This document shows positions 1 to 64,000 of a stretch of 64,000 nucleotides of DNA, one piece after another. This stretch comes from an uncultured Alphaproteobacteria bacterium. Its GTDB lineage: Bacteria > Pseudomonadota > Alphaproteobacteria > Sneathiellales > Sneathiellaceae. The notes beneath the pieces are model-generated. The model made no database searches. It was not told where the DNA came from and saw only the letters and a list, made by a program, of their open reading frames with translations. The stretch's first letter is position 1. Each line of letters opens with the position of its first letter. Location: contig CAJXWA010000002.1 of NCBI GenBank assembly GCA_913062525.1, forward strand, positions 1 to 64,000, read 5' to 3'. The translations under genes and the position numbers were made by a program.

Positions 1-797
1 GTATGAATGAGAGAGGAAACGGTGTTCAGGTATGGAATGCACCAGGTGCCATTATTGAAGAAAATAACATCAGTTTAGGTCGCGATGGTATTTTCGTAAC
101 AACCAGTAAAGAAAATGTTTTTAAAAACAATCGTATGGAAAACCTGCGATTTGCTATTCACTACATGTATACGGATAAAAGCAAGGTCATTGGCAATTAC
201 TCCCGTAACAATCACATGGGGTATGCCCTGATGTCATCTACGCATCTTGTCGTGGATGGCAATGTCTCTGAAGGTGATAAAAATCGCGGCATATTGTTTA
301 ATTATACCAACAAAGTAACGGTAACGGGGAATGTGGTCAAAGGGGGCACTGATAAGTGCGTCTTTATCTATAATTCTAATAGAAATCACTTTGAAGGCAA
401 TAGTTTTTCCGACTGCAACATAGGTATTCACTTTACGGCTGGTAGCGAACGTAATGTGATGACTAGAAACGCATTCATCAATAATCGAACTCAAGTTAAA
501 TACGTGGGAACGCGGTGGCTAGAATGGTCAACTATTGATGGGGGAAATTACTGGTCCGATCATAGTGCCTTTGATTTGAATAGTGATGGATTTGCAGATA
601 GCGTTTATCGCCCTAACGATTTAACCGACCGCGTCATGTGGCAGTTCCCATCCGCAAAATTACTCATCAATAGCCCCGCAGTTCAAATTCTTAAATATGC
701 GCAATCTGCATTTCCAGCAGTACACCCTGGTGGTGTGGTTGACAGCGCGCCCCTCATGGAAAACCCGACCATAACGGCCGTAGGACATGCGCAATGA
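1..797 (+). CDS. nosD: NosD, periplasmic beta-helix maturation factor for nitrous oxide reductase (5' end outside window)
   Basis: The protein consists of repeated beta-helix turns of the CASH/NosD type, with recurring N-x-F/I and GN-x-V/F steps such as VDGNVSEG and VTGNVVKGG, and ends with the NosD-like stretch NYWSDHSAFDLNSDG. NosD works in the periplasm with the NosFY ABC transporter to assemble the CuZ (copper-sulfur) centre of NosZ. Family members are about 400 to 450 residues; only about 264 are seen, so the signal peptide and first part lie left of the window. The first ATG in the track (base 3) is internal. The stop overlaps the nosF start by 4 bases (ATGA). Confidence 0.93.
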   Translation, partial: MNERGNGVQVWNAPGAIIEENNISLGRDGIFVTTSKENVFKNNRMENLRFAIHYMYTDKSKVIGNYSRNNHMGYALMSSTHLVVDGNVSEGDKNRGILFNYTNKVTVTGNVVKGGTDKCVFIYNSNRNHFEGNSFSDCNIGIHFTAGSERNVMTRNAFINNRTQVKYVGTRWLEWSTIDGGNYWSDHSAFDLNSDGFADSVYRPNDLTDRVMWQFPSAKLLINSPAVQILKYAQSAFPAVHPGGVVDSAPLMENPTITAVGHAQ

Positions 798-1738
798 AAA
801 TGACAAATTCACTCGCCATTAATCTTGTTGGTGTTGGTAAAAAATATAGATCCGTAATCGCTGTCGACAAAGTAGACCTTTCTCTTGCGAGTAGGGAATG
901 CATTGCACTAGTTGGTCACAATGGTGCTGGTAAAAGCACTTTGATCAAAATGATGCTTGGGCTCGTAAAACCAAGTTTCGGTGAATTATCAATCTTAAAT
1001 TGTGATCCGTTCGAACGGGATTTCGCTGATGTACGACGGGGTATCGGATTTTTACCCGAGCAGGTCCTTTTCCAAAAAAATATGACGGGGCTCGAAACTT
1101 TGATTTTTTATGCAAAGTTGAAAAAATTAAGGGATGTAATTTTTCCAGAATTGTTTGCACGAGTAGGGCTTGATAATGCCGCTGATCGCAAGGTTGGTAC
1201 ATACTCGAAAGGCATGCGCCAAAAACTTGGAATGGCGCAGGCGCTGATGGGGCAGCCTAAATTGCTGGTACTGGACGAACCCACGTCTGGGTTAGATCCT
1301 ATGGCCCGTCAAAATGTATATAAAATAATTGATGAAGAGAAAACACGCGGGGCAACAGTCCTCATCTCATCACATGCTCTAACAGAATTAGATGAGCGTA
1401 TTGACCGCGTTGTGATTTTGAAAGACGGAAAGGTGGTCGCTTCGGGCTCTATAGCTTTTCTTCGTAAAACCCTCGGAATGCACGCAAAAATTAAATTGTC
1501 TGCTGAATTGAAAGTTTGCGAACAAATTGAAAGATCTTTGGTAGGAAAATATCAACTTGAAAAACCAGTAGACGGAAAACTAGTTATATCAAGTCCGCTG
1601 GATATGAAAGCGGTCGTTTTGAGTCAAATTATGGCGCTTGGACTTGAAATCAGTGATGTTGAAATCAGTGAACCGACCCTTGAGAGTGTCTATAATTCTT
1701 ACTCAAGTTCAGTTGTCGGGAGGAATAGCGATGACTGA
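794..1738 (+). CDS. nosF: NosF, ATPase subunit of the NosDFY transporter
   Basis: This is the cytoplasmic ABC ATPase that with NosY powers delivery of a sulfur species for CuZ assembly. The Walker A motif GHNGAGKS (about residue 40), the signature YSKGMRQK (about 138) and Walker B LLVLDEPTSGLDP (about 156) followed by the H-loop SSHAL are intact. At 314 residues it is normal for NosF. ATG at 794 overlaps the nosD stop, and the 3' end overlaps nosY by 8 bases, so translation is probably coupled. Position between nosD and nosY separates it from generic ABC ATPases. Confidence 0.95.
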   Translation: MKMTNSLAINLVGVGKKYRSVIAVDKVDLSLASRECIALVGHNGAGKSTLIKMMLGLVKPSFGELSILNCDPFERDFADVRRGIGFLPEQVLFQKNMTGLETLIFYAKLKKLRDVIFPELFARVGLDNAADRKVGTYSKGMRQKLGMAQALMGQPKLLVLDEPTSGLDPMARQNVYKIIDEEKTRGATVLISSHALTELDERIDRVVILKDGKVVASGSIAFLRKTLGMHAKIKLSAELKVCEQIERSLVGKYQLEKPVDGKLVISSPLDMKAVVLSQIMALGLEISDVEISEPTLESVYNSYSSSVVGRNSDD

Positions 1739-2564
1739 TATATTAACATTGGCAGTGAAAGAATTTCGCGACGGTTATCGCAATCGTTGGATTGTGCTCA
1801 TGACGCTCGTCATGACGGGTCTGGCACTGGCGTTGGTACTGCTTGGAAGTGTGCCGGTCGGTGCCACCAAAATCAGCCCTCTTGCGGTGACGGTCGTCAG
1901 CCTATCATCTCTTAGTATATTTTTTATTCCTCTTATTGCCCTATTGCTTTCATATGACAGTATCGTTGGTGAGGACGAACGCGGCACACTTACATTGTTG
2001 TTGGTCTATCCAGTCTCTAGAACGGCCATAACCTTGGGTAAGTTTTTGGGGCAACTGCTTCTTCTTTCCTTTGTGATTATTGTGGGGTTTGGTATCGCTG
2101 TTTTGGCGATTGTCTTGATGGATGACATTCCGTTCTTTGAGCAAGAATGGAATGTTTTTTTGAAGCTACTCTTGTCCTCAATATTGTTAGGCGCAAATTT
2201 TCTCGCCATCGGAATTCTGCTCAGCTCTTGGATGAAAGAACGCGGGACGGCTGCCGCCAGCGCTATCGGTGTTTGGTTGTTGTTTGTTGTTCTGTTTGAT
2301 ATGGCCCTGATGGGTATATTATCCGCAAGTGATGGCGGCATGTTCAGCGATAATTTTATTAAATGGGTTATGCTCGCCAATCCAGCAGACGCATATCGGA
2401 TGTTCAATTTGACCTCCAGTGCGGATACAGCGCTTCTTTCGGGAATGGCGGGGCTTCGCGGGGATCAAGGCGTGCCGGCCCAAGTTTTACTTGCACTACT
2501 CGTTGCTTGGATCGCCGTCCCGCTTGCGGGAGCATGCCTCGTTTTTCAAAGGAGATCGCTATGA
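1731..2564 (+). CDS. nosY: NosY, membrane subunit of the NosDFY transporter
   Basis: This is an ABC-2 type permease of 277 residues with about six hydrophobic helices (for example WIVLMTLVMTGLALALVLLG and LIALLLSY), an EDERGTLTLLLVYPVSR loop typical of NosY-type permeases, and a final helix near the C-terminus. The track start at 1638 is too early. ATG at 1731, preceded by GGGAGGAATAGCG, is the better start and gives the 8-base overlap with nosF. It is the inner-membrane channel of the NosDFY complex. Confidence 0.93.
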   Translation: MTDILTLAVKEFRDGYRNRWIVLMTLVMTGLALALVLLGSVPVGATKISPLAVTVVSLSSLSIFFIPLIALLLSYDSIVGEDERGTLTLLLVYPVSRTAITLGKFLGQLLLLSFVIIVGFGIAVLAIVLMDDIPFFEQEWNVFLKLLLSSILLGANFLAIGILLSSWMKERGTAAASAIGVWLLFVVLFDMALMGILSASDGGMFSDNFIKWVMLANPADAYRMFNLTSSADTALLSGMAGLRGDQGVPAQVLLALLVAWIAVPLAGACLVFQRRSL

Positions 2565-3112
2565 TCGCAAAAAAAATGGCAACTCTCATATTTGTCAGCG
2601 CGTTTCTTTTGGGATGTAACACGGAGGTTGCGACCTTACCGTCACCGGAAAAGTTGACGGAACTTGCCATTGGAAACTACTGCGGAATGGTTCTAACTGA
2701 ACATGAAGGCCCCAAAGCACAGCTCTTTGAAAAAGGCAAGAATACTCCCCTTTGGTTTACAGCCGTAAGAGATGCTTTGGCCTATACCCGATTGCCGGGT
2801 GAGGGGCAAAGTGTTGTGGCTATATATGTCCATGATATGGGAAAAGCAAAAAGCTGGGAGAGACCAGACACTGACGGTATCTGGATCTTAGCCAGCGACG
2901 CCTATTATGTGATCAATAGCGAAAAACGCGGGGGCATGGGCATGACTGAGGTCGTTCCCTTTGGCGATCGGGAAAAGGCTATTCAGTTTATGAATGAATT
3001 TGGTGGAACGGTTGTGAGCTATCGAGATGTTCCAACTAAAAACCTATTCCCCGATTTTGACGAGCAAAACGTTGACGTTAGTGTCAGGTACACACAAGAG
3101 GCCGTTCAATGA
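2561..3112 (+). CDS. nosL: NosL, outer copper(I)-binding lipoprotein for NosZ maturation
   Basis: The protein is 183 residues from the ATG at 2561, which overlaps the nosY stop (ATGA) and has GGAG upstream; the track start at 2363 is too long. The N-terminus MIAKKMATLIFVSAFLLGCN is a lipoprotein signal with lipobox LLGC. The copper-binding CGMVL motif follows at about residue 44. NosL delivers Cu(I) to apo-NosZ in the periplasm. The stop overlaps the start of nosX. Confidence 0.93.
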   Translation: MIAKKMATLIFVSAFLLGCNTEVATLPSPEKLTELAIGNYCGMVLTEHEGPKAQLFEKGKNTPLWFTAVRDALAYTRLPGEGQSVVAIYVHDMGKAKSWERPDTDGIWILASDAYYVINSEKRGGMGMTEVVPFGDREKAIQFMNEFGGTVVSYRDVPTKNLFPDFDEQNVDVSVRYTQEAVQ

Positions 3113-4101
3113 GTAAAATAGAAGCTGCAAAACATCCAACGAGACGCCAGTTTATCGTCGCAGCGAGTGCGGTTGGTGCCTTATCCGTCGTGGGTTCACC
3201 TGTCATGGCGTCTGACGGTGCGCAATTGGTGACTTGGAAAGGGGCAGCACTTGGTGCTGAGGCTTCAATCCAGCTTTATCACCCTGACCCAAAATGGGCT
3301 CGGCGTCAGTTGGAGCGATGCTACAAAGAGATAAACCGATTAGAGAATTTATTTAGTCTGTACCGGCCAAATTCATCAATTTGTCTGTTGAACAAGAATG
3401 GGTCGCTGGAAAATCCGGATATAGATTTTATCCAACTGTTGTCCCGAGCAAAAGCGTTTACAGAAGTTAGCGGTGGTGCTTTTGATGTGACGGTTCAGCC
3501 TATGTGGAAATTGTACGCTGACCATTTTCAAGGTCCAAATGCTGACCCCAAAGGACCGGGAGCCGCGGTGATTAATAAAACCATCGATCTAATGGGGGCT
3601 GAAAATATTTATCTCGCATCTGATCGTGTGGGTTTCTTGAAAAAAGGAATGGGGATTACTCTCAATGGCATTGCACAAGGATATGTAACGGATAGAATTA
3701 CACAGATGTTGCGAGATGCAGGTTTCGACAATGTGTTGGTATCTTTAGGTGAGCAATTCGCATTGGGCACCAAACCAGAGCAACAGAATTGGCGCGTCGG
3801 AATTATCTCTCCAGCGGATGGCGTTTCAATCACGAAAACTGTCGATTTAAAGAACGCAGCTATTGCAACATCAGGTGGGTATGGGAGTCCGTTCGCTCCA
3901 GATTCAAATCTGAACCATCTGATCGATCCGCGAACTGGTAAAACTGCTAAATTAAGAAAATCTGTATCAGTAATTGCGAATAATGCGGTAAAGGCAGATA
4001 TGGTTTCAACAGCCTTATCACTAATGACTGAAAGTAAGGGGCGCGAATTGGTGGCAAATGATCCTTCAATTTTAGAAATGATCTATTCCAATGTTTTATA
4101 A
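3109..4101 (+). CDS. nosX: NosX, Tat-exported ApbE-like FMN transferase
   Basis: At 330 residues this is an ApbE-fold flavin transferase with an N-terminal twin-arginine signal (RRQFIVAASAVG). Family marks are LFSLYRPNSSI near residue 82, GITLNGIAQGYVTDR near 183, IATSGGYG near 250 and HLIDPRTGKT near 268. NosX covalently attaches FMN to NosR, the membrane electron donor for NosZ. It is the last gene of the overlapping nos cluster, and nosR/nosZ are expected left of the window. It converges with ftsH across about 100 bases without a convincing terminator. Confidence 0.92.
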   Translation: MSKIEAAKHPTRRQFIVAASAVGALSVVGSPVMASDGAQLVTWKGAALGAEASIQLYHPDPKWARRQLERCYKEINRLENLFSLYRPNSSICLLNKNGSLENPDIDFIQLLSRAKAFTEVSGGAFDVTVQPMWKLYADHFQGPNADPKGPGAAVINKTIDLMGAENIYLASDRVGFLKKGMGITLNGIAQGYVTDRITQMLRDAGFDNVLVSLGEQFALGTKPEQQNWRVGIISPADGVSITKTVDLKNAAIATSGGYGSPFAPDSNLNHLIDPRTGKTAKLRKSVSVIANNAVKADMVSTALSLMTESKGRELVANDPSILEMIYSNVL

Positions 4102-4204
4102 GACTGAAAAACAAACGTTCAGCTTCAAACTTTGCAAGGATTAGCCCACAGGGGCAGGCGTGCAAAAGGCGATGGTATAAAGTGTTGCTGAGTTCTCCAT
4201 TTAC

Positions 4205-6028
4205 TTAACTTAGAATTTCAGTGATCTGGTCGTGGCTCACCGTTTCTTCTTTTTCCAACATTTTGAACAATACCTCTATTTTGGATTTATGATCTGTAAT
4301 GGTGTTTACAGCCGACTGTTCAGCGTCTTTCAATAATTTGGAGACAGCTTCATCAACCTTATTTGAGATGGCTTCACTAAACCTTTTGGGTTGTGCAATT
4401 TCTCTTCCTAGAAAAGGATGTTCCTCGCTCTGACTTAGATCAATGGGCCCAATGTCTTTAGACATTCCCCAGCGGGAAACCATTGAGCGTGCCAGTTGAG
4501 TTGCCCGTTTGATGTCGTCATCAGCTCCAGAACTGACATTTCCCATAAAAATTTGCTCCCCAACTCTGCCCGCAAGAATTATTGCAAGCTGATCAAGCAG
4601 GTAGTTTTCATCAAGGGTATGTCGCTCTTCCCCGGGCAACATGTGAGTGGCTCCAAGAGCACGGCCACGGGGAATTATTGTCACTTTGTAGAGAGGATCA
4701 GCGTTAGGTGAATAAAAGGCGACAGCAGTATGGCCAGCTTCATGCACCGCAAGCCGCTTGTGCTCTTCGGGTTGTATGGCAAGGGTGCGGACAGTCCCCA
4801 TGATAATCTTGTCTCGCATAGTGTCAAAATGTTCCGTAGTCACTTCGTCCACACCGTTCCTTGCCGCTGCGATAGCGGCTTCATTGACAAGGTTTTTGAG
4901 ATCGGCGCCTGAGAAGCCTGGGCAACTAGCAGCCACTGTTGCAAGGTTAACTTCTTTGGCTAAGGGTACTTTGCGAACATGTACCTTCAAAATTTGTTCA
5001 CGGGCTGTTTTATCAGGTAAGTCGAGAGTTACATGTCGATCAAATCGGCCCGGGCGAAGCAAAGCTGGATCGAGAACGTCGGGGCGATTGGTTGCCGCGA
5101 GAACAATTACGGCTTCATGACCTGAGAAGCCATCCATTTCTGACAAAATCTGATTGAGTGTTTGCTCTCGTTCGTCATTCCCGCCGCCAAAGCCGGTTCC
5201 TCTTGCTCGGCCAACGGCATCCAACTCATCAATAAAAATTATGCTGGGGGCTCGTTTTTTTGCCTCCTCAAACATTTTTCGCACGCGGGACGCGCCAACA
5301 CCAACGAACATTTCAATGAATTCGGAAGCAGATATATGAAAAAAGTTGACGCCAGCTTCACCAGCCAATGCTCTGGCGAGGAGCGTTTTTCCGGTTCCAG
5401 GAGCCCCCATTAGCAAAACGCCTCTTGGAGGTTCAGCACCAACATTCTCATAGGTTTGCGGATGTTTCAGGAAATCGACAAGTTCGGCAACCTCTCGTTT
5501 AGCGCCTTCTTGTCCGGCCACATCGTCAAAAGTCACCTTTCGTTCAGTTTTCTCTTCTTGGGCCGAAGATCCAACTAAAAAATCCTGAGAGTTACGTCCG
5601 CCAAAACGATCCATAACATTACCCTGCATCCGTCGCAGGAAGAAAATATAAACGCCAAACAGAACAAACCACGGCACTATACTTTTAAGCCAGCCAATTC
5701 CATCATCCAAAGGGCGGTTCCATATGATGATATTATTTTTCTCGAGAAGTTTTATAAGATCGGGGTCGCCACTAGCCGGCGTGATTGTTGACACTCTTTC
5801 AAAATCAGTTGTAGTTGCTCCAAACTTCTTGGGTGAACTTAAGAGTGCGCTTGCTTTGTCCCCGTCAAGAGTGACTTCTTTTATATCACCGTTCAACACA
5901 GTTTGCTTAAATTCACTATATGAAATTTTAGCTTCTTTTGGTTGTTGCACCAATTGAGTGGACAATAACATTGCCGCAAACATAAACCCAATAATGGCAA
6001 ACCAAACCCAATATGGAATTTGTTTCAA
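4205..6028 (-). CDS. ftsH: FtsH-type AAA membrane zinc protease
   Basis: FtsH degrades unassembled membrane proteins and selected regulators. Visible parts are TM1 ([16 protein letters not shown]), a periplasmic domain, TM2 ([14 protein letters not shown]), Walker A GAPGTGKT, Walker [12 protein letters not shown], second region of homology [20 protein letters not shown], and the zinc site HEAGH. The track start (TTG at 6082) adds 18 residues. A TTG at 6028 preceded by GGAGGATAA is a much better initiation site and puts TM1 at the N-terminus as usual (607 residues). Standing beside stress genes, it is probably a second copy rather than the housekeeping FtsH. Confidence 0.94.
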
Positions 6029-6243
6029 ATTATCCTCCAAAAACAATGACTTTAGGGGCCCTCTTCGAATCGAGGAATTCAATTAAAGAAGCTAAATGAA
6101 CGACGATCTTCAAAGTAACGCCGATACTTTTCTACTGAAAATTAAGCAGTTTCTTTTTTACCCGCGGTGAAGAAGAAGAACATTGATATGAAACAATTTT
6201 TAAGATTGTGACTTCATGGGTAGACCCGTCGAGTTTAGAGCAA

Positions 6244-7500
6244 TCAAATAAAGAAGCCAGCCATAAGAAGACCCAAACTGGTAAGGCAGCCAAGTATGGG
6301 GACCCAAAGAGGTACGTAAAAGACTTCCCCTACGGTCTCTGCGCCGTCTAATAGTTTTATTCTGATCAGTGCTAGATTTACCAAAGTGAATACCAATAAC
6401 ACGACTATTGAAGTCATTTCAGCGAGTTCAACAATGGGTAGCGTATAGGCCAGAATGACAATAAGGCCGATGATGATCAGACTCGCAGTTATTGGTGTCC
6501 GGGTCCGGGGGGAAATATAGGTGATAAAGCTCGGTAACGATCCTTGTTTGCCCAGGCCATATAAAACACGAGAAGCCATAATGACTTGAATAAGGGCACC
6601 GTTAATGGTGGCAAAAAAGGCTATTAGACCAAAAAGACCCTTAATCCAGGGCGGGGCAGATGCAAACACCAGAGAAAGAGGCGTGGTAGAGCTCAAGAGT
6701 TCTGCCATAGGAACCATAAGAATAACAACAGAAACCACAATGAGATAGACGGTTGTCGCTAAGATAAGGGTGAGTAGGATACCCCATGGGAGCGTCTTTT
6801 TAGGCTGTTTTACTTCTTCCGCTATATTTGCAATATCCTCGAACCCAACAAAAGCGAAAAAGGCCAATAATCCAGCGGAAAAAATTCCTGACCAAGCCAC
6901 TACTTCAAATGGCGGTATCAGTAAATGTGCATTGTTAAGTAAATCTGGAGTGACGAAGAAAGCATATCCAACAACTAACCCTAGTCCGCCAATTTCAATC
7001 AATGTTATTAAGGCTGCGAAACGTACGGACTCCAGAATACCCCAGATAGCAATCAAGCCCACTATTACGATAACAATGGCAAGCAAAAGGTCTTCAGATA
7101 TCGGTATATATGCATGAAGATATGCAGCAGAACCCAAGGTAACTGCGGCAGAAGAGACTACTCCAGACACAACAACCATGAGGCCCACTAAAAGTGAAAA
7201 AGAAGGAGAACGGAAACCTTCTTTGACATAGGCGGCTTCGCCGGCACTTACGGGAAATCGAGTTGATAGCTCCGCGTAACTAAAGCCGGTGAATGAGACA
7301 ACAATTGCAGCGACTACAAATGAAATTGGTGCGTAGTATCCCGCTTTTTCTGCGGTTCCTCCAATTAGCACATAGATCCCTGCACCAACGGTTACACCCA
7401 GACCGTACAAAACTAAAAGGGGTAATGAAAGACTACGTGCAAGTGTGGGCTCCGAACCTGTTTCCGAAGATTTGGAGTTCCTTATTGTTTTTACCATCAC
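6244..7500 (-). CDS. APC-family amino acid permease
   Basis: The 418-residue protein has about 12 hydrophobic segments. The first helix carries the APC motif LYGLGVTVGAGIYVLIGG, and the conserved loop GFSYAELSTRFPVSAGEAAYV and the FAFVGFEDIANIAEEVKQPKKTLP segment mark the amino acid-polyamine-organocation superfamily. Substrate cannot be told. Start is GTG at 7500 or ATG at 7497, both within reach of AAGGA. It lies 25 bases downstream of the antiporter gene and upstream of ftsH on the same strand. The three probably share a transcript, though the 160 bases before ftsH could hold another promoter. Confidence 0.9.
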   Translation of the reverse strand: MMVKTIRNSKSSETGSEPTLARSLSLPLLVLYGLGVTVGAGIYVLIGGTAEKAGYYAPISFVVAAIVVSFTGFSYAELSTRFPVSAGEAAYVKEGFRSPSFSLLVGLMVVVSGVVSSAAVTLGSAAYLHAYIPISEDLLLAIVIVIVGLIAIWGILESVRFAALITLIEIGGLGLVVGYAFFVTPDLLNNAHLLIPPFEVVAWSGIFSAGLLAFFAFVGFEDIANIAEEVKQPKKTLPWGILLTLILATTVYLIVVSVVILMVPMAELLSSTTPLSLVFASAPPWIKGLFGLIAFFATINGALIQVIMASRVLYGLGKQGSLPSFITYISPRTRTPITASLIIIGLIVILAYTLPIVELAEMTSIVVLLVFTLVNLALIRIKLLDGAETVGEVFYVPLWVPILGCLTSLGLLMAGFFI

Positions 7501-7525
7501 GAGTGTGTCCTTCAGTCAGAAGTCT

Positions 7526-8764
7526 TTATCTAATTTCGGCAGGTCCGCGAGAAATAATCAATCTTAGAAATAAGGGGGCGACAACGGTGGTTACGATGCT
7601 GACCAATATTAATGTGGATAGGAGCGAAGTTCCAATTTGATCTTGCTCCGTTTCTCCTGCAAAAACGCCGGCTTCATAGGCGATATCTAAAATGACAAGC
7701 TCAACGACGCCCCGTGCACTCATCGCTATGCCGATGACAGAGGCGCTTCGATTATCAAACCCCAAAACTCGAGCCATTCCCCCGGCACCAACAATTTTAC
7801 TGACAATTGCAAACAACGCTAGCGATACAAGCAAGCCAGGCACTACAAATAGGGCCTCGAAATCAACATATAGCCCAATAGAGAGGAAAAATATGGGAGC
7901 TAGAACGGCTGAAACTGCCGTTGAAACGGTTGCTTTCAATTGCACATAACTGCGGATGCCCACTTGCGATTTTTCAAAGAATAGTCCGGCCATGAAAACG
8001 CCGATAATCCAGTGTAGTGATAGTGTTTCAGCAAGCCACCCATAAGCTAGAGCGGCCATTATCAAAACACTAAATTCCATAGCTGCGGCTTCTAGAGTTT
8101 TCAGTCCATGGCGAACCCGGGGGTATATGTGCACGCCGATGACTATTGTTAAGAGAAAGAATCCCACAATTTTACCAAACAGATAAAGAAACTCACTTAG
8201 GGCAGGCAGCTCTCCAGTTTCGACAATCGCGAGCAACAGCGCGAGTAGAAAAAGGGTGATAATGTCGTCAAACAGCGCCGCAGCGACTATGACTTCCCCT
8301 GCTGCGGTTTGCAGTATTTTTAATTCGGCTAAGATTTTGATAACGACAGGGAGGGCGGTAATCGACAAGACGACCCCTGTTAGTAGAGCCTGAATATCTC
8401 TTTGACTAGATCCCTCAAGCATATACCAACTGAGAATAATGCCGCCGATCAGCGGGACAACAACACCGCCGCAGGCGACGACCAAAGCTTTGCCAGAAGA
8501 TTCCATCAGCTTTCTCGGTTGCATTTCGATGCCAGCATTCAGAACAATGAAAAAAACCGCGATGCTTGCTCCAATGTGTATCAAGTCATTGGCAATGATC
8601 TCGTGTAGGAACGGCTGACTATCACCATAGGTCGCTGCGAGCCAAACCAGTAAAATACCAGCACCAATTTCACCAACGGATGGCGGTAACTTTATGGCTT
8701 GGGCGGCACTTCCAAAACCGCGAGCCAAAACGAGGCAAATCAATAGAATTAGGAGAGGGCTCAC
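7526..8764 (-). CDS. CPA2-type cation:proton antiporter
   Basis: This 412-residue integral membrane protein has about 12 helices and belongs to the Na+/H+ or K+/H+ exchanger family (CPA2, KefB/NapA-like), shown by PSVGEIGAGILLVWL, LTGVVLSITALPVVIKIL and the DDIITLFLLALLLA helix with paired acidic residues. No C-terminal TrkA-N domain is present, so it lacks nucleotide gating. Start is GTG preceded by AAGGAAAACGC. It would exchange protons for Na+ or K+ at the inner membrane, and is the first gene of the minus-strand arm of the island. Confidence 0.88.
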   Translation of the reverse strand: MSPLLILLICLVLARGFGSAAQAIKLPPSVGEIGAGILLVWLAATYGDSQPFLHEIIANDLIHIGASIAVFFIVLNAGIEMQPRKLMESSGKALVVACGGVVVPLIGGIILSWYMLEGSSQRDIQALLTGVVLSITALPVVIKILAELKILQTAAGEVIVAAALFDDIITLFLLALLLAIVETGELPALSEFLYLFGKIVGFFLLTIVIGVHIYPRVRHGLKTLEAAAMEFSVLIMAALAYGWLAETLSLHWIIGVFMAGLFFEKSQVGIRSYVQLKATVSTAVSAVLAPIFFLSIGLYVDFEALFVVPGLLVSLALFAIVSKIVGAGGMARVLGFDNRSASVIGIAMSARGVVELVILDIAYEAGVFAGETEQDQIGTSLLSTLILVSIVTTVVAPLFLRLIISRGPAEIR

Positions 8765-8925
8765 GCGTTTTCCTTATTGTTTCTAATGTGAGTTTGAGTT
8801 TACAGTGGACACACGAACTGATCCTTGATTTGACGCACACCGATCACAATTTTCTTTTGAGCAAGATCAAAGCGGTAGATAACTTATTGAAACATAGTGG
8901 AAGTCTAATTTAGACGGGAAAATTC
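8765..8925. promoter_or_regulatory. Divergent promoter region of the stress island
   Basis: This 161-base gap separates the antiporter (minus) from the nucleotide phosphorylase (plus). It contains the FNR-type box at 8857-8870 and a weak minus-10-like CATAGT at 8893-8898 that fits a plus-strand start near 8905. No clear sigma-70 promoter is seen for the minus arm. Regulation of the minus arm by the same box is possible but not shown. Confidence 0.55.
8857..8870. promoter_or_regulatory. FNR/DNR-type binding site
   Basis: TTGAGCAAGATCAA matches the FNR/Anr/Dnr consensus TTGAT-N4-ATCAA with one mismatch. Its centre is about 62 bases upstream of the phosphorylase start codon. If the transcription start lies 41.5 bases from the centre, as in class II activation, the leader would be about 20 bases long, with CATAGT in the minus-10 position. 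An almost identical box precedes the Usp gene. Confidence 0.68.
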
Positions 8926-10410
8926 ATGTTGCGGTTGAAGAGCGTCAAAATAGACACTTATCCCGATAACGTTGCCTTTCTTGCTCGGCATTGCGAAGCC
9001 TGCCGTCCTGAAGAATTCTTAGCTCTTAGAAAAATTGACGTTATCGCCGGAGATAAAAGAATACAAGCCTCTCTTTTAATCGTAGACGATGAGAATATGG
9101 TGGGGTTGAAAGAACTTGGTTTGTCTGAGCAAGCTTTTCGTCGCTTAGGTTTGGCCGAAGGAGCCAAGGTTTCTATAGCTCCTTCTCGACAACCCCGAAG
9201 TTTAGAGCATTTGCGAAGCAAGATACATGGTGCTGCTCTCAATCGAGAGCAGATTACGATGATTATCAACGATATTGTAAATCATAGGTATTCTGAGAAA
9301 GAGATCGCAGCTTTTCTCGTGTCTTCAGCAGGTTTTATGACAACAGATGAAATGTTGGCGCTTACCGAAGCGATGGCAAACGTTGGGCATCGATTGACTT
9401 GGGGGGAGCCTAACATTGTCGACAAACATTGTGTAGGGGGCGTGCCTGGTAACCGTACATCGATGATTGTTGTCCCTATTGTCGCGGCTCACGGTCTAAT
9501 TATTCCAAAAACATCATCAAGGGCCATCACATCTTCTGCCGGAACAGCAGATACTATGGAAGTTTTGTCTCGTGTCGATTTGACAGTCGAGGAGATGCAA
9601 GATGTTGTGAAGAGGTGCAACGGTTGTATTGTTTGGGGCGGGCATGTAGGGCTCTCTCCGGTTGACGATATTCTTATATCGGTAGAGCGACCGCTTTCCA
9701 TCAATACACGAGAGCAGATGGTCGCCTCGATCATGTCAAAGAAGATGTCTGCGGGATCTACCCATTTACTAATTGATATTCCTGTTGGTCGGTACGCGAA
9801 GGTTAGCAGCCTTGATAGCGCCATGCGCCTGCGCAAACTGTTCGAATTTGTAGGTGATAAAGTGGGCGTGCATGTGGAGGTTACAGTCACTGATGGGTCT
9901 CAACCCATTGGGCAGGGCATTGGTCCCGTGCTGGAAGCAAGAGATGTTATGGCGGTGTTAGCGTGTCAGCCAAATGCACCGTTGGATTTGCGTGAGAAAT
10001 CTCTACAGATAGCAGGTGCGCTTTTGGAAACTGATCCCGATTTACGAGGCGGGAGTGGTTACGATAGGGCAAAAGAGCTCCTTGATTCAGGAGACGCATT
10101 ATCGTCGATGGAACGTATAATTAAATATCAGGGTAAGGTTGATACCCCCTATACCTTGGGGACTTTGACGAAAGATGTTTTGGCCCCTCGTCGAGGGACC
10201 GTTAGCGCCATAGATTGTTTCCGCATTAGCCGACTTGCACGACTTGCCGGAGCACCGTTTGAAAAAGGTGCAGGAATTGATTTATTCAAAAAAATTGGCG
10301 ACACAGTTGCGTCGGGAGAACCTCTCTACCGAATATATGCCAACTTTCAATCGGATTACGCCTTTGCTAGTGAGTTTGCAGCAAAAGACAACGGTTATCA
10401 CCTGGAGTGA
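8926..10410 (+). CDS. Archaeal-type thymidine/AMP phosphorylase family protein
   Basis: The 494-residue enzyme of the nucleoside phosphorylase-II family has the extra N-terminal domain of about 85 residues found in archaeal AMP phosphorylase (DeoA-like), followed by the helical domain, the phosphate loop [14 protein letters not shown] (about 166) and [20 protein letters not shown] (about 195). Bacterial DeoA has KHSTGGVGD here, so the archaeal NMP-phosphorylase subgroup is favoured. That reaction turns AMP plus phosphate into adenine plus ribose 1,5-bisphosphate. No R15P isomerase or RuBisCO is nearby, so the downstream fate is open. It heads the plus arm behind an FNR-type box. Confidence 0.85.
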
Positions 10411-10490
10411 AATCGTCTCCGATAAGGGGGCTTCCAATTGTGTTTTACTGACTCCGCTTCGTATTAAGCCGCTGAGAGAGGAAATTTGGA

Positions 10491-12101
10491 ATGACAATTA
10501 AAATTAAATTTTGTGGTGCCGCTGGAACTGTTACAGGTTCATGTTATTGGGTGCGGACGGAAAGTTGTCAGTTTTTGATCGATTGTGGATTGTTTCAAGG
10601 AACTAAAACCCTGAAGGCATTGAATTATGATCAGTTTCCATTTTTGCCCTCTGAGATAGATTTTGTACTGCTCACACATGCGCACACCGATCATAGCGCT
10701 ATGGTTCCAAAACTTATTAACGCAGGTTTTAGGGGGCCGGTATACGCCATACATGCGACTAAAGAGCTGCTGAATTACATGTTGCCAGATAGTGGGTACA
10801 TTCAAGAAATAGAAGTTTCCAGGCTCAATCAACGCAACCAACGGCGCGGAAAACCTCAAGTCAAACCTATTTATACACAAAAAGAGGCTGAATTAGCTCT
10901 CAGTCAAATTCAGGGTGTTGATTATGGCGTATGGATTGAGCTAGGTCGAAATGTAGAGGCTCGTTTTTGGAATGCTGGCCATATTCTAGGCTCAGCCTCT
11001 ATTGAGATGAAAATCCAAGATAATGGCAAGATGCGCAAATTGCTTTTCTCAGGCGACATCGGCCCCGACCACAAACTTTTCCATGAAGATCCTGACGCTC
11101 CGTCGGGATTTGATTTTGTCATTTGTGAATCGACCTATGGGGGACGTAATCGACAAGATGTATCTATTCCTGAGCGGCGGAAAATACTGGCAAATGAGAT
11201 TAATCAGGCTATGGCTGCGGGCGGTGCTCTTGTAATTCCATCTTTTGCTGTTGAACGAACGCAGGAGCTGCTTCTCGACATTTCTTGGTTGTTACAAAAT
11301 GAAAAAATACCAGGATCCTTGGTGTTTTTGGACTCCCCTCTAGCTATAAGAATAACGGCTGTATTCGCTAAGTTTGCAGAGGCCCTGCAGAATGTCGGTA
11401 AACATACGCCACCCTTCAAGCATAGCAGCTTCCGTTTTACGGAATCCGTCGACGAGAGCAAATCAATTGCGGGCTACACTGAGGGCGTTATCATTTTAGC
11501 GGCCAGTGGAATGTGCGATGCGGGCCGTATTAGGCATCATTTGAAAAATCATCTTTGGCGGCCCAAATCGACAATTTTGTTGGTGGGATATCAGGCTGAG
11601 GGAACTTTGGGTAGTTTGCTTGAAAAGGGTCTGAAAAGTGTGAAAATCATGGGAGAAGCTATTCAGGTTAGGGCCAGAATCCGAAAAATTGATATTTATT
11701 CAGGGCATGCTGACGGAGCGGGATTAATCCAATGGATAGATGCGCGTTCACCCATTGAGAGTGGCTTGTTTTTGACACACGGAAATAAGGAGGCTCTTTA
11801 TTCTTTGAAATCTGACATCTTAAATTCTGGGTTTGATGAAAACAAACTCTTGATCCCGATGCTGGATGACGATTACGAACTGACAAGCTCGGGCAAGGTT
11901 AGTCGGATAACAGATGTTTCCAAAAGGCTTAACGTTGAGCAACTCGATAAACCTGATTGGCATAACGAGTTAGCTCAATTGACATTAGATGTTCGGGCAG
12001 TTCTCGAGCAGGCAAACGGAGATGATCATCGCAAAGACATTTTGGCGCAACTCAGGAAGTCATTATTAAAAGAGGGAAAGGGGCAAGGACATGCCAGATG
12101 A
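10491..12101 (+). CDS. Beta-CASP metallo-beta-lactamase-fold RNA hydrolase-like protein
   Basis: The 536-residue protein joins a metallo-beta-lactamase core (HAHTDHS near 64, GHILGSA near 165, FSGDIG near 186) to a beta-CASP domain (IPSFAVERTQELLLDI, ILAASGMCDAGRIRHHL) and ends with YSGHADG and LTHGNK motifs. This is the CPSF/YSH1-like class whose members act as RNA endo- or exonucleases. Its length matches the family, and the metal ligands appear complete. ATG at 10491 follows GAGAGGAAATTTGGA. The 3' end overlaps the FNT gene by 11 bases, which implies coupled translation. Confidence 0.88.
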   Translation: MTIKIKFCGAAGTVTGSCYWVRTESCQFLIDCGLFQGTKTLKALNYDQFPFLPSEIDFVLLTHAHTDHSAMVPKLINAGFRGPVYAIHATKELLNYMLPDSGYIQEIEVSRLNQRNQRRGKPQVKPIYTQKEAELALSQIQGVDYGVWIELGRNVEARFWNAGHILGSASIEMKIQDNGKMRKLLFSGDIGPDHKLFHEDPDAPSGFDFVICESTYGGRNRQDVSIPERRKILANEINQAMAAGGALVIPSFAVERTQELLLDISWLLQNEKIPGSLVFLDSPLAIRITAVFAKFAEALQNVGKHTPPFKHSSFRFTESVDESKSIAGYTEGVIILAASGMCDAGRIRHHLKNHLWRPKSTILLVGYQAEGTLGSLLEKGLKSVKIMGEAIQVRARIRKIDIYSGHADGAGLIQWIDARSPIESGLFLTHGNKEALYSLKSDILNSGFDENKLLIPMLDDDYELTSSGKVSRITDVSKRLNVEQLDKPDWHNELAQLTLDVRAVLEQANGDDHRKDILAQLRKSLLKEGKGQGHAR

Positions 12102-12900
12102 CAACAAGGCTCCTAGTTCTTTAACGCTGGACGCATTTTCACCGCAAGAAATAGCACAGCGAGTTGAAAATGCAGCCATATCCAAGGCAAATATTGGTTT
12201 TGCATCAACCCTTATATTGGCCATTTTGGCGGGAGCATTCATCGCTTTTGGTGGAGCATTTTATACCCTTGTAATAACCGGGAGCGGCTTAGGATTTGGC
12301 CCGACAAGAATGTTGGGGGGGCTCGCCTTTTCCACTGGGCTTGTATTGGTCGTCGTCGGAGGCGCTGAGCTGTTCACTGGAAATAATTTAATTGTTATGG
12401 CGTGGGCAGACCGCAAAATTACACACCTGCAGCTCTTTAGAAACTGGAGCATTGTCTACATAGGGAATTTGTTAGGATCGTTAGGTATTGCGTTGCTAGT
12501 TGCAATGTCGGGCATTCTGGCACTGGATGGTGGAAACGTAGCTTTGACTGCTATTGGAATAGCTGAGGCAAAGTTAAATTTACCCATGGATGAGGCTTTT
12601 GTTCGGGGTATTTTATGTAATACTTTGGTTTGCTTGGCAATTTGGTTGTGTTTTTCGGCTCGATCAGTGGTTAGTAAAATTCTAGCAATTGTTTTCCCAA
12701 TTACAGCGTTTGTGGCCCTAGGGTTCGAGCATTCTATCGCCAATATGTATTTGATCCCCATCGCCTATTTTGCCGGATCTGAAGCGGTCACTTTCAGTGG
12801 GTTTGTAACCAACATTATTCTTGTCACTGCGGGAAACATAATCGGTGGAAGTGGTTTCGTTGCCATAACCTATTGGATGGTTTACCTCCGTAAAAGCTAG
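12091..12900 (+). CDS. Formate/nitrite transporter (FNT) family channel
   Basis: This 269-residue FocA/NirC-like protein has six membrane segments after a soluble N-terminus. Family marks are GGAELFTGNNLIVMAW (about 95), the IGNLLGSLG segment and the selectivity-filter region LGFEHSIANMYLIPIAY, which matches FocA closely. It would carry formate, nitrite or a similar small monovalent anion across the inner membrane, in keeping with anaerobic respiration. ATG at 12091 lies inside the upstream gene, preceded by AAAGGGGCAAGG. Confidence 0.92.
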   Translation: MPDDNKAPSSLTLDAFSPQEIAQRVENAAISKANIGFASTLILAILAGAFIAFGGAFYTLVITGSGLGFGPTRMLGGLAFSTGLVLVVVGGAELFTGNNLIVMAWADRKITHLQLFRNWSIVYIGNLLGSLGIALLVAMSGILALDGGNVALTAIGIAEAKLNLPMDEAFVRGILCNTLVCLAIWLCFSARSVVSKILAIVFPITAFVALGFEHSIANMYLIPIAYFAGSEAVTFSGFVTNIILVTAGNIIGGSGFVAITYWMVYLRKS

Positions 12901-12914
12901 TTCTTTTCGTGGTA

Positions 12915-12928
12915 TTGAGTTGCATCAA
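12915..12928. promoter_or_regulatory. FNR/DNR-type binding site before usp
   Basis: TTGAGTTGCATCAA fits TTGAT-N4-ATCAA with the same single change (TTGAG) as the box at 8857. It lies in the 92-base gap before the universal stress gene, with its centre about 71 bases upstream of that ATG. This suggests the stress protein has its own oxygen-controlled promoter besides read-through from the FNT gene. Confidence 0.66.
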
Positions 12929-12992
12929 TGCGCTCCTAAAGCAATCGGTTGACTGTAGAAGTCGAAGGCAATCTTTAAAGCAGGAGTAGGAA

Positions 12993-13808
12993 ATGTCCAT
13001 CAAATCTATACTCGTCCATGTGGATCAGAACAACTCAGATAATGCTCTGCAGGCTGCAGCATTGTTGGCTGACAAATTTAGTGCTCATGTTAATGGTGTC
13101 GGTGTGGAAAACAGAGTCAATGTTCCCACATATGTCACCGCGGAATTACCGCGCGAACTTCTCCAATCCTTTGCAAAACAACAAGAGGAGAGACTGGAGG
13201 CGTCGCAGAAAGCTTTCGAGAGAAAAATGAAAGACATCGGTAAAATAGCCACGGCATCTTGGGAAAGTGGGATCGAAGAAGTCATTCCGTTTATTGGCCG
13301 CAGATCCCGTGTAAACGACCTCACGATTATCACTCAAGATAATCCGAACTCAACCGGCAGGAACATTGTAGACGATGTCGTTGTTTCGGCAGCGGGCGCC
13401 GTTTTGGTAGTGCCGCATCTTGCAATAGGAGAGACAATCGGTGAGGCAGTTACAGTGGCTTGGAACGATAGTCCAGAGTCCGCAAGAGCTGTGCGCGCAG
13501 CGCTTCCAATTTTGAAGAAAGCTAAATCTGTCGATGTAATCATTATTTCAAAATCAGAGGAAGACCAGTTTAAAGGATCTGACGTGGCTCGGTATCTATC
13601 TGAACATGGCATTGAGATCTCTTTGAAAATTGTTGCTAATAGCGCCATTGATGTCGCGAATGTGATCCTAAATAATGTGTTTGAAAAGGGACATGACTTA
13701 ATCGTAATGGGAGCCTTTAGTCATATGCGACTGCGTGAAGCCATTTTAGGTGGCACCACACGGAACATATTTGCTCATATGACTGTTCCTGTTATTTTTT
13801 CTCATTAA
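12993..13808 (+). CDS. Tandem-domain universal stress protein (UspA family)
   Basis: The 271-residue protein contains two Usp domains. The first starts MSIKSILVHVDQ. The second starts near residue 150 with VTVAWNDSPESARAVRAALP and ends with the nucleotide-binding G-x2-G-x9-G-S/T-like region (MGAFSHMRLREAILGGTTR). Usp proteins are cytoplasmic and support survival under energy or oxygen limitation. ATG at 12993 follows CAGGAGTAGGA. A conserved FNR-like box lies upstream. It ends the plus arm of the island. Confidence 0.92.
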   Translation: MSIKSILVHVDQNNSDNALQAAALLADKFSAHVNGVGVENRVNVPTYVTAELPRELLQSFAKQQEERLEASQKAFERKMKDIGKIATASWESGIEEVIPFIGRRSRVNDLTIITQDNPNSTGRNIVDDVVVSAAGAVLVVPHLAIGETIGEAVTVAWNDSPESARAVRAALPILKKAKSVDVIIISKSEEDQFKGSDVARYLSEHGIEISLKIVANSAIDVANVILNNVFEKGHDLIVMGAFSHMRLREAILGGTTRNIFAHMTVPVIFSH

Positions 13809-13922
13809 TTACAGATATAATATCGGCTACTGTTTCCTCTTAAGGTCATCTTAGGTGTTTTGGGTGTTGAACTCAGTTCGGCCAATGACCAGAAACGATC
13901 ACTGCCGACAGTTGCTTGTAAC

Positions 13923-14957
13923 TTAAGACCGTTTTTTGAACCTTTGAGTGGATAGAGCTGCAATTACGTCTGCAGGTAAGCAACGGGGACGATCCATGAT
14001 CATATCTGCGAGCAAATGAGCGCCCATCAATGAGCTAAGAATACCGTAAGAGCCATGGGCGGCGGAAATATAGACGTTGTCCCATTCCGGTGCCAGACCA
14101 ATGATGGGAAAGCGGTTTCTAGAGGTTGCCCGGACAGATGCACGCTGTGTTAGGACTTCTAAGCCGACCTCTAGGCCGGGAATTGCTTCAGCCAATTTTT
14201 GAATATTGTCCTGATCATCCTGTTTGATAATATTCGAATGATCTACGCTGGGCTGGAACGTGGCGCCCAGAGTGTGAACTCCATTTTGTGCAGGCATTAG
14301 ATATCCTTCATAACAAATACCGCATTTAAGATTTGCTGATTTCTGTGTGGATTTCACCTGAGTGATTTGTCCGCGGACCGGGATAATCGGAAGGCTGGGC
14401 ACGAATTCGAGAACTGCCGGGCCGCACGCCAAGACAATGACATCAGCGTCGATGCCTTCAAGGTTTTCAATAGGGGTATTAAGGTAGTGTTCGATATTCT
14501 GCATGTATGCTGCGCAGAGTTTCCTTGGCGCGATACTGCCCCCATCCGGCAAATACAGGGCGCCGTATTCAATATCAACACCAGCAATTTTTGTGGCCTC
14601 TTCGGAGGAGACAAGGTGCATGTGATCTGACGCCCAGTCCCAGTTTGTCACGGTTCGTTTCAAACGTTTTTCTTTTTTCTCCGTATCCATTACATGTAGC
14701 ACACCGGTTGGGCACCAATCGATATCATCGAATGTCTTAAAGCTACGGAGTGCTAAAGCATAGGCGGCTGAATAAAAATCAGCATCCGGCCCGCGCAATG
14801 CAGAAAAACGTGGGTTATATAGTCCAGAAAAATTCCCAGAGGCACCGTTCGCAAGTTCAGAACCAGCTTCATAGACAACAGGTTCTTGGCCCAGTTGGTG
14901 GAGTACCCAAGCCAGTGCGCATCCAGCTAAACCACCGCCGATAATCGCAATTTTCAC
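13923..14957 (-). CDS. mnmC: FAD-dependent cmnm5U oxidoreductase (MnmC C-terminal activity as a separate protein)
   Basis: The 344-residue DAAO-fold flavoprotein opens with the dinucleotide-binding motif IIGGGLAGCALAWVL and carries the MnmC signature NGASGNFSGLYNPRF, which distinguishes it from other FAD amine oxidases. It removes the carboxymethyl group from cmnm5(s2)U34 in tRNA. In E. coli this is the C-terminal half of MnmC. Here it starts at GTG (14957), which overlaps the stop of the methyltransferase gene by 4 bases (GTGA), so the two halves are separate but coupled. Confidence 0.87.
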   Translation of the reverse strand: MKIAIIGGGLAGCALAWVLHQLGQEPVVYEAGSELANGASGNFSGLYNPRFSALRGPDADFYSAAYALALRSFKTFDDIDWCPTGVLHVMDTEKKEKRLKRTVTNWDWASDHMHLVSSEEATKIAGVDIEYGALYLPDGGSIAPRKLCAAYMQNIEHYLNTPIENLEGIDADVIVLACGPAVLEFVPSLPIIPVRGQITQVKSTQKSANLKCGICYEGYLMPAQNGVHTLGATFQPSVDHSNIIKQDDQDNIQKLAEAIPGLEVGLEVLTQRASVRATSRNRFPIIGLAPEWDNVYISAAHGSYGILSSLMGAHLLADMIMDRPRCLPADVIAALSTQRFKKRS

Positions 14958-15643
14958 GTCTCTTTACCTGCGAAGCAGCCGATTATCATCTCACGTTTGC
15001 GCCCGAATCCCGTTACTTTTTCAACGAAAAATCCGGCTGCGATGAGGCCCCTTCGCACTTTTCCTGCGGCAGTAAAAGTCGCAAGGCGCGTTCCTTTGCG
15101 GCTTAATCGAGCCATATTTTCCATAACAGTGTCACTCCACATATCAGGGTTTGTGGAAGGTTTGAAACCGTCTAGAAACCACGCATCGACATCAGCAACG
15201 AGTTTTGGAATCGCATCGTTGATATCATCGAAAATGAGCGTAAGCGTTACGCGCTCATTTAACACAATACGATGAAAACCGGGAATTTTTGGTGGGTAAT
15301 GCAACACCAATTTCTGCAATCGGCCGTCAAAAAAGGTAAGCCACGGTTGTAGGTACAATCCTATTTTTTCCGCGTCTAATGGATATTTTTCAAAAGAAAT
15401 GAAATCAAGTGATTGCTGCGGGTCCGTCGTTTCTTCAAATAATTTCCACGCCGACAAAAAATTCAAACCCGTTCCAAAACCTGTTTCACAAATAACAAAA
15501 CGATCGGGTTCCAACCAAGTTTCAGGTAACTTGTTACCGTCCAAAAACACAAATTTGCTTTCCGCTAATCCGTTATCAGCAGAAAAATACAAATCATCAA
15601 ATTCAATTGATTTTGGCGGGTCTATTTGGTGTAAATCAGTCAT
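14954..15643 (-). CDS. mnmD: tRNA nm5U methyltransferase (MnmD/MnmC N-terminal activity)
   Basis: The 229-residue Rossmann methyltransferase (DUF752/MnmC N-domain) has the SAM-binding motif ETGFGTGLNFLSAW near residue 50, an ISFEKYPLD strand, and the family segment WFLDGFKPSTNPDMWS containing the D-G-F active-site region. It methylates nm5(s2)U34 to mnm5(s2)U34 with S-adenosylmethionine. The N-terminal PKSIEFDDLYFS is also typical of MnmC. It is the first gene of a two-gene unit with the oxidoreductase. Confidence 0.88.
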   Translation of the reverse strand: MTDLHQIDPPKSIEFDDLYFSADNGLAESKFVFLDGNKLPETWLEPDRFVICETGFGTGLNFLSAWKLFEETTDPQQSLDFISFEKYPLDAEKIGLYLQPWLTFFDGRLQKLVLHYPPKIPGFHRIVLNERVTLTLIFDDINDAIPKLVADVDAWFLDGFKPSTNPDMWSDTVMENMARLSRKGTRLATFTAAGKVRRGLIAAGFFVEKVTGFGRKREMIIGCFAGKET

Positions 15644-15806
15644 TTCCTGATCTGTCTTAAAGCACTGGCAGATTTCTTCAAATCAATAATTCAGAACGCG
15701 ATTACAGAAGATGTAAATATTTCCCCAATTAAATGATCTAAACGGGCCCGATGCAAATGACGGTCAACCTTATCGACGATCTGGTGGGGAATATTGGTTG
15801 GCTCAT

Positions 15807-16601
15807 TTAGCCGGGACCGCACATGACTTCAACGCCACGGGCGAGGGCAACCAACTGTGGGCCGATTTCTTCTCGTAATTTTTCTTCTGATACAAGGTAT
15901 GCCGATCCTCCGCAGTTGAAGGACATGAGATCACCATTATTGTTATCTTTCACGGGTACACCAACGGCGTAGGTTGCCCGTTGCCATTCTCCTGCGGACA
16001 CACAGAAACCGTGATCAACATAATCCTTATGAGCGGCCTCGAATCCCCGTTTAACTTTGTCCCAATCGTCCTTGGCGTGCCTTCTGACATTATCAAGAAG
16101 GAAATCTCGTTCAGACTCTTTCAATCCACATAGAAATGCGCGCCCCATGGACGTTGTGGCGATGGGAATGTAGGAGCCAATTTCAAGCACCAGTGTACTT
16201 GAGACGGTCCCTCGTACAGCCTCTACATATAACATGGTCAATTTTTCTCGAGCACCAAGGGCGACACTATATCCAGTTTGCCGCGCCATTTCTCGCATGG
16301 CCGGGCAGGCACAAAGGCGCAGGCGGCTGTTGGCTAAAACGGCGTATCCTAGGGACAAAACGGCTGGAGAGGGCTCGTAGCGCCCAATGTCTTCACGGTG
16401 AATTAGGTAGCCTAGTTGAACAAGCGTGCTGGTCAAGCGAGAAACAGTTGATCTTGGCAAAGCGGTTCTTTTGGCTAATTCATTGTTCCCGACGGCTCCC
16501 TCACCGGGCTTAAAAGCGCGAAGTATACCAAGCCCACGCGCCAGCGATGTTACGAAATGGCGATCTTTCTCGGGGGAGCCTTCTAAATCTTCAATTGTCA
16601 T
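15807..16601 (-). CDS. IclR-family transcriptional regulator
   Basis: The protein has the IclR architecture: a winged helix at the N-terminus (GLGILRAFKPGEGAVGNNELAKRTALPRSTVSRLTSTL) and an effector-binding domain of about 170 residues. The track start (16682) lies inside a palindrome that is probably its operator. The ATG at 16601 (264 residues) starts MTIEDLEG as in relatives and is preferred. It is divergent from the TAXI-TRAP operon and probably controls it and itself in response to the transported ligand. Confidence 0.9.
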   Translation of the reverse strand: MTIEDLEGSPEKDRHFVTSLARGLGILRAFKPGEGAVGNNELAKRTALPRSTVSRLTSTLVQLGYLIHREDIGRYEPSPAVLSLGYAVLANSRLRLCACPAMREMARQTGYSVALGAREKLTMLYVEAVRGTVSSTLVLEIGSYIPIATTSMGRAFLCGLKESERDFLLDNVRRHAKDDWDKVKRGFEAAHKDYVDHGFCVSAGEWQRATYAVGVPVKDNNNGDLMSFNCGGSAYLVSEEKLREEIGPQLVALARGVEVMCGPG

Positions 16602-16672
16602 TTTTTTATCAGTATGTCCAACGCAGCTATATATAAATTTATCTAAAATTAGGTTAAACGTAATAATTTCTT

Positions 16673-16689
16673 GCGGAATCATATTCCGC
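16673..16689. promoter_or_regulatory. Palindromic operator between iclR and the TRAP operon
   Basis: GCGGAATCATATTCCGC is a perfect inverted repeat with 7-bp arms and a 3-bp spacer. GGAAT/ATTCC-type palindromes are common IclR-family sites. It lies 67 bases upstream of the TAXI start codon and 72 upstream of the chosen iclR start. That position suits joint control of both. Confidence 0.66.
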
Positions 16690-16755
16690 TATGCAGAATA
16701 GCCCCTCAGCAGATTATACAAAAGAAAAAAACATCTGCCTTTTGGGAGGAATTCA

Positions 16756-17898
16756 ATGCGAATGAAAATAGGTTCAATTTCCGTAGCGTCCGCCATCGCT
16801 TTCAGTATCACTGGCCTTGCCACTGCTGATGAGGTGAAACTACCGAGTACAATTGCGTGGAGCGCATACAATACTGGCACGACTGGATATAATCAGTCTG
16901 TTGCCATCGGTAAGGCCTTGAAAGATAAATACGGAGTAAGTCTCCGTGTGGTTCCGGGCAAAAATGATATTTCACGTATGGCTCCACTACGTAATAATAA
17001 AGTACAGTTTGTTGCCAATGGTGGCGGTACTTATTTTGCATCTGAAGGCATTTTCAATTTTGCCGCAAAAGCTTGGGGCCCACAAAAGCTCCGTATTTTG
17101 ATGACAGCGACCTCTGATGCCAATATCAGTCTTGGAACAGCTGCAGATGCAAACATCAAAACAATGAAAGACCTTAAAGGCAAACGCGTCGGTATCGTTC
17201 GCGGCTCGCCTGCGTTGACTATTGGCGCTGAAGCGGCACTTGCTTTTGCTGGATACACTTTTGATGACGTAGAAGTCATTGAATTTGGTGGTTACGGCGC
17301 GATGTGGAAGGGAATGGTCAGTGGTCAAGTTGATGCTGCGATTGCCTCTACTGTTTCGGGTCCGACTAAGAAACTCCAAGCGTCTCCACGTGGCATTTTC
17401 TGGCCAGACTGGCCTCATTCAGATAATGCTGGTTGGGACCGCGTTAAAAAAGTAGCTCCATATTTCGTTCGCCATACAGCGACGTTGGGATCTGGCTTGT
17501 CGAAGGAAACTCCGCAAGAAGCCGGCGCGTATCCTTATCCAATTCTGGTTACCCGTGACGACCAGGAGCCGGCCCTTGTTTATTCTATGACGAAAGCCAT
17601 TCACACACAGTATGACAATTACAAAGATGCGCTTCCTGCAATGCCGGGTTGGGCTCTTGATAGACAGACGTTTAAATGGGCGGTTCCGTACCATGAAGCT
17701 GCTGTTAAATACTGGAAAGAAGTTGGTGTATGGACTGCCGATATGGACACCCATAATAACGGCCTGATCGATCGCCAAGACACACTCGCTGCAGCCTGGG
17801 CAACCATGGCTTCAATGGACGTGTCTGACGACGACTTTAAGGCTAAATGGATGGAAGTTCGTGCTGCCGCTCTTAAGTCGAAGGGCATGAATCCCTAA
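16756..17898 (+). CDS. TAXI-type TRAP transporter solute receptor
   Basis: The 380-residue periplasmic binding protein has a signal peptide (cleavage after about GLATA-DE). TAXI marks are STIAWSAYNTGTTGYNQSVAIG at the start of the mature protein and KTMKDLKGKRVGIVRGSPALT (about 135), followed by GMVSGQVDAAIASTVSG. It would bind an organic anion and hand it to the TRAP membrane protein. The ligand is not predictable. ATG is preceded by TGGGAGGAATTCA. Its stop overlaps the next start by one base (TAATG). Confidence 0.9.
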   Translation: MRMKIGSISVASAIAFSITGLATADEVKLPSTIAWSAYNTGTTGYNQSVAIGKALKDKYGVSLRVVPGKNDISRMAPLRNNKVQFVANGGGTYFASEGIFNFAAKAWGPQKLRILMTATSDANISLGTAADANIKTMKDLKGKRVGIVRGSPALTIGAEAALAFAGYTFDDVEVIEFGGYGAMWKGMVSGQVDAAIASTVSGPTKKLQASPRGIFWPDWPHSDNAGWDRVKKVAPYFVRHTATLGSGLSKETPQEAGAYPYPILVTRDDQEPALVYSMTKAIHTQYDNYKDALPAMPGWALDRQTFKWAVPYHEAAVKYWKEVGVWTADMDTHNNGLIDRQDTLAAAWATMASMDVSDDDFKAKWMEVRAAALKSKGMNP

Positions 17899-19898
17899 TG
17901 GACGTACGCGATAATGAAATAGAAACGGAGGCGGCTTCCCAGGAGGGGGGCCGCCATCGTTCCCTTAGTAACGGATGGCGTTTGCTTTTAATGACGGCAA
18001 CAGTCGTTGTCACATTACTCGCCGTTAATCAGCTGTTTAATATAGGCTTTTTCGTCGGACATATTTGGTTAGATAATAAATACCAATATGCATTGTTCGG
18101 ATTACTTGTGCCTTTGAGCTTTCTGATATTCCCAGCGTCAAGCGCTGCGAATAAAGAGAAAGTCCCTTGGTACGATATTCTGGCAGCCTCAACTATGTTC
18201 GGCCTTCTGGTGTATTTCTTCCTAAATGCCGAAAAAATCCTTGATAGCGGCTGGGAAATGGGCGCACCGACACATATTGTGGTCCTTGGTTTTCTCCTTT
18301 GGGTTTTGGTTCTTGAAGCAACTCGCCGTGCAGGTGGAACAGCACTTTTTGTGATCGTCACTTTAATCTCGCTTTATCCGCTATATGCAGATGTTATGCC
18401 TGGCCCAATTTCAGGGTTATCCAGTTCAGTGGCAGATACATTGGCATACCACACCCTTAGCGCCGAAAGCATGTTGGGTATTCCCATGCAAGCCTTGGCT
18501 AACTTGGTCATTGGCTTTCTGATCTTTGGTGTCGCGTTGACACAAACTGGTGGCGGTGCCTTTTTCATCAATTTGGCCTTCGCACTTTTAGGGCATGTGA
18601 GAGGCGGACCTGCCAAGGTTGCCATTTTTTCCTCAGGTTTGATGGGCTCGATGAGCGGAAGTGTTGTCTCTAATGTGATTACGACGGGTGTAATGACAAT
18701 TCCAGCCATGCGTAAGACAGGTTTTAGCCGATCTTATGCCGCCGGAGTGGAAGCTTGTGCGTCAACAGGTGGTGTGCTTATGCCACCGATCATGGGATCT
18801 ACAGCCTTTATTATGGCCGTTTTCCTTGATGTGCCTTATATCACCATTGCAGTAGCAGCAATTATTCCATCTGTTCTATATTATCTGGCCTTATTCATTC
18901 AAATCGATGCATTTGCCGCCAAAAATGAAATGCCGGGTATTCCAAAAGAGAAGCTACCAAGTCTCAAAAAGACTCTCCTGGAAGGATGGCATTTCATTGC
19001 AGTCTTCGTTCTGCTGATTGTAATGCTGATTTATCTTAAGCAAGAAGTTCTCGCGCCGTTTTATGCCACAGTGCTTCTTTTGGCTATAAACCAGCTTTTC
19101 CCGCACACGCGTTGGAAAATGAAGGACCTGTATGCATTCATTGAAGCAACCGGAAAATTGCTTTCAGAAATTGCATCTATTCTCGTGGGCGTCGGATTGA
19201 TTGTTGGTGCTTTGTCCATAACTGGAATGGCTGGAACGCTGGTAAATGATCTGATCTTTATTGCCGGCGGCAATATCCTTGTTCTTCTTGCCATGGGTGC
19301 GATTACCAGTTTCATTATGGGAATTGGCATGACAGTTACGGCAGCCTATATTTTCTTGGCTATCGTTCTCGCACCTGCCCTCATACAGGGGGGCTTGAAT
19401 CCAATGTCAGTCCATCTGTTTATTCTCTACTGGGGCATGGTATCATTTATCACTCCTCCCGTTGCTCTTGGTGCTTTTGCCGCAGCTTCTATTGCTGGTG
19501 CAAGCCCCATGAAAACAGGGTTTCAAGCAATGCGTCTTGGATCAATTATCTATTTTGTTCCATTTTTCTTTGTGTTGGACCCTGCGCTCATATTGCAAGG
19601 CGAGTTATCGCGAACTCTTCTTTTGTTCGTCTGCGCCGTGGGAGGCGTAATTCTGATCGCCAGCTCTCTTCAAGGATATTTGATGGGAGTGGGTAATTTG
19701 CATCGGCATCCTATTCTAGGGTGGCCTATTCGTGGGTTTATCTTGGTCGGTGGACTTTGCCTTGCAACACCAGGCGGAAGTAAGCTAATTCCATTTAGCG
19801 ATCTCCAACTCGCTACAGCAGCACTTATATTTGCTGGATCAGCGTCTCTTTGCGCTTTTCTTATGGAACGGCGCTACCAAAGGCAGCTTGCTGTCTAA
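17898..19898 (+). CDS. TRAP transporter fused membrane subunit (4TM/12TM)
   Basis: This 666-residue integral membrane protein fuses the small and large TRAP subunits, as usual for TAXI systems. The N-terminal four helices (about 30 to 160) are followed by the large DctM-like part with SGSVVSNVITTGVMTIPAMRKTGFS and EACASTGGVLMPPIMGSTAFIMA, both strongly conserved. It imports the ligand in symport with Na+ or H+. It is translationally coupled to the receptor gene and ends just before a strong terminator. Confidence 0.93.
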   Translation: MDVRDNEIETEAASQEGGRHRSLSNGWRLLLMTATVVVTLLAVNQLFNIGFFVGHIWLDNKYQYALFGLLVPLSFLIFPASSAANKEKVPWYDILAASTMFGLLVYFFLNAEKILDSGWEMGAPTHIVVLGFLLWVLVLEATRRAGGTALFVIVTLISLYPLYADVMPGPISGLSSSVADTLAYHTLSAESMLGIPMQALANLVIGFLIFGVALTQTGGGAFFINLAFALLGHVRGGPAKVAIFSSGLMGSMSGSVVSNVITTGVMTIPAMRKTGFSRSYAAGVEACASTGGVLMPPIMGSTAFIMAVFLDVPYITIAVAAIIPSVLYYLALFIQIDAFAAKNEMPGIPKEKLPSLKKTLLEGWHFIAVFVLLIVMLIYLKQEVLAPFYATVLLLAINQLFPHTRWKMKDLYAFIEATGKLLSEIASILVGVGLIVGALSITGMAGTLVNDLIFIAGGNILVLLAMGAITSFIMGIGMTVTAAYIFLAIVLAPALIQGGLNPMSVHLFILYWGMVSFITPPVALGAFAAASIAGASPMKTGFQAMRLGSIIYFVPFFFVLDPALILQGELSRTLLLFVCAVGGVILIASSLQGYLMGVGNLHRHPILGWPIRGFILVGGLCLATPGGSKLIPFSDLQLATAALIFAGSASLCAFLMERRYQRQLAV

Positions 19899-19915
19899 CT
19901 AACAGCCATCTTCAG

Positions 19916-19930
19916 CGGAATTTTGTTCCG
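19916..19930. promoter_or_regulatory. CGGAA-N5-TTCCG inverted repeat after the TRAP operon
   Basis: CGGAATTTTGTTCCG lies 18 bases after the TRAP stop. It has the same outer half-sites and 5-bp spacing as the core of the palindrome at 16673-16689 (CGGAATCATATTCCG), and a G precedes CGGAAT in both. It may be a second binding site of the same IclR regulator, or a chance match. Confidence 0.4.
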
Positions 19931-19943
19931 GTGGAAACATATG

Positions 19944-19982
19944 ACCGCCACCAGTGATCCGGTTACTGGTGGCGGTTTTTTT
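19944..19982 (+). terminator. Rho-independent terminator of the TRAP operon
   Basis: A perfect 12-bp stem (ACCGCCACCAGT / ACTGGTGGCGGT) encloses a 9-base loop and runs into seven T residues. This is a textbook intrinsic terminator ending the TAXI-TRAP transcript. Confidence 0.93.
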
Positions 19983-20030
19983 ATGACTTGTCTTGTTGAG
20001 TTCGAGTTTCCATTTCCGAGCTTCCACAAG

Positions 20031-20519
20031 CTAACAAGTTAAATTTAAACGGTCATGCCAGGCTGCGATACTTTCGTTGGGGTATTCTTCGAAAGATTTA
20101 TCGGTTTCAGAAGGGCTCGCACGAACCCACGAGGGCTTGTAGCCCACCATCAAATGCGTGTGTTCAGGTGGCGTTGGCAGTTTTGTATCAATTGCAGCCG
20201 CATGTGGATGAACCAATTCAGGCCATCTTGGGTCCCAACCCCAAAGGTGAGAGCCGCATGTTTTGCAAAAGCTCCGCTGCATAGGGCTTTCAATTTTTTT
20301 CTGCGTTATTTCATCAATCTGCCTCGCTTGATAGATCGACAGATTTTCTTTGCCTCGAACTTTCAAAGAGGCAAAGTCACCTGACAGATTTATTGCGGAA
20401 CCACTACTACCCGCCGTCTTACGGCAAATTGAGCAGTAACAAATGTTGAAAGGGTAGGGGTGCTTTGATTGCAGAGAAAATTTTACGGACTGACAATGAC
20501 AAGAACCATCAAGTTTCAT
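20031..20519 (-). CDS. GFA-family zinc-fold protein (CENP-V/GFA domain)
   Basis: The protein has 162 residues from the ATG at 20519, which follows GAGGACGTAAAA; the track start is 10 codons longer. The Mss4-like GFA fold shows in GSCHCQSVKFSL, CYCSICRKTAGSSGSAINL and FCKTCGSHLWGW, giving the expected zinc cysteines. Such proteins are often labelled glutathione-dependent formaldehyde-activating enzymes, but most are of unknown function, so no substrate is assigned. It appears to be a single-gene unit. Confidence 0.86.
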   Translation of the reverse strand: MKLDGSCHCQSVKFSLQSKHPYPFNICYCSICRKTAGSSGSAINLSGDFASLKVRGKENLSIYQARQIDEITQKKIESPMQRSFCKTCGSHLWGWDPRWPELVHPHAAAIDTKLPTPPEHTHLMVGYKPSWVRASPSETDKSFEEYPNESIAAWHDRLNLTC

Positions 20520-20812
20520 TTTTACGTCCTCAAACCAATACGGGATCACATCGTACTAGGTCCAATACGGCATTGTCCCCTAATTTCTTCTGGGCACATA
20601 GCTTGCTGATTGTGTTTCGTCAGGCATTTGCATTTTCTGGGAGAAGGGTGACGAGTTTAGAGACCTCTAAATACCATGGGAGGAGACTGGAAACCGATGC
20701 CGCTGCAAATGTAGTTATTCTACTCAGTTGAATTTTCTAACGTTTGGTATACAAGTAAGGCAGAAAATACTCTTAAACCTAGTTACCAACATACAGCGGA
20801 GAAGGTAGAAAA
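20520..20812. other. Intergenic stretch without a supported gene
   Basis: About 290 bases lie between the GFA-like gene and the small lysine-rich ORF. An 88-codon open frame (20465-20731, plus) overlaps the GFA gene, has no clear ribosome binding site and no recognisable motif. I see no hairpin with a T-run. The region probably holds the promoters of both flanking genes. Confidence 0.5.
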
Positions 20813-21031
20813 ATGGGATCAGGAGGCAACCGACCAAACAATGCCGATGACAAAATGATAGCGGCTATGGCGCGTGGTGATGACAATGAGTTTAAAGATC
20901 GCAGTCCAATTAAAAATGCAGATAAGAAACTGATTAAGGCTAAAGACGCAATCGCAGAAAAATCACAGGAAAAGACTGAGAGATTGAAAGCGTTGAGATT
21001 AGCTGCTGAAAAAGAAGCCAAGGCAAAGTGA
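20813..21031 (+). CDS. Small charged hypothetical protein (72 residues)
   Basis: ATG at 20813 is preceded by GCGGAGAAGGTAGAAAA, an acceptable ribosome binding site. The product is polar and lysine/alanine-rich, has no hydrophobic segment, and its second half (KKLIKAKDAIAEKSQEKTERLKALRLAAEKEAKAK) should form one long charged helix. I do not recognise a family. The opposite-strand ORF of 88 codons looks like its shadow. It is probably a small cytoplasmic protein, but could be spurious. Confidence 0.5.
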   Translation: MGSGGNRPNNADDKMIAAMARGDDNEFKDRSPIKNADKKLIKAKDAIAEKSQEKTERLKALRLAAEKEAKAK

Positions 21032-21345
21032 CGATAGAAGAGCACTTAAAGGGCTAATGGCTGGAATAAGGTTTAAAAGACTTTCTATCTTGTCTGTACC
21101 ACCAGAATTTCTGGCGTAGCTTCATGCCCGGTAGAAATTCCTTCTGCCAGCCTCGATGAAAGACACTCCCGCAGCCACCGTGATGCGAGCTCTCGGAATG
21201 CGGCGCTGGCTGATGCCTTGGCAGGTGACGCTGTAGGGGTGCGTGAATTATACTGATCTACTCTCAAAGTGTTAGCATTCTGTGGTGACACAGATTAAAA
21301 CTATCACGGAACAACTGAAAAAAATAATTATAAACAGGAGTTAGT
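21032..21345. other. Intergenic stretch of unclear content
   Basis: This gap of 314 bases holds overlapping open frames on both strands between about 21085 and 21291. One is the 68-codon minus ORF; the other is an open plus frame ending at a TGA near 21257. Neither has a convincing start signal or motif. The centre (about 21110-21240) looks richer in G and C than its surroundings, so it may be a gene remnant. The last 40 bases contain the AACAGGAG ribosome binding site of the next gene. Confidence 0.4.
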
Positions 21346-21726
21346 ATGTTTAGCCATATTATGGTCGGAGCAAACGACGTAGAAAAAGCAAAAATATTTT
21401 ACGATGCGATCCTTGGAGAACTGGGACATAAACCAGGCATAATAGATGCTCATGGCCGGTGCTTTTATTACACAAAAGCCGGAATATTCTCAATCAGCAA
21501 ACCTATCGACGGTGAGGCCGCCTGTAATGGCAACGGCAGCACCATTGGTTTTGCGGCATCAACAACTGAATTGGCAGACAAGTGGCACGCTGCTGGTGTG
21601 GCCAACGGTGGAATTACATGTGAGGACCCTCCTGGTGTCCGCAAAGGTGGTAATGGTGATCTGTATCTTGCGTACCTGCGGGATCCATCAGGCAATAAGA
21701 TTTGCGCCCTTCACCGCGTAGGATAA
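21346..21726 (+). CDS. VOC-family (glyoxalase/dioxygenase fold) protein
   Basis: This is a single 126-residue vicinal-oxygen-chelate domain. It starts MFSHIMVGANDVEKAKIFYDAIL, where the histidine is a usual metal ligand, and ends YLRDPSGNKICALHR, the DPSGN motif typical of the second half. CNGNGSTIGFAA fits the middle strand. VOC proteins cover isomerases, dioxygenases and resistance proteins, so the substrate is open. ATG follows AACAGGAGTTAGT. Confidence 0.83.
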   Translation: MFSHIMVGANDVEKAKIFYDAILGELGHKPGIIDAHGRCFYYTKAGIFSISKPIDGEAACNGNGSTIGFAASTTELADKWHAAGVANGGITCEDPPGVRKGGNGDLYLAYLRDPSGNKICALHRVG

Positions 21727-21745
21727 AGCCCACAATTGACCTGTC

Positions 21746-21782
21746 CCGTTTTCCAGCTTCAATGGTTTTCGCCGGAAAACGG
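21746..21782. repeat. Inverted repeat after the VOC gene
   Basis: CCGTTTTCC and GGAAAACGG form a perfect 9-bp inverted repeat with a 19-base loop, 20 bases after the VOC stop. There is no T-run on either side. It is a weak terminator candidate, or a binding site ahead of the psd gene 42 bases downstream. Confidence 0.4.
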
Positions 21783-21823
21783 TGCAGTGAAAGTTTAGTT
21801 TACTTATAAAAACAAGGCGCGTT

Positions 21824-22720
21824 ATGGCCAAATCGGCACCAATTTATGTGATTGACCGTAAAACCGGGATTGAGTTTGAAGAGACCATTTTGGGAGAAAA
21901 ATGGATCCGGTGGGCGTATCAAAATTCTGAATCTCATCTCCTTGAACGCGTTTTATTTCGGTCGAGCTTTATCAGTAAATTGATGGGTGCATGGTACAGT
22001 TCCTCCTTTTCCAAAAGCAAAATTGTCCCAACAATTACAGAACTTGAAGTCGACGAGAGTGAATTTGCGGAGACGACTGAAAGTTACACATCCTTCAACG
22101 ATTTTTTTATCCGCCGTTTAAAAGAAGACGCGCGACCTTTCAGTACTAAAAAAGAAGATATTGTGTCCCCTGCCGATGGGCGCACACTAGTCTTTCCAAA
22201 ACTCGACAAAAATACGTTTATTCCCGTTAAAGGGTTTCCGTTTTCAATAAAAACAATGCTGCCAGATGTTTATGAGCGTTTTACCAATGGAGCGCTTGCT
22301 ATTATTCGGCTGTGTCCTGCGGATTATCATCGGTATCATTTTCCTTGTACGGGAACCATTACAAAGAGTGCTGACATTCAAGGTGCGCTGCATTCCGTCA
22401 ATCCCATCGCGCTGGGCAGTGGTCCAGATATTTTCGGTGAAAACAAACGGACATACACGCTTATGGATACGCAAGATGCGGGTACTATGTGCTTTATTGA
22501 GGTTGGGGCCTTTGGCGTTGGTAGTATCGTTAATACCCGTACAAACGGCACTGTCCAAAAAATGGATGAAAAAGGATTTTTCAAATTTGGTGGCTCAACA
22601 GTTGTTGTCGTGTTTGAGCAAGATCGAATTCAATTCAGTGAAGATCTCGTCAAAAATAGCGCGGCAGGCAGGGAAACCTTGTTAAAGGTGGGAGAGCCTT
22701 TGGCAACTGTTCTCTCGTAA
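21824..22720 (+). CDS. psd: Phosphatidylserine decarboxylase proenzyme (type II)
   Basis: The 298-residue protein matches the longer PSD-II class: YTSFNDFFIRRLKEDARPF near residue 88, VSPADGRTLVFP near 115, RLCPADYHRYHFPCTGTI near 162, and the autocleavage site FGGST near 257, where the serine becomes the pyruvoyl group. It decarboxylates phosphatidylserine to phosphatidylethanolamine at the inner membrane. ATG is preceded by AAGGCGCGTT. No phosphatidylserine synthase gene is adjacent, although psd and pss are often neighbours. Confidence 0.93.
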   Translation: MAKSAPIYVIDRKTGIEFEETILGEKWIRWAYQNSESHLLERVLFRSSFISKLMGAWYSSSFSKSKIVPTITELEVDESEFAETTESYTSFNDFFIRRLKEDARPFSTKKEDIVSPADGRTLVFPKLDKNTFIPVKGFPFSIKTMLPDVYERFTNGALAIIRLCPADYHRYHFPCTGTITKSADIQGALHSVNPIALGSGPDIFGENKRTYTLMDTQDAGTMCFIEVGAFGVGSIVNTRTNGTVQKMDEKGFFKFGGSTVVVVFEQDRIQFSEDLVKNSAAGRETLLKVGEPLATVLS

Positions 22721-22758
22721 CTGAAAATTCCTCTGTTCTGTCGTCTCACATGGCGTCA

Positions 22759-23736
22759 TCAAAAGTCAACGTCTAGGCCCATTCCAGCAGCATCAGCCTT
22801 CTTTAACACATGATGGGCAGCAGCAAGATCCTGGGCTGCGATCCCCAATGACCGATAAAGTGTTATTTGAACGTTATCTGTTCGGCCCGCAATTTCCCCT
22901 GAAATAACCTGGCCAATTTCGCCCTTTATATCCTTTTTGGATAAAGTGCCTGCGTTGATCATATGGACGATTTCACCGGCCTGTGCCTCAGCCGATTTTA
23001 AATAGTCGACCCAAACCGAAGATCGAAGCACAGCCTCATCGTCTATTTCGCGCATAGACGGAATGGACGAGCCCACTACGTTCAAATGAGTGCCAGCACG
23101 TAACCATTGACCGTTCAGTATCGGGGTGGGGGACGCAGTTACGGTGCAGATAATATCGGCATTTTGCACGGCAGCTTTTACATCTGTTCCAGAGAAAATT
23201 TCTAGCGCTGGGTATTTGATCGCAGCACGGGCTGCAAAGTCGCTGGCTTTATCAGCAGAACGGCCCGCTACATAGAGCCGCTGTATGTCTCTAACGGCAC
23301 ATACAGCGTCCAGATGAAATTCAGCCTGTTCTCCGTACCCGATTATGGCTAGTGAACTTGCGTTTTCACGGGAGAGGGTTTTGGTCGCCGCGCCACTGGC
23401 TGCGGCAGTTCTGATGGCAGTGAGAAGCCCCGCATCCATCATTGCTATAGCGCTGCCCGTTTCGCTTTCGAACAGGACAATTGCGCCGGAGTGTGAAGAT
23501 AATCCCAATGCTGGATTTCCTGGAAATAGACTGACAAGTTTAACGCCGAAACAGGAAGGATCAGAAATCGCACCGGGCATTATTCCCATTTTGTTGTCTC
23601 CCCCCACGGGAATAGCATTTCGCAGGGGTAATGTTTCAGTGCCTTTAGACACATTGACCATGGTAGCGGCGACAACATCAATAGCCTCTGTCATTGGGAG
23701 AAGGTGTCTGACATCTTGACTGCTTAGGATTTTCAT
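22759..23736 (-). CDS. Ornithine cyclodeaminase/mu-crystallin family NAD(P)-dependent enzyme
   Basis: The 325-residue protein has an N-terminal dimerisation domain and a Rossmann domain with IIGYGEQAEFHLDAVC (about 128). Family-specific segments are MPGAISDPSCFGVKLVSLFPGN and MDAGLLTAIRTAAASGAATK. Members include ornithine cyclodeaminase, ketimine reductases and amino acid dehydrogenases, so the reaction is not fixed. Its ATG overlaps the stop of the upstream alpha/beta hydrolase by 4 bases, making the two a coupled unit. Confidence 0.88.
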   Translation of the reverse strand: MKILSSQDVRHLLPMTEAIDVVAATMVNVSKGTETLPLRNAIPVGGDNKMGIMPGAISDPSCFGVKLVSLFPGNPALGLSSHSGAIVLFESETGSAIAMMDAGLLTAIRTAAASGAATKTLSRENASSLAIIGYGEQAEFHLDAVCAVRDIQRLYVAGRSADKASDFAARAAIKYPALEIFSGTDVKAAVQNADIICTVTASPTPILNGQWLRAGTHLNVVGSSIPSMREIDDEAVLRSSVWVDYLKSAEAQAGEIVHMINAGTLSKKDIKGEIGQVISGEIAGRTDNVQITLYRSLGIAAQDLAAAHHVLKKADAAGMGLDVDF

Positions 23737-24575
23737 TGCTCAGACAGGCTCCCATCTTTCCACTTAGGTCCCGTCTCCTGCAGTCCTAAGGATTTCTCTA
23801 ATAAGGAGGTGTATAGATCAGGGCGGACGACATAGGGAAAATGCCCACCCCATAAAAACCGAAACGCAGAGGACGGATCTAACCGTTCGCGAACGGCATC
23901 CCTAATTTCAAGCGGGATCAACGGGTCGTCAGCGGTCTCAATTGTGATCACTTCAGATTGATTTTGTGGTAATTCAGGCCCTGTTTTTAAGGCGTTAAGC
24001 CGTGCCCGTAATTCGCTTTCCAAAATTCGACCATCGGATTCTTGCAACAATAATTCAACCAAATCGCTTTGATCAGGATGGACTTTGGCCCATGCTTTCA
24101 ATCCGTTACCAAATCCCGCCCGAAGGTCATCTATAGGTGCCGTTTCCAAATCCATTGAATAAGGAGCACGTTGATCTAACCCTTTCACAGAATGCAGGGT
24201 GTTAGCGGCAAATAGTTTCACAATTTTTGTGGGGTACGTCCCTGCAAAATACTGTGCTAAATAGCCACCAAGCGACGAGCCGAGTACGCTCGCACTTTCA
24301 ATATGTAACTGGTCAAATAATTCCGCTAAATCTGCGGCCCAATCTTTGATCCCACCACCATCGGGGTAGCTGATTGCGACAATGCGCATTCGATCTGATA
24401 ATGCTTCGATCTGGTGCCAGAATATGTCTCCGCGACCAAGGGTGCCGGGGATTAATAATAATACGGGGCCCGCACCCACATCAAGGACACCCCAGTTGCG
24501 ACCGTTCAAGATAACTCGTGTTTCGGGGTTTGCTGCCGCAAAGCGATCACGATCGTTGATTAATGGATTGGTCAT
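23733..24575 (-). CDS. Alpha/beta-hydrolase
   Basis: The 280-residue cytoplasmic hydrolase has the oxyanion/HG-like LLLIPGTLGRGDIFWHQ near residue 40, nucleophile elbow GSSLGGYLAQYF near 99, an acidic residue in TADDPLIPLEIRDAV and the catalytic histidine in LWGGHFPYVVRP. The triad is complete. It is the first gene of a two-gene unit with the ornithine cyclodeaminase-like enzyme, so its product or substrate may be an amino acid ester or amide. That is inference. Confidence 0.85.
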   Translation of the reverse strand: MTNPLINDRDRFAAANPETRVILNGRNWGVLDVGAGPVLLLIPGTLGRGDIFWHQIEALSDRMRIVAISYPDGGGIKDWAADLAELFDQLHIESASVLGSSLGGYLAQYFAGTYPTKIVKLFAANTLHSVKGLDQRAPYSMDLETAPIDDLRAGFGNGLKAWAKVHPDQSDLVELLLQESDGRILESELRARLNALKTGPELPQNQSEVITIETADDPLIPLEIRDAVRERLDPSSAFRFLWGGHFPYVVRPDLYTSLLEKSLGLQETGPKWKDGSLSEQ

Positions 24576-24731
24576 GCAAAAGTGTCCTTGGTTGGCTGCT
24601 CATAAATAGGCGCGGGGCGGGTATAAAGGATCTTAGCAAAGTTCGGAGTGATTGCGCTAGAGGGTGCATTCGTAATGAGCAGTTATTAACGGCGTACTTT
24701 AACTCACGCCAAATTAAATCATCCGTAACGG

Positions 24732-25682
24732 CTATTGCCCCATATGCTTTTTTAAAAAACTCTGGACCTTGAGTATTGAATCTTCGTGAGCGGCCAAATC
24801 ATAATGATTAGTTGAGAAATATATTGGAGGGGAAGCCTTCTTGCTCGCGGTCACTGTATCCTTGCGGTAATTCGGATTGTCAAAGAAATGAGTGACACCG
24901 GGGTATACAGTGAGAGAAATATCATTCTCATACTTTGGGGCTTCGTTGAGGGCTGCTTCGCAGCTTCCAAGCGACATTAGGTCATCCATGTCACCAGCGA
25001 ATACGAGAAAAGGGACCTGCAATGCCACATCAGAAATACAGTTGGGGTAAAAAGCGATGCCAGATTTGAATGTTCCCTCGGCAGATTTGTTTTCACCCGT
25101 TTTTCCTAGAATTGAAAATAAGCGGCTCGCTCCCATTGAAAACCCAAATAGACTGATTTCTTCATCGTTTACAAAATCTAGACCTTTCAAATAGCGGGCT
25201 CCGTTCATAGCATCTGCTGGCATGCCGACTGAAGGAGTATCTGTGGCACCTGTGCCGCCTCTTGATCTAAAGCTATCGATGACAAGTGCAACGTATCCCC
25301 AGTCAGCTATGAGTTTGGCCCATTTTAGATGTGAGGGCTGTAAGCCGTCGGCGCTGACTAAAATTATCACTGCGGGGCGAGGGGTGTTGATAGTGGGACG
25401 AAACAAATGCCCGATCAATTCGATCCCAGGCTTGGGTGTTAAGATTATTCCGTTTGCTTTTGCCTTCTTGAGCTTAAACGGCGAAATAGGCGTCGGTGCG
25501 GATGGAAAAGATACAATTTCTTGGGCTTGGAGTAATTTTATCTGAGGTGCCAAAACCCCCATAAGAGCAACTGCCGTTAAGCCAATGAATGACTTTTTTA
25601 TTAGTCCAATGTTTGGTGTTACCCAGATTTTCAAAATATCGCTCCCAACAATATTAGGTTTTGGGATATGAGGCCATTCCAC
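24732..25682 (-). CDS. Exported dienelactone-hydrolase-like protein
   Basis: The 316-residue alpha/beta hydrolase has a hydrophobic N-terminal segment (IKKSFIGLTAVALMGVLA) that could act as a signal peptide after an unusually long leader of about 28 residues. Nucleophile elbow GFSMGASRLF (about 173), FAGDMDDLMSLG with the acid, and GVTHFFDNP with the histidine match the dienelactone hydrolase class. Only one ATG precedes the signal segment and no better start is visible. Probably periplasmic; substrate unknown. Confidence 0.75.
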   Translation of the reverse strand: MEWPHIPKPNIVGSDILKIWVTPNIGLIKKSFIGLTAVALMGVLAPQIKLLQAQEIVSFPSAPTPISPFKLKKAKANGIILTPKPGIELIGHLFRPTINTPRPAVIILVSADGLQPSHLKWAKLIADWGYVALVIDSFRSRGGTGATDTPSVGMPADAMNGARYLKGLDFVNDEEISLFGFSMGASRLFSILGKTGENKSAEGTFKSGIAFYPNCISDVALQVPFLVFAGDMDDLMSLGSCEAALNEAPKYENDISLTVYPGVTHFFDNPNYRKDTVTASKKASPPIYFSTNHYDLAAHEDSILKVQSFLKKHMGQ

Positions 25683-25706
25683 ACCGAAATCCTGCCTCAG
25701 ATCAAC

Positions 25707-26258
25707 TCAATGGTCATTAAAAATGCCGGTTGGTTTGTTGTCGATGCTCAAAGAGTTTTTCCGGCGCCAGTAATTTTTAACACCTTCTGGTCCCATGTCT
25801 TCATAATAGGGAACAAGTTCGTCTTCTGCGCGGCTTTTAGCAAAACTCATAATCGGGACACCTGTACCGCAAGAGGTTTGTACCATGTCGACGGATAAAT
25901 CGAAAATTTGTCTACTCCCAGCGAGTTCTGGAAACTCAGCCAGTGTCGTCGTCCAGAGGGAGTCTCGCGGATGGATTATCTTAGCCTGGCCATAAACACG
26001 GAGAATTTGTGCGTCGCCTTCAAACGCACAAAACATGAGTGTCATGCGATTTGTATCGGCTAGATGTGCAGCTGTCTCGTTGCCGCTTCCTGTCAAATTA
26101 AGCCAGACAATTCGATTGCCGTTGGCCACTTTGAGTGTATTCATCCCTTTTGGGGATACGTTGACGCGGCCATCACGGCCAGCCGTTGCAACGAAGAATA
26201 AGGGCTGGGCTTCGATAAAATGTCTCTGGCTTTCGCTCAGTGTATTAGCTTTTCCCAT
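25707..26258 (-). CDS. Pyridoxamine 5'-phosphate oxidase-fold flavoprotein
   Basis: The protein is 183 residues from the ATG at 26258, which follows AAGAGGAACGAACGA; the track start is 17 codons earlier. The split-barrel FMN-binding fold is suggested by FFVATAGRDGRVNVSPKG near the N-terminus and RIVWLNLTGSGNETAAHL, typical of the group of general stress-type PNPOx-like proteins. The C-terminal RAEDELVPYYEDMGPEGVKNYW is characteristic of this subgroup. The reaction is unknown; FMN- or F420-dependent reduction is possible. Confidence 0.83.
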   Translation of the reverse strand: MGKANTLSESQRHFIEAQPLFFVATAGRDGRVNVSPKGMNTLKVANGNRIVWLNLTGSGNETAAHLADTNRMTLMFCAFEGDAQILRVYGQAKIIHPRDSLWTTTLAEFPELAGSRQIFDLSVDMVQTSCGTGVPIMSFAKSRAEDELVPYYEDMGPEGVKNYWRRKNSLSIDNKPTGIFNDH

Positions 26259-26428
26259 TCGTTCGTTCCTCTTTCTTAATTGAATAAAAATAGAACATAA
26301 CAGGAACAAATGAGCAAGATCTATTTTAACGAATAGCTGTTAGGGATGTATGTATAATCTAATATGCCCTTGTCTCCGCCGCCTAGATAATCCATATCTA
26401 TACATATAAAACTTTGGGGGTAGATAGA

Positions 26429-26878
26429 ATGGTGAGCGAGATTTTTAAGATTAATCGGCGTAATCTCATGGTGGGTGGCGGCGCGGCGCTGGTGGTATCA
26501 GGTGCTTCCCCTGCGGCTTCTATGGAAGGCCAGACTAAGGATGCGCTCCGGGTGCTTGCGGGTAAACTTTTCTTTTCAGGTGATCGACCTGGAAGATGGA
26601 AGGGGAAAGAAAAAGGCCATGTCCCTCTCATAAAAATTGATAAGGATAATAATAACGTTCTTGTACGTGCGGCAACTAACCATCCTATGGAGCCAAGCCA
26701 TAACGTTATTAAACACATTCTTATGGACGAGAATTTCAATTTCATCCAAGAACAGGTTTTTAATCAACAATTTGACATGCCACGCTCTCGGTTTGAGCTA
26801 AATGGCTATAAAGGGCGTCTTTATATTGGATCCTTATGTAATCTCCACGATAATTGGATCAACTGGGCAGACGTGTAA
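26429..26878 (+). CDS. Exported superoxide reductase (neelaredoxin/desulfoferrodoxin family)
   Basis: The protein is 149 residues from the ATG at 26429 behind TTGGGGGTAGATAGA; the track start is an upstream TTG. A twin-arginine-like signal (NRRNLMVGGGAALVV) precedes a neelaredoxin core. The five iron ligands of the catalytic centre can be placed: His in KGHVPLI, two His in NHPMEPSHNVIK, and Cys plus His in CNLHDNW. There is no N-terminal rubredoxin-like centre. It would reduce superoxide to peroxide in the periplasm, which is useful when a denitrifier meets oxygen. An electron donor is not evident nearby. Confidence 0.82.
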   Translation: MVSEIFKINRRNLMVGGGAALVVSGASPAASMEGQTKDALRVLAGKLFFSGDRPGRWKGKEKGHVPLIKIDKDNNNVLVRAATNHPMEPSHNVIKHILMDENFNFIQEQVFNQQFDMPRSRFELNGYKGRLYIGSLCNLHDNWINWADV

Positions 26879-26898
26879 TTTAACTGTGTCACACATGA

Positions 26899-27312
26899 TC
26901 AGTCGTCGTCTTTTGGACCCACCCAAGCAAATGGATTGTATGCCACTTCCCATAAATGACCATCGGGGTCAGAAAAATATCCGTGATATCCTCCCCAATG
27001 GGCTTTTTGTGCAGGTTTGATAAGTGTCGCCCCAGCTTTAAGCGCTTGATTTATCACCGCATCGACTTCTTCTTCAGATGCCACGTTATGGGCCAAATTG
27101 ATCCCGGTGTATCCTTCTCCCTCAGAAGACACTGTGGCATCTTTTGCCAATGCTTCCCGAACACATAATCCGAGCCATGTTCCATTCAGATCAAAAAATG
27201 CAACTGCTGGAGGAGAGGAAATTTTAGGAAAACCCAGCCCATTTTGATAAAAGGTGATAGACTTTTCTAGGTCTTTCACACCTAAAGAGACCATGCTTAT
27301 TCTTGGTTTCAT
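26899..27312 (-). CDS. VOC-family protein, glyoxalase-like
   Basis: The 137-residue single VOC domain starts MKPRISMVSLGVKDLEKSITFYQNGLGF and ends DPDGHLWEVAYNPFAW, both standard elements; the middle carries VASEEEVDAVINQALKAGATLIK. It resembles the common YdeR/PhnB-side group annotated as glyoxalase or bleomycin-resistance-like, without a known substrate. ATG at 27312 follows AAGGACAACAA. It is convergent with the superoxide reductase, 20 bases away. Confidence 0.85.
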   Translation of the reverse strand: MKPRISMVSLGVKDLEKSITFYQNGLGFPKISSPPAVAFFDLNGTWLGLCVREALAKDATVSSEGEGYTGINLAHNVASEEEVDAVINQALKAGATLIKPAQKAHWGGYHGYFSDPDGHLWEVAYNPFAWVGPKDDD

Positions 27313-27432
27313 TTGTTGTCCTTATTTAACCACCGAACAGAATATATACTTGGTCCCAGTTTTAAGTAAATTATTTTGGGTAAGGAAAGTTAGACTCAAA
27401 GCAGATCTCTAAACAAATGAGGAATAGCTCTC

Positions 27433-28395
27433 TTAGTGTTGTTCAGGCTTTGTTTGGAGAATATCCAATTTTCTTTGGATTTGCTCTTCGTTAAAGGTGC
27501 CTTTCAAGCCAATTGCAACGAACCCAAAATTGATACCCGTTCGGTGCGCATGCTTAAGAGGAGAAAGCTCCACCTGCTGCCCCACACGATGTATGGACCA
27601 AACCCGATTTGGATCGTCCGCATCGCAAAATATACCTTTTAGGCGAATGACGCTTTGCGGCATTTTTGATACCATGTCCTGAACATGCGGTACAGATAGC
27701 GGCTTTTCAATGTTAAGCGTACAGCGAGCAAACAACTCGGCGTGCTTTCTGTTGGTAATGGCGGGTAGTCTACTCTTGTCGGAGTTTAGCTCTAAGTTTG
27801 GGCCAAAAATCACATCAGAGGATACATTCGAACGATCCGTATAAAGGATAGCCGCTGTTTTATTCAGGGTCTTAATATATTGAGTGATTTCCGCGAGGTT
27901 ATCAGGGGCCACGCAGTCGGTTTTATTTACAAGCAGAAGATGTGCCGCGCGAATTTGCTCGTCAATAACTGAAGTGAGATGCTGATCTGACGCAGTCTTT
28001 TGAATGTTCGCGGCGTCCACCACTGTAACAATAGCGTTTAACGCCAAGTCCGGTTCTGCCTTTCCAAAATTGGCTATTTGTTGAGGTTCAGCTACACCGC
28101 TTGCTTCGATGACTAATTGATCTGGAGCTGGGGTGAAAGCAAGTGCATCGTCAAATGCCTTGTAAATATCACCACCCATGCTGCAGCAAACACAGCCGTT
28201 TGATAGTGTTAACGTGTCACCGTTCTGATCACGGATTAGATCTGAATCAATGGCGATATCGCCAAAATCATTGACCATAATCAGTAATCGCTGGTTTCCT
28301 GCATTGCGGAGCAGATGGTTAACCAATGTGGTTTTACCACTGCCAAGAAAACCAGCAATTATTGTTATGGGAAGCGGGGTGTTTCTACTGATCAT
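27433..28395 (-). CDS. CobW/COG0523-type G3E GTPase metallochaperone
   Basis: The protein is 320 residues from the ATG at 28395; the 333-codon track start lies inside the upstream gene. The P-loop GFLGSGKTT (about 14), the metal-binding CxCC motif NGCVCCS (about 67) and NKTD guanine motif are intact, followed by a CobW C-terminal domain. COG0523 GTPases insert metals, often zinc, into client enzymes. Its start overlaps the stop of a metal-dependent amidohydrolase by 4 bases (ATGA), so that enzyme is the likely client. Confidence 0.9.
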   Translation of the reverse strand: MISRNTPLPITIIAGFLGSGKTTLVNHLLRNAGNQRLLIMVNDFGDIAIDSDLIRDQNGDTLTLSNGCVCCSMGGDIYKAFDDALAFTPAPDQLVIEASGVAEPQQIANFGKAEPDLALNAIVTVVDAANIQKTASDQHLTSVIDEQIRAAHLLLVNKTDCVAPDNLAEITQYIKTLNKTAAILYTDRSNVSSDVIFGPNLELNSDKSRLPAITNRKHAELFARCTLNIEKPLSVPHVQDMVSKMPQSVIRLKGIFCDADDPNRVWSIHRVGQQVELSPLKHAHRTGINFGFVAIGLKGTFNEEQIQRKLDILQTKPEQH

Positions 28396-30023
28396 GATAC
28401 AGGTAGTTTTTCGCCAGCCAAAACTGTGCCCCATATGTTTATGTCTTTTAGGGCAATTGGATCAACTGCTTCTGGATCTTCTTCAAGAACCGCAAAGTCA
28501 GCCCATTTTCCGCCTTCGATAGATCCGATTTCATGATCCATATGCAAGGTATATGCAGCGCCAAGTGTGATTGCGTAAAGGGCATCAGCTACAGATATGC
28601 ATTCTAGTGGGCCCAGCACTTCGCCACTTTCTGTCAATCTGTTGACGGCACACCAAGCTGTAAATAGCGGACCCATTGGCGTGACGGGAGCATCAGAATG
28701 AATAGCAAAAGGCACACCAATATTGATGGCAGATTGACATGGGTCCATACCTTTAGCACGCTCCGGTCCGATCGTGATATTTGCGTGTTTATCGCCAAAA
28801 TAATAAATATGGTTGGAGAAGAAATTCGCAAGCACGTCCAGTTGTTTCATTTTCCGAAGCTGAGCGTTATCCGCCATCTGAACATGTTGCAATACGTGAC
28901 GCAAATCAGGGCGATTGTTCTGGACTTTCGCAAACTCCAACGCATCGAGAGCAGCGTCAATGGCTTCGTCGCCATTGGTGTGAATATGCATTTGGACACC
29001 AGCGTCGTGGAGTTCAGTTACAAGCGTTTTCAGTTGTTCTGGAGCGATATTCCATATTCCATTCGGGGCGCCGTTAAAATGACCCGGAGCCTTAATACGT
29101 GCAGTGAAGCCTTGAATAGATCCATCGGTTACAATTTTCACAGGACCGACAATTAACTTGTCTGAGCTCAGTTTTTGGAGCTCCAAGGCCCGTTTTTTGA
29201 TTTCAGCGGGTGGCATGGAAAGGCCATTTAACATTGTATGTAATCTGACAGGATAGTCTTTCTTCCCCGTCAGTAGCTTCATCTCAGCTACGTCTTCATC
29301 TGGTAAGTCGTTCAGTAAGTCGGTGGCTGATGTGACGCCAGCTCTGTTGCAAACTTTACCAAAGTTGATCACGCCCTCTTCTGAACGTCCCAATTTTCTG
29401 AAATCCATTCCCAGGCGCCGCATAATTGGGTACATAGCAGCCATTTCTTGCAGCTCTCCGTTGGGAGAGCCGTCATCGCCCTTTGCAACACCATCAACAT
29501 TCGTACCTGTACTATACTCAGCCATATCAATGGCCGTTGAATTAACAGTCATCAAATGGAAATTTGAGTGCATTACCGCTATGGGGCGGAATTCACTGAC
29601 CGAATTTAAGTCAGTTTTGTCCATACGCCGACCTTCAAGGAAAATCGGATCCAGGCCCCACGCAATTAGCGGCTCATTACCTTCAAGAGTTTTATCAATT
29701 TCGCTTAAGCGCGCAAGAACGTCCTCAATGGTTTTGACACCGGGCCAGTGTTTGCCATCAGGATCAACGCGATCTTGATAACCAACATAGGTAAATCTCC
29801 AGATACCACCTGCCATTAAATGGGAATGCCCTTCTATGAAGCCGGGCATCAATATTTTATCTTTGAAGCTTTCGTCTTGATTGAAATCACCCCATCCGGC
29901 CATTTCCTCCAAAGTCCCAGCAGCTAGAATTCGCCCGTCACGAACGGCAACATGAGTGGCCGTTGGGTTTGCAGGATTCATAGTGATGATTTTTTTTGCT
30001 TTATAGACTGTGATTGATCCCAA
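28392..30023 (-). CDS. YtcJ-like metal-dependent amidohydrolase
   Basis: The 543-residue enzyme of the amidohydrolase superfamily (amidohydrolase_3) has the first metal motif GFIEGHSHLMAGG near residue 60, HIHTNGDEAIDAALDAL near 325 and AIHSDAPVTPMGPLFTAW near 445, where the aspartate is the usual catalytic residue. Relatives hydrolyse amide or imine bonds in small molecules; the substrate is unknown. It is divergent from a LysR regulator and a peptide-type ABC importer, which suggests the imported compound is the substrate. Confidence 0.88.
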   Translation of the reverse strand: MGSITVYKAKKIITMNPANPTATHVAVRDGRILAAGTLEEMAGWGDFNQDESFKDKILMPGFIEGHSHLMAGGIWRFTYVGYQDRVDPDGKHWPGVKTIEDVLARLSEIDKTLEGNEPLIAWGLDPIFLEGRRMDKTDLNSVSEFRPIAVMHSNFHLMTVNSTAIDMAEYSTGTNVDGVAKGDDGSPNGELQEMAAMYPIMRRLGMDFRKLGRSEEGVINFGKVCNRAGVTSATDLLNDLPDEDVAEMKLLTGKKDYPVRLHTMLNGLSMPPAEIKKRALELQKLSSDKLIVGPVKIVTDGSIQGFTARIKAPGHFNGAPNGIWNIAPEQLKTLVTELHDAGVQMHIHTNGDEAIDAALDALEFAKVQNNRPDLRHVLQHVQMADNAQLRKMKQLDVLANFFSNHIYYFGDKHANITIGPERAKGMDPCQSAINIGVPFAIHSDAPVTPMGPLFTAWCAVNRLTESGEVLGPLECISVADALYAITLGAAYTLHMDHEIGSIEGGKWADFAVLEEDPEAVDPIALKDINIWGTVLAGEKLPVS

Positions 30024-30073
30024 GGGTTTTATCCTCTGCTTAAATATCAGTTGCAGGAAGCTTATGGATGGAT

Positions 30074-30107
30074 ATAACCTCTGAAAAATAGTTTATTTAG
30101 CGGTTAT
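30074..30107. promoter_or_regulatory. Possible LysR site between amidohydrolase and lysR
   Basis: ATAACC at 30074-30079 and GGTTAT at 30102-30107 form an inverted repeat in the 106-base divergent gap, with an inner AAATA-GTT-TATTT repeat. ATAACCGG also occurs at about 31091, upstream of the binding-protein gene. This would fit one LysR protein binding both promoters, but the half-sites are short. Confidence 0.4.
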
Positions 30108-30129
30108 TCACCTAAAAAGTAGAAGAATA

Positions 30130-31071
30130 ATGAAATACACCCTAAAGCAACTGCTCTATATTGATGTTGCTGCCCGCCACGGCTCTATTGCACGTGCGTC
30201 ACAAGAACTACATATATCGCCCTCATCTATTTCCGCGGCAATTGACGCTGTCGAACAAGATACAAGCAGAGCTTTGTTTGAACGCCTCCCTTCTAAAGGG
30301 ATTACACCCACTCGATATGGTTTGACTTTTCTCGGTCATGCGCGAGATCTATTGCGGGCGAGTTTGGAATTTGAGAAAGCATTGTCCGATCAAAGTCAAC
30401 AAATCGGCGGCTCAATCCGAATGGGCTGCTTCACCCCAGCAGCGCCAATTTTGTTGCCGATTGTCGCAAAATCCATTGCTGATAATTTCCCCGATATCGT
30501 AATAGAGTTTTCTGAAGGTGATACGCCGCAAATATACGAAAGCCTGATAAACAGCGAGTTTGATGTGGCGTTCGCCTATCAAACGATCCCCCCACGCCCC
30601 AATGTTGAGTTCATTCCCCTATTTAACGCGCCACCTCATATTGTGTTGCCCAGTGATCACGCGTTAGCTAAAAGCGCATCCTTAAGTTTGGCCGATGTGT
30701 ATCAAGAGCCAATGATCTTGTTGGATCTTGATCATACCAGAGACTATATGTTCGGATTATTTGGTAAAGACGGCTTAACCCCAAAAATTGCGTACTCATC
30801 AAAATCTGCAGAAATGGTGAGAAGTATGGTGGCGGCAGGGTTAGGGTATTCAATTTTCAACCTAAGGCCGCTGAAGAAGCAACAATACATGGTTGGAGAT
30901 CTGGTTAGGATCCCAATAGCAAATACCTACCAATCAGTCGATTTTGGAATTATGTACCGAACAGACAGCAGGGTAAGCGCGGTGGATCAGGTCATGATAG
31001 ATACGTGTCTTGAGCTATTGCGCAAAGGGGCCTTCGACGGTGCTGTTGTTCAATCAACCAGCGTAATTTAG
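30130..31071 (+). CDS. LysR-family transcriptional regulator
   Basis: The 313-residue protein has an N-terminal winged helix (YIDVAARHGSIARASQELHISPSSISAAIDAVEQ) and a periplasmic-binding-like effector domain starting near GGSIRMGCFTPAAPILLP. It is divergent from the amidohydrolase-cobW unit and 119 bases upstream of the ABC transporter operon, so it very likely controls one or both. Start ATG at 30130 follows AGTAGAAGAATA. Confidence 0.92.
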   Translation: MKYTLKQLLYIDVAARHGSIARASQELHISPSSISAAIDAVEQDTSRALFERLPSKGITPTRYGLTFLGHARDLLRASLEFEKALSDQSQQIGGSIRMGCFTPAAPILLPIVAKSIADNFPDIVIEFSEGDTPQIYESLINSEFDVAFAYQTIPPRPNVEFIPLFNAPPHIVLPSDHALAKSASLSLADVYQEPMILLDLDHTRDYMFGLFGKDGLTPKIAYSSKSAEMVRSMVAAGLGYSIFNLRPLKKQQYMVGDLVRIPIANTYQSVDFGIMYRTDSRVSAVDQVMIDTCLELLRKGAFDGAVVQSTSVI

Positions 31072-31190
31072 TTCCTCAACAAAATAGAGTAATAACCGGT
31101 CTAAATTATATTTTACGAATGATGTAGATCTAGCATACGGTTTAGCCACAAAAAAAATATTTAAAAATATAACTCTAACAGGAGCCGGGT

Positions 31191-32765
31191 ATGAAAACAT
31201 TGACTTCAGTCATTGCAGCAACCGCTATTGCTGCGCTTACCGCTACAGGGATAGTTAGTGCAGAGCCAAAATCTGGCGGTACACTGATTATGGGGACCAC
31301 GCAAAAGGCAAGGCATCTAAATCCAGCTGTTCAATCGGGTATAGCAACAGCCGTTCCGGGAACGCAAATTTTTGCGACACCCCTGCGCTTTGATGAAAAT
31401 TGGAAGGCGCAACCATATCTTGCTGAAAGCTGGAGTACTTCAGAGGACGGTAAAAGTATAACGTTGAATTTGCGTAAAAATGCAACATTCCATGATGGCA
31501 AACCCATAACGTCTGAAGATGTTGCTTTTTCACTTGAAACGGTAAAACAAAATCATCCTTTTAAATCGATGTTTGCCCCTGTTGTATCTGTTGATACTCC
31601 TGATGCTCATACGGCTGTTTTAAATTTTGATAAAGCACATCCCGCGGCGTTTCTTGCTATGTCGGGTGCATTATTGCCAATCATTCCAAAACATGTCTAC
31701 GGCGATGGACAGAATGCAAAAACCCATCCCGCGAACAGTAAGCCAGTGGGATCAGGACCGTTTAAATTTGTTGAGTTTAAGCAAGGCGAGCATATCATCC
31801 TTGAGAAATATGAAAATTATTTCATCGAAGGGCGCCCGTACCTTGATAAAATCATCATCAAAAATTATAAAGACTCTACAAGTGCTACCTTGGCGATGGA
31901 TAAGGGAGAAATAAATTTTCTGCCATTCATGAGCGCCACTCGGGACATAGCGAGGCTTAAAAAGAATAAGGATCTAGCTGTTACCAATAAAGGTTATGAA
32001 GCTGTCGGTCCGCTCAACTGGCTTGCGCTGAATACGTCCAATCAGTATTTGAAAGACAAGAGAGTCCGCCAAGCTATTGGATATAGTATTGACCGGAATT
32101 TCATAGTTAACGCGTTACACGGCGGTTTATCTAAACTAGCGACCGGCCCAGTGGCTCCCGGCAGTCCTTATTACGCAGCTGATGTAAATAAATTTGATTT
32201 AGATCTGGATAAAGCGAAATCACTCCTCGATGAAGCAGGCTTTAAAGCCGGCGCCGATGGGAAACGGTTTAGTTTGAAAGTTGACTATATTCCGGGCCCT
32301 TCAGAAATGCAGAAGAATGTGGCTGAATATCTTAAGCCGCAACTGAAAAAAGTTGGCATTAACGTAGAACTTCGTGCAGCACCGGATTTTCCAACATGGG
32401 CTAAGCGTGTAGGCGGGCATGATTTTGATATGTCCATGGACATTGTCTTTAACTGGGGGGATCCGGTTATCGGTGTTCACCGGACTTATACATGCGGAAA
32501 TATCCGTAAAGGCGTGATCTGGTCAAATACTCAAAGCTATTGTAATGAAAAAGTTGATGGCCTTTTAACAATGGCAGCGTCTGAACAAGATCAAGCTAAA
32601 CGCATAAGCTTATATCAAGATGTCCAAAAAATTATAGTGGATGATGCTCCGCAAATTTTCTTGAATACGCTTCCGTATCACACAGCCTATAGCAACAAAA
32701 TTGGCAATGCTCCTCTCACAATCTGGGGATCAATGGCGCCAATGGATAACGTGTATATCAAGTAA
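31191..32765 (+). CDS. Peptide/nickel-type ABC transporter solute-binding protein
   Basis: The 524-residue family 5 (DppA/OppA-like) periplasmic protein has a signal peptide ending near GIVSA-EP and the family pattern LAESWSTSEDGKSITLNLRKNATFHDGKPITSEDVAFSLE near residues 80 to 125, plus RVRQAIGYSIDR. Ligands in this family include peptides, opines, amides and nickel. ATG follows AACAGGAGCCGGGT. It opens a five-gene importer operon that runs to 36620. Confidence 0.92.
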   Translation: MKTLTSVIAATAIAALTATGIVSAEPKSGGTLIMGTTQKARHLNPAVQSGIATAVPGTQIFATPLRFDENWKAQPYLAESWSTSEDGKSITLNLRKNATFHDGKPITSEDVAFSLETVKQNHPFKSMFAPVVSVDTPDAHTAVLNFDKAHPAAFLAMSGALLPIIPKHVYGDGQNAKTHPANSKPVGSGPFKFVEFKQGEHIILEKYENYFIEGRPYLDKIIIKNYKDSTSATLAMDKGEINFLPFMSATRDIARLKKNKDLAVTNKGYEAVGPLNWLALNTSNQYLKDKRVRQAIGYSIDRNFIVNALHGGLSKLATGPVAPGSPYYAADVNKFDLDLDKAKSLLDEAGFKAGADGKRFSLKVDYIPGPSEMQKNVAEYLKPQLKKVGINVELRAAPDFPTWAKRVGGHDFDMSMDIVFNWGDPVIGVHRTYTCGNIRKGVIWSNTQSYCNEKVDGLLTMAASEQDQAKRISLYQDVQKIIVDDAPQIFLNTLPYHTAYSNKIGNAPLTIWGSMAPMDNVYIK

Positions 32766-32808
32766 GCATGTTGGCTATTTCTAGAAAACAACGGCTTAGG
32801 GGGATCAA

Positions 32809-33786
32809 ATGGATTTAGCCTTGATCTTCCTTCGTCGCCTTTCACATGCGGTCCTTCTCGTTCTCGCTGTTCTTGTGCTGAATTTTCTCCTTATTCATTT
32901 GGCGCCCGGTGACCCTGCAGATGTGATTGCAGGGGAGATGGGCGGTGCGACCGAAGAGATGCTTGCTGAAATCCGGGAACTCTATGGCCTGAATAAACCA
33001 GTTATTGTCCAGCTAGGAATATATTTAGGGCGTGCGGTTCAAGGTGATTTAGGGCAATCGTTCTTTTATAATGCGCCTGTCTCAGAGTTGATATTAGGTC
33101 GCATTGGGCCAACCATTTTGTTGGTTACTGCGGCTTTGAGTTTTGCGATTTTCGTTGGCACATTCTTGGGTGTGCTTGCATCGTACAAACCCAAAGGTTT
33201 TTTAAGCGGATTTGTGACGCTTTTTGCAGTGATTGGCTATTCCGCTCCAATTTTTTGGACTGGATTGATGTTGGTCATCGTATTTGCTTGGCTAATTCCC
33301 GTTTTCCCTATTGCCGGGATGTATGATGTCACATTGGACAACGGTCCCGTTGGCCGTGTTCTAGATATCTTACATCATTTGATATTGCCGGCCTTAACAT
33401 TAGGGATCGTCTATATCGCACAGTATGCCCGGCTAACACGGGCAAGTATGTTAGAAATTTTGGGGTCAGATTATATTCGCACCGCTCGTGCCAAGGGTGT
33501 TAGTGGTCCTAAAATATATGGTTATCACGCCCTTCGAAACGCGATTATTCCCATCGTTACGATTGCCGGTTTGCAATTTGGGAGTATTGTTTCTGGTGCC
33601 GTTTTAGTTGAGACAGTGTTTAGCTGGCCTGGCCTTGGAACGTTAGCTTTTGACTCGATCCTGGCCAGAGATTACCCAACAGTCCTTGGTATTCTTTTCT
33701 TTTCAGCCGTGCTGGTAATTGTCGCAAACTTGATTACAGATATTGTGTATCGGTTTGTTGATCCGCGAATTCGGACCGGAGGTTAA
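32809..33786 (+). CDS. ABC transporter permease, DppB type
   Basis: The 325-residue integral membrane protein has six helices. It carries the N-terminal RRLSHAVLLVLAVLVLNFLL and HLAPGDPAD motif of DppB-type permeases, and the EAA loop region YIRTARAKGVSGPKIYGYHALRNAIIPIVT that contacts the ATPases. It forms the translocation channel with the following DppC-like subunit. ATG at 32809 follows TTAGGGGGATCAA. Confidence 0.93.
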   Translation: MDLALIFLRRLSHAVLLVLAVLVLNFLLIHLAPGDPADVIAGEMGGATEEMLAEIRELYGLNKPVIVQLGIYLGRAVQGDLGQSFFYNAPVSELILGRIGPTILLVTAALSFAIFVGTFLGVLASYKPKGFLSGFVTLFAVIGYSAPIFWTGLMLVIVFAWLIPVFPIAGMYDVTLDNGPVGRVLDILHHLILPALTLGIVYIAQYARLTRASMLEILGSDYIRTARAKGVSGPKIYGYHALRNAIIPIVTIAGLQFGSIVSGAVLVETVFSWPGLGTLAFDSILARDYPTVLGILFFSAVLVIVANLITDIVYRFVDPRIRTGG

Positions 33787-33787
33787 T

Positions 33788-34666
33788 GTGAGTAGTATTG
33801 AAACCCAATTTATTCCGAAATCGCAACATCCTATTGTAGAGGCCATAAAGGCTTTTCGCCAAAGTTGGGCAGGGATGTTAGGGTTGATTTTGTTGTTGTT
33901 AGTCATCCTTTTTTCTGTTGCCGGTCCGTTTATCTATGCCGTCGATCCATTTGAAATTATTTGGGCGCCTCTAACCGCGCCGGGTGTGGTTGCAAACGCC
34001 CCGTTTGGCACAGACCATCTTGGACGAGATGTTCTCGCAGGTTTAGTATATGGCGGACAGGCGACTTTGTTTGTGGGGCTTACCGCAGGTTTTTTGACAA
34101 TTACGATTGGTATTTTAGTGGGCGCAATGGCTGGCTATTACGGTGGTGGTGTTGATGAGATATTGATGCGCATTACTGAGTTTTTTCAAGTGTTGCCAGC
34201 TCTTCTCTTCGCAATGGTACTTGTAACGCTGTTTACCCCGTCCATTTATGTTGTTTCTGCCGCCATTGGTATTGTGAGCTGGCCGACAACTGCGCGGCTG
34301 ACACGTGCCGAATTCTTGCGCATTAAAAATTTGGAATATGTGAAAGCAGCACAGTCCATCGGCGCGCGAGATAACAGAATTATTTGGCGAGTTGTATTGC
34401 CGAACTCGTTGGCACCGCTAATTGTTTCTGCGACGCTGACAATTGGTGTCGCAATACTCTTCGAAGCTGGATTGAGTTATCTCGGCCTTGGAGATCCGAA
34501 TGCATTTAGCTGGGGGATGATGATTGGCGCCGGACGGGAATATATTCTGGACGCGTGGTGGTTGGTTACCCTGCCGGGTATCATGATTTTTCTAACTGTA
34601 TTGGGCTTTAGTTTAATAGGTGATGGCCTGAATGACGCCTTTAATCCAAGGTTGAGGGAACGGTAA
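33788..34666 (+). CDS. ABC transporter permease, DppC type
   Basis: The 292-residue membrane protein starts at GTG 33788, directly behind CCGGAGGTTAAT; the track start at 33743 lies inside the preceding gene. Family marks are APFGTDHLGRDVLAGLVYGGQ near residue 70 and the EAA loop YVKAAQSIGARDNRIIWRVVLPNSLAPLIV. It pairs with the DppB-type permease and overlaps the next start by one base. Confidence 0.92.
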   Translation: MSSIETQFIPKSQHPIVEAIKAFRQSWAGMLGLILLLLVILFSVAGPFIYAVDPFEIIWAPLTAPGVVANAPFGTDHLGRDVLAGLVYGGQATLFVGLTAGFLTITIGILVGAMAGYYGGGVDEILMRITEFFQVLPALLFAMVLVTLFTPSIYVVSAAIGIVSWPTTARLTRAEFLRIKNLEYVKAAQSIGARDNRIIWRVVLPNSLAPLIVSATLTIGVAILFEAGLSYLGLGDPNAFSWGMMIGAGREYILDAWWLVTLPGIMIFLTVLGFSLIGDGLNDAFNPRLRER

Positions 34667-35655
34667 TGGCACCACTTCTGTCTGTAAAAAACTTGCTGGT
34701 CGAATTTAAAACGCGTGCCGGTATTGCGAAAGTTCTCAACAATGTATCCCTAGATGTTCATTCCGGTGAAATCCTGGGTGTTGTTGGCGAAAGCGGATGC
34801 GGGAAATCAATGACGGCACTCTCTATTATGGGGCTCGTACCGTCTCCGCCGGGCAACGTTGCGGGCGGTACAATTGAACTCAATGGTGAAGATCTATTGA
34901 GCGCCTCAAATAAGCGACTACATCAGATGCGCGGTAAAGAAATTTCAATGATCTTCCAGGAACCGATGACATCACTAAATCCGGTTTTCAAAGTCGGACA
35001 TCAAATCGCCGAAGCAATTTTGCTTCACGAGAAAACCACAAAATCACTGGCGTGGGAGCGATCGGTAAAAATGCTGGACCGGGTTGGTATTCCAGAAGCC
35101 GCCATTCGGGCCAATTCATATCCCCATGAAATGTCTGGCGGAATGCGCCAGCGGGTTATGATTGCCATCGCGCTTGCCTGCAACCCGAAACTCTTAATTG
35201 CAGATGAGCCAACGACTGCATTGGATGTAACAGTCCAAGCTCAGATATTTGATCTCCTGCGAGAACTTCAAAGGGAGACGGGTACAGCTATTATCATGAT
35301 TACCCATGATATGGGTGCAATTTCGGAGCTGGCTGACCGCGTAGCGGTTATGTATGCGGGACATATAATAGAAACTGGGGATACAAAGGATATTTTGTCT
35401 AAGCCCCAGCATCCCTATACGCGCGGCCTAATTGCTTGTGTCCCTCACTTAGAAGAAAACCCCAGCGAGGAACGACCATACTTGGCAGAAATTCCGGGCG
35501 TTGTTCCGCCGCTTACTGACCTTGGGAAGGGGTGTACTTTCGCACCCAGATGTGATTTTCGGACTGATGACTGTACCGGCTCTCAGCCAAGTCTGTCGAA
35601 AATATCTGATCAACATTCAGTCTCATGTTTCAATTTGAATACGGTGGCGAGCTAA
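34666..35655 (+). CDS. ABC transporter ATPase, DppD type
   Basis: The 329-residue ATPase has Walker A GESGCGKS, a Q-loop in [15 protein letters not shown], signature MSGGMRQRV, Walker [13 protein letters not shown] and the C-terminal oligopeptide extension with a cysteine cluster ([15 protein letters not shown]). It energises the importer together with the next gene. The TAATG overlaps on both sides show a tightly coupled operon. Confidence 0.94.
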
Positions 35656-36620
35656 TGAGTATTGAAAATTTGTTAGAAGTGAACGATCTAAAAGTTCATT
35701 TTTCCAAAAAGAAAATGTTCGCAGATCCCGTTGTTGTTCACGCTGTGGATGGCGTTAGTTTTAGTATTCCAAAAGGGAAAACATTCGGCATCGTCGGGGA
35801 AAGTGGTTCTGGAAAAACGACCACTGCTTTGGCTGTTCTGCGTCTTGTTGGTATTACGTCAGGGACAGTTGAACTCGGCGGACAAGAGATTTCAGCGCTA
35901 GAAGGAGAAGACCTCCGATTAGCACGCCGGCAATTTCAAATGGTGTTCCAAGACCCCTATTCGTCGCTTGATCCCAGAAGACGCGTTGGGGATATCGTTA
36001 GAGAACCAATGGACCTGATGGATATTGGGGAAGAAGATGCGCGTGATGAAAAGGTCAGAGAACTTTTCGTCAAAGTTGGATTGCGACCTGAATTAACCGA
36101 ATTATTTCCTCACCAGTTTTCTGGGGGACAACGACAACGAGTTGGGTTAGCGCGCGCGCTGGCAAGTGAGCCAGAATTGATTGTCTGCGATGAGCCGGTC
36201 TCTGCACTTGATGTTGCTGTGCAGGCTCAAATCTTGAACCTCATGCGCCGCCTGCAAGAAGATACAGGGGTAACGTTTCTATTCATCAGCCATGATCTGG
36301 GGGTCGTTCAGCATTTATGTGATCACGTTGCCGTCATGTATCTTGGCCAAATCGTCGAGCAGGCGGATCGTATCACTCTGTTTAAAAATCCGAAACATCC
36401 TTACACACAAGCCCTGCTATCTGCGGTTCCAAGAGTTGACAGTCATGGAAGTCACACGGAACGGCAACATCTGCAAGGTGATCCTCCAAGTCCGATTAAT
36501 TTGCCCAAGGGCTGTCGATTTGCCGGGCGTTGCCCACAAGCTATGGCCATTTGCCATTCTGAGCCGCCTGCACTGCAAGAAATTGGGGACCGACATTTGG
36601 CATCGTGTCATTTGTTATAG
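35655..36620 (+). CDS. ABC transporter ATPase, DppF type
   Basis: The protein is 321 residues from the ATG at 35655, which shares a base with the previous stop; the track start at 35625 is internal to that gene. Walker A GESGSGKT, Q-loop FQDPYSSLDPRRRVGD, signature FSGGQRQRVGLARAL, Walker B LIVCDEPVSALD and the C-terminal GCRFAGRCPQAMAIC cluster are all present. It is the last gene of the importer operon and converges with the MATE gene 36 bases away. Confidence 0.94.
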   Translation: MSIENLLEVNDLKVHFSKKKMFADPVVVHAVDGVSFSIPKGKTFGIVGESGSGKTTTALAVLRLVGITSGTVELGGQEISALEGEDLRLARRQFQMVFQDPYSSLDPRRRVGDIVREPMDLMDIGEEDARDEKVRELFVKVGLRPELTELFPHQFSGGQRQRVGLARALASEPELIVCDEPVSALDVAVQAQILNLMRRLQEDTGVTFLFISHDLGVVQHLCDHVAVMYLGQIVEQADRITLFKNPKHPYTQALLSAVPRVDSHGSHTERQHLQGDPPSPINLPKGCRFAGRCPQAMAICHSEPPALQEIGDRHLASCHLL

Positions 36621-36655
36621 GAACGAGTTAGGAAGTTAATCGGCCTTTTTCGATG

Positions 36656-38017
36656 TTACGTATTAGCTTTTTTCCATGCTCCCAGAGCGAGGGCAAGGGT
36701 TGGAATGGCGCCATAGAAAAACAGGCTGGCAGAAATACAGATGAGAAGTCCGTGAAAGTCGCCTTCTCCATTCTGTAGGGTGTAGAAGCCAATACCTGCT
36801 GCGATAATGAGACGACCTACGCTTGCGAAAACCGGCCAGAAAACGGCATGGGCTCCTTGGGATGCGAAGTAGAGTGATAACCCCAGTCCGAAAAAGGCAT
36901 AGGCGGGGCCGACAATTGTTAGATATTCAGCCGCTGCAGTAAATACTGCCGCGTCATCTGTGAATATACCAGCCCAGATTTCAGGATATACCGCAACCAA
37001 CAGACCAATTAATCCGCAGATCAGAAACGCCATGCAGCCGCCAACCCATCCGATGTTTTGGGCGCGGTTGATTTGGCCAGCGCCAATGTTACTTCCCACG
37101 AGAGAGATCATGGCAGCCCCTATTCCAAATACGATAGGAACAAGGATAAATTCAAGGCGTGTACCGATGCCAAAACCGGCAAGGGCACTTTCACCAAACC
37201 GACTAACCATGGCCGTAACCAAGACGATGGTAGAAATAGATAGAAACGGATTAATCCCTGCAAGACCGCCAACTTTTACAAGCTCCTTTGCCATATCAGG
37301 GTCCCACAGCAGGCTGTCTTTCGAAAATTGAATGCCGCTTTTACCCGATAGGAGTTTTCGAAAACAAATGAGAGCGCCAATAGCTGCCGCAATCACTGTT
37401 CCGTAGCCGATGCCCGCAATACCAAGTGCTGGCAGTCCAACCCAACCGAGTGACAACGCGCCACTTATAAGAATTTGGAAAATTGCTGTCACAACCATTG
37501 CAAATGCAGGCGTGGTCATATCACCAGCACCGCGGAGTAGGCTGCTGAAAATATTAAACAGCCATAGAGTGAAGACACCTGAGAATACGATGTTTGAATA
37601 GGTTGTTGCATGTTGCAAGCTGTCGCCAGAAGCGCCAATCGCCATGGCAATGTCGGTTACCCATATTTTCTCAACACCAAAGAATATCGCTGAAGCCGCT
37701 AAGGCAAGGAAAGTCGCATGCCAGACAATTCTGTTCGCTCGATCAACTTTACCTGCGCCCATTGCGCGTGCTGTTGTTGCTGCGATGACGCCCCCAATTG
37801 ACCCCGCGCCCAGCATGTTCATGAGCATAACAAAGGGAAATAATACAGCAAATCCAGCGAGCGCTGATGTACCAAGTTCCCCCACATACCACATTTCAGC
37901 GATGGAGACGCATGACATCACAAAAAAGCCGACCATGTTAGGGGCTGCAAGTTTTAAAAGAGTTGGTACGATTGGCGCAGTAAGGAAAGAGGCCTGCTTT
38001 AATTTTGCAGCTGTCAT
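36656..38017 (-). CDS. MATE-family multidrug/metabolite efflux transporter
   Basis: The 453-residue membrane protein has 12 helices in two pseudo-symmetric halves. FLTAPIVPTLLKLAAPNMVGFF opens it, and GELGTSALAGFAVLFP and FGESALAGFGIGTRLEFI are the typical half-repeats. MATE proteins export cationic drugs, dyes or metabolites in exchange for Na+ or H+. It is divergent from an HxlR regulator with a clean palindrome between them, so export is probably inducible. Confidence 0.92.
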   Translation of the reverse strand: MTAAKLKQASFLTAPIVPTLLKLAAPNMVGFFVMSCVSIAEMWYVGELGTSALAGFAVLFPFVMLMNMLGAGSIGGVIAATTARAMGAGKVDRANRIVWHATFLALAASAIFFGVEKIWVTDIAMAIGASGDSLQHATTYSNIVFSGVFTLWLFNIFSSLLRGAGDMTTPAFAMVVTAIFQILISGALSLGWVGLPALGIAGIGYGTVIAAAIGALICFRKLLSGKSGIQFSKDSLLWDPDMAKELVKVGGLAGINPFLSISTIVLVTAMVSRFGESALAGFGIGTRLEFILVPIVFGIGAAMISLVGSNIGAGQINRAQNIGWVGGCMAFLICGLIGLLVAVYPEIWAGIFTDDAAVFTAAAEYLTIVGPAYAFFGLGLSLYFASQGAHAVFWPVFASVGRLIIAAGIGFYTLQNGEGDFHGLLICISASLFFYGAIPTLALALGAWKKANT

Positions 38018-38071
38018 GGTTTTATCCTGGAAAATTGGGTTTTGTTTTTATTGTTATGCGTATCTATATTT

Positions 38072-38090
38072 AAGTTCAAAAAATGAACTT
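38072..38090. promoter_or_regulatory. Palindromic operator between MATE and hxlR genes
   Basis: AAGTTCAAAAAATGAACTT has perfect 7-bp arms and a 5-bp A-rich spacer, and another TGAAC half-site follows at 38098. It lies in the 123-base divergent gap, 55 bases upstream of the MATE start and 51 upstream of the HxlR start. It is the best candidate for the HxlR binding site. Confidence 0.66.
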
Positions 38091-38140
38091 GTCAATATGA
38101 ACATAAATGTTAGAATTTGGAGAAACAAGGAGCATTGAAG

Positions 38141-38593
38141 ATGAAATGGGATGAGCTAAAGACGGAACCCTGTTCCGTTGCGCGAACGTTGTCGGTAATT
38201 GGTGAGAAATGGACAATCCTCATTTTGAGGGAATGTTTTCGGAAAAATACTCGGTTTGACGGCTTCGAAGCTGCTCTTGGACTTCCCCGTGCTGTGCTAT
38301 CGGCACGCCTAAAAACATTGCAAGAAGACGGTGTTTTGGAAAAAAAAATTAACCCTGAACACGCAGGACGCTTTGATTACATATTGACAAAAAAGGGCAG
38401 GGACCTGCGACCGGTACTCCTTACGATGCTTGCTTGGGGTGATCAATACATGATGGATAAACCGACCATGATTGTAAAACACACACTTTGCGGGTGCGAC
38501 ATCGTACCGGAGCTGTATTGTCCGAAATGTCAAAATAAGCTGGAAGCTGAAGAGACGCGGGTTGTCGAAGTTACGCAGTCGTCACCTCTGTAG
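38141..38593 (+). CDS. HxlR-family transcriptional regulator
   Basis: The protein is 150 residues from the ATG at 38141 behind AAGGAGCATTGAAG; the track start is eight codons earlier. The winged-helix HxlR domain shows in CSVARTLSVIGEKWTILILRECFRKNTRFDGFEAALGLPRAVLSARLKTL. The C-terminus carries two CxC or CxxC pairs (LCGCDIVPELYCPKCQNK) that resemble a small metal or redox site, found in part of the family. It is divergent from the MATE exporter it probably controls. Confidence 0.9.
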   Translation: MKWDELKTEPCSVARTLSVIGEKWTILILRECFRKNTRFDGFEAALGLPRAVLSARLKTLQEDGVLEKKINPEHAGRFDYILTKKGRDLRPVLLTMLAWGDQYMMDKPTMIVKHTLCGCDIVPELYCPKCQNKLEAEETRVVEVTQSSPL

Positions 38594-38704
38594 GTGTTCA
38601 ATGTGCAAAGCGAGGTATCATAAAAATATGATAATAATCCCTTTTTATCTTTAACTCTTCTGTGGTGTACGCATAAGATAAGGAGAATATAAAAAGGGGA
38701 ATTT

Positions 38705-39868
38705 ATGTCTGTTCAAAATATACTGCCGGTTATCGGCCACCTATATGACGCGGCGACAGATATACAGAAATGGCCGGTCTTTTTAGAAAGCCTCGCAGAT
38801 CTTTTTGAAGCAGATTATACGAACATTCTTCATTTTGACCCTTCCGAAGAAAAGTTTAACTTCTGGCTTACCCACGGCGCCGAATTACCTTTGGATATGC
38901 TTGAAAATTTTCAAACGAGATTTGCGGACGACCCTAGGGCAGTAGCATGCGGGAAATTACCTGGAAAACCTTTGTCTTGCCGGCTTTCCATTGGGGAAGA
39001 GGCTTGGCATCAATCCTACATTTATCAGAACATGTTGGAGAATGAACACAGATTTCCCATTATTGAATATTCAATCTCACTCGTTATGCCGGGCGAGGAT
39101 GGAACAATGACAGGACTAGCTGTTATGCGCTGGAAAGATGGGCTGGCATTTACGCAAGAAGACTGTGATTTGGTCGGTGAAATCATTCCTCATTTACGGC
39201 GAGCGATTGATCTTCAAAAACGTTTCGTTAAATCAGATTTCGTCAAGCGAACAGCTCATGCAGTATTGGACCATCTTCCTACGGGAATTATTCTTTCTGA
39301 CGAACATGGGAATGTGCTGCACCAAAATTCATCTGCTGAGGAGATTGCGTCTCGCGTTGACGGTATTTCCATTGTTGGAGGGCATATTCGGTTAGAAAAA
39401 TCCTCGCAAAATTCGGATATGCATCTTGCCATAAAAACGGCCATAACAAGCGCACGGACGGGTGATATTCTTCCGGGTTACACCTTAAGCGTGCCTAGAA
39501 AAACATCCAACGAAAACTATGCGATGTTGATTTCCACGTTATGGGGAAATCATCTGAAATTAGGCATGGGTGTTTTAGATGAGCCTTTGGCTGTTATTTT
39601 CATAACCGACCCTGAAACGCCGCAAGAAGCTCCTGCCGATTTATTACAACGGCTTTACGGTTTTACACCCTCTGAAGCTCGTCTCGTAGAAGGGCTTATC
39701 ACTTTTGATAGCTTGGAAGAGGCCGCCAATGCAATCAGTATTTCAGTGCAAACAGCGCGACAATATTTAAAGTCTGTTTTCCAAAAAACGGATACACAAC
39801 GGCAATCCATGTTAATCAAAAAAATATTATCTTCTCCGATTTGGATGCAAAAACATTTTCAACACTGA
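38705..39868 (+). CDS. LuxR-type helix-turn-helix regulator with PAS-like sensor part
   Basis: The 387-residue protein ends in a LuxR/GerE-type DNA-binding domain (FTPSEARLVEGLITFDSLEEAANAISISVQTARQYLKSVFQKT). The N-terminal half looks like a ligand-sensing region of the kind seen in many alphaproteobacterial orphan LuxR proteins, and residues 190 to 215 (LDHLPTGIILSDEHGNVLHQNSSAE) resemble a PAS domain. There is no autoinducer synthase nearby. Target genes are unknown. Confidence 0.85.
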   Translation: MSVQNILPVIGHLYDAATDIQKWPVFLESLADLFEADYTNILHFDPSEEKFNFWLTHGAELPLDMLENFQTRFADDPRAVACGKLPGKPLSCRLSIGEEAWHQSYIYQNMLENEHRFPIIEYSISLVMPGEDGTMTGLAVMRWKDGLAFTQEDCDLVGEIIPHLRRAIDLQKRFVKSDFVKRTAHAVLDHLPTGIILSDEHGNVLHQNSSAEEIASRVDGISIVGGHIRLEKSSQNSDMHLAIKTAITSARTGDILPGYTLSVPRKTSNENYAMLISTLWGNHLKLGMGVLDEPLAVIFITDPETPQEAPADLLQRLYGFTPSEARLVEGLITFDSLEEAANAISISVQTARQYLKSVFQKTDTQRQSMLIKKILSSPIWMQKHFQH

Positions 39869-39993
39869 ATGTTACGCAACCCGGAAAGTTTCTTTATGAA
39901 ATTTATAACCTAGCTACTCCCAAATGAGAGGTCTCGCGAAAATATTTCTCTGTAGACTCTCCATATTAGCAATTGTGGAATAGAGGGTGAATT

Positions 39994-40320
39994 ATGAAAA
40001 ATACTAAAAAAATAGCGAGTTTTATGTTGGTTGGATCTTTTCTTGCCTTGGGGGCATGCCAAACAACAGAAAGCGGTTCCAGTGCGGGACTGGATACATC
40101 CTCACTTTCGTCAGGAGCAAAAATGATTGCTAATGCGGCACTTAGCGACATGTCAGCAGTCAAAAGCGCGTGTCAATCTGGGAAAGATGGTGTTACGAAA
40201 TTGATAACAGCGAAAACAACTAATTTGATGCAATCAGGTGAAAGCTTGGATCCATCAAAGGACGGACCAGAAGCGGGTGCATTCATCGGTAAAAATTGCA
40301 GTTCTCTTTTGTCAGCATAG
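39994..40320 (+). CDS. Small lipoprotein of unknown function
   Basis: The 108-residue protein has a lipoprotein signal (MKNTKKIASFMLVGSFLALGAC, lipobox LGAC) and a serine-rich linker, followed by a short domain with two cysteines (AVKSACQSGKDGV and IGKNCSSLL) that could form a disulfide. ATG at 39994 follows TAGAGGGTGAATT. No family is recognised. It probably sits in the outer membrane, facing the periplasm. Confidence 0.75.
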   Translation: MKNTKKIASFMLVGSFLALGACQTTESGSSAGLDTSSLSSGAKMIANAALSDMSAVKSACQSGKDGVTKLITAKTTNLMQSGESLDPSKDGPEAGAFIGKNCSSLLSA

Positions 40321-40335
40321 AAAAAAACGGCGAGT

Positions 40336-40373
40336 GTCAGCATGATGGCTTGCAATAGCAACCTCATGCTGAC
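40336..40373. terminator. Bidirectional hairpin between lipoprotein and alcohol dehydrogenase genes
   Basis: GTCAGCATGA / TCATGCTGAC is a perfect 10-bp stem whose loop holds a second small stem, TTGC-AATA-GCAA. Read on the minus strand it is followed after eight bases by TTTTTTTT, so it is a good terminator for the alcohol dehydrogenase gene. Read on the plus strand the T-run is poor. Confidence 0.65.
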
Positions 40374-40396
40374 TTCTTACCTGTAGGCATTGAAGG

Positions 40397-41449
40397 CTAT
40401 GGTGTGAGTACAATCCGCCCAGTTGCATTTCCGGCCTTCAGATCCATAAGGGATGCATTGGCATCCTCCATGGGGCGAACTTCATATGGAATAGGAGCAA
40501 CTTTTCCAGCTTGAACAAGTGCCATGAGTTCCCGCATTTCAGCTAACGTTCCCACGTAAGATCCGATGATCGATCGCATCATTAGCGGCAATGTTGGAAG
40601 GGGAAGGGTTATGGAAGAGCCGAAAAGGCCTACCACCACAAGCGTGCCACCTTTTCGTAATATATTAAGGCCAAATCCGGCTGATGATGGCGCACCAACA
40701 AAGTCGATGGCAGCGCCAGCGCCGCCCTTTGTAAGTTCCATCATTTTTTGGACGGCTTCGGGATCACTGTTATCAAATACAGCTGATGCGCCAGCTTCTA
40801 ATGCTGCAGCCCTTTTCGTTTCGTCGATGTCAGCCACGACAATTTTGCACTTCAACACAGATGGCGCGAAATGAACGGCTGAAAGCCCAACGCCGCCGGC
40901 ACCAATAATCACAACGGTGTCGTTCTCGCCCAAATGAGATAATTTTTTAAGAGCACTGTAGGCGGTTAATCCAGAACACGCGTAAGTACAGGCAAGTTCG
41001 GCTGGGATACCATCAAAGGGAATAAGGTATTTGGGGTGAGGGGCGATCACTTCATCAGAATACCCGCCATTGTATCGGGCGCCTAATGTGAGGGGTGACA
41101 TGCACAACAATTCATCTCCCTCTTCGCAACGGGCACAGCTTCCACAACCAATCCATGGGAAAATAATGCGTTTGTCACCAATACTTGCACCTGTGGCATC
41201 CGGGCCCAAAGCAGCGACTTCACCAACAATTTCATGTCCCATAGTGAAGGGGAGGGTCATGCCGCGTTCCGCAAGATCCAATTTCTGTCCACCGCCCATG
41301 TCAAAATAACCTTCCCACAGATGCAAATCACTATGGCAGACACCGCAGGCAGAGATTTTAAGCAGAACTTCAGTTCCGGTTGGGGTTGGGGTTTCGTATT
41401 CGCGGGCTTCGAGGGGTTTTCCAAATTCAATGACTTGTTGGCTACGCAT
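40397..41449 (-). CDS. Zinc-dependent alcohol dehydrogenase (MDR superfamily)
   Basis: The protein is 350 residues from the ATG at 41449 behind GGGAGATTAAGACC; the track start adds 22 unlikely residues. Catalytic-zinc ligands are seen in CGVCHSDLH and MGHEIVG, the structural zinc in CGSCARCEEGDELLC, and the NAD(P) fold in VVIIGAGGVGLSAVHFAPSVL. An insertion between the two zinc regions (GYFDMGGGQKLDLAERGM) marks a subgroup of MDR alcohol dehydrogenases found in proteobacteria. Substrate open; an aldehyde/alcohol pair is likely. Confidence 0.9.
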   Translation of the reverse strand: MRSQQVIEFGKPLEAREYETPTPTGTEVLLKISACGVCHSDLHLWEGYFDMGGGQKLDLAERGMTLPFTMGHEIVGEVAALGPDATGASIGDKRIIFPWIGCGSCARCEEGDELLCMSPLTLGARYNGGYSDEVIAPHPKYLIPFDGIPAELACTYACSGLTAYSALKKLSHLGENDTVVIIGAGGVGLSAVHFAPSVLKCKIVVADIDETKRAAALEAGASAVFDNSDPEAVQKMMELTKGGAGAAIDFVGAPSSAGFGLNILRKGGTLVVVGLFGSSITLPLPTLPLMMRSIIGSYVGTLAEMRELMALVQAGKVAPIPYEVRPMEDANASLMDLKAGNATGRIVLTP

Positions 41450-41601
41450 GGTCTTAATCTCCCTATTTTTTATTATTATGAAATAACTATAGGCTGACAC
41501 GAATTGAAAACTCAAAATTATTTTTATCTAATTCTTTTTGGGCTTTACCTCCAATTGTGTATATTTTCAAATCTTGAGAAATTGAACAGAGAATTTTTGT
41601 G

Positions 41602-42228
41602 ATGCTGACCGAAGTCAATTTACCGTTTATTCTTCTTGCTGCGCTTCTGGCAACTGCGAGCCCAGGGCCTGCGACGCTTGCCATTGCGGGTACATCCATG
41701 AATAGTGGGCGCCGTTATGGTCTTGCACTTGCATCTGGCGTGATGTCAGGTTCTTTGATGTGGTCAGTTTCAGCTGCATTTGGTCTTGGTGCCATAATGC
41801 TCGCTAATGCATGGGTTTTTGAAGTCGTGCGCTATATGGGCGCGTGTTATCTTTTGTATCTAGCCTTTAAATCAATCCGGTCAGCCTTGAAGATATCGGT
41901 TGTCACTACGGATGCAAATGTAGTTCTCAGCCTTAAAGCTGCCTATGCAAAAGGTTTGGCATTGCATCTAACGAACCCAAAAGCGATTTTATTTTTTGGA
42001 GCTTTGTTTTCTGTTGGCATTCCAAAAGATGCATCTTCGTCATCGTTAGCAACGGTGATCATCGCCATCGCTATTCAAAGCTTTATAGTGTTCCATGGTT
42101 ATGCATTTTTGTTTTCAAGCCAACGGGCTATAAATGTATACACCAAGCTTCGGAGAGGTTTCGAAGCCGCGTTTGGACTTGCCTTTGGCGCTGCGGGTGT
42201 AAAAATCCTGACGACACCTGTGGAATAA
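41602..42228 (+). CDS. LysE/RhtB-family exporter
   Basis: The protein is 208 residues from the ATG at 41602; a GTG one codon earlier is also possible. It has six hydrophobic segments and the family motif ATASPGPATLAIAGTSMNSGRRYGLALASGVMSG, together with AKGLALHLTNPKAILFFGALF. LysE/RhtB proteins export amino acids or their analogues. It is divergent from the alcohol dehydrogenase gene and about 115 bases upstream of a MarR regulator. Confidence 0.9.
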   Translation: MLTEVNLPFILLAALLATASPGPATLAIAGTSMNSGRRYGLALASGVMSGSLMWSVSAAFGLGAIMLANAWVFEVVRYMGACYLLYLAFKSIRSALKISVVTTDANVVLSLKAAYAKGLALHLTNPKAILFFGALFSVGIPKDASSSSLATVIIAIAIQSFIVFHGYAFLFSSQRAINVYTKLRRGFEAAFGLAFGAAGVKILTTPVE

Positions 42229-42306
42229 CTTTTAAGCAACTCAAATTTGGGAGACAAATGTGATGGCAACTAAAATTGCTCTTCTTTTTGATTGAATACA
42301 GCAATT

Positions 42307-42320
42307 TTGTTGTATATACA
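42307..42320. promoter_or_regulatory. Palindromic site upstream of marR (copy 1)
   Basis: TTGTTGTATATACA contains the perfect 10-bp palindrome TGTATATACA, 25 bases upstream of the MarR start codon. The identical 14-mer recurs at 42788-42801 before the next gene. This pair is the likely operator of the MarR protein. Confidence 0.66.
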
Positions 42321-42344
42321 CTTATTTTATAATGGAGGAATGAC

Positions 42345-42770
42345 GTGGCTATATCAATGGAAATGCAAGCTCTCGAAGTTTCAAAATCGTGTATTGTCGC
42401 AAGGCTTCGCAAACTCAACCGCGAAGTTAGCGCTATCTACGAGGATTGTTTTCGGCCCTTTGGTTTAACTGTTGCCCAATTTAACCTTCTGATCTCCATT
42501 GGTGCTCACGGGGAAGCGTCTCCCTCGCGATTAGCAAAAGTATTGTCACTCGAAAAATCCACAGTTAGCCGGAATATAGAAAAAATGCATGCCCATAAGT
42601 GGGTCGAAGTCATTCCGCAAGGGGATAAGCGGGTTCACACTCTTGCATTGTCTGACATCGGTGAAAAGTTGGTAGAGGAAGTTCTTCCAGCGTGGCGGAT
42701 CGCACAGCAAAAAACTGAGAAGACCTACGGCCCACTTACCGACCTCTTGAATAAAGTAACGTTCGTCTGA
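42345..42770 (+). CDS. MarR-family transcriptional regulator
   Basis: The 141-residue protein starts at GTG with GGAGGAATGAC upstream. It has the winged helix TVAQFNLLISIGAHGEASPSRLAKVLSLEKSTVSRNIEKMHAHKWVEVIPQGDKRVHTLALSDIGEKL, a full MarR core including the D-x-R wing. Identical palindromes before this gene and the next one suggest it represses itself and the iron-sulfur/SCP2 protein, released by a small ligand. Confidence 0.92.
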   Translation: MAISMEMQALEVSKSCIVARLRKLNREVSAIYEDCFRPFGLTVAQFNLLISIGAHGEASPSRLAKVLSLEKSTVSRNIEKMHAHKWVEVIPQGDKRVHTLALSDIGEKLVEEVLPAWRIAQQKTEKTYGPLTDLLNKVTFV

Positions 42771-42787
42771 AGATATATTTCTGAATA

Positions 42788-42801
42788 TTGTTGTATATAC
42801 A
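42788..42801. promoter_or_regulatory. Palindromic site upstream of the QueG-like gene (copy 2)
   Basis: This is an identical copy of TTGTTGTATATACA, 15 bases before the start codon at 42817 and 17 bases after the MarR stop. A regulator bound here would block initiation of an internal promoter or halt read-through. Confidence 0.66.
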
Positions 42802-42816
42802 TCTAAGGAAAAAATT

Positions 42817-44124
42817 ATGCTTGATATTATTGGTGCCGATGGGCAAGAAAAATCGAAATCGGGCGGTATAGGGTCAGACTGGTTGCGCCAGCTCTGCTTG
42901 GATTGCGGTGCAGATGACGTTGGTTTTGTTGATATTTCTAGTCCAGAGCTTGATGATCAACGGGCAGATATCTTAAATGTTTTTCCAAGAACAAAATCCT
43001 TGATTTCATTTGTTGTGAAAATGAACAAAGAAAATATCAGGACACCCAAACGATCTGTGGCAAATGTGGATTTCCATCACACTGGGGATGATGTTTTACA
43101 TACAGCGCGCAGTATCGTGAAAAAACTGTCAGCGGAAAAGGTTGGGGGTTTGTACCCCTCAATGGGTTTTCCCATGGAGATGGATGATTTTCCCGGCAAA
43201 ACTTGGGTCATATCCCATAAACCTGTGGCTATAGCCGCAGGGCTAGGGAAAATGGGCATTCACCGCAACATTATCCACCCAAAATTTGGGAATTTCATTT
43301 TGCTTGGTACTGTATTGATTGATCACGAGATTGAAACATACGGGGAGCTTCTTGAATACAACCCATGTTTGGAATGCAAGCTATGTGTTGCTGCCTGCCC
43401 GGTAGGAGCCATTGGACCTGATGGAAATTTTGATTTTGCGGCTTGTTACAATCATAATTATCATGAATTTATGGGCGGCTTTACGGCGCTGACTGAAACC
43501 ATTGCTGATGCTAAAGATGCCAAAGATCTCCGCACAAAAATTGATGATAATGAAAGCGCCTCTTGGTGGCAAAGCCTGTCTTTTGGCGCAAACTATAAGG
43601 CGGCATATTGTCTCGCTGTCTGCCCCGCCGGGGATGATGTCATTGGCCCGTATCTTGAAAATAAATCGGCCTTTAAGAAAGAAATATTGAGACCACTTAC
43701 GGAGAAAAGTGAAGCCATTTATGTGGTGCCTGGCACAGATGCACAAGCCCATGTGGAAAAGCGATTTAAGAATAAACGTGTTCGTCTGATGAGGTCTCAT
43801 CTGAGACCAACATCCATCGCAGGTTTTATTCAAAGTATACCGCTTGTTTTTAATCGTCACAAATCGGATGGCCTAGACATTGTGTATCATTTTGATTTCA
43901 CTGGTAAAGAAGAAATACAGGCAACGGTTACAATCAGAGACAAAACCATTAGCGTTGTGGACGGTCTGCAGGGAATGGCTGATTTTACTTTGAAAGCAGA
44001 TAGCAAGGCATGGCTGTCATTCCTTCGAAAAGATAAATCATTGCCCATGTTATTGCTAACAAGGAAAATCCGGCCCAAAGGCCCAATTAAACATCTGAAG
44101 TCATTTAGCCGATGTGTTCGCTAA
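42817..44124 (+). CDS. QueG-like 4Fe-4S protein fused to an SCP2 sterol-carrier domain
   Basis: The 435-residue protein has an N-terminal part resembling epoxyqueuosine reductase and reductive dehalogenases: KMGIHRNIIHPKFGNFILLGTVLID near 145, ferredoxin cluster CLECKLCVAACPVGAIG at 184 to 199, and further cysteines near 210 and in YCLAVCP at about 265. Residues of about 330 to 430 (GLDIVYHFDFTG...TLKADSKAWLSFLRKD) match an SCP2-like lipid-binding domain. The combination suggests reductive chemistry on a hydrophobic compound. It is probably not the queuosine enzyme itself, because of the SCP2 domain and MarR control. Substrate unknown. Confidence 0.8.
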   Translation: MLDIIGADGQEKSKSGGIGSDWLRQLCLDCGADDVGFVDISSPELDDQRADILNVFPRTKSLISFVVKMNKENIRTPKRSVANVDFHHTGDDVLHTARSIVKKLSAEKVGGLYPSMGFPMEMDDFPGKTWVISHKPVAIAAGLGKMGIHRNIIHPKFGNFILLGTVLIDHEIETYGELLEYNPCLECKLCVAACPVGAIGPDGNFDFAACYNHNYHEFMGGFTALTETIADAKDAKDLRTKIDDNESASWWQSLSFGANYKAAYCLAVCPAGDDVIGPYLENKSAFKKEILRPLTEKSEAIYVVPGTDAQAHVEKRFKNKRVRLMRSHLRPTSIAGFIQSIPLVFNRHKSDGLDIVYHFDFTGKEEIQATVTIRDKTISVVDGLQGMADFTLKADSKAWLSFLRKDKSLPMLLLTRKIRPKGPIKHLKSFSRCVR

Positions 44125-44137
44125 GCCAATGACGATG

Positions 44138-45178
44138 CTATGAGGCGCCTTTTCTTAAAATAACCTTGATAATGATAGGGGTTACAAAAACGATGGCAAA
44201 CAAGCGCATGGCATGATGGGTCGTCACAAACGCTGGATCAACGCCGAGCGATAGAGCGGCTAGTGCCATTTCCGCAAAACCACCGGGCGATAGGGCGAGG
44301 ATCAATGCCTCAAACGAATGCCCGGTGATCAGGGATAGAAAATAGGCACTTGAAAACGTCACGGAGAGCATGAGAACAGTCATGCCCATGGCGAGAAGAA
44401 TTACGCGGCCTACTTCTTTGAAGGATATGCCAAAGAAACGAGAGCCTAGCGCGCTGCCCAATATCAGTTGGATGATGATCGAGGCAAGTTCAGGCGGCTC
44501 GCTTGTAATGGCTCCACTTAAATGAACCGCCGCACTGAGTATCAAAGGACCTGTCAGACGGTGAGCTGGAATTCTGCAGATTTTTGCTAGGAACACCCCC
44601 GTAATAGCGATTACGACTAAGGAGATAGTTTCTTGCAGACTCCAATACTGGATATCATCAGTGAGACTGATCTTTTCCAAGTCAAACCAGTAGGTCAATA
44701 CAAACGGGATAAATAGAAGGACAGATACAACGCGACAGGCATGTGTGAGTGTCAGTTTTTTGATGTCGGCGCCGGCTTCCTCGCCCATGATTGACATTTC
44801 GGACAGCCCACCGGGCAATCCAGAAAAAAGCGCTGTAACCGCGTCCATGCCGGCAATTTTTCGGCAATAAACTTGGCCGATTGTCGTGATAACAGCAACG
44901 TAAATAACGGCGGCCGTAAGGGTAGGTATCCAATTGGGCACTTGGTCGATAACTTCAGGGGTAAATGTACCCCCAAGCATGATACCGATAACTATAATAA
45001 TGTAATTTCGGATGCTTTTTGAGACTTCAATGGGAGCCCCTAGCAAGCTTGCAAGTAAAGTTGCGCAAAGCGCGCCCAACAACCACGGCAGCGGGAAGTG
45101 CATTGCACTGAATAAAATCCCGCCCGCACAGCCGATGCTAAGGGCAAGTGCGAAGCGGGTAAGGGATGAGTTGATCAT
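44138..45178 (-). CDS. AbrB-family membrane protein
   Basis: The 346-residue integral membrane protein has about 10 helices and belongs to the AbrB duplication family (ammonia monooxygenase-like, COG3180). Each half shows the pattern seen in FPLPWLLGALCATLLASLLGAPIEV and SGLPGGLSEMSIMGEEAGAD, with the repeat ALSPGGFAEMALAALSLGVDPAFVTTHHAMRLF. These proteins are putative transporters or regulators and often sit beside Tct genes. It follows tctA by only 8 bases and so belongs to the operon. Confidence 0.88.
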   Translation of the reverse strand: MINSSLTRFALALSIGCAGGILFSAMHFPLPWLLGALCATLLASLLGAPIEVSKSIRNYIIIVIGIMLGGTFTPEVIDQVPNWIPTLTAAVIYVAVITTIGQVYCRKIAGMDAVTALFSGLPGGLSEMSIMGEEAGADIKKLTLTHACRVVSVLLFIPFVLTYWFDLEKISLTDDIQYWSLQETISLVVIAITGVFLAKICRIPAHRLTGPLILSAAVHLSGAITSEPPELASIIIQLILGSALGSRFFGISFKEVGRVILLAMGMTVLMLSVTFSSAYFLSLITGHSFEALILALSPGGFAEMALAALSLGVDPAFVTTHHAMRLFAIVFVTPIIIKVILRKGAS

Positions 45179-45186
45179 TGAAAGAT

Positions 45187-46704
45187 TTAGTCTCCGTCGG
45201 CCACGTTGATGGAGTTTGTTTTTAATCTGTATTTTCGGAAAATGGGAATAACGATTAACAGAACTCCAACCAGCAATAGGCCCAACGTCATTGGGCGTTC
45301 ATACATGAATGCAGCCCCATCTGTTAAATTTACAGCGCGGGCGAAATTATTTTCCATCATACCCCCAAGAATGAACCCAATGAGAAGCGGAGGCAGTGGA
45401 TAATCCGCAAACCGGAGGAGGGTTGCTCCTATTCCAAGTCCTATCAAAATTAGCAACTCTGTTGCGTTATTCTGGCCTATATAGGCGCCGATCATTGTGA
45501 AAAATAGAATAAACGGAATTAGATAATTGCGCGGTATTGTTAGAAGTTTGGCGATATAAGGGATCATCGGCAGGTTGAGGATTAAAAGAACCACATTGCC
45601 AATGTACATTGAAATAATAACGGCCCAAAAAATCGATGGATTGTCGATCATTAGCCGTGGCCCGGGGTTGACGTTAAGGGCAACCAGAGCACCAAGCAAA
45701 ATAGCAGTTGTCCCAGATCCCGGAATTCCTAATGTGAGCAACGGCACGAATGATCCGGTGCAAGCTGCATTATTTGCAGCTTCTGGGGCCGCGAGCCCTT
45801 TGATGGATCCTTTGCCAAACTCCTCCTGCTCGGCTCCCTTAGCAATGTTCCGCTCAACCGCATAACCAAGGAAAGAGGCGATGGTGGCTCCAGCACCAGG
45901 CATCACACCAATTAAGAAGCCTTGAATAGATTGGCGGGCAATGACAGGAGCAATTTTTTTGGCCTCTTCTTTGGTGATGCGCAAATCTTTAATGGCTTGG
46001 TTATTCGCGCTGGTATTGCTTTTGTTTGGATTAAGAACAAGGAACAGGGCTTCGGGCAAGGCAAACAACGCCATAGCCAGTGTTACAAAGCTGAAACCTG
46101 ATTGAAGGTCTGAAAGTCCCATTGTAAAACGAGGAGCATTGAATAAGGCAGACTCGCCGACAGTTGCCAGCATCAAACCCGCGATTGTCATCATTAATGC
46201 CTTGGCAACTTTACCTGAACCGGCAAACGCAGCAATGGCGGACAGGCCAACAACCATTAACGCAAAGTACACAGCGGAATGGAAAAGGAGTGCAACGCTA
46301 GAAAGAGCTGGCGCAAAGAATAACAGGAGAATAGCGCCCACTGTTCCGCCGCAGAAGGAGGAAATAGCCGCAATGGTAAGGGCTTTACCGGCTTTACCTT
46401 GCCGTGCCATTGGATAACCGTCGAAGGCTGTTGCGACGGTGCCAGCAACCCCCGGTGCATTTATTAGAATTGAAGAAGTGGAGCCACCAAAAATGGCGCC
46501 GTAATAGACGCCTGCCAGCAAAATAAGGGCGGCAGATGGATCACCAATGTTGATCGCCACAGGGATCATTATGGCAATAATCGACATAGGGCCAAGCCCC
46601 GGAAGCATGCCGATCAAGGTGCCGATTAGACAGCCAAATACGACAAGAAATAGATTTTGTAAGGAAAAGGCCGTTTCTAGGCCAAGCATAATACCTTCAA
46701 GCAT
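45187..46704 (-). CDS. tctA: TctA, large membrane subunit of a tripartite tricarboxylate transporter
   Basis: The 505-residue protein has 11 to 12 helices and conserved TctA segments: GTLIGMLPGLGPMSIIAIMIPVA, GVYYGAIFGGSTSSILINAPG, GVMPGAGATIASFLGYAVERN and TLGIPGSGTTAILLGAL. It forms the Na+- or proton-coupled channel that takes a carboxylate from TctC. Citrate is the type substrate, but the real ligand is not predictable. It lies in the order tctC-tctB-tctA-abrB on the minus strand. Confidence 0.94.
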   Translation of the reverse strand: MLEGIMLGLETAFSLQNLFLVVFGCLIGTLIGMLPGLGPMSIIAIMIPVAINIGDPSAALILLAGVYYGAIFGGSTSSILINAPGVAGTVATAFDGYPMARQGKAGKALTIAAISSFCGGTVGAILLLFFAPALSSVALLFHSAVYFALMVVGLSAIAAFAGSGKVAKALMMTIAGLMLATVGESALFNAPRFTMGLSDLQSGFSFVTLAMALFALPEALFLVLNPNKSNTSANNQAIKDLRITKEEAKKIAPVIARQSIQGFLIGVMPGAGATIASFLGYAVERNIAKGAEQEEFGKGSIKGLAAPEAANNAACTGSFVPLLTLGIPGSGTTAILLGALVALNVNPGPRLMIDNPSIFWAVIISMYIGNVVLLILNLPMIPYIAKLLTIPRNYLIPFILFFTMIGAYIGQNNATELLILIGLGIGATLLRFADYPLPPLLIGFILGGMMENNFARAVNLTDGAAFMYERPMTLGLLLVGVLLIVIPIFRKYRLKTNSINVADGD

Positions 46705-46719
46705 TGATATGTCTCCAGC

Positions 46720-47199
46720 TTAGCCCATGAACCATGGAAGTGGTTTTAAAAAAATACCGAGAACTTCTTGCACTAAATACCAGATTGTTCCGGCTCCAAT
46801 CAGTGAGGAGGCAAGCATTATATGCAGTCTGCGTTCCCCCAAAATCCAGCCACAGCCAACGAGAAAGGCCACAGTGGAGGGAATAAAACCTAAGGGGCGT
46901 AGCAAAACAGCGTACAGGGTCATCGCAATGAGAAGACCAAGCGCTTGTCCCCAGTTATAGTCTCGCAAACGACTAAAATCTATATCGCCATCAGTGAGGC
47001 TTTCGGCGGGCACCTGCTTTTTTGACAGAATAATAATGCTAGAAATAAGGATACCCAAAACACTTAACGCCAGTGGCATGGTGTTTGGTAAGAAGACCAT
47101 GTTCAGTTCAAACGGTAGCAATGGATAAGTGTATGATGCATACCCGTAAACTATCGAAACCGTCAGAAAAAGCACGGCAATGCACTTGTCCAATGTCAT
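46720..47199 (-). CDS. tctB: TctB, small membrane subunit
   Basis: The 159-residue protein has four hydrophobic helices, matching the poorly conserved TctB family (FLTVSIVYGYASYTYPLLPFE at the N-terminus, PLGFIPSTVAFLVGCGWILGERR in the third region). ATG at 47199 is preceded by ATAGGAGTTCCAGCGC. Its ribosome binding site lies in one copy of a 12-bp direct repeat whose other copy forms a hairpin upstream. Confidence 0.87.
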   Translation of the reverse strand: MTLDKCIAVLFLTVSIVYGYASYTYPLLPFELNMVFLPNTMPLALSVLGILISSIIILSKKQVPAESLTDGDIDFSRLRDYNWGQALGLLIAMTLYAVLLRPLGFIPSTVAFLVGCGWILGERRLHIMLASSLIGAGTIWYLVQEVLGIFLKPLPWFMG

Positions 47200-47204
47200 G
47201 CGCT

Positions 47205-47257
47205 GGAACTCCTATTACATATGTTTTGAGGACCGGAACTCCTATTCGAAGTTCCGG
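47205..47257 (-). repeat. Hairpin and duplicated Shine-Dalgarno segment between tctC and tctB
   Basis: CCGGAACT / AGTTCCGG (47233-47257) is a perfect 8-bp stem with a 9-base loop. GGAACTCCTATT occurs at 47205-47216 and again 30 bases away at 47235-47246; on the minus strand this reads AATAGGAGTTCC and contains the tctB ribosome binding site. The hairpin has no T-run, so it may protect the tctC message from decay rather than terminate. Confidence 0.6.
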
Positions 47258-47269
47258 CTAAATTTGGCG

Positions 47270-48253
47270 CTAGAGGAAGCCTAGCTTTTTCATCAAATCT
47301 TTGATGACAGCTTCTTGGTTGCCAAGGAAGCTTTTGAAGTCAGCGCCCGAGTTATGGATGTTGACCCAGCCGTTGCGTTTGCGAACAACTTCCCATTCAG
47401 GAGTGCTATACATTTTGGTAATGGCTGCGCGGTATGCATCTGCTTTAGCGGCAGGAAGGCCCGGTGCAGCAAAGAACCCACGCCAGTTTACAAACTCAGC
47501 GTCATAGCCAAGTTCCTTCAATGTTGGCGCATCTTTAAACGCATCGTTTCTTTCAGGGCCAGTCATGCCGATGATTTTAACTTCACCTGCTTTAGCAAGG
47601 GCTACAGCCTCAGAGAAACCAGTTGAAAGCGCTTGGATTTCGCCGGAAAGAAGAGCTGCCATGGCTTTACCGCCAGCATCATATGGAATGTATTTTACTT
47701 TGGTTGGGTCTTCCCCCGCAGATTGCATAGCAAGAGCTGCAACCAAGTGATCCATGCCGCCGGGTACTGATCCGCCGCCAATAGCGACACTTCTTGGGTT
47801 TGCTTTATAGGCAGTCACAAGATCTTTAAAGGAATTTAGTTTGCTGTCTTTTCCAACAACAAATGCTGCGTAATCACCGATTGTACCGGCGATCATTGTA
47901 AGATCGCGGAAATTATGAGGAAAACGCCCAACAAGCGAGCGGATAATGATGGGAGTTGAGTTGACCATCAATGTCCAGTGGCTGGATGCAGCATTTTCAA
48001 TAAGATACCCAATGGCTTTACCACCGCCGCCACCAGACATGTTTTCATAAGAAGCCGTACCGACAATGCCAGATTTTGTTAGTGCTTCACCAGTACCGCG
48101 GGCCGTTCCATCCCAACCACCACCAGCTCCGCCGGGGATAAGGAAGTGGAGTTTTTCAAGATCAGCAGCTTGTGCCGGTGCTGCACTCATTACAGCCGTA
48201 ATACCGACAACCGCAAGCGCAGAAAAAACTGCGCGACGTGAAAATTTATACAT
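47270..48253 (-). CDS. tctC: TctC, periplasmic solute receptor
   Basis: The protein is 327 residues from the ATG at 48253 behind TGGGAGGCAAAATTTT; the track GTG start is 15 codons earlier. It has a signal peptide with RR (SRRAVFSALAVVGITAVMSAAPAQA-AD) and TctC marks HFLIPGGAGGGWDGTARGTGEAL near residue 35 and VAIGGGSVPGGMDHL near 155. It captures the carboxylate for TctAB. An OmpR-type promoter is seen upstream. Confidence 0.93.
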   Translation of the reverse strand: MYKFSRRAVFSALAVVGITAVMSAAPAQAADLEKLHFLIPGGAGGGWDGTARGTGEALTKSGIVGTASYENMSGGGGGKAIGYLIENAASSHWTLMVNSTPIIIRSLVGRFPHNFRDLTMIAGTIGDYAAFVVGKDSKLNSFKDLVTAYKANPRSVAIGGGSVPGGMDHLVAALAMQSAGEDPTKVKYIPYDAGGKAMAALLSGEIQALSTGFSEAVALAKAGEVKIIGMTGPERNDAFKDAPTLKELGYDAEFVNWRGFFAAPGLPAAKADAYRAAITKMYSTPEWEVVRKRNGWVNIHNSGADFKSFLGNQEAVIKDLMKKLGFL

Positions 48254-48394
48254 AAAATTTTGCCTCCCATTAGGTTTTTGTAATATGGCGTATCGCACAA
48301 GTCGAAGGGTGAATAAAGTTATACTCTAACGTTTACTTAGAATCCGAAATGTCGTCCCCGTTTCACCCAACCGCTGTACCCTGAAATACAACCA

Positions 48395-48433
48395 TTTATA
48401 CACCGTAACTGTTGAACCTGTCGGGAACCTGTC
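48395..48433 (-). promoter_or_regulatory. Candidate TctD-controlled promoter of tctCBA-abrB
   Basis: On the minus strand GACAGGTTC occurs twice with an 11-base period (48433-48425 and 48422-48414), the layout bound by OmpR/PhoB-class dimers. A TATAAA minus-10 (48400-48395) follows at a distance that puts the proximal repeat over the minus-35. The start would be near 48388, leaving a leader of about 135 bases before tctC. Confidence 0.64.
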
Positions 48434-48454
48434 ATTAGTCCATAAAAGTATGAA

Positions 48455-49588
48455 TTACGGGAGTTGGAGGGTTTTTCTCCAACGTTTGAGGATTTTCTTC
48501 CGCTTTTGTTGATCCAAATAGACAAGCAATCCGGGGCTCACCTTTATAGGGCGCAAACTGCTTTTTTCATCATGTAGAGAGCGGAGCAGGGGGTGAGGGC
48601 TTTTTACGCTAGCTTTAATGGGGTTCAGCTGAGCTTTGTTAGCGATTTGTGTTTGGCCCCGTTCAGATAGTAAATATTCTAGGAATAACCGCCCAGCTAC
48701 GTGAGAATTCGCGGCTTTGGGAATTATAGCGAGCCTTGAAAAGACGATGGTATAATCTTCAGGCAAAATTACACCAAGATTGGGGTTGTCGTTCAATTGT
48801 GAGATCGCATAAGTTCCAAGCACATTGTAGCCAAGTTTCAGGTCGCCTGAACTCACACCGTCAATGATTTTGGAGCTTTGACTATAGAGTTTGACGCCAT
48901 TGTCACTCATGGCACGGATCAAATCCCATGTGCCGCTATACTGGCTGTCATCACGGCTAAAAAACATGTACCCAAGGCCGCTTTTCGCAATATTATAGGT
49001 TGCCAGTTTCCCATATAGGTCTGGCGGGCGAGTTTCCAGAAATGCAATAAGATCGGATCTGTTCTTTGGTAGTGGCCTGTTTTTGAAATAGGGTTTGTTG
49101 TAAATGATTACTGCGGGTTCGAGAGTCGTGCCGAAGGCTTCATTTCGCCATACAGCCCAGTTCGGTATATCGCTTGGGATTGAGATGTCGACTTTTCGCG
49201 CGTATCCGTCGTTAGCAAGTTTGATTTGTAAGTCCATTGCCGAACTAATGGCAATATCGGCACCTTGCGTATTCGTGTCCTTTTCTCTTTTAACACGCTG
49301 GAATAATTCGCGACTTTGGAGCTCGAAATAACGAACTTTCGCAAAGGGGTATAATTTTTGAAAATCTTTGATCAACCCGACCATGGCCTTGTTATCTGTC
49401 GTGCCGTATATGGTCAGATGTCGAAGGATAACTTCGTTACTCGCTGAACCAATTTGCTCCGTAAATTCGTGTTTCAGCGGCGGATATAAAAACTCGCCTG
49501 CGGGACTATTATTTGGGGAAAAGAGACACAAGAACAACAGCGTGAAAACGCAGGTATTCTTGAAGAAAGATATAAAAACAGAATTCAT
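48455..49588 (-). CDS. Periplasmic ABC-type solute-binding protein linked to the TctDE system
   Basis: The protein is 377 residues from the ATG at 49588; the track start adds 20 residues before the signal peptide (FKNTCVFTLLFLCLFSPNNSPAG). The body resembles family 1 iron/thiamine-type binding proteins (LTIYGTTDNKAMVGLIKDFQKLYPF, LEPAVIIYNKPYF, RLFLEYLLSERGQTQIANK). No ABC permease is nearby. It is divergent from the response regulator/kinase pair, so it may work as a sensory partner of the kinase, as binding proteins do in related Tct loci. Confidence 0.82.
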   Translation of the reverse strand: MNSVFISFFKNTCVFTLLFLCLFSPNNSPAGEFLYPPLKHEFTEQIGSASNEVILRHLTIYGTTDNKAMVGLIKDFQKLYPFAKVRYFELQSRELFQRVKREKDTNTQGADIAISSAMDLQIKLANDGYARKVDISIPSDIPNWAVWRNEAFGTTLEPAVIIYNKPYFKNRPLPKNRSDLIAFLETRPPDLYGKLATYNIAKSGLGYMFFSRDDSQYSGTWDLIRAMSDNGVKLYSQSSKIIDGVSSGDLKLGYNVLGTYAISQLNDNPNLGVILPEDYTIVFSRLAIIPKAANSHVAGRLFLEYLLSERGQTQIANKAQLNPIKASVKSPHPLLRSLHDEKSSLRPIKVSPGLLVYLDQQKRKKILKRWRKTLQLP

Positions 49589-49698
49589 TATGTCTATTGT
49601 CCGTGGCAAAGGGCTCAAGCCAAGGCCTTGCAGAACTGACTGTAGCAAAGAATTCTAACTGTTCCATCTAAATCTTAAACAGGTTAGTGTGACGGGTT

Positions 49699-50364
49699 AT
49701 GAGGGTACTAATTGTTGAAGATAACGCCGCTTTAGCGAATGGGGTTTTTACCGCACTCGACACGATCGGGCTCGCCGTAGATGTTTTGAACGATGGGCTA
49801 GAAGCGGACGAAGTTTTAAGAGTACAACAATATGATGTTGTTGTGTTGGACTTGAACCTGCCAGGACTGGACGGGCTTGATGTTCTCGCTAACATGAGGT
49901 CACGAAGTGATAACACTCCGGTTCTCGTGCTCACCGCGCGAGATCATATATCAGACCGTGTTGCGGGCTTGGACCTTGGCGCTGACGATTATCTAACCAA
50001 GCCGTTTGAGCTTATTGAATTAGAGGCGCGGGTCAGGGCGCTTTTGCGAAGGAATAGCGAAAATAAATCACCTGTGATTGAACTGGGTACCCTTAGTTTT
50101 AATTCAGTCGCGCGGACGACCCATATCGGCAGTCAGGTGTTGGATCTCCCAAAACGAGAATTTTGTCTACTAGAGCTGTTTATATCAAAAATCGGGCAGG
50201 TCATTAGTAAAGATCAAATCGCTGATGGTTTAGCCAATTTTGATGAAGATGTAACTTCAAATGCCGTTGAGATTTATGTGAGCCGTTTGCGTAAAAAAAT
50301 TCAAATAAGTGGGATCAATATCAAAACAGTCAGAGGTCTGGGCTACCTTATGGAAAGGCCGTAA
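49699..50364 (+). CDS. tctD: TctD-like OmpR-family response regulator
   Basis: The 221-residue protein has a receiver domain with phospho-acceptor Asp in VVVLDLNLPGLDGLDVL and Lys in DDYLTKPFELIE, and an OmpR winged helix (LDLPKREFCLLELFISKIGQVISKDQIADGLANFDEDVTSNAVEIYVSRLRKKI). It overlaps the kinase start by one base. The tandem 9-bp repeats at the tctC promoter are its likely target. The symbol is given by context. Confidence 0.9.
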   Translation: MRVLIVEDNAALANGVFTALDTIGLAVDVLNDGLEADEVLRVQQYDVVVLDLNLPGLDGLDVLANMRSRSDNTPVLVLTARDHISDRVAGLDLGADDYLTKPFELIELEARVRALLRRNSENKSPVIELGTLSFNSVARTTHIGSQVLDLPKREFCLLELFISKIGQVISKDQIADGLANFDEDVTSNAVEIYVSRLRKKIQISGINIKTVRGLGYLMERP

Positions 50365-51740
50365 TGCCCAAGCAACCCGCCATTCGAAAGCGATTGTCGC
50401 TCATTCTTCTAGCTGTACTTTTTGTGATCAGTAGTCTGATGTTATTTGAAGTTCGTTCCAGTGCACGGATCGCTGCTAACGAAGCTTATGACCGAGTTTT
50501 ATTTGGATCTGCCTTAGCGATTTCAGAACGGGTGTTTATCGTTGGCAATGAAATCGATGTGGATATTCCCTATGTTGCTCTGGAAATGCTTGCCTCAGAC
50601 ACGCAAGATCGCGTTTTTTATCAAGTTGAAACCGATGTAAACTCGTTTTTAACAGGGTATGCTGATTTGCCGCCGGTGCCGGGCGCGTTTGAAAATCAGT
50701 TTGATACGCCGATTTTTTACGACGCCAAATATCACGGCGATGATGTTCGAATTGGGGCTATCAATAGATATGTCTCAAGTCAGCAACTCTCTACCCGGTT
50801 CACGGTGAAGGTTGCTGAAACCACAGATGGTCGGCAGGCCTTGATCCAGAAGATGATTACTGATGCTATTCTAAGGCAGTTTATTCTTATCATTGTTGCG
50901 GGTGCCATTATGTGGATCGGAATCAGCTGGGGCGTGAAACCATTAGCTCATCTCCAGGGCGCACTTGCCCGCCGAAATCCGGAAGACTTGCATCCAATTG
51001 AACACCGAGTTCCGCAGGAGGTGCAGCATCTTGTGGACGGTATTAATGATCTCATGAAGAGGCTTTCCGATAGTATGGCCGCCATGAGGCGATTTACATC
51101 AAACGCAGCGCATCAGCTGAGAACACCGCTTGCAGCCATTCAAACACAAACCGAACTAGCACTTAAAGCGAGTAGTGCAGATGAGCTTAAGCAAAGATTG
51201 ACATATCTTGATCAATCCACGCGTCAATCAACCCGACTGGTCAATCAACTCTTAAGTCTAGCTAAGGCCACACCGGATGAAAATTCGGTAACATTTGATC
51301 AGATTGATTTAGTGAATGAGTGTAAGGAAATTACCAAAGAATTGGTCCCCTCAGCCTTGAGTAAAGGCATAGATCTTGGGCTGGATTGTACGCTCAATCG
51401 CTTGGAGATTTCAGGACATGCTGGCCTTATTCAAGAAGCTTTGAAGAACCTCATTGAAAATGCCATTAGCTACGGTCCTGAGAATACTGTCGTAACGGTT
51501 CGAATTTATAAGGATGATAACTCCGCAAAAATTGAAGTGGAGGACACGGGGACAGGTATTTTTCCGGAGCTTCAAGAAGCCATATTTGAACGTTTTAATA
51601 GGGGTAATCGTTCCGATGGAGATGGCTGCGGTTTGGGCTTGCCCATTGTAAAAGAAATTGTGGAGCGTCATGGATGGCAAATTTCTGTCTCAAGTCAAAT
51701 CAGCAAAGGCGCTAAATTCACGATTTCAATCCCGCTATGA
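50364..51740 (+). CDS. tctE: TctE-like sensor histidine kinase
   Basis: The 458-residue kinase has two membrane helices (about 12 to 30 and 170 to 190) flanking a TctE-type periplasmic sensor domain, an HAMP-like segment (WGVKPLAHLQGAL), the H-box SNAAHQLRTPLAAIQTQTELALK, the N-box region ALKNLIENAISYGP, G1 VEDTGTGI and G2 GCGLGLPIVKEIVE. It should sense the carboxylate, perhaps through the neighbouring binding protein, and phosphorylate the TctD-like regulator. Confidence 0.92.
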   Translation: MPKQPAIRKRLSLILLAVLFVISSLMLFEVRSSARIAANEAYDRVLFGSALAISERVFIVGNEIDVDIPYVALEMLASDTQDRVFYQVETDVNSFLTGYADLPPVPGAFENQFDTPIFYDAKYHGDDVRIGAINRYVSSQQLSTRFTVKVAETTDGRQALIQKMITDAILRQFILIIVAGAIMWIGISWGVKPLAHLQGALARRNPEDLHPIEHRVPQEVQHLVDGINDLMKRLSDSMAAMRRFTSNAAHQLRTPLAAIQTQTELALKASSADELKQRLTYLDQSTRQSTRLVNQLLSLAKATPDENSVTFDQIDLVNECKEITKELVPSALSKGIDLGLDCTLNRLEISGHAGLIQEALKNLIENAISYGPENTVVTVRIYKDDNSAKIEVEDTGTGIFPELQEAIFERFNRGNRSDGDGCGLGLPIVKEIVERHGWQISVSSQISKGAKFTISIPL

Positions 51741-51793
51741 TATTATCAAGAGCAGTCCTTCCAAAAGAAGCCTCGCTCTTGATAAATAAAAGT

Positions 51794-52078
51794 TTAGTTC
51801 CGAAGAAGCTGCAACGTCCAATCGCCTGAGGCATTGCGAAGATCATGAACAGTAGAAAGTTCTGGGTCTTCTCGCCAAGCAATTGCGTTTTCCTCTGATG
51901 GGAAACTGAGGATGACAATGAGATCGTCGCCGGCAGTACCATCTAAGGCGAAGGGATTTACGGTTCTACTGACAAGCTCCCCATGATGTTTGGAAAGTGC
52001 TGCTCCCGCATGTTTCCCATACTCCTGCAATCGTTCTTTGTTTAGGTTTTTTGCCTGACCAATACAGTAAACAGTCAT
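51794..52078 (-). CDS. DUF1330-family small protein
   Basis: The 94-residue protein is a dimeric alpha/beta-barrel-like domain: MTVYCIGQAKNLNKERLQEYGKHAGAALSKHHGELVSRT at the N-terminus and VILSFPSEENAIAWREDPE in the second half are typical of DUF1330. ATG at 52078 follows CGAGGAGAATTGAAAA. The function of the family is unknown. It is divergent from a LysR gene that may control it. Confidence 0.82.
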   Translation of the reverse strand: MTVYCIGQAKNLNKERLQEYGKHAGAALSKHHGELVSRTVNPFALDGTAGDDLIVILSFPSEENAIAWREDPELSTVHDLRNASGDWTLQLLRN

Positions 52079-52169
52079 TTTTCAATTCTCCTCGGGTTGT
52101 CTGAAATGTGTTGAGAAGAAATATATCTGAATAGTTTCTGTTCGAAAATTGTAGTAATTGGAAACCAAG

Positions 52170-52187
52170 CTGTGCAAATATGCACAG
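52170..52187. promoter_or_regulatory. Perfect palindrome abutting the lysR start
   Basis: CTGTGCAAATATGCACAG is an 18-bp inverted repeat with 7-bp arms, ending directly before the ATG at 52188. It leaves no room for a Shine-Dalgarno, so the message may be leaderless or nearly so and blocked by its own product. It fits the LysR T-N11-A layout and also lies upstream of the divergent DUF1330 gene. Confidence 0.58.
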
Positions 52188-53057
52188 ATGGAAAGCTGGG
52201 ATGATTTAAAGTATGCCTTAGCGGTTCACCGCCATGGTGGGTTGAGCGGCGCCGCGCGGTCTTTGGGTGTGAACCATTCAACAGTCTCGCGGCGACTATC
52301 CGCGCTTGAGAAAGGCATGGGCGTCCGGTTGTTTGATCGATTTTCAAGCGGATTGAGGGTAACGTCTTTTGGTGAACACGCAATTTTAGCAGCAGAGCGC
52401 ATGGAGGAGCTTGCGCTTGTACTTGATCTTTCAATAGCTGGTAAGGATATGGAACTTGCTGGGCCACTCAAAATTTCCGCCCCTCAGTTAATCATCAAAG
52501 TTATTTTGGCCCCTGTTTTAGCTGAATTTGCCAAAAGTTATCCAAATATAAAATTGACGGTTATTGCCACTTCTGATGCGGTTAATCTACATAAGCGCGA
52601 GGCCGATGTTTCTATCCTTGCCAGCAATGAGCCTGACGGAACGCTTTGGGGACGCAAAGTTCTCTCCCAAAATTGCCGATATTATGGAGAGCGAAAATAC
52701 CTAGCAGGGTGCGATGACGCTAGTGAGCTGGACTGCATAAATTTCTTGTGGCGTGGCGACGAGCCTGCCACGGAGATTTTGAAGGCCTATCCACGGGCTC
52801 GAGTAGCCGCAAAATTTGACGACATGGTTGCGGTTCATGGGGCTGTGCTCGCGGGGGCGGGGGTGGCGAGAATGCCCTGTTTTCTTGGCGGCAGTACTGA
52901 GGAGCTTGAAGCTCTGCCATACGTTGAAAAACAGCCTTATTCAGATATCTGGATTTTAACTCATCCTGATCTACAGAAACTTCCCCGAATTCGAACTTTT
53001 ATGCGGTATATTTCTGAAAAACTACAAGAAAAAGAAAAATTATTCTTAGGTGAGTAA
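52188..53057 (+). CDS. LysR-family transcriptional regulator
   Basis: The protein is 289 residues from the ATG at 52188 (MESWDDLKYALAVHRHGGLSGAARSLGVNHSTVSRRLSALE); the TTG at 52158 in the track would read through the palindrome and is less likely. The effector domain starts near GPLKISAPQLIIKVILAP. It belongs to the subgroup with the HSTVSRR recognition helix, seen in many alphaproteobacterial solo LysR proteins. Probable target: itself and the divergent DUF1330 gene. Confidence 0.9.
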   Translation: MESWDDLKYALAVHRHGGLSGAARSLGVNHSTVSRRLSALEKGMGVRLFDRFSSGLRVTSFGEHAILAAERMEELALVLDLSIAGKDMELAGPLKISAPQLIIKVILAPVLAEFAKSYPNIKLTVIATSDAVNLHKREADVSILASNEPDGTLWGRKVLSQNCRYYGERKYLAGCDDASELDCINFLWRGDEPATEILKAYPRARVAAKFDDMVAVHGAVLAGAGVARMPCFLGGSTEELEALPYVEKQPYSDIWILTHPDLQKLPRIRTFMRYISEKLQEKEKLFLGE

Positions 53058-53206
53058 TTGGTTTTCGACAGAAAAAGTCACCTTATTTATAGCCCATGGG
53101 TTGAGATCCATACAATTGTCTTAAATTATTCGAATATTAGGAATTTTCTAATAAGCATAATGCTTCGTGTAAGTTCAGTAGGTAAAAATAGTATCGGAGT
53201 TCAGTT

Positions 53207-53932
53207 ATGTTAGTAAGTAATCGACTATTAGCGTGTGCATTGATTGTATTCGCCGCGCCTTTCGCAAGTATAGCCCAAAGTGCTGATGCAGATTTGTCAG
53301 TTATGGAAATTGGAGGATTATACCAAAAAGATGGCAAAGGGCTTTATGATCAAGTTGTTTCAGCAGCAAGCGCAAAATCCGAAGTATCCTTCAAGATCCA
53401 GCATGTCCCGCCAAAGCGCGCATTTGCAAATTTTGAGACCGGAAAATCTCTGTGTATGGCGCCAGCAAATACAAACCCCGATTTCTACAATTTTTCCTTC
53501 AAAACGGTGCAATCAGCTTCAATGACAGAGGCGAAAGTCTACATCTTTACAAAAGCGGGATCCTCTCCCGTAAGTGACGTGACGGCGTTGAAGGGAATGA
53601 AAGTTGGTGTCCGGCAGGGTATGCCTTATGGAAACAATATAGAAAATTCGGGACTGAGTTTGGTTGCGGCCAGCTCAATCGAAACCAATATTAAAAAATT
53701 GAACGCGGGACGGATCGACGTTTTTCTCGCATATTGGCCAGACGTATATGCGGCATTTGATGCTATGGGCGTTGACCCTCTTCCCCATTCGGCGGATCAA
53801 CCAGTAGCGGTGCATAATGACTCTATTCTATGTCGCGATACGCCAGAGGGTAGAGCCGCAGTTGAAGCCTTCGACAAAGGCTACAAAGCCATAGAAGGTG
53901 ACGGGACATTGGCTAAAATAATGGGTGAATAG
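53207..53932 (+). CDS. Periplasmic amino-acid-type solute-binding protein
   Basis: The 241-residue family 3 binding protein has a signal peptide (LLACALIVFAAPFASIAQS-AD). VPPKRAFANFETGKSLCMAP, DVTALKGMKVGVRQGMPYGNNI and LNAGRIDVFLAYWPD follow the usual order of the two lobes. No permease or ATPase is adjacent, so it is an orphan receptor or it feeds a remote transporter. A decayed relative lies at 58660-59200. ATG follows ATCGGAGTTCAGTT. Confidence 0.85.
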   Translation: MLVSNRLLACALIVFAAPFASIAQSADADLSVMEIGGLYQKDGKGLYDQVVSAASAKSEVSFKIQHVPPKRAFANFETGKSLCMAPANTNPDFYNFSFKTVQSASMTEAKVYIFTKAGSSPVSDVTALKGMKVGVRQGMPYGNNIENSGLSLVAASSIETNIKKLNAGRIDVFLAYWPDVYAAFDAMGVDPLPHSADQPVAVHNDSILCRDTPEGRAAVEAFDKGYKAIEGDGTLAKIMGE

Positions 53933-54200
53933 AAATGCCTCGCACTCATTGCGCTGGTGTTTAATGGTGGTTTCTGGTTGTATGCGAACAGCTTGTTTTA
54001 AGATATTCCTCTCAAATTATCCTGTTTGACGTATGGGGAGAGAGCGATTTTATTGAGCTTACACTGATGAATAAGCAGTGGCATTTATGCTTTGTTGAAA
54101 AGCAAATGCTGCTGTTTTATGAGATTAATGTGTCGTCAAAATAAGTGTTTATGTTGGTGTGGAAAATTTAACGAAATAGACCCAATAAGGTATTCAGTTA

Positions 54201-54776
54201 GTGCGAATTAAGGACAATAACAAACGGCGGGCAATTCGTGATGCCGCTGTAACAGAGGTGATTGTTGGGGGATTAGGCGGCGCATCTGTTAGTAAAATCG
54301 CCAAACGAGCAAACGTGTCCGCAGGGACAATATATCTCTACTTCCCAAATAAAGAAGAGCTACTTCAACAAGTGTTTCTTGAAATAAAAACAGAGCTTCA
54401 TGAACATATGATGGCGGTTTTTAAGCCGACTGAAAACTCTGCCGAAAATATCAAAAAAATGTGGTTTTCTCTGTTCGAGTATATTCTTGAGAACCCAAAT
54501 GATTTTGTTTTTTCCGAATATGTCTCCGCTGCGCAACTCCTGGATGACAAACGCAAGCCTGAGGTGGAAGCTATGGCCATGGAAATTGGTGGCATCCTGA
54601 TGTCGGCGATTGAGGACGGGACACTTCGGCGAGTTTCTTTGAATGCGTTGAGTGCTTTGCTTATAGCGCCTGCCGTGCAGCTGGGTAAAAGAGCAATCCA
54701 TGAGGAACTGCCAGTTGATCAGAAAATTGTGGAAGATACTTTTGATATGATTTGGCGGGGTGTGTCTTTTAGTTGA
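54201..54776 (+). CDS. TetR-family transcriptional regulator
   Basis: The 191-residue protein starts at GTG (54201) with AAGG upstream. The N-terminal HTH is clear (IRDAAVTEVIVGGLGGASVSKIAKRANVSAGTIYLYFPNKEELLQQVF), followed by a helical ligand domain. A 20-bp perfect palindrome begins at its last base and precedes the next gene, so it probably represses that gene, an exported NTF2-like protein. Confidence 0.92.
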   Translation: MRIKDNNKRRAIRDAAVTEVIVGGLGGASVSKIAKRANVSAGTIYLYFPNKEELLQQVFLEIKTELHEHMMAVFKPTENSAENIKKMWFSLFEYILENPNDFVFSEYVSAAQLLDDKRKPEVEAMAMEIGGILMSAIEDGTLRRVSLNALSALLIAPAVQLGKRAIHEELPVDQKIVEDTFDMIWRGVSFS

Positions 54777-54795
54777 TGAATGAACGTTCATTCAT
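54776..54795. promoter_or_regulatory. 20-bp perfect palindrome, TetR operator
   Basis: ATGAATGAACGTTCATTCAT is a complete palindrome of the TGAATGAA/TTCATTCA type well known for AcrR/TetR repressors. It starts at the last base of the tetR stop codon and ends 39 bases before the next start codon. Confidence 0.85.
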
Positions 54796-54834
54796 TATAG
54801 AATTATTGTCCTTGCAACAATATCGGAGAAGGCA

Positions 54835-55365
54835 ATGTATTCTATGGTGATAAAGAAACACCTGGTTTCGCTTCTAATTATCTTATCTGTGGCATTCGGT
54901 GTATCCCTGCAATCTGCAGCAGCGGATCAATCTTCCACTAAAATTTCAAAAGAAAACCCGATGTCAGAGGCTTCGGCTAAAGCATTTATGCGCAACTGGC
55001 TAACGATGATTGATACGAATGCGCCCCTAAACGAGTATTTGAAATACCTACCAGATGGTGATTTTGAGCAGTGGTCCTACCCCAATGCAGAGATTAAAAA
55101 TGTTGAACATCTACAGCAATATTTCCAGAAAACCTGGGGAATGATTAAGAAGAATACTAATAAAATCAGTAATTTGGATGCCGCAAAAATTAAAGGTGAT
55201 AGGTACCAAATTCTGACAAATGTCCATTGGAAGGGTGATATCGCGGATGGTAAATCTATTACAAAGGATTTGCTGTACACGTTGACAGTCGGAGAGGGAA
55301 CTTCAGCCGCAGATCCAAAGGGACAGTATCCGAAAATTTATAAGTATAAAATCAGTAGCCCTTGA
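54835..55365 (+). CDS. Exported SnoaL/NTF2-like protein
   Basis: The 176-residue protein has an N-terminal signal (VIKKHLVSLLIILSVAFGVSLQSAAA-DQ). The mature part shows an NTF2-like pattern (AKAFMRNWLTMIDTNAPLNEYLKYLPDGDFEQWSYPNAEIKNVEHLQQYF, then an ILTNVHWKG strand). NTF2-like domains bind small hydrophobic ligands; the ligand here is unknown. ATG follows CGGAGAAGGCA. It is preceded by the TetR palindrome and followed by a terminator, so it forms a one-gene regulated unit. Confidence 0.78.
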   Translation: MYSMVIKKHLVSLLIILSVAFGVSLQSAAADQSSTKISKENPMSEASAKAFMRNWLTMIDTNAPLNEYLKYLPDGDFEQWSYPNAEIKNVEHLQQYFQKTWGMIKKNTNKISNLDAAKIKGDRYQILTNVHWKGDIADGKSITKDLLYTLTVGEGTSAADPKGQYPKIYKYKISSP

Positions 55366-55401
55366 GGCACTCGTACTCCTTCCCCTATGCTTCCCGTAAG
55401 A

Positions 55402-55438
55402 AATGGTGGTGATGTTCTGGCATCCTCACCATTTTTTT
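55402..55438 (+). terminator. Rho-independent terminator after the SnoaL-like gene
   Basis: AATGGTG ... CACCATT forms the outer stem and GATG/CATC an inner stem around TTCTGG, followed by seven T residues. It lies about 40 bases after the stop codon. Confidence 0.8.
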
Positions 55439-55649
55439 AGTTACAAGGGCTAGGAAACAACACGTTGGCAGGGAAAATTCCTAATGGTTCGAGTTGTAAT
55501 AAACCAAAATAACACAGCAAATAAGTGTAAAATAATCTACGTTATCAAGGTAAATCTATAAAAAATCGATTTAATTGCGTGTAATTTGAATATGGATTAT
55601 GCTTCTTCTTTAAATAATTAGAGTTTGGTAATTTTCAGGGGAGGTTATT

Positions 55650-56621
55650 ATGAAAAAAATTGGATTATTATTAGCAGCGACTGTTGTGGGATTAATGGCA
55701 AGCGGGCCGCAACTGGCAGCAGCTGCAAATGTAAAAGTCACACCACTAGGCGGCCAAGATGGCGAGTTTTGTCGTCTTGACCGGGCAATAATGTTTGAAG
55801 ACCCTAACGGCACACGAATTCTGTATGATGCGGGAATGACAGTTGCCGGTCCAACAGATCCGCGCCTTGGAAAAGTTGATGCGCTGCTCGTAAGTCACAT
55901 GCATTTTGATCATGTTGGCGGTAAACGTAATAAAGCCCCAAATTCAGGTAAATGCGGCAAGCCTGATTTGTCTGTTTCAGCAATCCCAAATACAAATGTG
56001 GTCGATATTGCGCTGGCAAAGAAAGCAAAGATTGTTACGGGCAGTGAGATGCCTGCGTTCTTTGCAAGTAAATTGAAGGCGCTGGGCGGAAATCCAAAGG
56101 ATTCAATGTTGGCTCGGTTCGGTGCGACAACCTCAGTTGGTGGTGTCAAAATCTCAACTGTACCGGCAATACATAGCAATGGCGTGCATCATGCCCTGAT
56201 CGGCGGTGATCTGGGCGAGGCGTTAAAGGCATCTGGTCTTGGCGGTAGTGTCGGCCCGGCAACAGGTTATATTCTACAGTTTACAAATGGGCTTGTTGTG
56301 TACTTATCCGGTGATACTGGCATTACTGCAGAACAAGATTTGGTGGTGAATAAATTCTATCACGCCAAGTTGGCTGTTATGAATATTGGCGATACCTATA
56401 CAACAGGTCCAACTGAAGCGGCGCATGTTGTTAATAATATGGTCAAGCCAGCATCTGTTATTGCCTCTCATGCAAATGAGGAAGCAACAAAAGGCGGTAA
56501 AATTATCGCTGGTACGAAAACAGAGATCTTTAAAAAGGCAGTTACTGTTCCTGTACATATTCCTTTGAGCGGAAAAGTTATGGAATTTAATGCTGCGGGC
56601 GTTTGCGTCTCTGGCTGCTAA
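55650..56621 (+). CDS. Exported metallo-beta-lactamase-fold hydrolase
   Basis: The 323-residue protein has a signal peptide (MKKIGLLLAATVVGLMASGPQLAAA-AN). The metal-site motif HMHFDHVGG (about 88) and the later HSNGVHH, YLSGDTG and ASHANEE give the ligands of a two-metal site. It resembles the UlaG/YycJ-like MBL hydrolases in the periplasmic group, not class B antibiotic lactamases. Substrate unknown. ATG follows CAGGGGAGGTTATT. The 280 bases upstream are AT-rich and hold a long leader or promoter but no gene. Confidence 0.85.
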   Translation: MKKIGLLLAATVVGLMASGPQLAAAANVKVTPLGGQDGEFCRLDRAIMFEDPNGTRILYDAGMTVAGPTDPRLGKVDALLVSHMHFDHVGGKRNKAPNSGKCGKPDLSVSAIPNTNVVDIALAKKAKIVTGSEMPAFFASKLKALGGNPKDSMLARFGATTSVGGVKISTVPAIHSNGVHHALIGGDLGEALKASGLGGSVGPATGYILQFTNGLVVYLSGDTGITAEQDLVVNKFYHAKLAVMNIGDTYTTGPTEAAHVVNNMVKPASVIASHANEEATKGGKIIAGTKTEIFKKAVTVPVHIPLSGKVMEFNAAGVCVSGC

Positions 56622-56687
56622 TCCCGATTTTGTGAAAGTCTGGACATGTGATTTGTTCAGGCTTTCATAAATTTTATTTTTTCAGGA

Positions 56688-57626
56688 CTAGGTTTTCGTT
56701 TGTACATTTAATCGAGTACCAAGTGTTTTATTTATTTCTGCCTTTAGCCAGTTTTGAAGTCGGGTAAATTGATCCGTTTTTGCAAACTCACTCTTGCATA
56801 CTAGCCAATAACTTGAGCGCATTTTTACCGGAGATCCTAAAGGTTTTAGAAATCCTGCGGAAATGTCATTTTCGACGAGCAAGCTCCTACCGAGACCGAT
56901 TCCCAGACCATTTATTGCCGCTTGTAGCATTAAGTCTGCCCGTTCAAACTGGAAGTCGGGGACAATTTCAGAATTTACCGGTCTTTCTTTGGAGAAATAA
57001 AAATTCCAACTGAAGTCAGTTTCATCTGACGCGCCTCTTCTATCCGCTAAAAAAACTGCATTGTGGTCATCAAGCTGAGAAATCGAATTTTCTCGTGCTT
57101 TGAGATATGCTGTGCTGGCAACGGGTTGGATTTCACTGTGCGCTAAATGGACAGAAAATAAACCAGGGTAGGGGCCGGTGCCAAAACGAATTGCGGCGTC
57201 TACATCATTGGATCCAAAATCTGTATGTTCCTCGCTGACTTGCAAGGCAATATCAATATTCATGGCCGCGGCGGAGGGGAGTGAGGGAATAAGCCATTTC
57301 ATTGCTAATGAGGAGGGCAGAGATAACCTTATGGACTTATCTGAATACAGGTTTTCTATTTCATTTAGTGCGCTTTTCCAAATAGCGGAGGTCTCAGTTG
57401 CGGCGCGGCATAGAATTTCCCCTTCCTGCGTAAAACGTAATTGACGGGTAGTCCGTTCAAATAATTTGAAACCAAGAGCCTCTTCAAGGGCTTTTGTGCG
57501 ATGACTAACTGCTGACTGGTGAACTTTAAGTAGGTCAGCTGCTTTACTGAAATTTTGTGTTTCTGCGATTGCGGCGAGAAGAAGTGCTGCATTAGCCAGT
57601 TTTGATGACGGATTATCTTGAGTCAT
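56688..57626 (-). CDS. LysR-family regulator, GcvA-like
   Basis: The 312-residue protein has the HTH LLLAAIAETQNFSKAADLLKVHQSAVSHRTKALEEALGFKLFERTTRQLRFTQEGE and the GcvA-type effector domain with SLPSSLAMKWLIPSLPSAAAMN and DVDAAIRFGTGPYPGLFSVHLA. It is divergent from the phzF-like gene, which is its likely target. Start ATG at 57626. Confidence 0.9.
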   Translation of the reverse strand: MTQDNPSSKLANAALLLAAIAETQNFSKAADLLKVHQSAVSHRTKALEEALGFKLFERTTRQLRFTQEGEILCRAATETSAIWKSALNEIENLYSDKSIRLSLPSSLAMKWLIPSLPSAAAMNIDIALQVSEEHTDFGSNDVDAAIRFGTGPYPGLFSVHLAHSEIQPVASTAYLKARENSISQLDDHNAVFLADRRGASDETDFSWNFYFSKERPVNSEIVPDFQFERADLMLQAAINGLGIGLGRSLLVENDISAGFLKPLGSPVKMRSSYWLVCKSEFAKTDQFTRLQNWLKAEINKTLGTRLNVQTKT

Positions 57627-57640
57627 ATTAGTGATAAAAT

Positions 57641-57656
57641 CTCATGTGTATATGAG
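57641..57656. promoter_or_regulatory. Possible LysR site between lysR and phzF-like gene
   Basis: CTCATGTGTATATGAG has 5-bp arms with a 6-bp spacer, in the 101-base divergent gap, and another CTCAT occurs at about 57696. The arms are short, so this is only a candidate operator. Confidence 0.4.
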
Positions 57657-57727
57657 TACAAAAGTCCAATTATCAATGTATTATAGTGAATATAACTCAT
57701 AAATACACAATTAATAAGGATCTAATA

Positions 57728-58639
57728 ATGATAAAACATCACTTACCTAAAAAAACGACTGTAGCGAAGATTGTAAACGGATTTGTAACAACAGAAGGCG
57801 GCGGAAATCCTGCTGGTGTGGTGCTGAATGCGGACGGTCTGACCGACACCGATATGATTTCAATTGCTGGGCAAGTCGGATTGTCCGAAACAGCCTTTGT
57901 ATCAAAATCAGAGACAGAAGGTTTCAAGTTGGATTTCTTTACACCTAATCGCCGGATTAGTCATTGTGGGCATGCGACCATCGCAACGTTTTCTTATTTG
58001 TCAGAACTCGGCTTTGTATCCGACGGTGAAACTTCTAAAGAAACAGTCGATGGGCCTAGAAAAATTATCATAAAAAAGGGGGCCGCATTCATGGAACAGT
58101 TGGCTCCTAAGTACCGTAAAGCTGAAGATTGGATCGAAGACAACGTAACAGTGGATCAAGTCCTTGCATCCATCGGCTTAGATAAAAGTGATGTGGATGT
58201 GAGGGTTGATCCGCTTGTCGTCAATACCGGGAATAACTTTCTAATCCTTGGCGTCTCATCTGCCGCTGCCCTAAAGGGTCTGAAACCCAATTTTGATGAA
58301 ATATCCGACATAAGCGATAAACTTGATTTAATTGGATACTACATATTCACAACAGATCCAGTGGCCACTGATTACGCTGCGACAACACGTATGTTCGCAC
58401 CGCGCTATGCCATAGAGGAAGAGGCCGCCACGGGCATGGCTGCTGGACCACTTGCCTGCGTATTATTTGATTTCTTGAACACTAAAACGGAGACGATGGT
58501 AATTGAACAAGGTTGTTTCATGAACCCAGCTTCCGCTAGCTTGCTGACTGTCGATCTTTCAATGCGAGATGGAGGTATAACTGGATTAATGGCCGGTGGT
58601 TTTGGTCGTGTTATGGATGAGATGGTAATTGAATACTAA
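57728..58639 (+). CDS. PhzF-family isomerase-like protein
   Basis: The protein is 303 residues from the ATG at 57728 behind AAGGATCTAATA; the track start adds 14 residues. PhzF marks are NGFVTTEGGGNPAGVVLNADGL at the N-terminus, GLSETAFV near 55, LDFFTPNRRISHCGHATIATFSYL near 78, and ATGMAAGPLACVLFDFL in the second half. Most members are epimerases or isomerases of unknown substrate; true phenazine synthesis is not implied. Divergent from a LysR gene. Confidence 0.88.
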   Translation: MIKHHLPKKTTVAKIVNGFVTTEGGGNPAGVVLNADGLTDTDMISIAGQVGLSETAFVSKSETEGFKLDFFTPNRRISHCGHATIATFSYLSELGFVSDGETSKETVDGPRKIIIKKGAAFMEQLAPKYRKAEDWIEDNVTVDQVLASIGLDKSDVDVRVDPLVVNTGNNFLILGVSSAAALKGLKPNFDEISDISDKLDLIGYYIFTTDPVATDYAATTRMFAPRYAIEEEAATGMAAGPLACVLFDFLNTKTETMVIEQGCFMNPASASLLTVDLSMRDGGITGLMAGGFGRVMDEMVIEY

Positions 58640-58659
58640 GCGCGAGGGCTTACGCTGAT

Positions 58660-59200
58660 AAAATAGTCCTACTTTTGGTCCTGATGGATCGGGGCCGTAC
58701 CAGTCAATGGTTAGAGAAGCTGTCCGAAGAAGTTCCATTAGTGATGAAAGCAAAGAAGTCTATTAACCAAAAAGAAGGGCTGTAAATCTGTTCATCAACA
58801 AGAAATACCCTTGTATGTATGGATATTTAGGTTTGTTAGCGAGATTTTCGACGACCGGAAGAATGAAAACGAACAGGAGAGTCTAGATACAGGAATTGAT
58901 TACCAGTACATACCTACTGTGGACCAAAATTTGGGGATGCTTGAAAAAGGTTACGTGGATGCAGTACTCGCTTTCATGCCAGATGTTTCCATATTTTCAG
59001 AACGAACAAATTAAGATAAAGCCCATCCCATTTCTATAAGTTACGATCTGATAATTTGCCTCGATCCTGTCGCTAGAGCGGCCTTTGTGAGTAAAATTTC
59101 ACAGGGTTTGGAGAGTATGTTCCGAGATGGTACGGTAAAACAAATACTTAGAGATATGTATTTAGATTATGACTCTAGGGAGTTCCTTAGTCAGAATTGA
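58660..59200 (+). pseudogene. Decayed periplasmic amino-acid-binding protein gene
   Basis: Pieces in different frames read like a family 3 binding protein. One piece near 58684 reads GRTSQWLEKLSEEVPLVMKAKKSI, a second near 58780 reads NLFINKKYPC, and the 67-codon ORF at 58811 ends DAVLAFMPDVSIFSERTN. After its TAA (59012-59014) the same frame continues ICLDPVARAAFV and FRDGTVKQILRD to a TGA near 59200. The last parts align by eye with the end of the intact protein at 53207 (DVFLAYWPDV ... CRDTPEGRAAVE ... GDGTLAKIM). At least two frameshifts and one in-frame stop indicate loss of function. Confidence 0.6.
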
Positions 59201-59215
59201 AGGGCAGGAGAAAAA

Positions 59216-60088
59216 ATGGGGAAAATACTGGGCGAGCTCGTTATTAAGCCTGCTGATATCGAAAACTTTGTAACTGCAATAGAATGGGCCGCCGCAGAAG
59301 GCTGGAACCCTGGAATAGATGATCTGGAGGCTTTTTATTCTGCTGATCGCTCGGGGTTTATCATGGGCTTTATTGATGGCGTACCTGTGAGTTCAATCTC
59401 GGTCATTAAATACGGTGAGAATTTCGGTTTCCTAGGGTTTTATATCGTGCGCCCAGATTTACGGGGAAGTGGCATCGGATTGGCAACATGGAACGCTGGA
59501 ATGGCGTACCTAGAGGGACGAGCCATAGGTTTAGATGGCGTTGCGGATCAGCAAAGTAATTACCGCAAAAGTGGTTTTGAATACGTCTGCAGCAATATTC
59601 GCTACTGCGGTATACCTGTTAGTATGCATAGTCTTAAAAGCGCACTGAAAATAGAGGATGTTACTCTGCGATCGGCTTCGGAAATTATTGCATATGACAG
59701 CGCATTTTTCCCTGCGCCGAGAGGTGAATTTATCCGTCACTGGACCCAGGAAGGTTCGCACGGATCAAGAATTGCAAAATGCGTCAAAAGTGGAGATAAA
59801 ATTATAGGATATGGCGTTATTCGTAAATGCCGTTCGGGCTTTAAAATTGGTCCCTTATTTTGCGATGATGAAGACGTTGCAGATGCACTCTTTTGGTCTC
59901 TTGTTAATGCTGTTGGTCCTGACGTTGAAGTGAGTTTAGATGTGCCCAACATAAATATGCAGGCCGTCAATTTGGCTGAACGGTATGGATTGAATCCGGC
60001 GTTCGAGACAGCGCGTATGTACAAAGGGGGGGCTCCAGATTTAACTCAAGCGCGGGTATTTGGTGTAACGACTTTTGAGCTGGGGTAA
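59216..60088 (+). CDS. GNAT-family N-acetyltransferase (YitH-like, two-domain)
   Basis: The 290-residue protein has a GNAT domain in the first half (SGFIMGFIDGVPVSSISVIKYGENFGFLGFYIVRPDLRGSGIGLATWNAGM includes the R-G-S-G-I-G acetyl-CoA loop) and a second GNAT-like domain ending RYGLNPAFETARMYKGGAPDL, as in YitH-type acetyltransferases. The acceptor is unknown. ATG at 59216 follows GGGCAGGAGAAAAA. It lies 15 bases after the binding-protein pseudogene. Confidence 0.87.
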   Translation: MGKILGELVIKPADIENFVTAIEWAAAEGWNPGIDDLEAFYSADRSGFIMGFIDGVPVSSISVIKYGENFGFLGFYIVRPDLRGSGIGLATWNAGMAYLEGRAIGLDGVADQQSNYRKSGFEYVCSNIRYCGIPVSMHSLKSALKIEDVTLRSASEIIAYDSAFFPAPRGEFIRHWTQEGSHGSRIAKCVKSGDKIIGYGVIRKCRSGFKIGPLFCDDEDVADALFWSLVNAVGPDVEVSLDVPNINMQAVNLAERYGLNPAFETARMYKGGAPDLTQARVFGVTTFELG

Positions 60089-60353
60089 TCTTCTTGAATT
60101 CGTTATGTTTCTTGTAATTTTGGGTGATAACCACGAACCTAAAAATTGTGAATGTGTTTGTTTTTGAGAAGATTGGGAATTTCATAGGCTTACCGCAATT
60201 ATTTAGTAATGTTTAACCCTTATAAACTTTCCTTAGGTGGTATGTTGCGCCATGTCTATTTACATAAGAGCGCAATGCGTAAATCCCCAAGATTTTTGGT
60301 TGGCAACCCATCGAACGGCGTAAGCGTTGGATGTATCAAAGAAAGTAAAATTG

Positions 60354-61088
60354 ATGTCAGAGATAAATGATACCGGTAAAAGTCGAGCAGGTTTTGGCCA
60401 TAATCGAGGACATGTACCCCCAGAAGAATTAAAGGCTGAATTGGCAGCACTTCAAGAAGCAGAAGCGCGAACAATAACCCAGCATGCCAAGTCGCCAAGC
60501 TTGATTGATTATATCTATGAGGTTCGATTTTATCCCGGCGGTGATCTGACAAAGGGTGATCTGAAAGCCTATGATATTAAGCATGCTCGGCGTTCTCTAA
60601 ACGTTATTCTTGGTGTCACTCAACTCCCCATGGATACGCAGATAATTGAAAAACACATAGTGGAAGAAGAGCTCAAAGAGTGGAACGCAGCAAAGAGCCG
60701 GCGTTTGCTTCAAACCCTTATGGTGCATCATGTGTGGTTGCAGGGAAGTGCTGGCGGTGTTCGGGCTGATTTGTCGGGCGAAGATTTGAGCGGGGTGAAC
60801 CTAGAAGGCCGTGATCTCAGCCATGTGAGTTTAGCGAATGCAAATTTATCTAAGGCGGCATTGAAGGGTGCACGTTTGATCGGAACAGATCTGACCGGAG
60901 TTGATTTAAGCGGTGCAGATTTAAGCGGCTGCGATTTGACCAATGCTTCGTTGGCCGATGCAAACCTCATTGGTACAAAATTGACCGACACCAATTTAAA
61001 AGGAGCTGATCTTTGGCGCGCGAATTTGGCGAGAGCTATTATCTCCCCTGAAGCCCTTCACAAGGCATTGGGCTGTAGCGAAGACTAA
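60354..61088 (+). CDS. Pentapeptide-repeat protein with N-terminal extension
   Basis: The protein is 244 residues from the ATG at 60354; the track start is nine codons earlier. About 18 consecutive A(D/N)LxX pentapeptides (ADLSG EDLSG VNLEG RDLSH ... ADLWR ANLAR) run from about residue 140 to 230 and should form a right-handed quadrilateral beta-helix. Residues 1 to 135 contain GFGHNRGHVPPEELKAELAALQ and YEVRFYPGGDLTKGDLKAYD, which I do not recognise. Some pentapeptide proteins protect gyrase; nothing here proves that. Confidence 0.85.
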   Translation: MSEINDTGKSRAGFGHNRGHVPPEELKAELAALQEAEARTITQHAKSPSLIDYIYEVRFYPGGDLTKGDLKAYDIKHARRSLNVILGVTQLPMDTQIIEKHIVEEELKEWNAAKSRRLLQTLMVHHVWLQGSAGGVRADLSGEDLSGVNLEGRDLSHVSLANANLSKAALKGARLIGTDLTGVDLSGADLSGCDLTNASLADANLIGTKLTDTNLKGADLWRANLARAIISPEALHKALGCSED

Positions 61089-61146
61089 CAAGGGGTGTTA
61101 GGGGTTATAGGAATAAATTGGGCGGCGGGTAACCGCTGTCTGATGC

Positions 61147-61632
61147 CTAGCCAGTTTCAACAATATGCCCAACAAGGGAGATATAAACGATTATGTTGGC
61201 AACTCCCACCGTTCCGATCATTGTGACCAGTAATATATATCGATGGATATTGGCTTCTAGACGGGATTTCACTTGCCGCACTAATCGAAAATGATCAGAC
61301 ATAAACAGATTTATTTTACGAATTTTGAGTGTTTCAGTATGTTGCCATAATTGATAAATGAGCAAAATAGCAATGGCAAAAGAGCTAATTAGAAAGCTCA
61401 GAATAATCAATGCTCTAAAATGGGATATTTCCTGGCTGACGTAGGATCCGATCAGGACAAGTGATAGTTGTGCAAGGCAAGTCGCCCCCAATGTTGACCA
61501 TTGCCGCGTCTTTGCAAACAGCATGGTACGGGTGCTTTCCCGATACAGCGACAACATCTCAGCATGAGTTAAGTCATCAAGCTCTGATGGATCGAGGTCC
61601 TTCATTTCGTCACTATTTGATTCTGCGTTCAT
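61147..61632 (-). CDS. Membrane protein of unknown function
   Basis: The 161-residue protein has an acidic N-terminus of about 45 residues and three hydrophobic segments (ATCLAQLSLVLIGSYV, ALIILSFLISSFAIAILLIYQL, YILLVTMIGTVGVANIIVYISL). Between the second and third lies a basic stretch, KIRKINLFMSDHFRLVRQVKSRLEAN. No family is recognised. The ATG has no strong ribosome binding site. It is convergent with the pentapeptide gene. Confidence 0.65.
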   Translation of the reverse strand: MNAESNSDEMKDLDPSELDDLTHAEMLSLYRESTRTMLFAKTRQWSTLGATCLAQLSLVLIGSYVSQEISHFRALIILSFLISSFAIAILLIYQLWQHTETLKIRKINLFMSDHFRLVRQVKSRLEANIHRYILLVTMIGTVGVANIIVYISLVGHIVETG

Positions 61633-61829
61633 TTTTTAAACTTTAACGTAAAAGTGCTAATTTTCTAATAAAATCAATATCTAGATGTTATTTAAATTGT
61701 AACTACAGTGCGAGAGGTGGGAAAGATGCGCTGAATTATCGTCGAAGTGAGAGGAAATTGTATTTATGTGTTGCTTAGTGAGATTACTCACCTAATTCGT
61801 TTATTGCAGCCAAATTATGGAGATTTTTA

Positions 61830-62192
61830 ATGACAGAAGCAGGCGCAGATTATGCGGCCACAGACCCAGACGTATTTAGCCGAGGAAGCCTTAGCCTGAC
61901 GTATGAACTTCTCCGAAGCAGAGATGCTGAGCTTGCACTGGTTGTGCGTAATATTTGCCACAGCGAACCGTTACCCAAAGGCCCGAACGTTCCTCAAAAT
62001 AAAAATTCAGATTATTTCAAAGTCACTCTGGATTCATTGCAAGTTCGAGCGATTGTGGAAAACCTTCATGTGGAAGAACAAAACGATCCGGGACGGATGG
62101 TGATGGCACAGGCGTTGATGGAAGATTGGATGAACTTGGCACGAAAAATGATCAGCGATCTGTTAGATGAAGAAAAACCACTCACTAATTGA
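61830..62192 (+). CDS. Hypothetical protein (120 residues)
   Basis: ATG at 61830 follows TATGGAGATTTTTA. The product is soluble, acidic and mostly helical (GSLSLTYELLRSRDAELALVVRNIC, MVMAQALMEDWMNLARKMISDLLDEE), with no signal peptide or known motif. Its stop codon lies inside a terminator hairpin. I do not recognise the family. The neighbours give no clue to its role. Confidence 0.65.
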   Translation: MTEAGADYAATDPDVFSRGSLSLTYELLRSRDAELALVVRNICHSEPLPKGPNVPQNKNSDYFKVTLDSLQVRAIVENLHVEEQNDPGRMVMAQALMEDWMNLARKMISDLLDEEKPLTN

Positions 62193-62200
62193 GTGGTTTT
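62174..62200. terminator. Bidirectional intrinsic terminator
   Basis: AAAACCACTCA / TGAGTGGTTTT is a perfect 11-bp stem with a 5-base loop. The T-rich arm and following TCTCTC serve the plus strand; the complementary A-rich flank gives TTTTTCTTC on the minus strand. It separates the 120-residue gene, whose TGA is in the stem, from the convergent peroxiredoxin gene. Confidence 0.82.
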
Positions 62201-62217
62201 CTCTCATATCAATCAAC

Positions 62218-62877
62218 CTATTTGGGCTGTTTCACAATTCTCAAGTATGGCTTTAGAGTTTTCCAACCATCTAGGTATTTGTCTTTTGCCATTTCGTCAG
62301 TTACGGCAGGAACAATGATGACATCATCGCCATTTTTCCAGTTTACAGGGGTCGCAACTTTATGCTTTGCAGTCAGTTGCATGGAGTCCAGAACCCTTAA
62401 AATTTCATCGAAATTACGGCCCGTTGTCATAGGGTAACTCATCATTAATTTGATGTTTTTGTCTGGGCCCACGACAAAAACAGTTCTAACTGTTGCATTG
62501 GTCATTGCTGTTCTGTTTTCCATTGCCACGTTTTCATCGGCTGGAAACATATTGTACTTCAAAGACACATTCAGATCTGTATCTGCAATCATGGGAAAAT
62601 TGACTTTATACCCTTGAGTTTCCTCAATATCGGCTGCCCAACCAGCATGATTACCAACAGGATCAATACTAAGCCCAATGACTTTACAATTTCGTTTTTC
62701 GAATTCCGGTTTTAGTTTAGCCACATAACCAAGCTCAGTTGTGCACACCGGTGTGTAATCTTTTGGATGAGAAAATAGAATTCCCCAGCCATCTCCCAAC
62801 CAATCATGGAAATCTATTTTTCCTTCCGTGGTTTCTGCTGAGAAATTTGGTGCCTGATCGTTTATTCTAAGGGACAT
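62218..62877 (-). CDS. 1-Cys peroxiredoxin (Prx6-like)
   Basis: The protein is 219 residues from the ATG at 62877 behind GGAAGGCTAAGTTT; the track start is nine codons earlier. The peroxidatic cysteine lies in HPKDYTPVCTTELG (about 45), and the Prx6 C-terminal domain (YPMTTGRNFDEILRVLDSMQLT, TPVNWKNGDDVIIVPAVTDE) is present. No typical resolving cysteine is seen. It reduces hydrogen or organic peroxides in the cytoplasm. Next to it lies a divergently oriented terminator, and an AraC regulator is 119 bases upstream on the same strand. Confidence 0.93.
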   Translation of the reverse strand: MSLRINDQAPNFSAETTEGKIDFHDWLGDGWGILFSHPKDYTPVCTTELGYVAKLKPEFEKRNCKVIGLSIDPVGNHAGWAADIEETQGYKVNFPMIADTDLNVSLKYNMFPADENVAMENRTAMTNATVRTVFVVGPDKNIKLMMSYPMTTGRNFDEILRVLDSMQLTAKHKVATPVNWKNGDDVIIVPAVTDEMAKDKYLDGWKTLKPYLRIVKQPK

Positions 62878-62995
62878 AAACTTAGCCTTCCTGTTCGGGT
62901 TCATCTTCTAAGAAATTAGTTACCTTGAATGTAAGATGAGGTTGGGCGGAAGTAAATGGAGACATGCATGAGTATAGAAAATACTGTGACGGCCC

Positions 62996-64000
62996 TTACA
63001 TTTGAAGATTTCTTTTAAACTCGCTTGGCGACATCCCCATACTTGCCCGGAAATCACGGCTGAAATGAGAACTGTCACTAAATCCGGCGCAGTATCCCAC
63101 GGTAGAAATGTCATGATCTACACGCTTCAATAAATCGCAAGCTATGTGAATTCTTAATGATCGGACGACACTTGAAAAAGACAGGTCAGTCTCTGCTAGC
63201 ATACGCTGCAGAGATCTTTTGGATGTTCCTAAATCCATGGCGAGTTCCTCCACTTTCCAGTTTCGGGATATCTCTGGGATCATGGCTCTAACTATTTTTT
63301 CCACCATCGCTTTGTATTGCCCCTTCACCGTAAGTGACATGAGGAACGAGCTGAGTAATTCATTCGACTGGTTGGGTCTGACCGGGGGATCAAAACGATC
63401 CCACAAAATGTGCCATGTTGCGAACTTGAAGTCGCACTGGTTTACCGATCGCTCAATGGTGCTGTTAGCGTAAATCGTTACCCACTCTCCAGCTTCATTA
63501 GGTGTTGTGCAAACGACAGATTTGCAACCTATCCCTTGTAATAGCGCAATCATCAACCCGCAAATTAAGTGGTTTTCAATTGGGTTCGGTGATTTTGGGG
63601 TGACCGAGTATCTCTTAAATCCAGCGCTATTTTCAGTTTCCGAACTGATTGCCACGCGGTTTGTCGAATGGGCAAACTTTTCAAATCTTTTCCAGCCTTC
63701 AAATAGGCGTTGCGGCGACGATGAATTTAGCGCCATTTTCCATATGGGATCATATGACGCTTTCTGGACGGAAAATCCGATGCCTAATATGGTTTCAGGA
63801 TTGGTTCGTTGCCAAAGATCTTCAAGAAAATTACGTTTCTCTTCCGCAGGGAAATGCGCATTCCGGACAGCCGCAGTTTTGCCAGCTCTACTCTGACGAT
63901 CGGCTTTTGTTGTCTCTTCAAGGCAAGTGCGTATCAGATTGACAAGACTAGTACGGGCAAACTCTTTGATCGTTTTTCTCCAGGCGTTCCTTGTTGATAT
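62996..64000 (-). CDS. AraC-family regulator (5' end outside window)
   Basis: The C-terminal AraC HTH is complete (KVEELAMDLGTSKRSLQRMLAETDLSFSSVVRSLRIHIACDLLKRVDHDISTVGYCAGFSDSSHFSRDFRASMGMSPSEFKR). The track starts at an internal ATG (63736), but the same frame stays open for all 88 further codons to base 64000 and reads like the usual N-terminal domain (AAVRNAHFPAEEKRNFLEDLW, GFSVQKASYDPIWKMAL). The gene therefore starts to the right of the window. About 334 residues are visible, close to the family's full length. Confidence 0.85.
   Translation of the reverse strand: MSTRNAWRKTIKEFARTSLVNLIRTCLEETTKADRQSRAGKTAAVRNAHFPAEEKRNFLEDLWQRTNPETILGIGFSVQKASYDPIWKMALNSSSPQRLFEGWKRFEKFAHSTNRVAISSETENSAGFKRYSVTPKSPNPIENHLICGLMIALLQGIGCKSVVCTTPNEAGEWVTIYANSTIERSVNQCDFKFATWHILWDRFDPPVRPNQSNELLSSFLMSLTVKGQYKAMVEKIVRAMIPEISRNWKVEELAMDLGTSKRSLQRMLAETDLSFSSVVRSLRIHIACDLLKRVDHDISTVGYCAGFSDSSHFSRDFRASMGMSPSEFKRNLQM

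Follow-up and report, generated by a model that had tools for sequence, protein, structure and literature searches.

A putative low-oxygen island of stress and nucleotide-recycling genes in a Sneathiella genome, with a conserved FNR/FixK box before its phosphorylase operon

Described low-oxygen systems and the layout of the island

The closest described counterpart of the locus analyzed here is the operon bll3117-bll3116-bll3115 of Bradyrhizobium diazoefficiens, for which decreases of 6.6-fold (bll3117) and 30.6-fold (bll3115) were reported in a fixK2 deletion at 0.5% oxygen, and whose motif is ATGATCTGGGTCAA (PMC9104804). The bll3117, bll3116 and bll3115 proteins all rise in microoxia (PMC6515984). 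That this Bradyrhizobium homologue of our operon core responds to low oxygen is, in other words, already known. The FixK2 regulon of the same species also includes usp, Hsp20 and DnaJ genes (PMC9104804, PMC6515984). The regulators FNR, FixK and DNR have one DNA motif in common in Alphaproteobacteria (PMC2908626), and a study on Sphingopyxis granuli places the FNR box of uspA with its center at -41.5 (PMC7713065). The low-oxygen-activated lxa locus of the Burkholderia cepacia complex encodes Usp proteins and involves CRP/FNR-type regulators (PMC4981469, PMC3759415).

The locus described here lies in a window of 64,000 nucleotides, that is, the whole stretch of DNA analyzed, from a 3.5 Mb draft genome estimated to be 85% complete. 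It is like the FixK2 operon in the family of its phosphorylase, in the order of its phosphorylase and metallo-beta-lactamase (MBL)/beta-CASP genes and in the FNR/FixK box before the first gene. It differs in having an FNT channel gene and a usp gene and no PRPP synthase-like middle gene, in the shorter distance from the box to the start codon, and in a local regulator that looks like a [4Fe-4S] FNR rather than FixK2. With the alphaproteobacterial core FNR regulon and the Sphingopyxis Fnr regulon it shares a usp gene (uspA in these regulons) with an FNR box of the TTGA-N6-TCAA type, whereas phosphorylase, beta-CASP, FNT and ftsH genes were not found in the available parts of the two sources (PMC2908626, PMC7713065). 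The lxa locus is comparable in its annotated contents, which include an MBL protein (BCAM0300), an FtsH-like protease (BCAM0309) and Usp, but it spans about 50 genes and belongs to another bacterial class.

Domain assignments with Pfam and NCBIfam bore out the first-pass annotation in its reading of the genes across the island. On the minus strand, ftsH2 (4205..6082) encodes an FtsH-type membrane metalloprotease (AAA + peptidase M41), an identification also supported by a paralogue and orthologues, and it is accompanied by genes for an APC-family amino-acid permease (6244..7500) and a CPA2-family cation/proton antiporter (7526..8764). On the plus strand, a thymidine/AMP phosphorylase family enzyme (TIGR02645/PRK04350; 8926..10410), assigned by NCBIfam and structural relatives, is followed by a metallo-beta-lactamase/beta-CASP ribonuclease-type protein of the TTHA0252/CPSF73 superfamily (10491..12101), a FocA-like channel of the formate/nitrite transporter (FNT) family (12091..12900) and a universal stress protein of 271 amino acids (usp; 12993..13808). 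Because the end of the beta-CASP gene overlaps the FNT gene, phosphorylase, beta-CASP and FNT probably form one operon.

Only 92 bp separate FNT from usp, with no terminator-like site predicted between them, and an Rfam scan of positions 4000-14200 gave no match. The antiporter and phosphorylase genes diverge from a gap of 161 bp (8765-8925). The initial mention of two main intergenic gaps in the island leaves one out: the permease-ftsH gap (6083-6243) is also 161 bp long and bears a third near-box. The nos genes (nosD-F-Y-L and apbE) occupy positions 3-4101; they do lie just upstream on the map, as first described, but are oriented convergently with ftsH. The contig starts within nosD (1-800), and the nosRZ part and the nos promoter fall off the contig.

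The phosphorylase promoter and its probable regulator

The FNR/FixK box TTGAGCAAGATCAA was found at 8857..8870 on the plus strand, 69 bp ahead of the start codon (ATG) of the phosphorylase gene, and a second one, TTGAGTTGCATCAA, at 12915..12928 on the same strand, 78 bp before the usp ATG. Letters and coordinates of both boxes agree exactly with the initial description: each departs from TTGAT-N4-ATCAA at a single position, the fifth, where both have G. The 64-kb window has five exact TTGA-N6-TCAA motifs where 2.3 +/- 1.6 would be expected, and a count of five was reached in 9 of 100 shuffled sequences; since this is near chance, the count alone is no evidence. Judged from the sequences, the significance of the boxes rests on their position and conservation. 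Genome-wide box counts were obtained by pattern searches, for which the reverse-pattern control differs in dinucleotide make-up and did not serve as a significance test.

Conservation was assessed among the 14 nearest relatives, those with phosphorylases at least 66% identical, among them Sneathiella, Kordiimonas and Emcibacteraceae. An exact TTGA-N6-TCAA stands at -69 to -77 before the phosphorylase gene in 10 of them and a one-mismatch box in two more, the box being missing in the remaining two (S. chinensis and G014). When 13 promoters were aligned on the box, the fixed half-sites showed 96% pairwise identity, as against 28% for the sequence upstream of the box, 30% for the 22 bases that follow it and 25% past the -10 position, so that the flanks of these promoters are as unlike each other as random DNA. 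The earlier expectation that the box would be kept in related genomes thus holds for the phosphorylase promoter, which carries what is, at the sequence level, a clear phylogenetic footprint. It could still be argued that the likeness to FNR boxes is accidental and the island constitutive or governed by another stress regulator, and two exact boxes per 64 kb are indeed not rare by count. A footprint that crosses genera amid random flanks, together with the reported reliance of the homologous operon on FixK2 (PMC9104804, PMC6515984), makes this highly improbable.

The spacing of the promoter elements points in the same direction. In a test restricted to the boxed sequences of the phosphorylase set, the match to TATAAT peaks at a spacer of 22 (3.31 of 6 against 1.61 +/- 0.30 in shuffled sequences, with 0 of 20,000 as high), and in an independent set, the genus usp promoters, the -10 match is highest at spacer 22 too. 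A -10 peak 22 bases after the box is what is expected for a box centered at -41.5. In the window, the predicted -10 hexamer CATAGT (4/6) lies at 8893..8898 on the plus strand, 22 bp after the box. The phosphorylase promoter therefore combines the features of a class II FNR/FixK promoter, namely the TTGA-N6-TCAA dyad, the spacer of 22 and a cognate FNR in the genome, and its class II spacing is shared by the relatives in which the box is kept.

The FNR homologue of the host (L001) adjoins hemN and has a C-x2-C-x7-C motif, a central cysteine and the helix ETVSR, which supplies the DNA-reading residues of the E-x-x-S-R pattern. The presence of an FNR/DNR homologue, on which the anaerobic reading of the island depends, is thereby confirmed, with all the iron-sulphur ligands in place. 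The four cysteines and the ETVSR helix are kept in all 22 genus homologues read, and 24 of 25 genus genomes have an FNR homologue, the one without it being a draft of 56% completeness. FixK2 and FNR are the best relatives of the host protein in the PDB.

Another member of the CRP/FNR family, of the Dnr/NnrR or FixK type, might instead be the main reader of the boxes, in which case the signal would be nitric oxide or nitrate respiration. Such a reader would suit the nearby nos genes, the motif common to FNR, FixK and DNR (PMC2908626), and the extra Crp/Fnr homologues of other genus members; a second FNR/Dnr/FixK-type regulator may also have been missed, because the genome is 85% complete. The draft, however, yields only one FNR-like protein and one that is CRP-like (helix RETVAR), and every genus genome in which a usp box was read also has an FNR homologue, which leaves this reading improbable. 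We infer that in the Sneathiella host the [4Fe-4S] FNR, of the FnrL/FnrN type, would bind the 8857 box, some 41.5 bp ahead of the transcription start of the phosphorylase - beta-CASP - FNT unit, and would give class II activation, and hence anaerobic induction, at low oxygen. For this operon, the oxygen response first proposed is probably correct.

More distant loci differ in the placement of the box. In most Rhodopseudomonas phosphorylase loci an exact box stands between -142 and -160, and in the Bradyrhizobium loci ATGATCTGGGTCAA, identical to the published site, lies at about -98. In loci of the Parvibaculum group (L045-L058 and L062), the 2.5 kb preceding the phosphorylase gene contain no exact FNR box, so control of the phosphorylase unit appears to differ there. 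These loci retain the phosphorylase and mostly also the beta-CASP gene.

Candidate control of usp, ftsH2 and the transporters

The case for the window usp is weaker, because the hexamer that stands at its class II -10 position downstream of the exact box is GACTGT, a poor match (2/6). The window usp is at most 37% identical to its relatives (36% to genus usp genes) and has no true orthologue, for which reason usp promoters in general were compared. Each of the 18 genus usp homologues read has a box, mostly TTGTCTSAAATCAA, between -75 and -83. The second usp of the host genome (contig C133; L188:6020-6033) has TTGAGTAGAATCAA at -80 and TATATT at spacer 22; this box shares the off-consensus G of the window boxes. 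In B. diazoefficiens, TTGAG boxes are found before blr4240 (TTGAGGTGCATCAA) and hspC2 (TTGAGCAAAATCAA), which change -25-fold and -111-fold, respectively, in the fixK2 deletion (PMC9104804). The former is one base from the window usp box and the latter one base from the window phosphorylase box. Since TTGAG boxes sit at such strongly FixK2-dependent genes, the shared off-consensus G is no bar to function.

The third FNR-like box, TTGTTTCATATCAA, at 6196-6183 on the minus strand before ftsH2, was absent from the first-pass annotation. It has one mismatch in the eight fixed bases, with TAAAAA (4/6) 22 bp downstream, and both its class II box and its -10 element are thus in place. It resembles in type the boxes before genus usp genes, and the motif TTGTYTSANATCAA, derived from those usp promoters, has just two occurrences in the 3.5 Mb draft, one of them before ftsH2. 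The ftsH2 gene is 49% identical to the housekeeping ftsH found elsewhere in the genome and occurs in 11 of the 25 genus genomes, that of the window included (66-74% identical). Five of these 11 genes have a box within 220 bp, which is TTGAGTTAAATCAA in two cases.

The possibility has to be weighed that function is confined to the phosphorylase box, the near-boxes of usp and ftsH having arisen by chance and usp being read from the upstream operon. The poor -10 of the window usp, the short FNT-usp gap with no predicted terminator-like site and the near-chance box counts of the window would all agree with it. On the other hand, other usp and ftsH2 genes of the genus have FNR boxes at similar positions, the ftsH box fits a rare motif that was defined independently on usp promoters, and boxes of the TTGAG type occur at FixK2-dependent Bradyrhizobium genes, so that we regard a solitary functional box as rather unlikely, although the most serious of the alternatives.

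FNR control of the window usp, and of ftsH2 through the third box, is plausible on these promoter comparisons. The 12915 box would then act as an internal FNR site adding usp, and the box at 6196-6183 would put ftsH2 under FNR control. Taken as a whole, we consider it quite likely that the 8857 box is the [4Fe-4S] FNR operator of the phosphorylase operon and that the two other boxes add usp and ftsH2.

The box in the divergent gap had also been suggested to serve ftsH and the transporters. As an antiporter/permease promoter, the 8857 box would have GTCAAA (2/6) as its minus-strand hexamer at spacer 22, which gives the suggestion no supporting -10, and no FNR promoter was identified for the minus-strand transporter genes. 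For ftsH, control is plausible through its own box instead. The idea of an oxygen-switched island is consequently probably right for the phosphorylase operon, with its conserved box, its FNR and its FixK2-dependent homologue; it is plausible for usp and ftsH and lacks support for the transporters.

Possible metabolic role and comparable islands

In terms of gene content, the island is accessory and composite in Sneathiella, as far as the sequenced genomes tell. A close phosphorylase (67-71% identical) is found in only seven of 24 other genus members, no FNT relative occurs in the three other genus genomes within the class sample, and no second copy of the whole island was found around FNT and antiporter genes in other Alphaproteobacteria. 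What emerges is very probably a stress and nucleotide-recycling island that is turned on as oxygen is exhausted. It extends the alphaproteobacterial FNR/FixK low-oxygen regulon by an operon with a clear footprint, in which the phosphorylase - beta-CASP pair stays oxygen-controlled across several genera while its neighbors change. Oxygen control that is kept despite changing neighbors points to a role of this pair in anoxic survival, a role that can be tested in the tractable Bradyrhizobium (bll3117-bll3115).

As to what the pair might do, the beta-CASP protein is similar to the RNase TTHA0252, and the phosphorylase to the archaeal enzyme 4ga5/4ga6, an AMP phosphorylase. Together they could, as a guess from these resemblances, free ribose phosphate from RNA without ATP. 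The likely purpose would be anoxic survival, in which nucleotides or nucleosides from RNA would be cleaved by phosphorolysis to give ribose phosphates at no cost of ATP, FNT would export an acid anion and FtsH2 and Usp would provide protein quality control. We found no paper that establishes the role of the pair. Most relatives have a PRPP synthase-like gene between phosphorylase and beta-CASP, where the window has a gap of 80 bp (10411-10490); elsewhere the host draft has only a PRPP synthase homologue of 30% identity, and no phosphoketolase was found in this 85% complete draft. The metabolic purpose is uncertain for these two reasons, the lack of a phosphoketolase in the draft and of the PRPP synthase-like gene in the island. 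A broader and doubtful proposal is that Alphaproteobacteria burn their own RNA for ribose phosphate in anoxia through an FNR/FixK-switched unit of beta-CASP ribonuclease and AMP/nucleoside phosphorylase, and that in the Sneathiella lineage FNT replaced the PRPP synthase-like step and expels the resulting acid.

Comparable groupings were seen in other genomes. In a Rhodospirillales MAG (L034), the phosphorylase gene and ftsH point away from each other, and usp comes next. In G303 (L239), a box precedes the FNT gene by 80 bp and an ftsH is close by, automatic ORF calls being unreliable in such GC-rich loci. An Emcibacteraceae locus (L037) groups ftsH, an alternative ATPase operon, phosphorylase-PRPP synthase-beta-CASP and further genes. 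Because L037, L034 and lxa group them likewise, stress functions under low-oxygen control appear to be a recurrent arrangement. L037 (600-20040) is a dense FNR island, with seven perfect TTGAT-N4-ATCAA boxes in 21.5 kb against 0.04 expected, and the box in the divergent gap between its alternative ATPase and phosphorylase genes has -10 hexamers on both sides.

Follow-up and report, generated by a model that had tools for sequence, protein, structure and literature searches.

A QueG/RdhA-like iron-sulfur protein fused to an SCP2 lipid-carrier domain and paired with a MosR-like MarR regulator

We found a 435-residue open reading frame that joins an iron-sulfur core resembling those of QueG and the reductive dehalogenases (RdhA) to a sterol-carrier (SCP2) domain. 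It lies directly downstream of a MarR-family regulator gene in the window, the whole 64,000-nucleotide stretch of DNA analysed here. The features of the locus are as follows.

42307..42320, no strand: putative operator copy 1, TTGTTGTATATACA with the palindromic core TGTATATACA, upstream of the MarR gene and beside a TATAAT-like box
42345..42770, forward strand: MarR-family regulator, MosR-like, with an N-terminal sensor-type Cys16 (Pfam MarR_2, 46.5 bits)
42788..42801, no strand: putative operator copy 2, TTGTTGTATATACA, upstream of the enzyme gene
42817..44124, forward strand: enzyme ORF, ATG start, 435 aa, QueG/RdhA-like iron-sulfur core fused to SCP2
42862..43356, forward strand: N-terminal corrinoid-binding-type (nitroreductase-like) domain, residues 16-180, from a profile match to QueG 5d6s
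43357..43641, forward strand: ferredoxin-like region, residues 181-275, from a Fer4_16 match at 184-271 and column counts
43600-43602, forward strand: codon of A262, in place of the eighth cysteine (ligand assignment from St QueG, PMC4646009)
43873..44109, forward strand: SCP2 lipid-carrier domain, residues 353-431, from PF02036 above the gathering cut-off, pLDDT and Foldseek

The first-pass annotation of this DNA had proposed the fusion of a QueG/RdhA-like core with SCP2, and Pfam, AlphaFold and Foldseek all bear it out. In the domain-architecture search that it had suggested, SCP2 is above the Pfam cut-off in several members: PF02036 matches residues 353-431 of the window protein with 24.4 bits (cut-off 21.3) and its relatives with 29.9-42.7 bits. 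The C-terminus, on whose SCP2 folding the annotation depended, is predicted with high confidence to have that fold. Its pLDDT is about 92 in an AlphaFold model built from 61 relatives, and among its Foldseek matches are SCP2, UbiJ and alkylsulfatase C-terminal domains including SdsA1. The domain thus shares its fold and Pfam membership with the SCP2 family (PF02036) and the alkylsulfatase C-terminal domains (SdsA1, YjcS), but differs from them in being joined to an iron-sulfur reductase core. The annotated CxxCxxCxxxCP motif and further cysteines are likewise present, as C184, C187, C190, C194 (followed by proline), C210, C265 and C269 (followed by proline), and the double-cluster domain Fer4_16 matches residues 184-271 with 26.2 bits, slightly below its cut-off of 30. 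The iron-sulfur core is poorly modelled in the first AlphaFold prediction (pTM 0.45), the N-terminal part of which nevertheless matches QueG and PceA in Foldseek. A core-only model is better (pTM 0.70), with possible bias from five QueG rows in its alignment, and QueG and RdhA structures, including PceA and NpRdhA, make up all 46 of its PDB matches at E<=0.001. The first model, the alignment of which contained no QueG rows, gave the same families.

Characterised class III B12-type reductases form two groups, QueG and the RdhAs. QueG (PDB 5d6s, 5d08; TIGR00276) shares with the enzyme the corrinoid-binding-type domain, the ferredoxin region and, save for one missing ligand, the cysteine spacing, and is the best sequence and fold match to the core. 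The family profile matches St QueG (5d6s) at E 7e-9, and hhalign aligns the family to the QueG of the genus with a probability of 97.6. A loop of the pattern SHKPVA..GLGxMGIHRNxIHPKFGNF is conserved within residues 16-180. However, the QueG model TIGR00276 scores only 51.4 bits against an equivalog cut-off of 200 and covers residues 48-210 alone; QueG ends in HEAT repeats where the enzyme has SCP2; and the equivalent of C236 is Ala or Ser, while that of Tyr101 is absent. The window's genome also carries a separate QueG-like ORF (G000:C90). Model scores, active-site residues and this separate gene together rule out that the enzyme is QueG itself. A phage or viral origin was rejected as well, since no viral contig or PHROG match was found and the phage hits are partial and QueG-like. 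The self-sufficient catabolic RdhAs (BhbA and JtRdhA; also NpRdhA) share the core fold. They differ in that the enzyme has neither their duplicated core nor the Tyr of their Y-K/R dyad, carries SCP2, and scores far below the subfamily cut-off of the RDH model TIGR02486 (24.4 bits vs 160). We would file the enzyme under the QueG/RdhA kind, as an uncharacterised branch that bears a lipid-carrier domain, and count it in neither named family.

The cluster ligands set this branch apart. The QueG of S. thermophilus binds its distal cluster through C184, C187, C190 and C243, and its B12-proximal cluster through C194, C210, C236 and C239 (PMC4646009). The distal equivalents in the enzyme are complete (C184, C187, C190 and C269). 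Those of the proximal cluster are C194, C210, A262 and C265, that is, three cysteines. In the alignment of 61 relatives the seven cluster cysteines are nearly invariant, and position 262 is Ala in 56 members and Ser in five, never Cys. The segment x262-x2-C265-x3-C269-P aligns to QueG without gaps, which makes plain where the ligand is missing. With seven rather than eight conserved cysteines, two full all-Cys clusters are not to be assumed. A catalytic Tyr is reported to be common to all three enzymes compared in the QueG study, QueG and two RdhAs (PMC4646009). The aligned segment of the family consensus contains no equivalent, its place being taken by V93 in one alignment and F86 in another, and the D-Y-H active-site motif of QueG is not conserved in the family. 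H134 was considered as the counterpart of the QueG catalytic Asp and dropped after profile alignment; D123 or E121 may correspond to it, or no residue at all. Judging from sequence conservation, H87, H149, H154, H213 and E121 are candidate replacement residues, each kept in at least 60 of the 61 relatives. The first-pass annotation had implied the full cofactor and active-site set of QueG and RdhA; in this it went too far, as one cluster cysteine and the catalytic Tyr are absent, and for the same reason the cofactor content may differ from that of QueG and RdhA.

An enzyme that works without B12 has also to be weighed. Here the open iron site of the three-cysteine proximal cluster would directly bind or reduce the substrate, or the nitroreductase-like domain would hold another cofactor. 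Replacement of a B12-proximal-cluster ligand by A262 or S262 in 61 of 61 members, leaving seven cysteines instead of eight, speaks for such an enzyme, as do the conserved H87, H149, H154 and H213, which could act instead. Yet the corrinoid-domain loop is close to those of QueG and RdhA, and the fourth ligand may be His213 or another residue, so we regard a B12-free enzyme as a minority reading, albeit one to be taken seriously. As a cobalamin enzyme would require, B12-binding proteins are encoded in 30 of 30 carrier genomes tested, which is a weak test, as 12 of 14 control genomes were also positive.

MarR is the sole widely conserved neighbour of the enzyme gene. It is found at 54 of 84 loci, mostly directly upstream and on the same strand, and its C16, R22 and R26 are invariant in 53 of 53 relatives. 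The closest solved relative is 4fx0 (MosR) at E 3e-35, the next match being at 6e-16. PDB 4fx0 and 4fx4 are structures of MosR, an oxidation-sensing MarR regulator of M. tuberculosis, and this repressor is thought to be released once a Cys10-Cys12 disulphide forms (PMC5823404). The Cys10 equivalent is the invariant C16 (53/53), while a Cys is found at the Cys12 equivalent in 31 of the 53, which thus keep the CxC pair. MosR differs in its target, and its second Cys is replaced by V18 in the window MarR, which has one of the two sensor cysteines and, lacking the Cys12 equivalent, would need a one-cysteine mechanism.

The putative operator ties the two genes together. In its extended form, the exact TTGTATATACA occurs at two sites in the 3.5-Mb genome, before the MarR gene and before the enzyme gene. 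With up to one mismatch allowed, TGTATATACA lies upstream at 48 of the 84 loci, where 0.007 sites per 250 bp of flank would be expected, and it tracks MarR, being present at 42 of 54 loci with the regulator vs 6 of 30 without. Held-out loci, which had not been used in finding TGTATATACA, gave 11 of 13 with MarR vs 1 of 26 without it. The annotation had the upstream MarR sense the hydrophobic compound: the link between regulator and enzyme is upheld, by an operator that recurs across phyla, but direct ligand sensing finds no support, the regulator being akin to MosR, which senses thiol oxidation. A wider regulon was considered and rejected, as the other exact TTGTATATACA sites inspected in the genus mostly lie between hutF/hutI-like (histidine-utilisation) genes, and such sites are also found in genus genomes that have no copy of the enzyme. 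In five genus relatives (L106, L107, L108, L118, L120) the palindrome TTGTATATACAA sits between divergent hutF- and hutI-like genes. Two unrelated regulators thus appear to share one operator sequence.

Electron donors are encoded beside the enzyme in several relatives. An NAD(P)H electron-transfer gene directly follows it at 10 of 10 SCP2-bearing actinobacterial loci. Eight of these loci encode PDR-type NAD(P)H/2Fe-2S reductases, 63-75% identical to the first, and two encode one of the ferredoxin-FprB type. In a planctomycete protein (L059) the open frame runs on into a C-terminal FAD/NAD/2Fe-2S reductase. No reductase gene adjoins the enzyme at the window locus. Core-only actinobacterial loci have no such donors within 1.5 kb, and since these forms have neither, SCP2 and donor are not obligatory for the core. 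The self-sufficient catabolic RdhAs are NADPH-driven and active in air, and the PDR arrangement in the relatives parallels them (PMC10463259), the donor adjoining the core or being fused to it as in BhbA and JtRdhA.

This parallel, together with the fold match to PceA and NpRdhA, would suit a catabolic, respiration-independent reductive dehalogenase acting on lipophilic organohalides. We consider such an activity improbable, given the RDH model score (24 vs 160 bits), the missing Tyr of the Y-K/R dyad, and a length of 435 aa with no duplicated vestigial core. Moreover, no haloaromatic-pathway neighbours recur across the loci of the relatives. A related alpha/beta hydrolase gene lies near the enzyme at seven loci (L032, L067, L088, L077, L102, L083 and L104), which span Methylomirabilota, a gammaproteobacterium, Streptomyces and Mycolicibacterium; it would fit in a pathway for lipophilic esters or epoxides but is not decisive. 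On two Priestia plasmids (L023 and L024) a TetR regulator gene precedes the enzyme gene, and downstream lie fabF and genes for an ABC permease, an SDR and a MaoC dehydratase, a set that hints at a cluster concerned with lipids. In the window itself, an AbrB-family membrane protein gene adjoins a complete TctABC tripartite tricarboxylate transporter set (44138-48298, reverse strand). The window neighbours LysE exporter, AbrB/TctABC and ADH were rejected as partners of the enzyme, as they are not conserved in relatives.

Taken as a whole, the evidence leads us to favour, with some confidence, an inducible reductase that draws on NAD(P)H and acts on a lipophilic compound, which is probably oxidised or electrophilic. 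The annotation's reduction of a hydrophobic compound survives as the reading with the most support, strengthened by the adjoining and fused NAD(P)H reductases. The data show the architecture, the homology, the conserved residues, the operator and, in relatives, the donor linkage, from which we infer cobalamin, lipid binding, redox sensing and the class of substrate. By analogy with MosR, the MarR protein would bind the TGTATATACA operators before its own gene and before the enzyme gene, and would release them upon oxidation or modification of its N-terminal cysteine. NAD(P)H would feed electrons, by way of a flavin/2Fe-2S or ferredoxin reductase, into the distal cluster (C184, C187, C190, C269), from which they would reach the three-cysteine proximal cluster (C194, C210, C265) and finally an active site of the corrinoid type, which holds base-off cobalamin in homologues and may do so here. 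The SCP2 domain would bind or deliver the lipophilic substrate, most likely an oxidised or electrophilic lipid or a lipophilic xenobiotic such as an epoxide, peroxide, quinone or organohalide, the removal of which would amount to detoxification or repair.

One specific form of this reaction is QueG-type deoxygenation of oxidised lipids carried by SCP2, that is, a lipid-epoxide (or lipid-peroxide) reductase under MosR-like induction. Epoxide reduction by QueG is the nearest characterised chemistry (PMC4646009), and both the SCP2 domain and the MosR-like sensor would fit. Nonetheless, the Tyr of QueG is absent, the D-Y-H motif is not conserved and the substrate is purely conjectural, which makes this version unlikely as it stands. 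More broadly, alongside QueG and RdhA the class III corrinoid/iron-sulfur enzymes may have a third functional branch, of which this reductase would be a member. Such a branch would have lost the Tyr and one proximal ligand, and would combine a site-differentiated three-Cys cluster, lipids presented by SCP2 and an oxidation-sensing repressor; we offer this as a tentative proposal that we rate somewhat below even. The known chemistry of the superfamily would be broadened by a third group in which an altered cluster site goes with a lipid carrier and a linked NAD(P)H donor. The family is widespread, being found in many aerobic lineages and in hundreds of genomes under an uninformative name. Its donor genes, operator and likely inducer class make its function directly testable.

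Tblastn and pattern scans of genome contigs gave more than 500 candidate relatives. The best 80 belong to about a dozen phyla, among them Cyanobacteriota, Planctomycetota, Nitrospirota, Actinomycetota, Acidobacteriota and KSB1, and outside close kin they share 56-63% identity with the window protein; over these phyla the full-length homologues are 53-63% identical to it. The same scans found full-length homologues on Nostoc and Priestia plasmids. Where records are named, the product is given only as "SCP2 sterol-binding domain-containing protein". In the window's family 7 genomes out of 26 carry the gene; the counts are 11/289 in its class, 19/297 in the actinobacterial class sampled, 15/145 in the cyanobacterial class and 8/199 in the planctomycete phylum. 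Rows of the tree mostly group by phylum, but not throughout: a Nitrospinota row, for one, stands beside Sneathiella-type rows. Occurrence is patchy and horizontal transfer of the gene is likely; the MarR-enzyme pair is probably a small, self-regulated and mobile module of patchy spread. A literature search, with most subscription papers outside its scope, returned nothing relevant on SCP2 paired with QueG or a reductive dehalogenase. The annotation's remark that no characterised enzyme has this layout thus agrees with the papers searched, but the layout is widespread and not unique.

Core plus SCP2 is the architecture of most members. Many actinobacterial members are core-only, and four others have a divergent C-terminal part, unrecognised by Pfam in the one tested. 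That some actinobacterial forms do without SCP2, and that the protein is uncharacterised, could be taken to favour a non-catalytic lipid-carrier, electron-transfer or sensor protein built from SCP2 and a ferredoxin. The dense conservation of N-terminal-domain residues across phyla and the dedicated reductases suit an enzyme better, and we hold a non-catalytic role to be very improbable. A core+SCP2 copy and a core-only copy coexist in one Mycolicibacterium genome (L053, L135, L154), which suggests that each form may have a role of its own. In an alphaproteobacterial member (L134:1501-2736, reverse strand) the core is 40% and the SCP2 domain 54% identical to those of the window protein, which suggests, from these identities, a mosaic or recombined gene.
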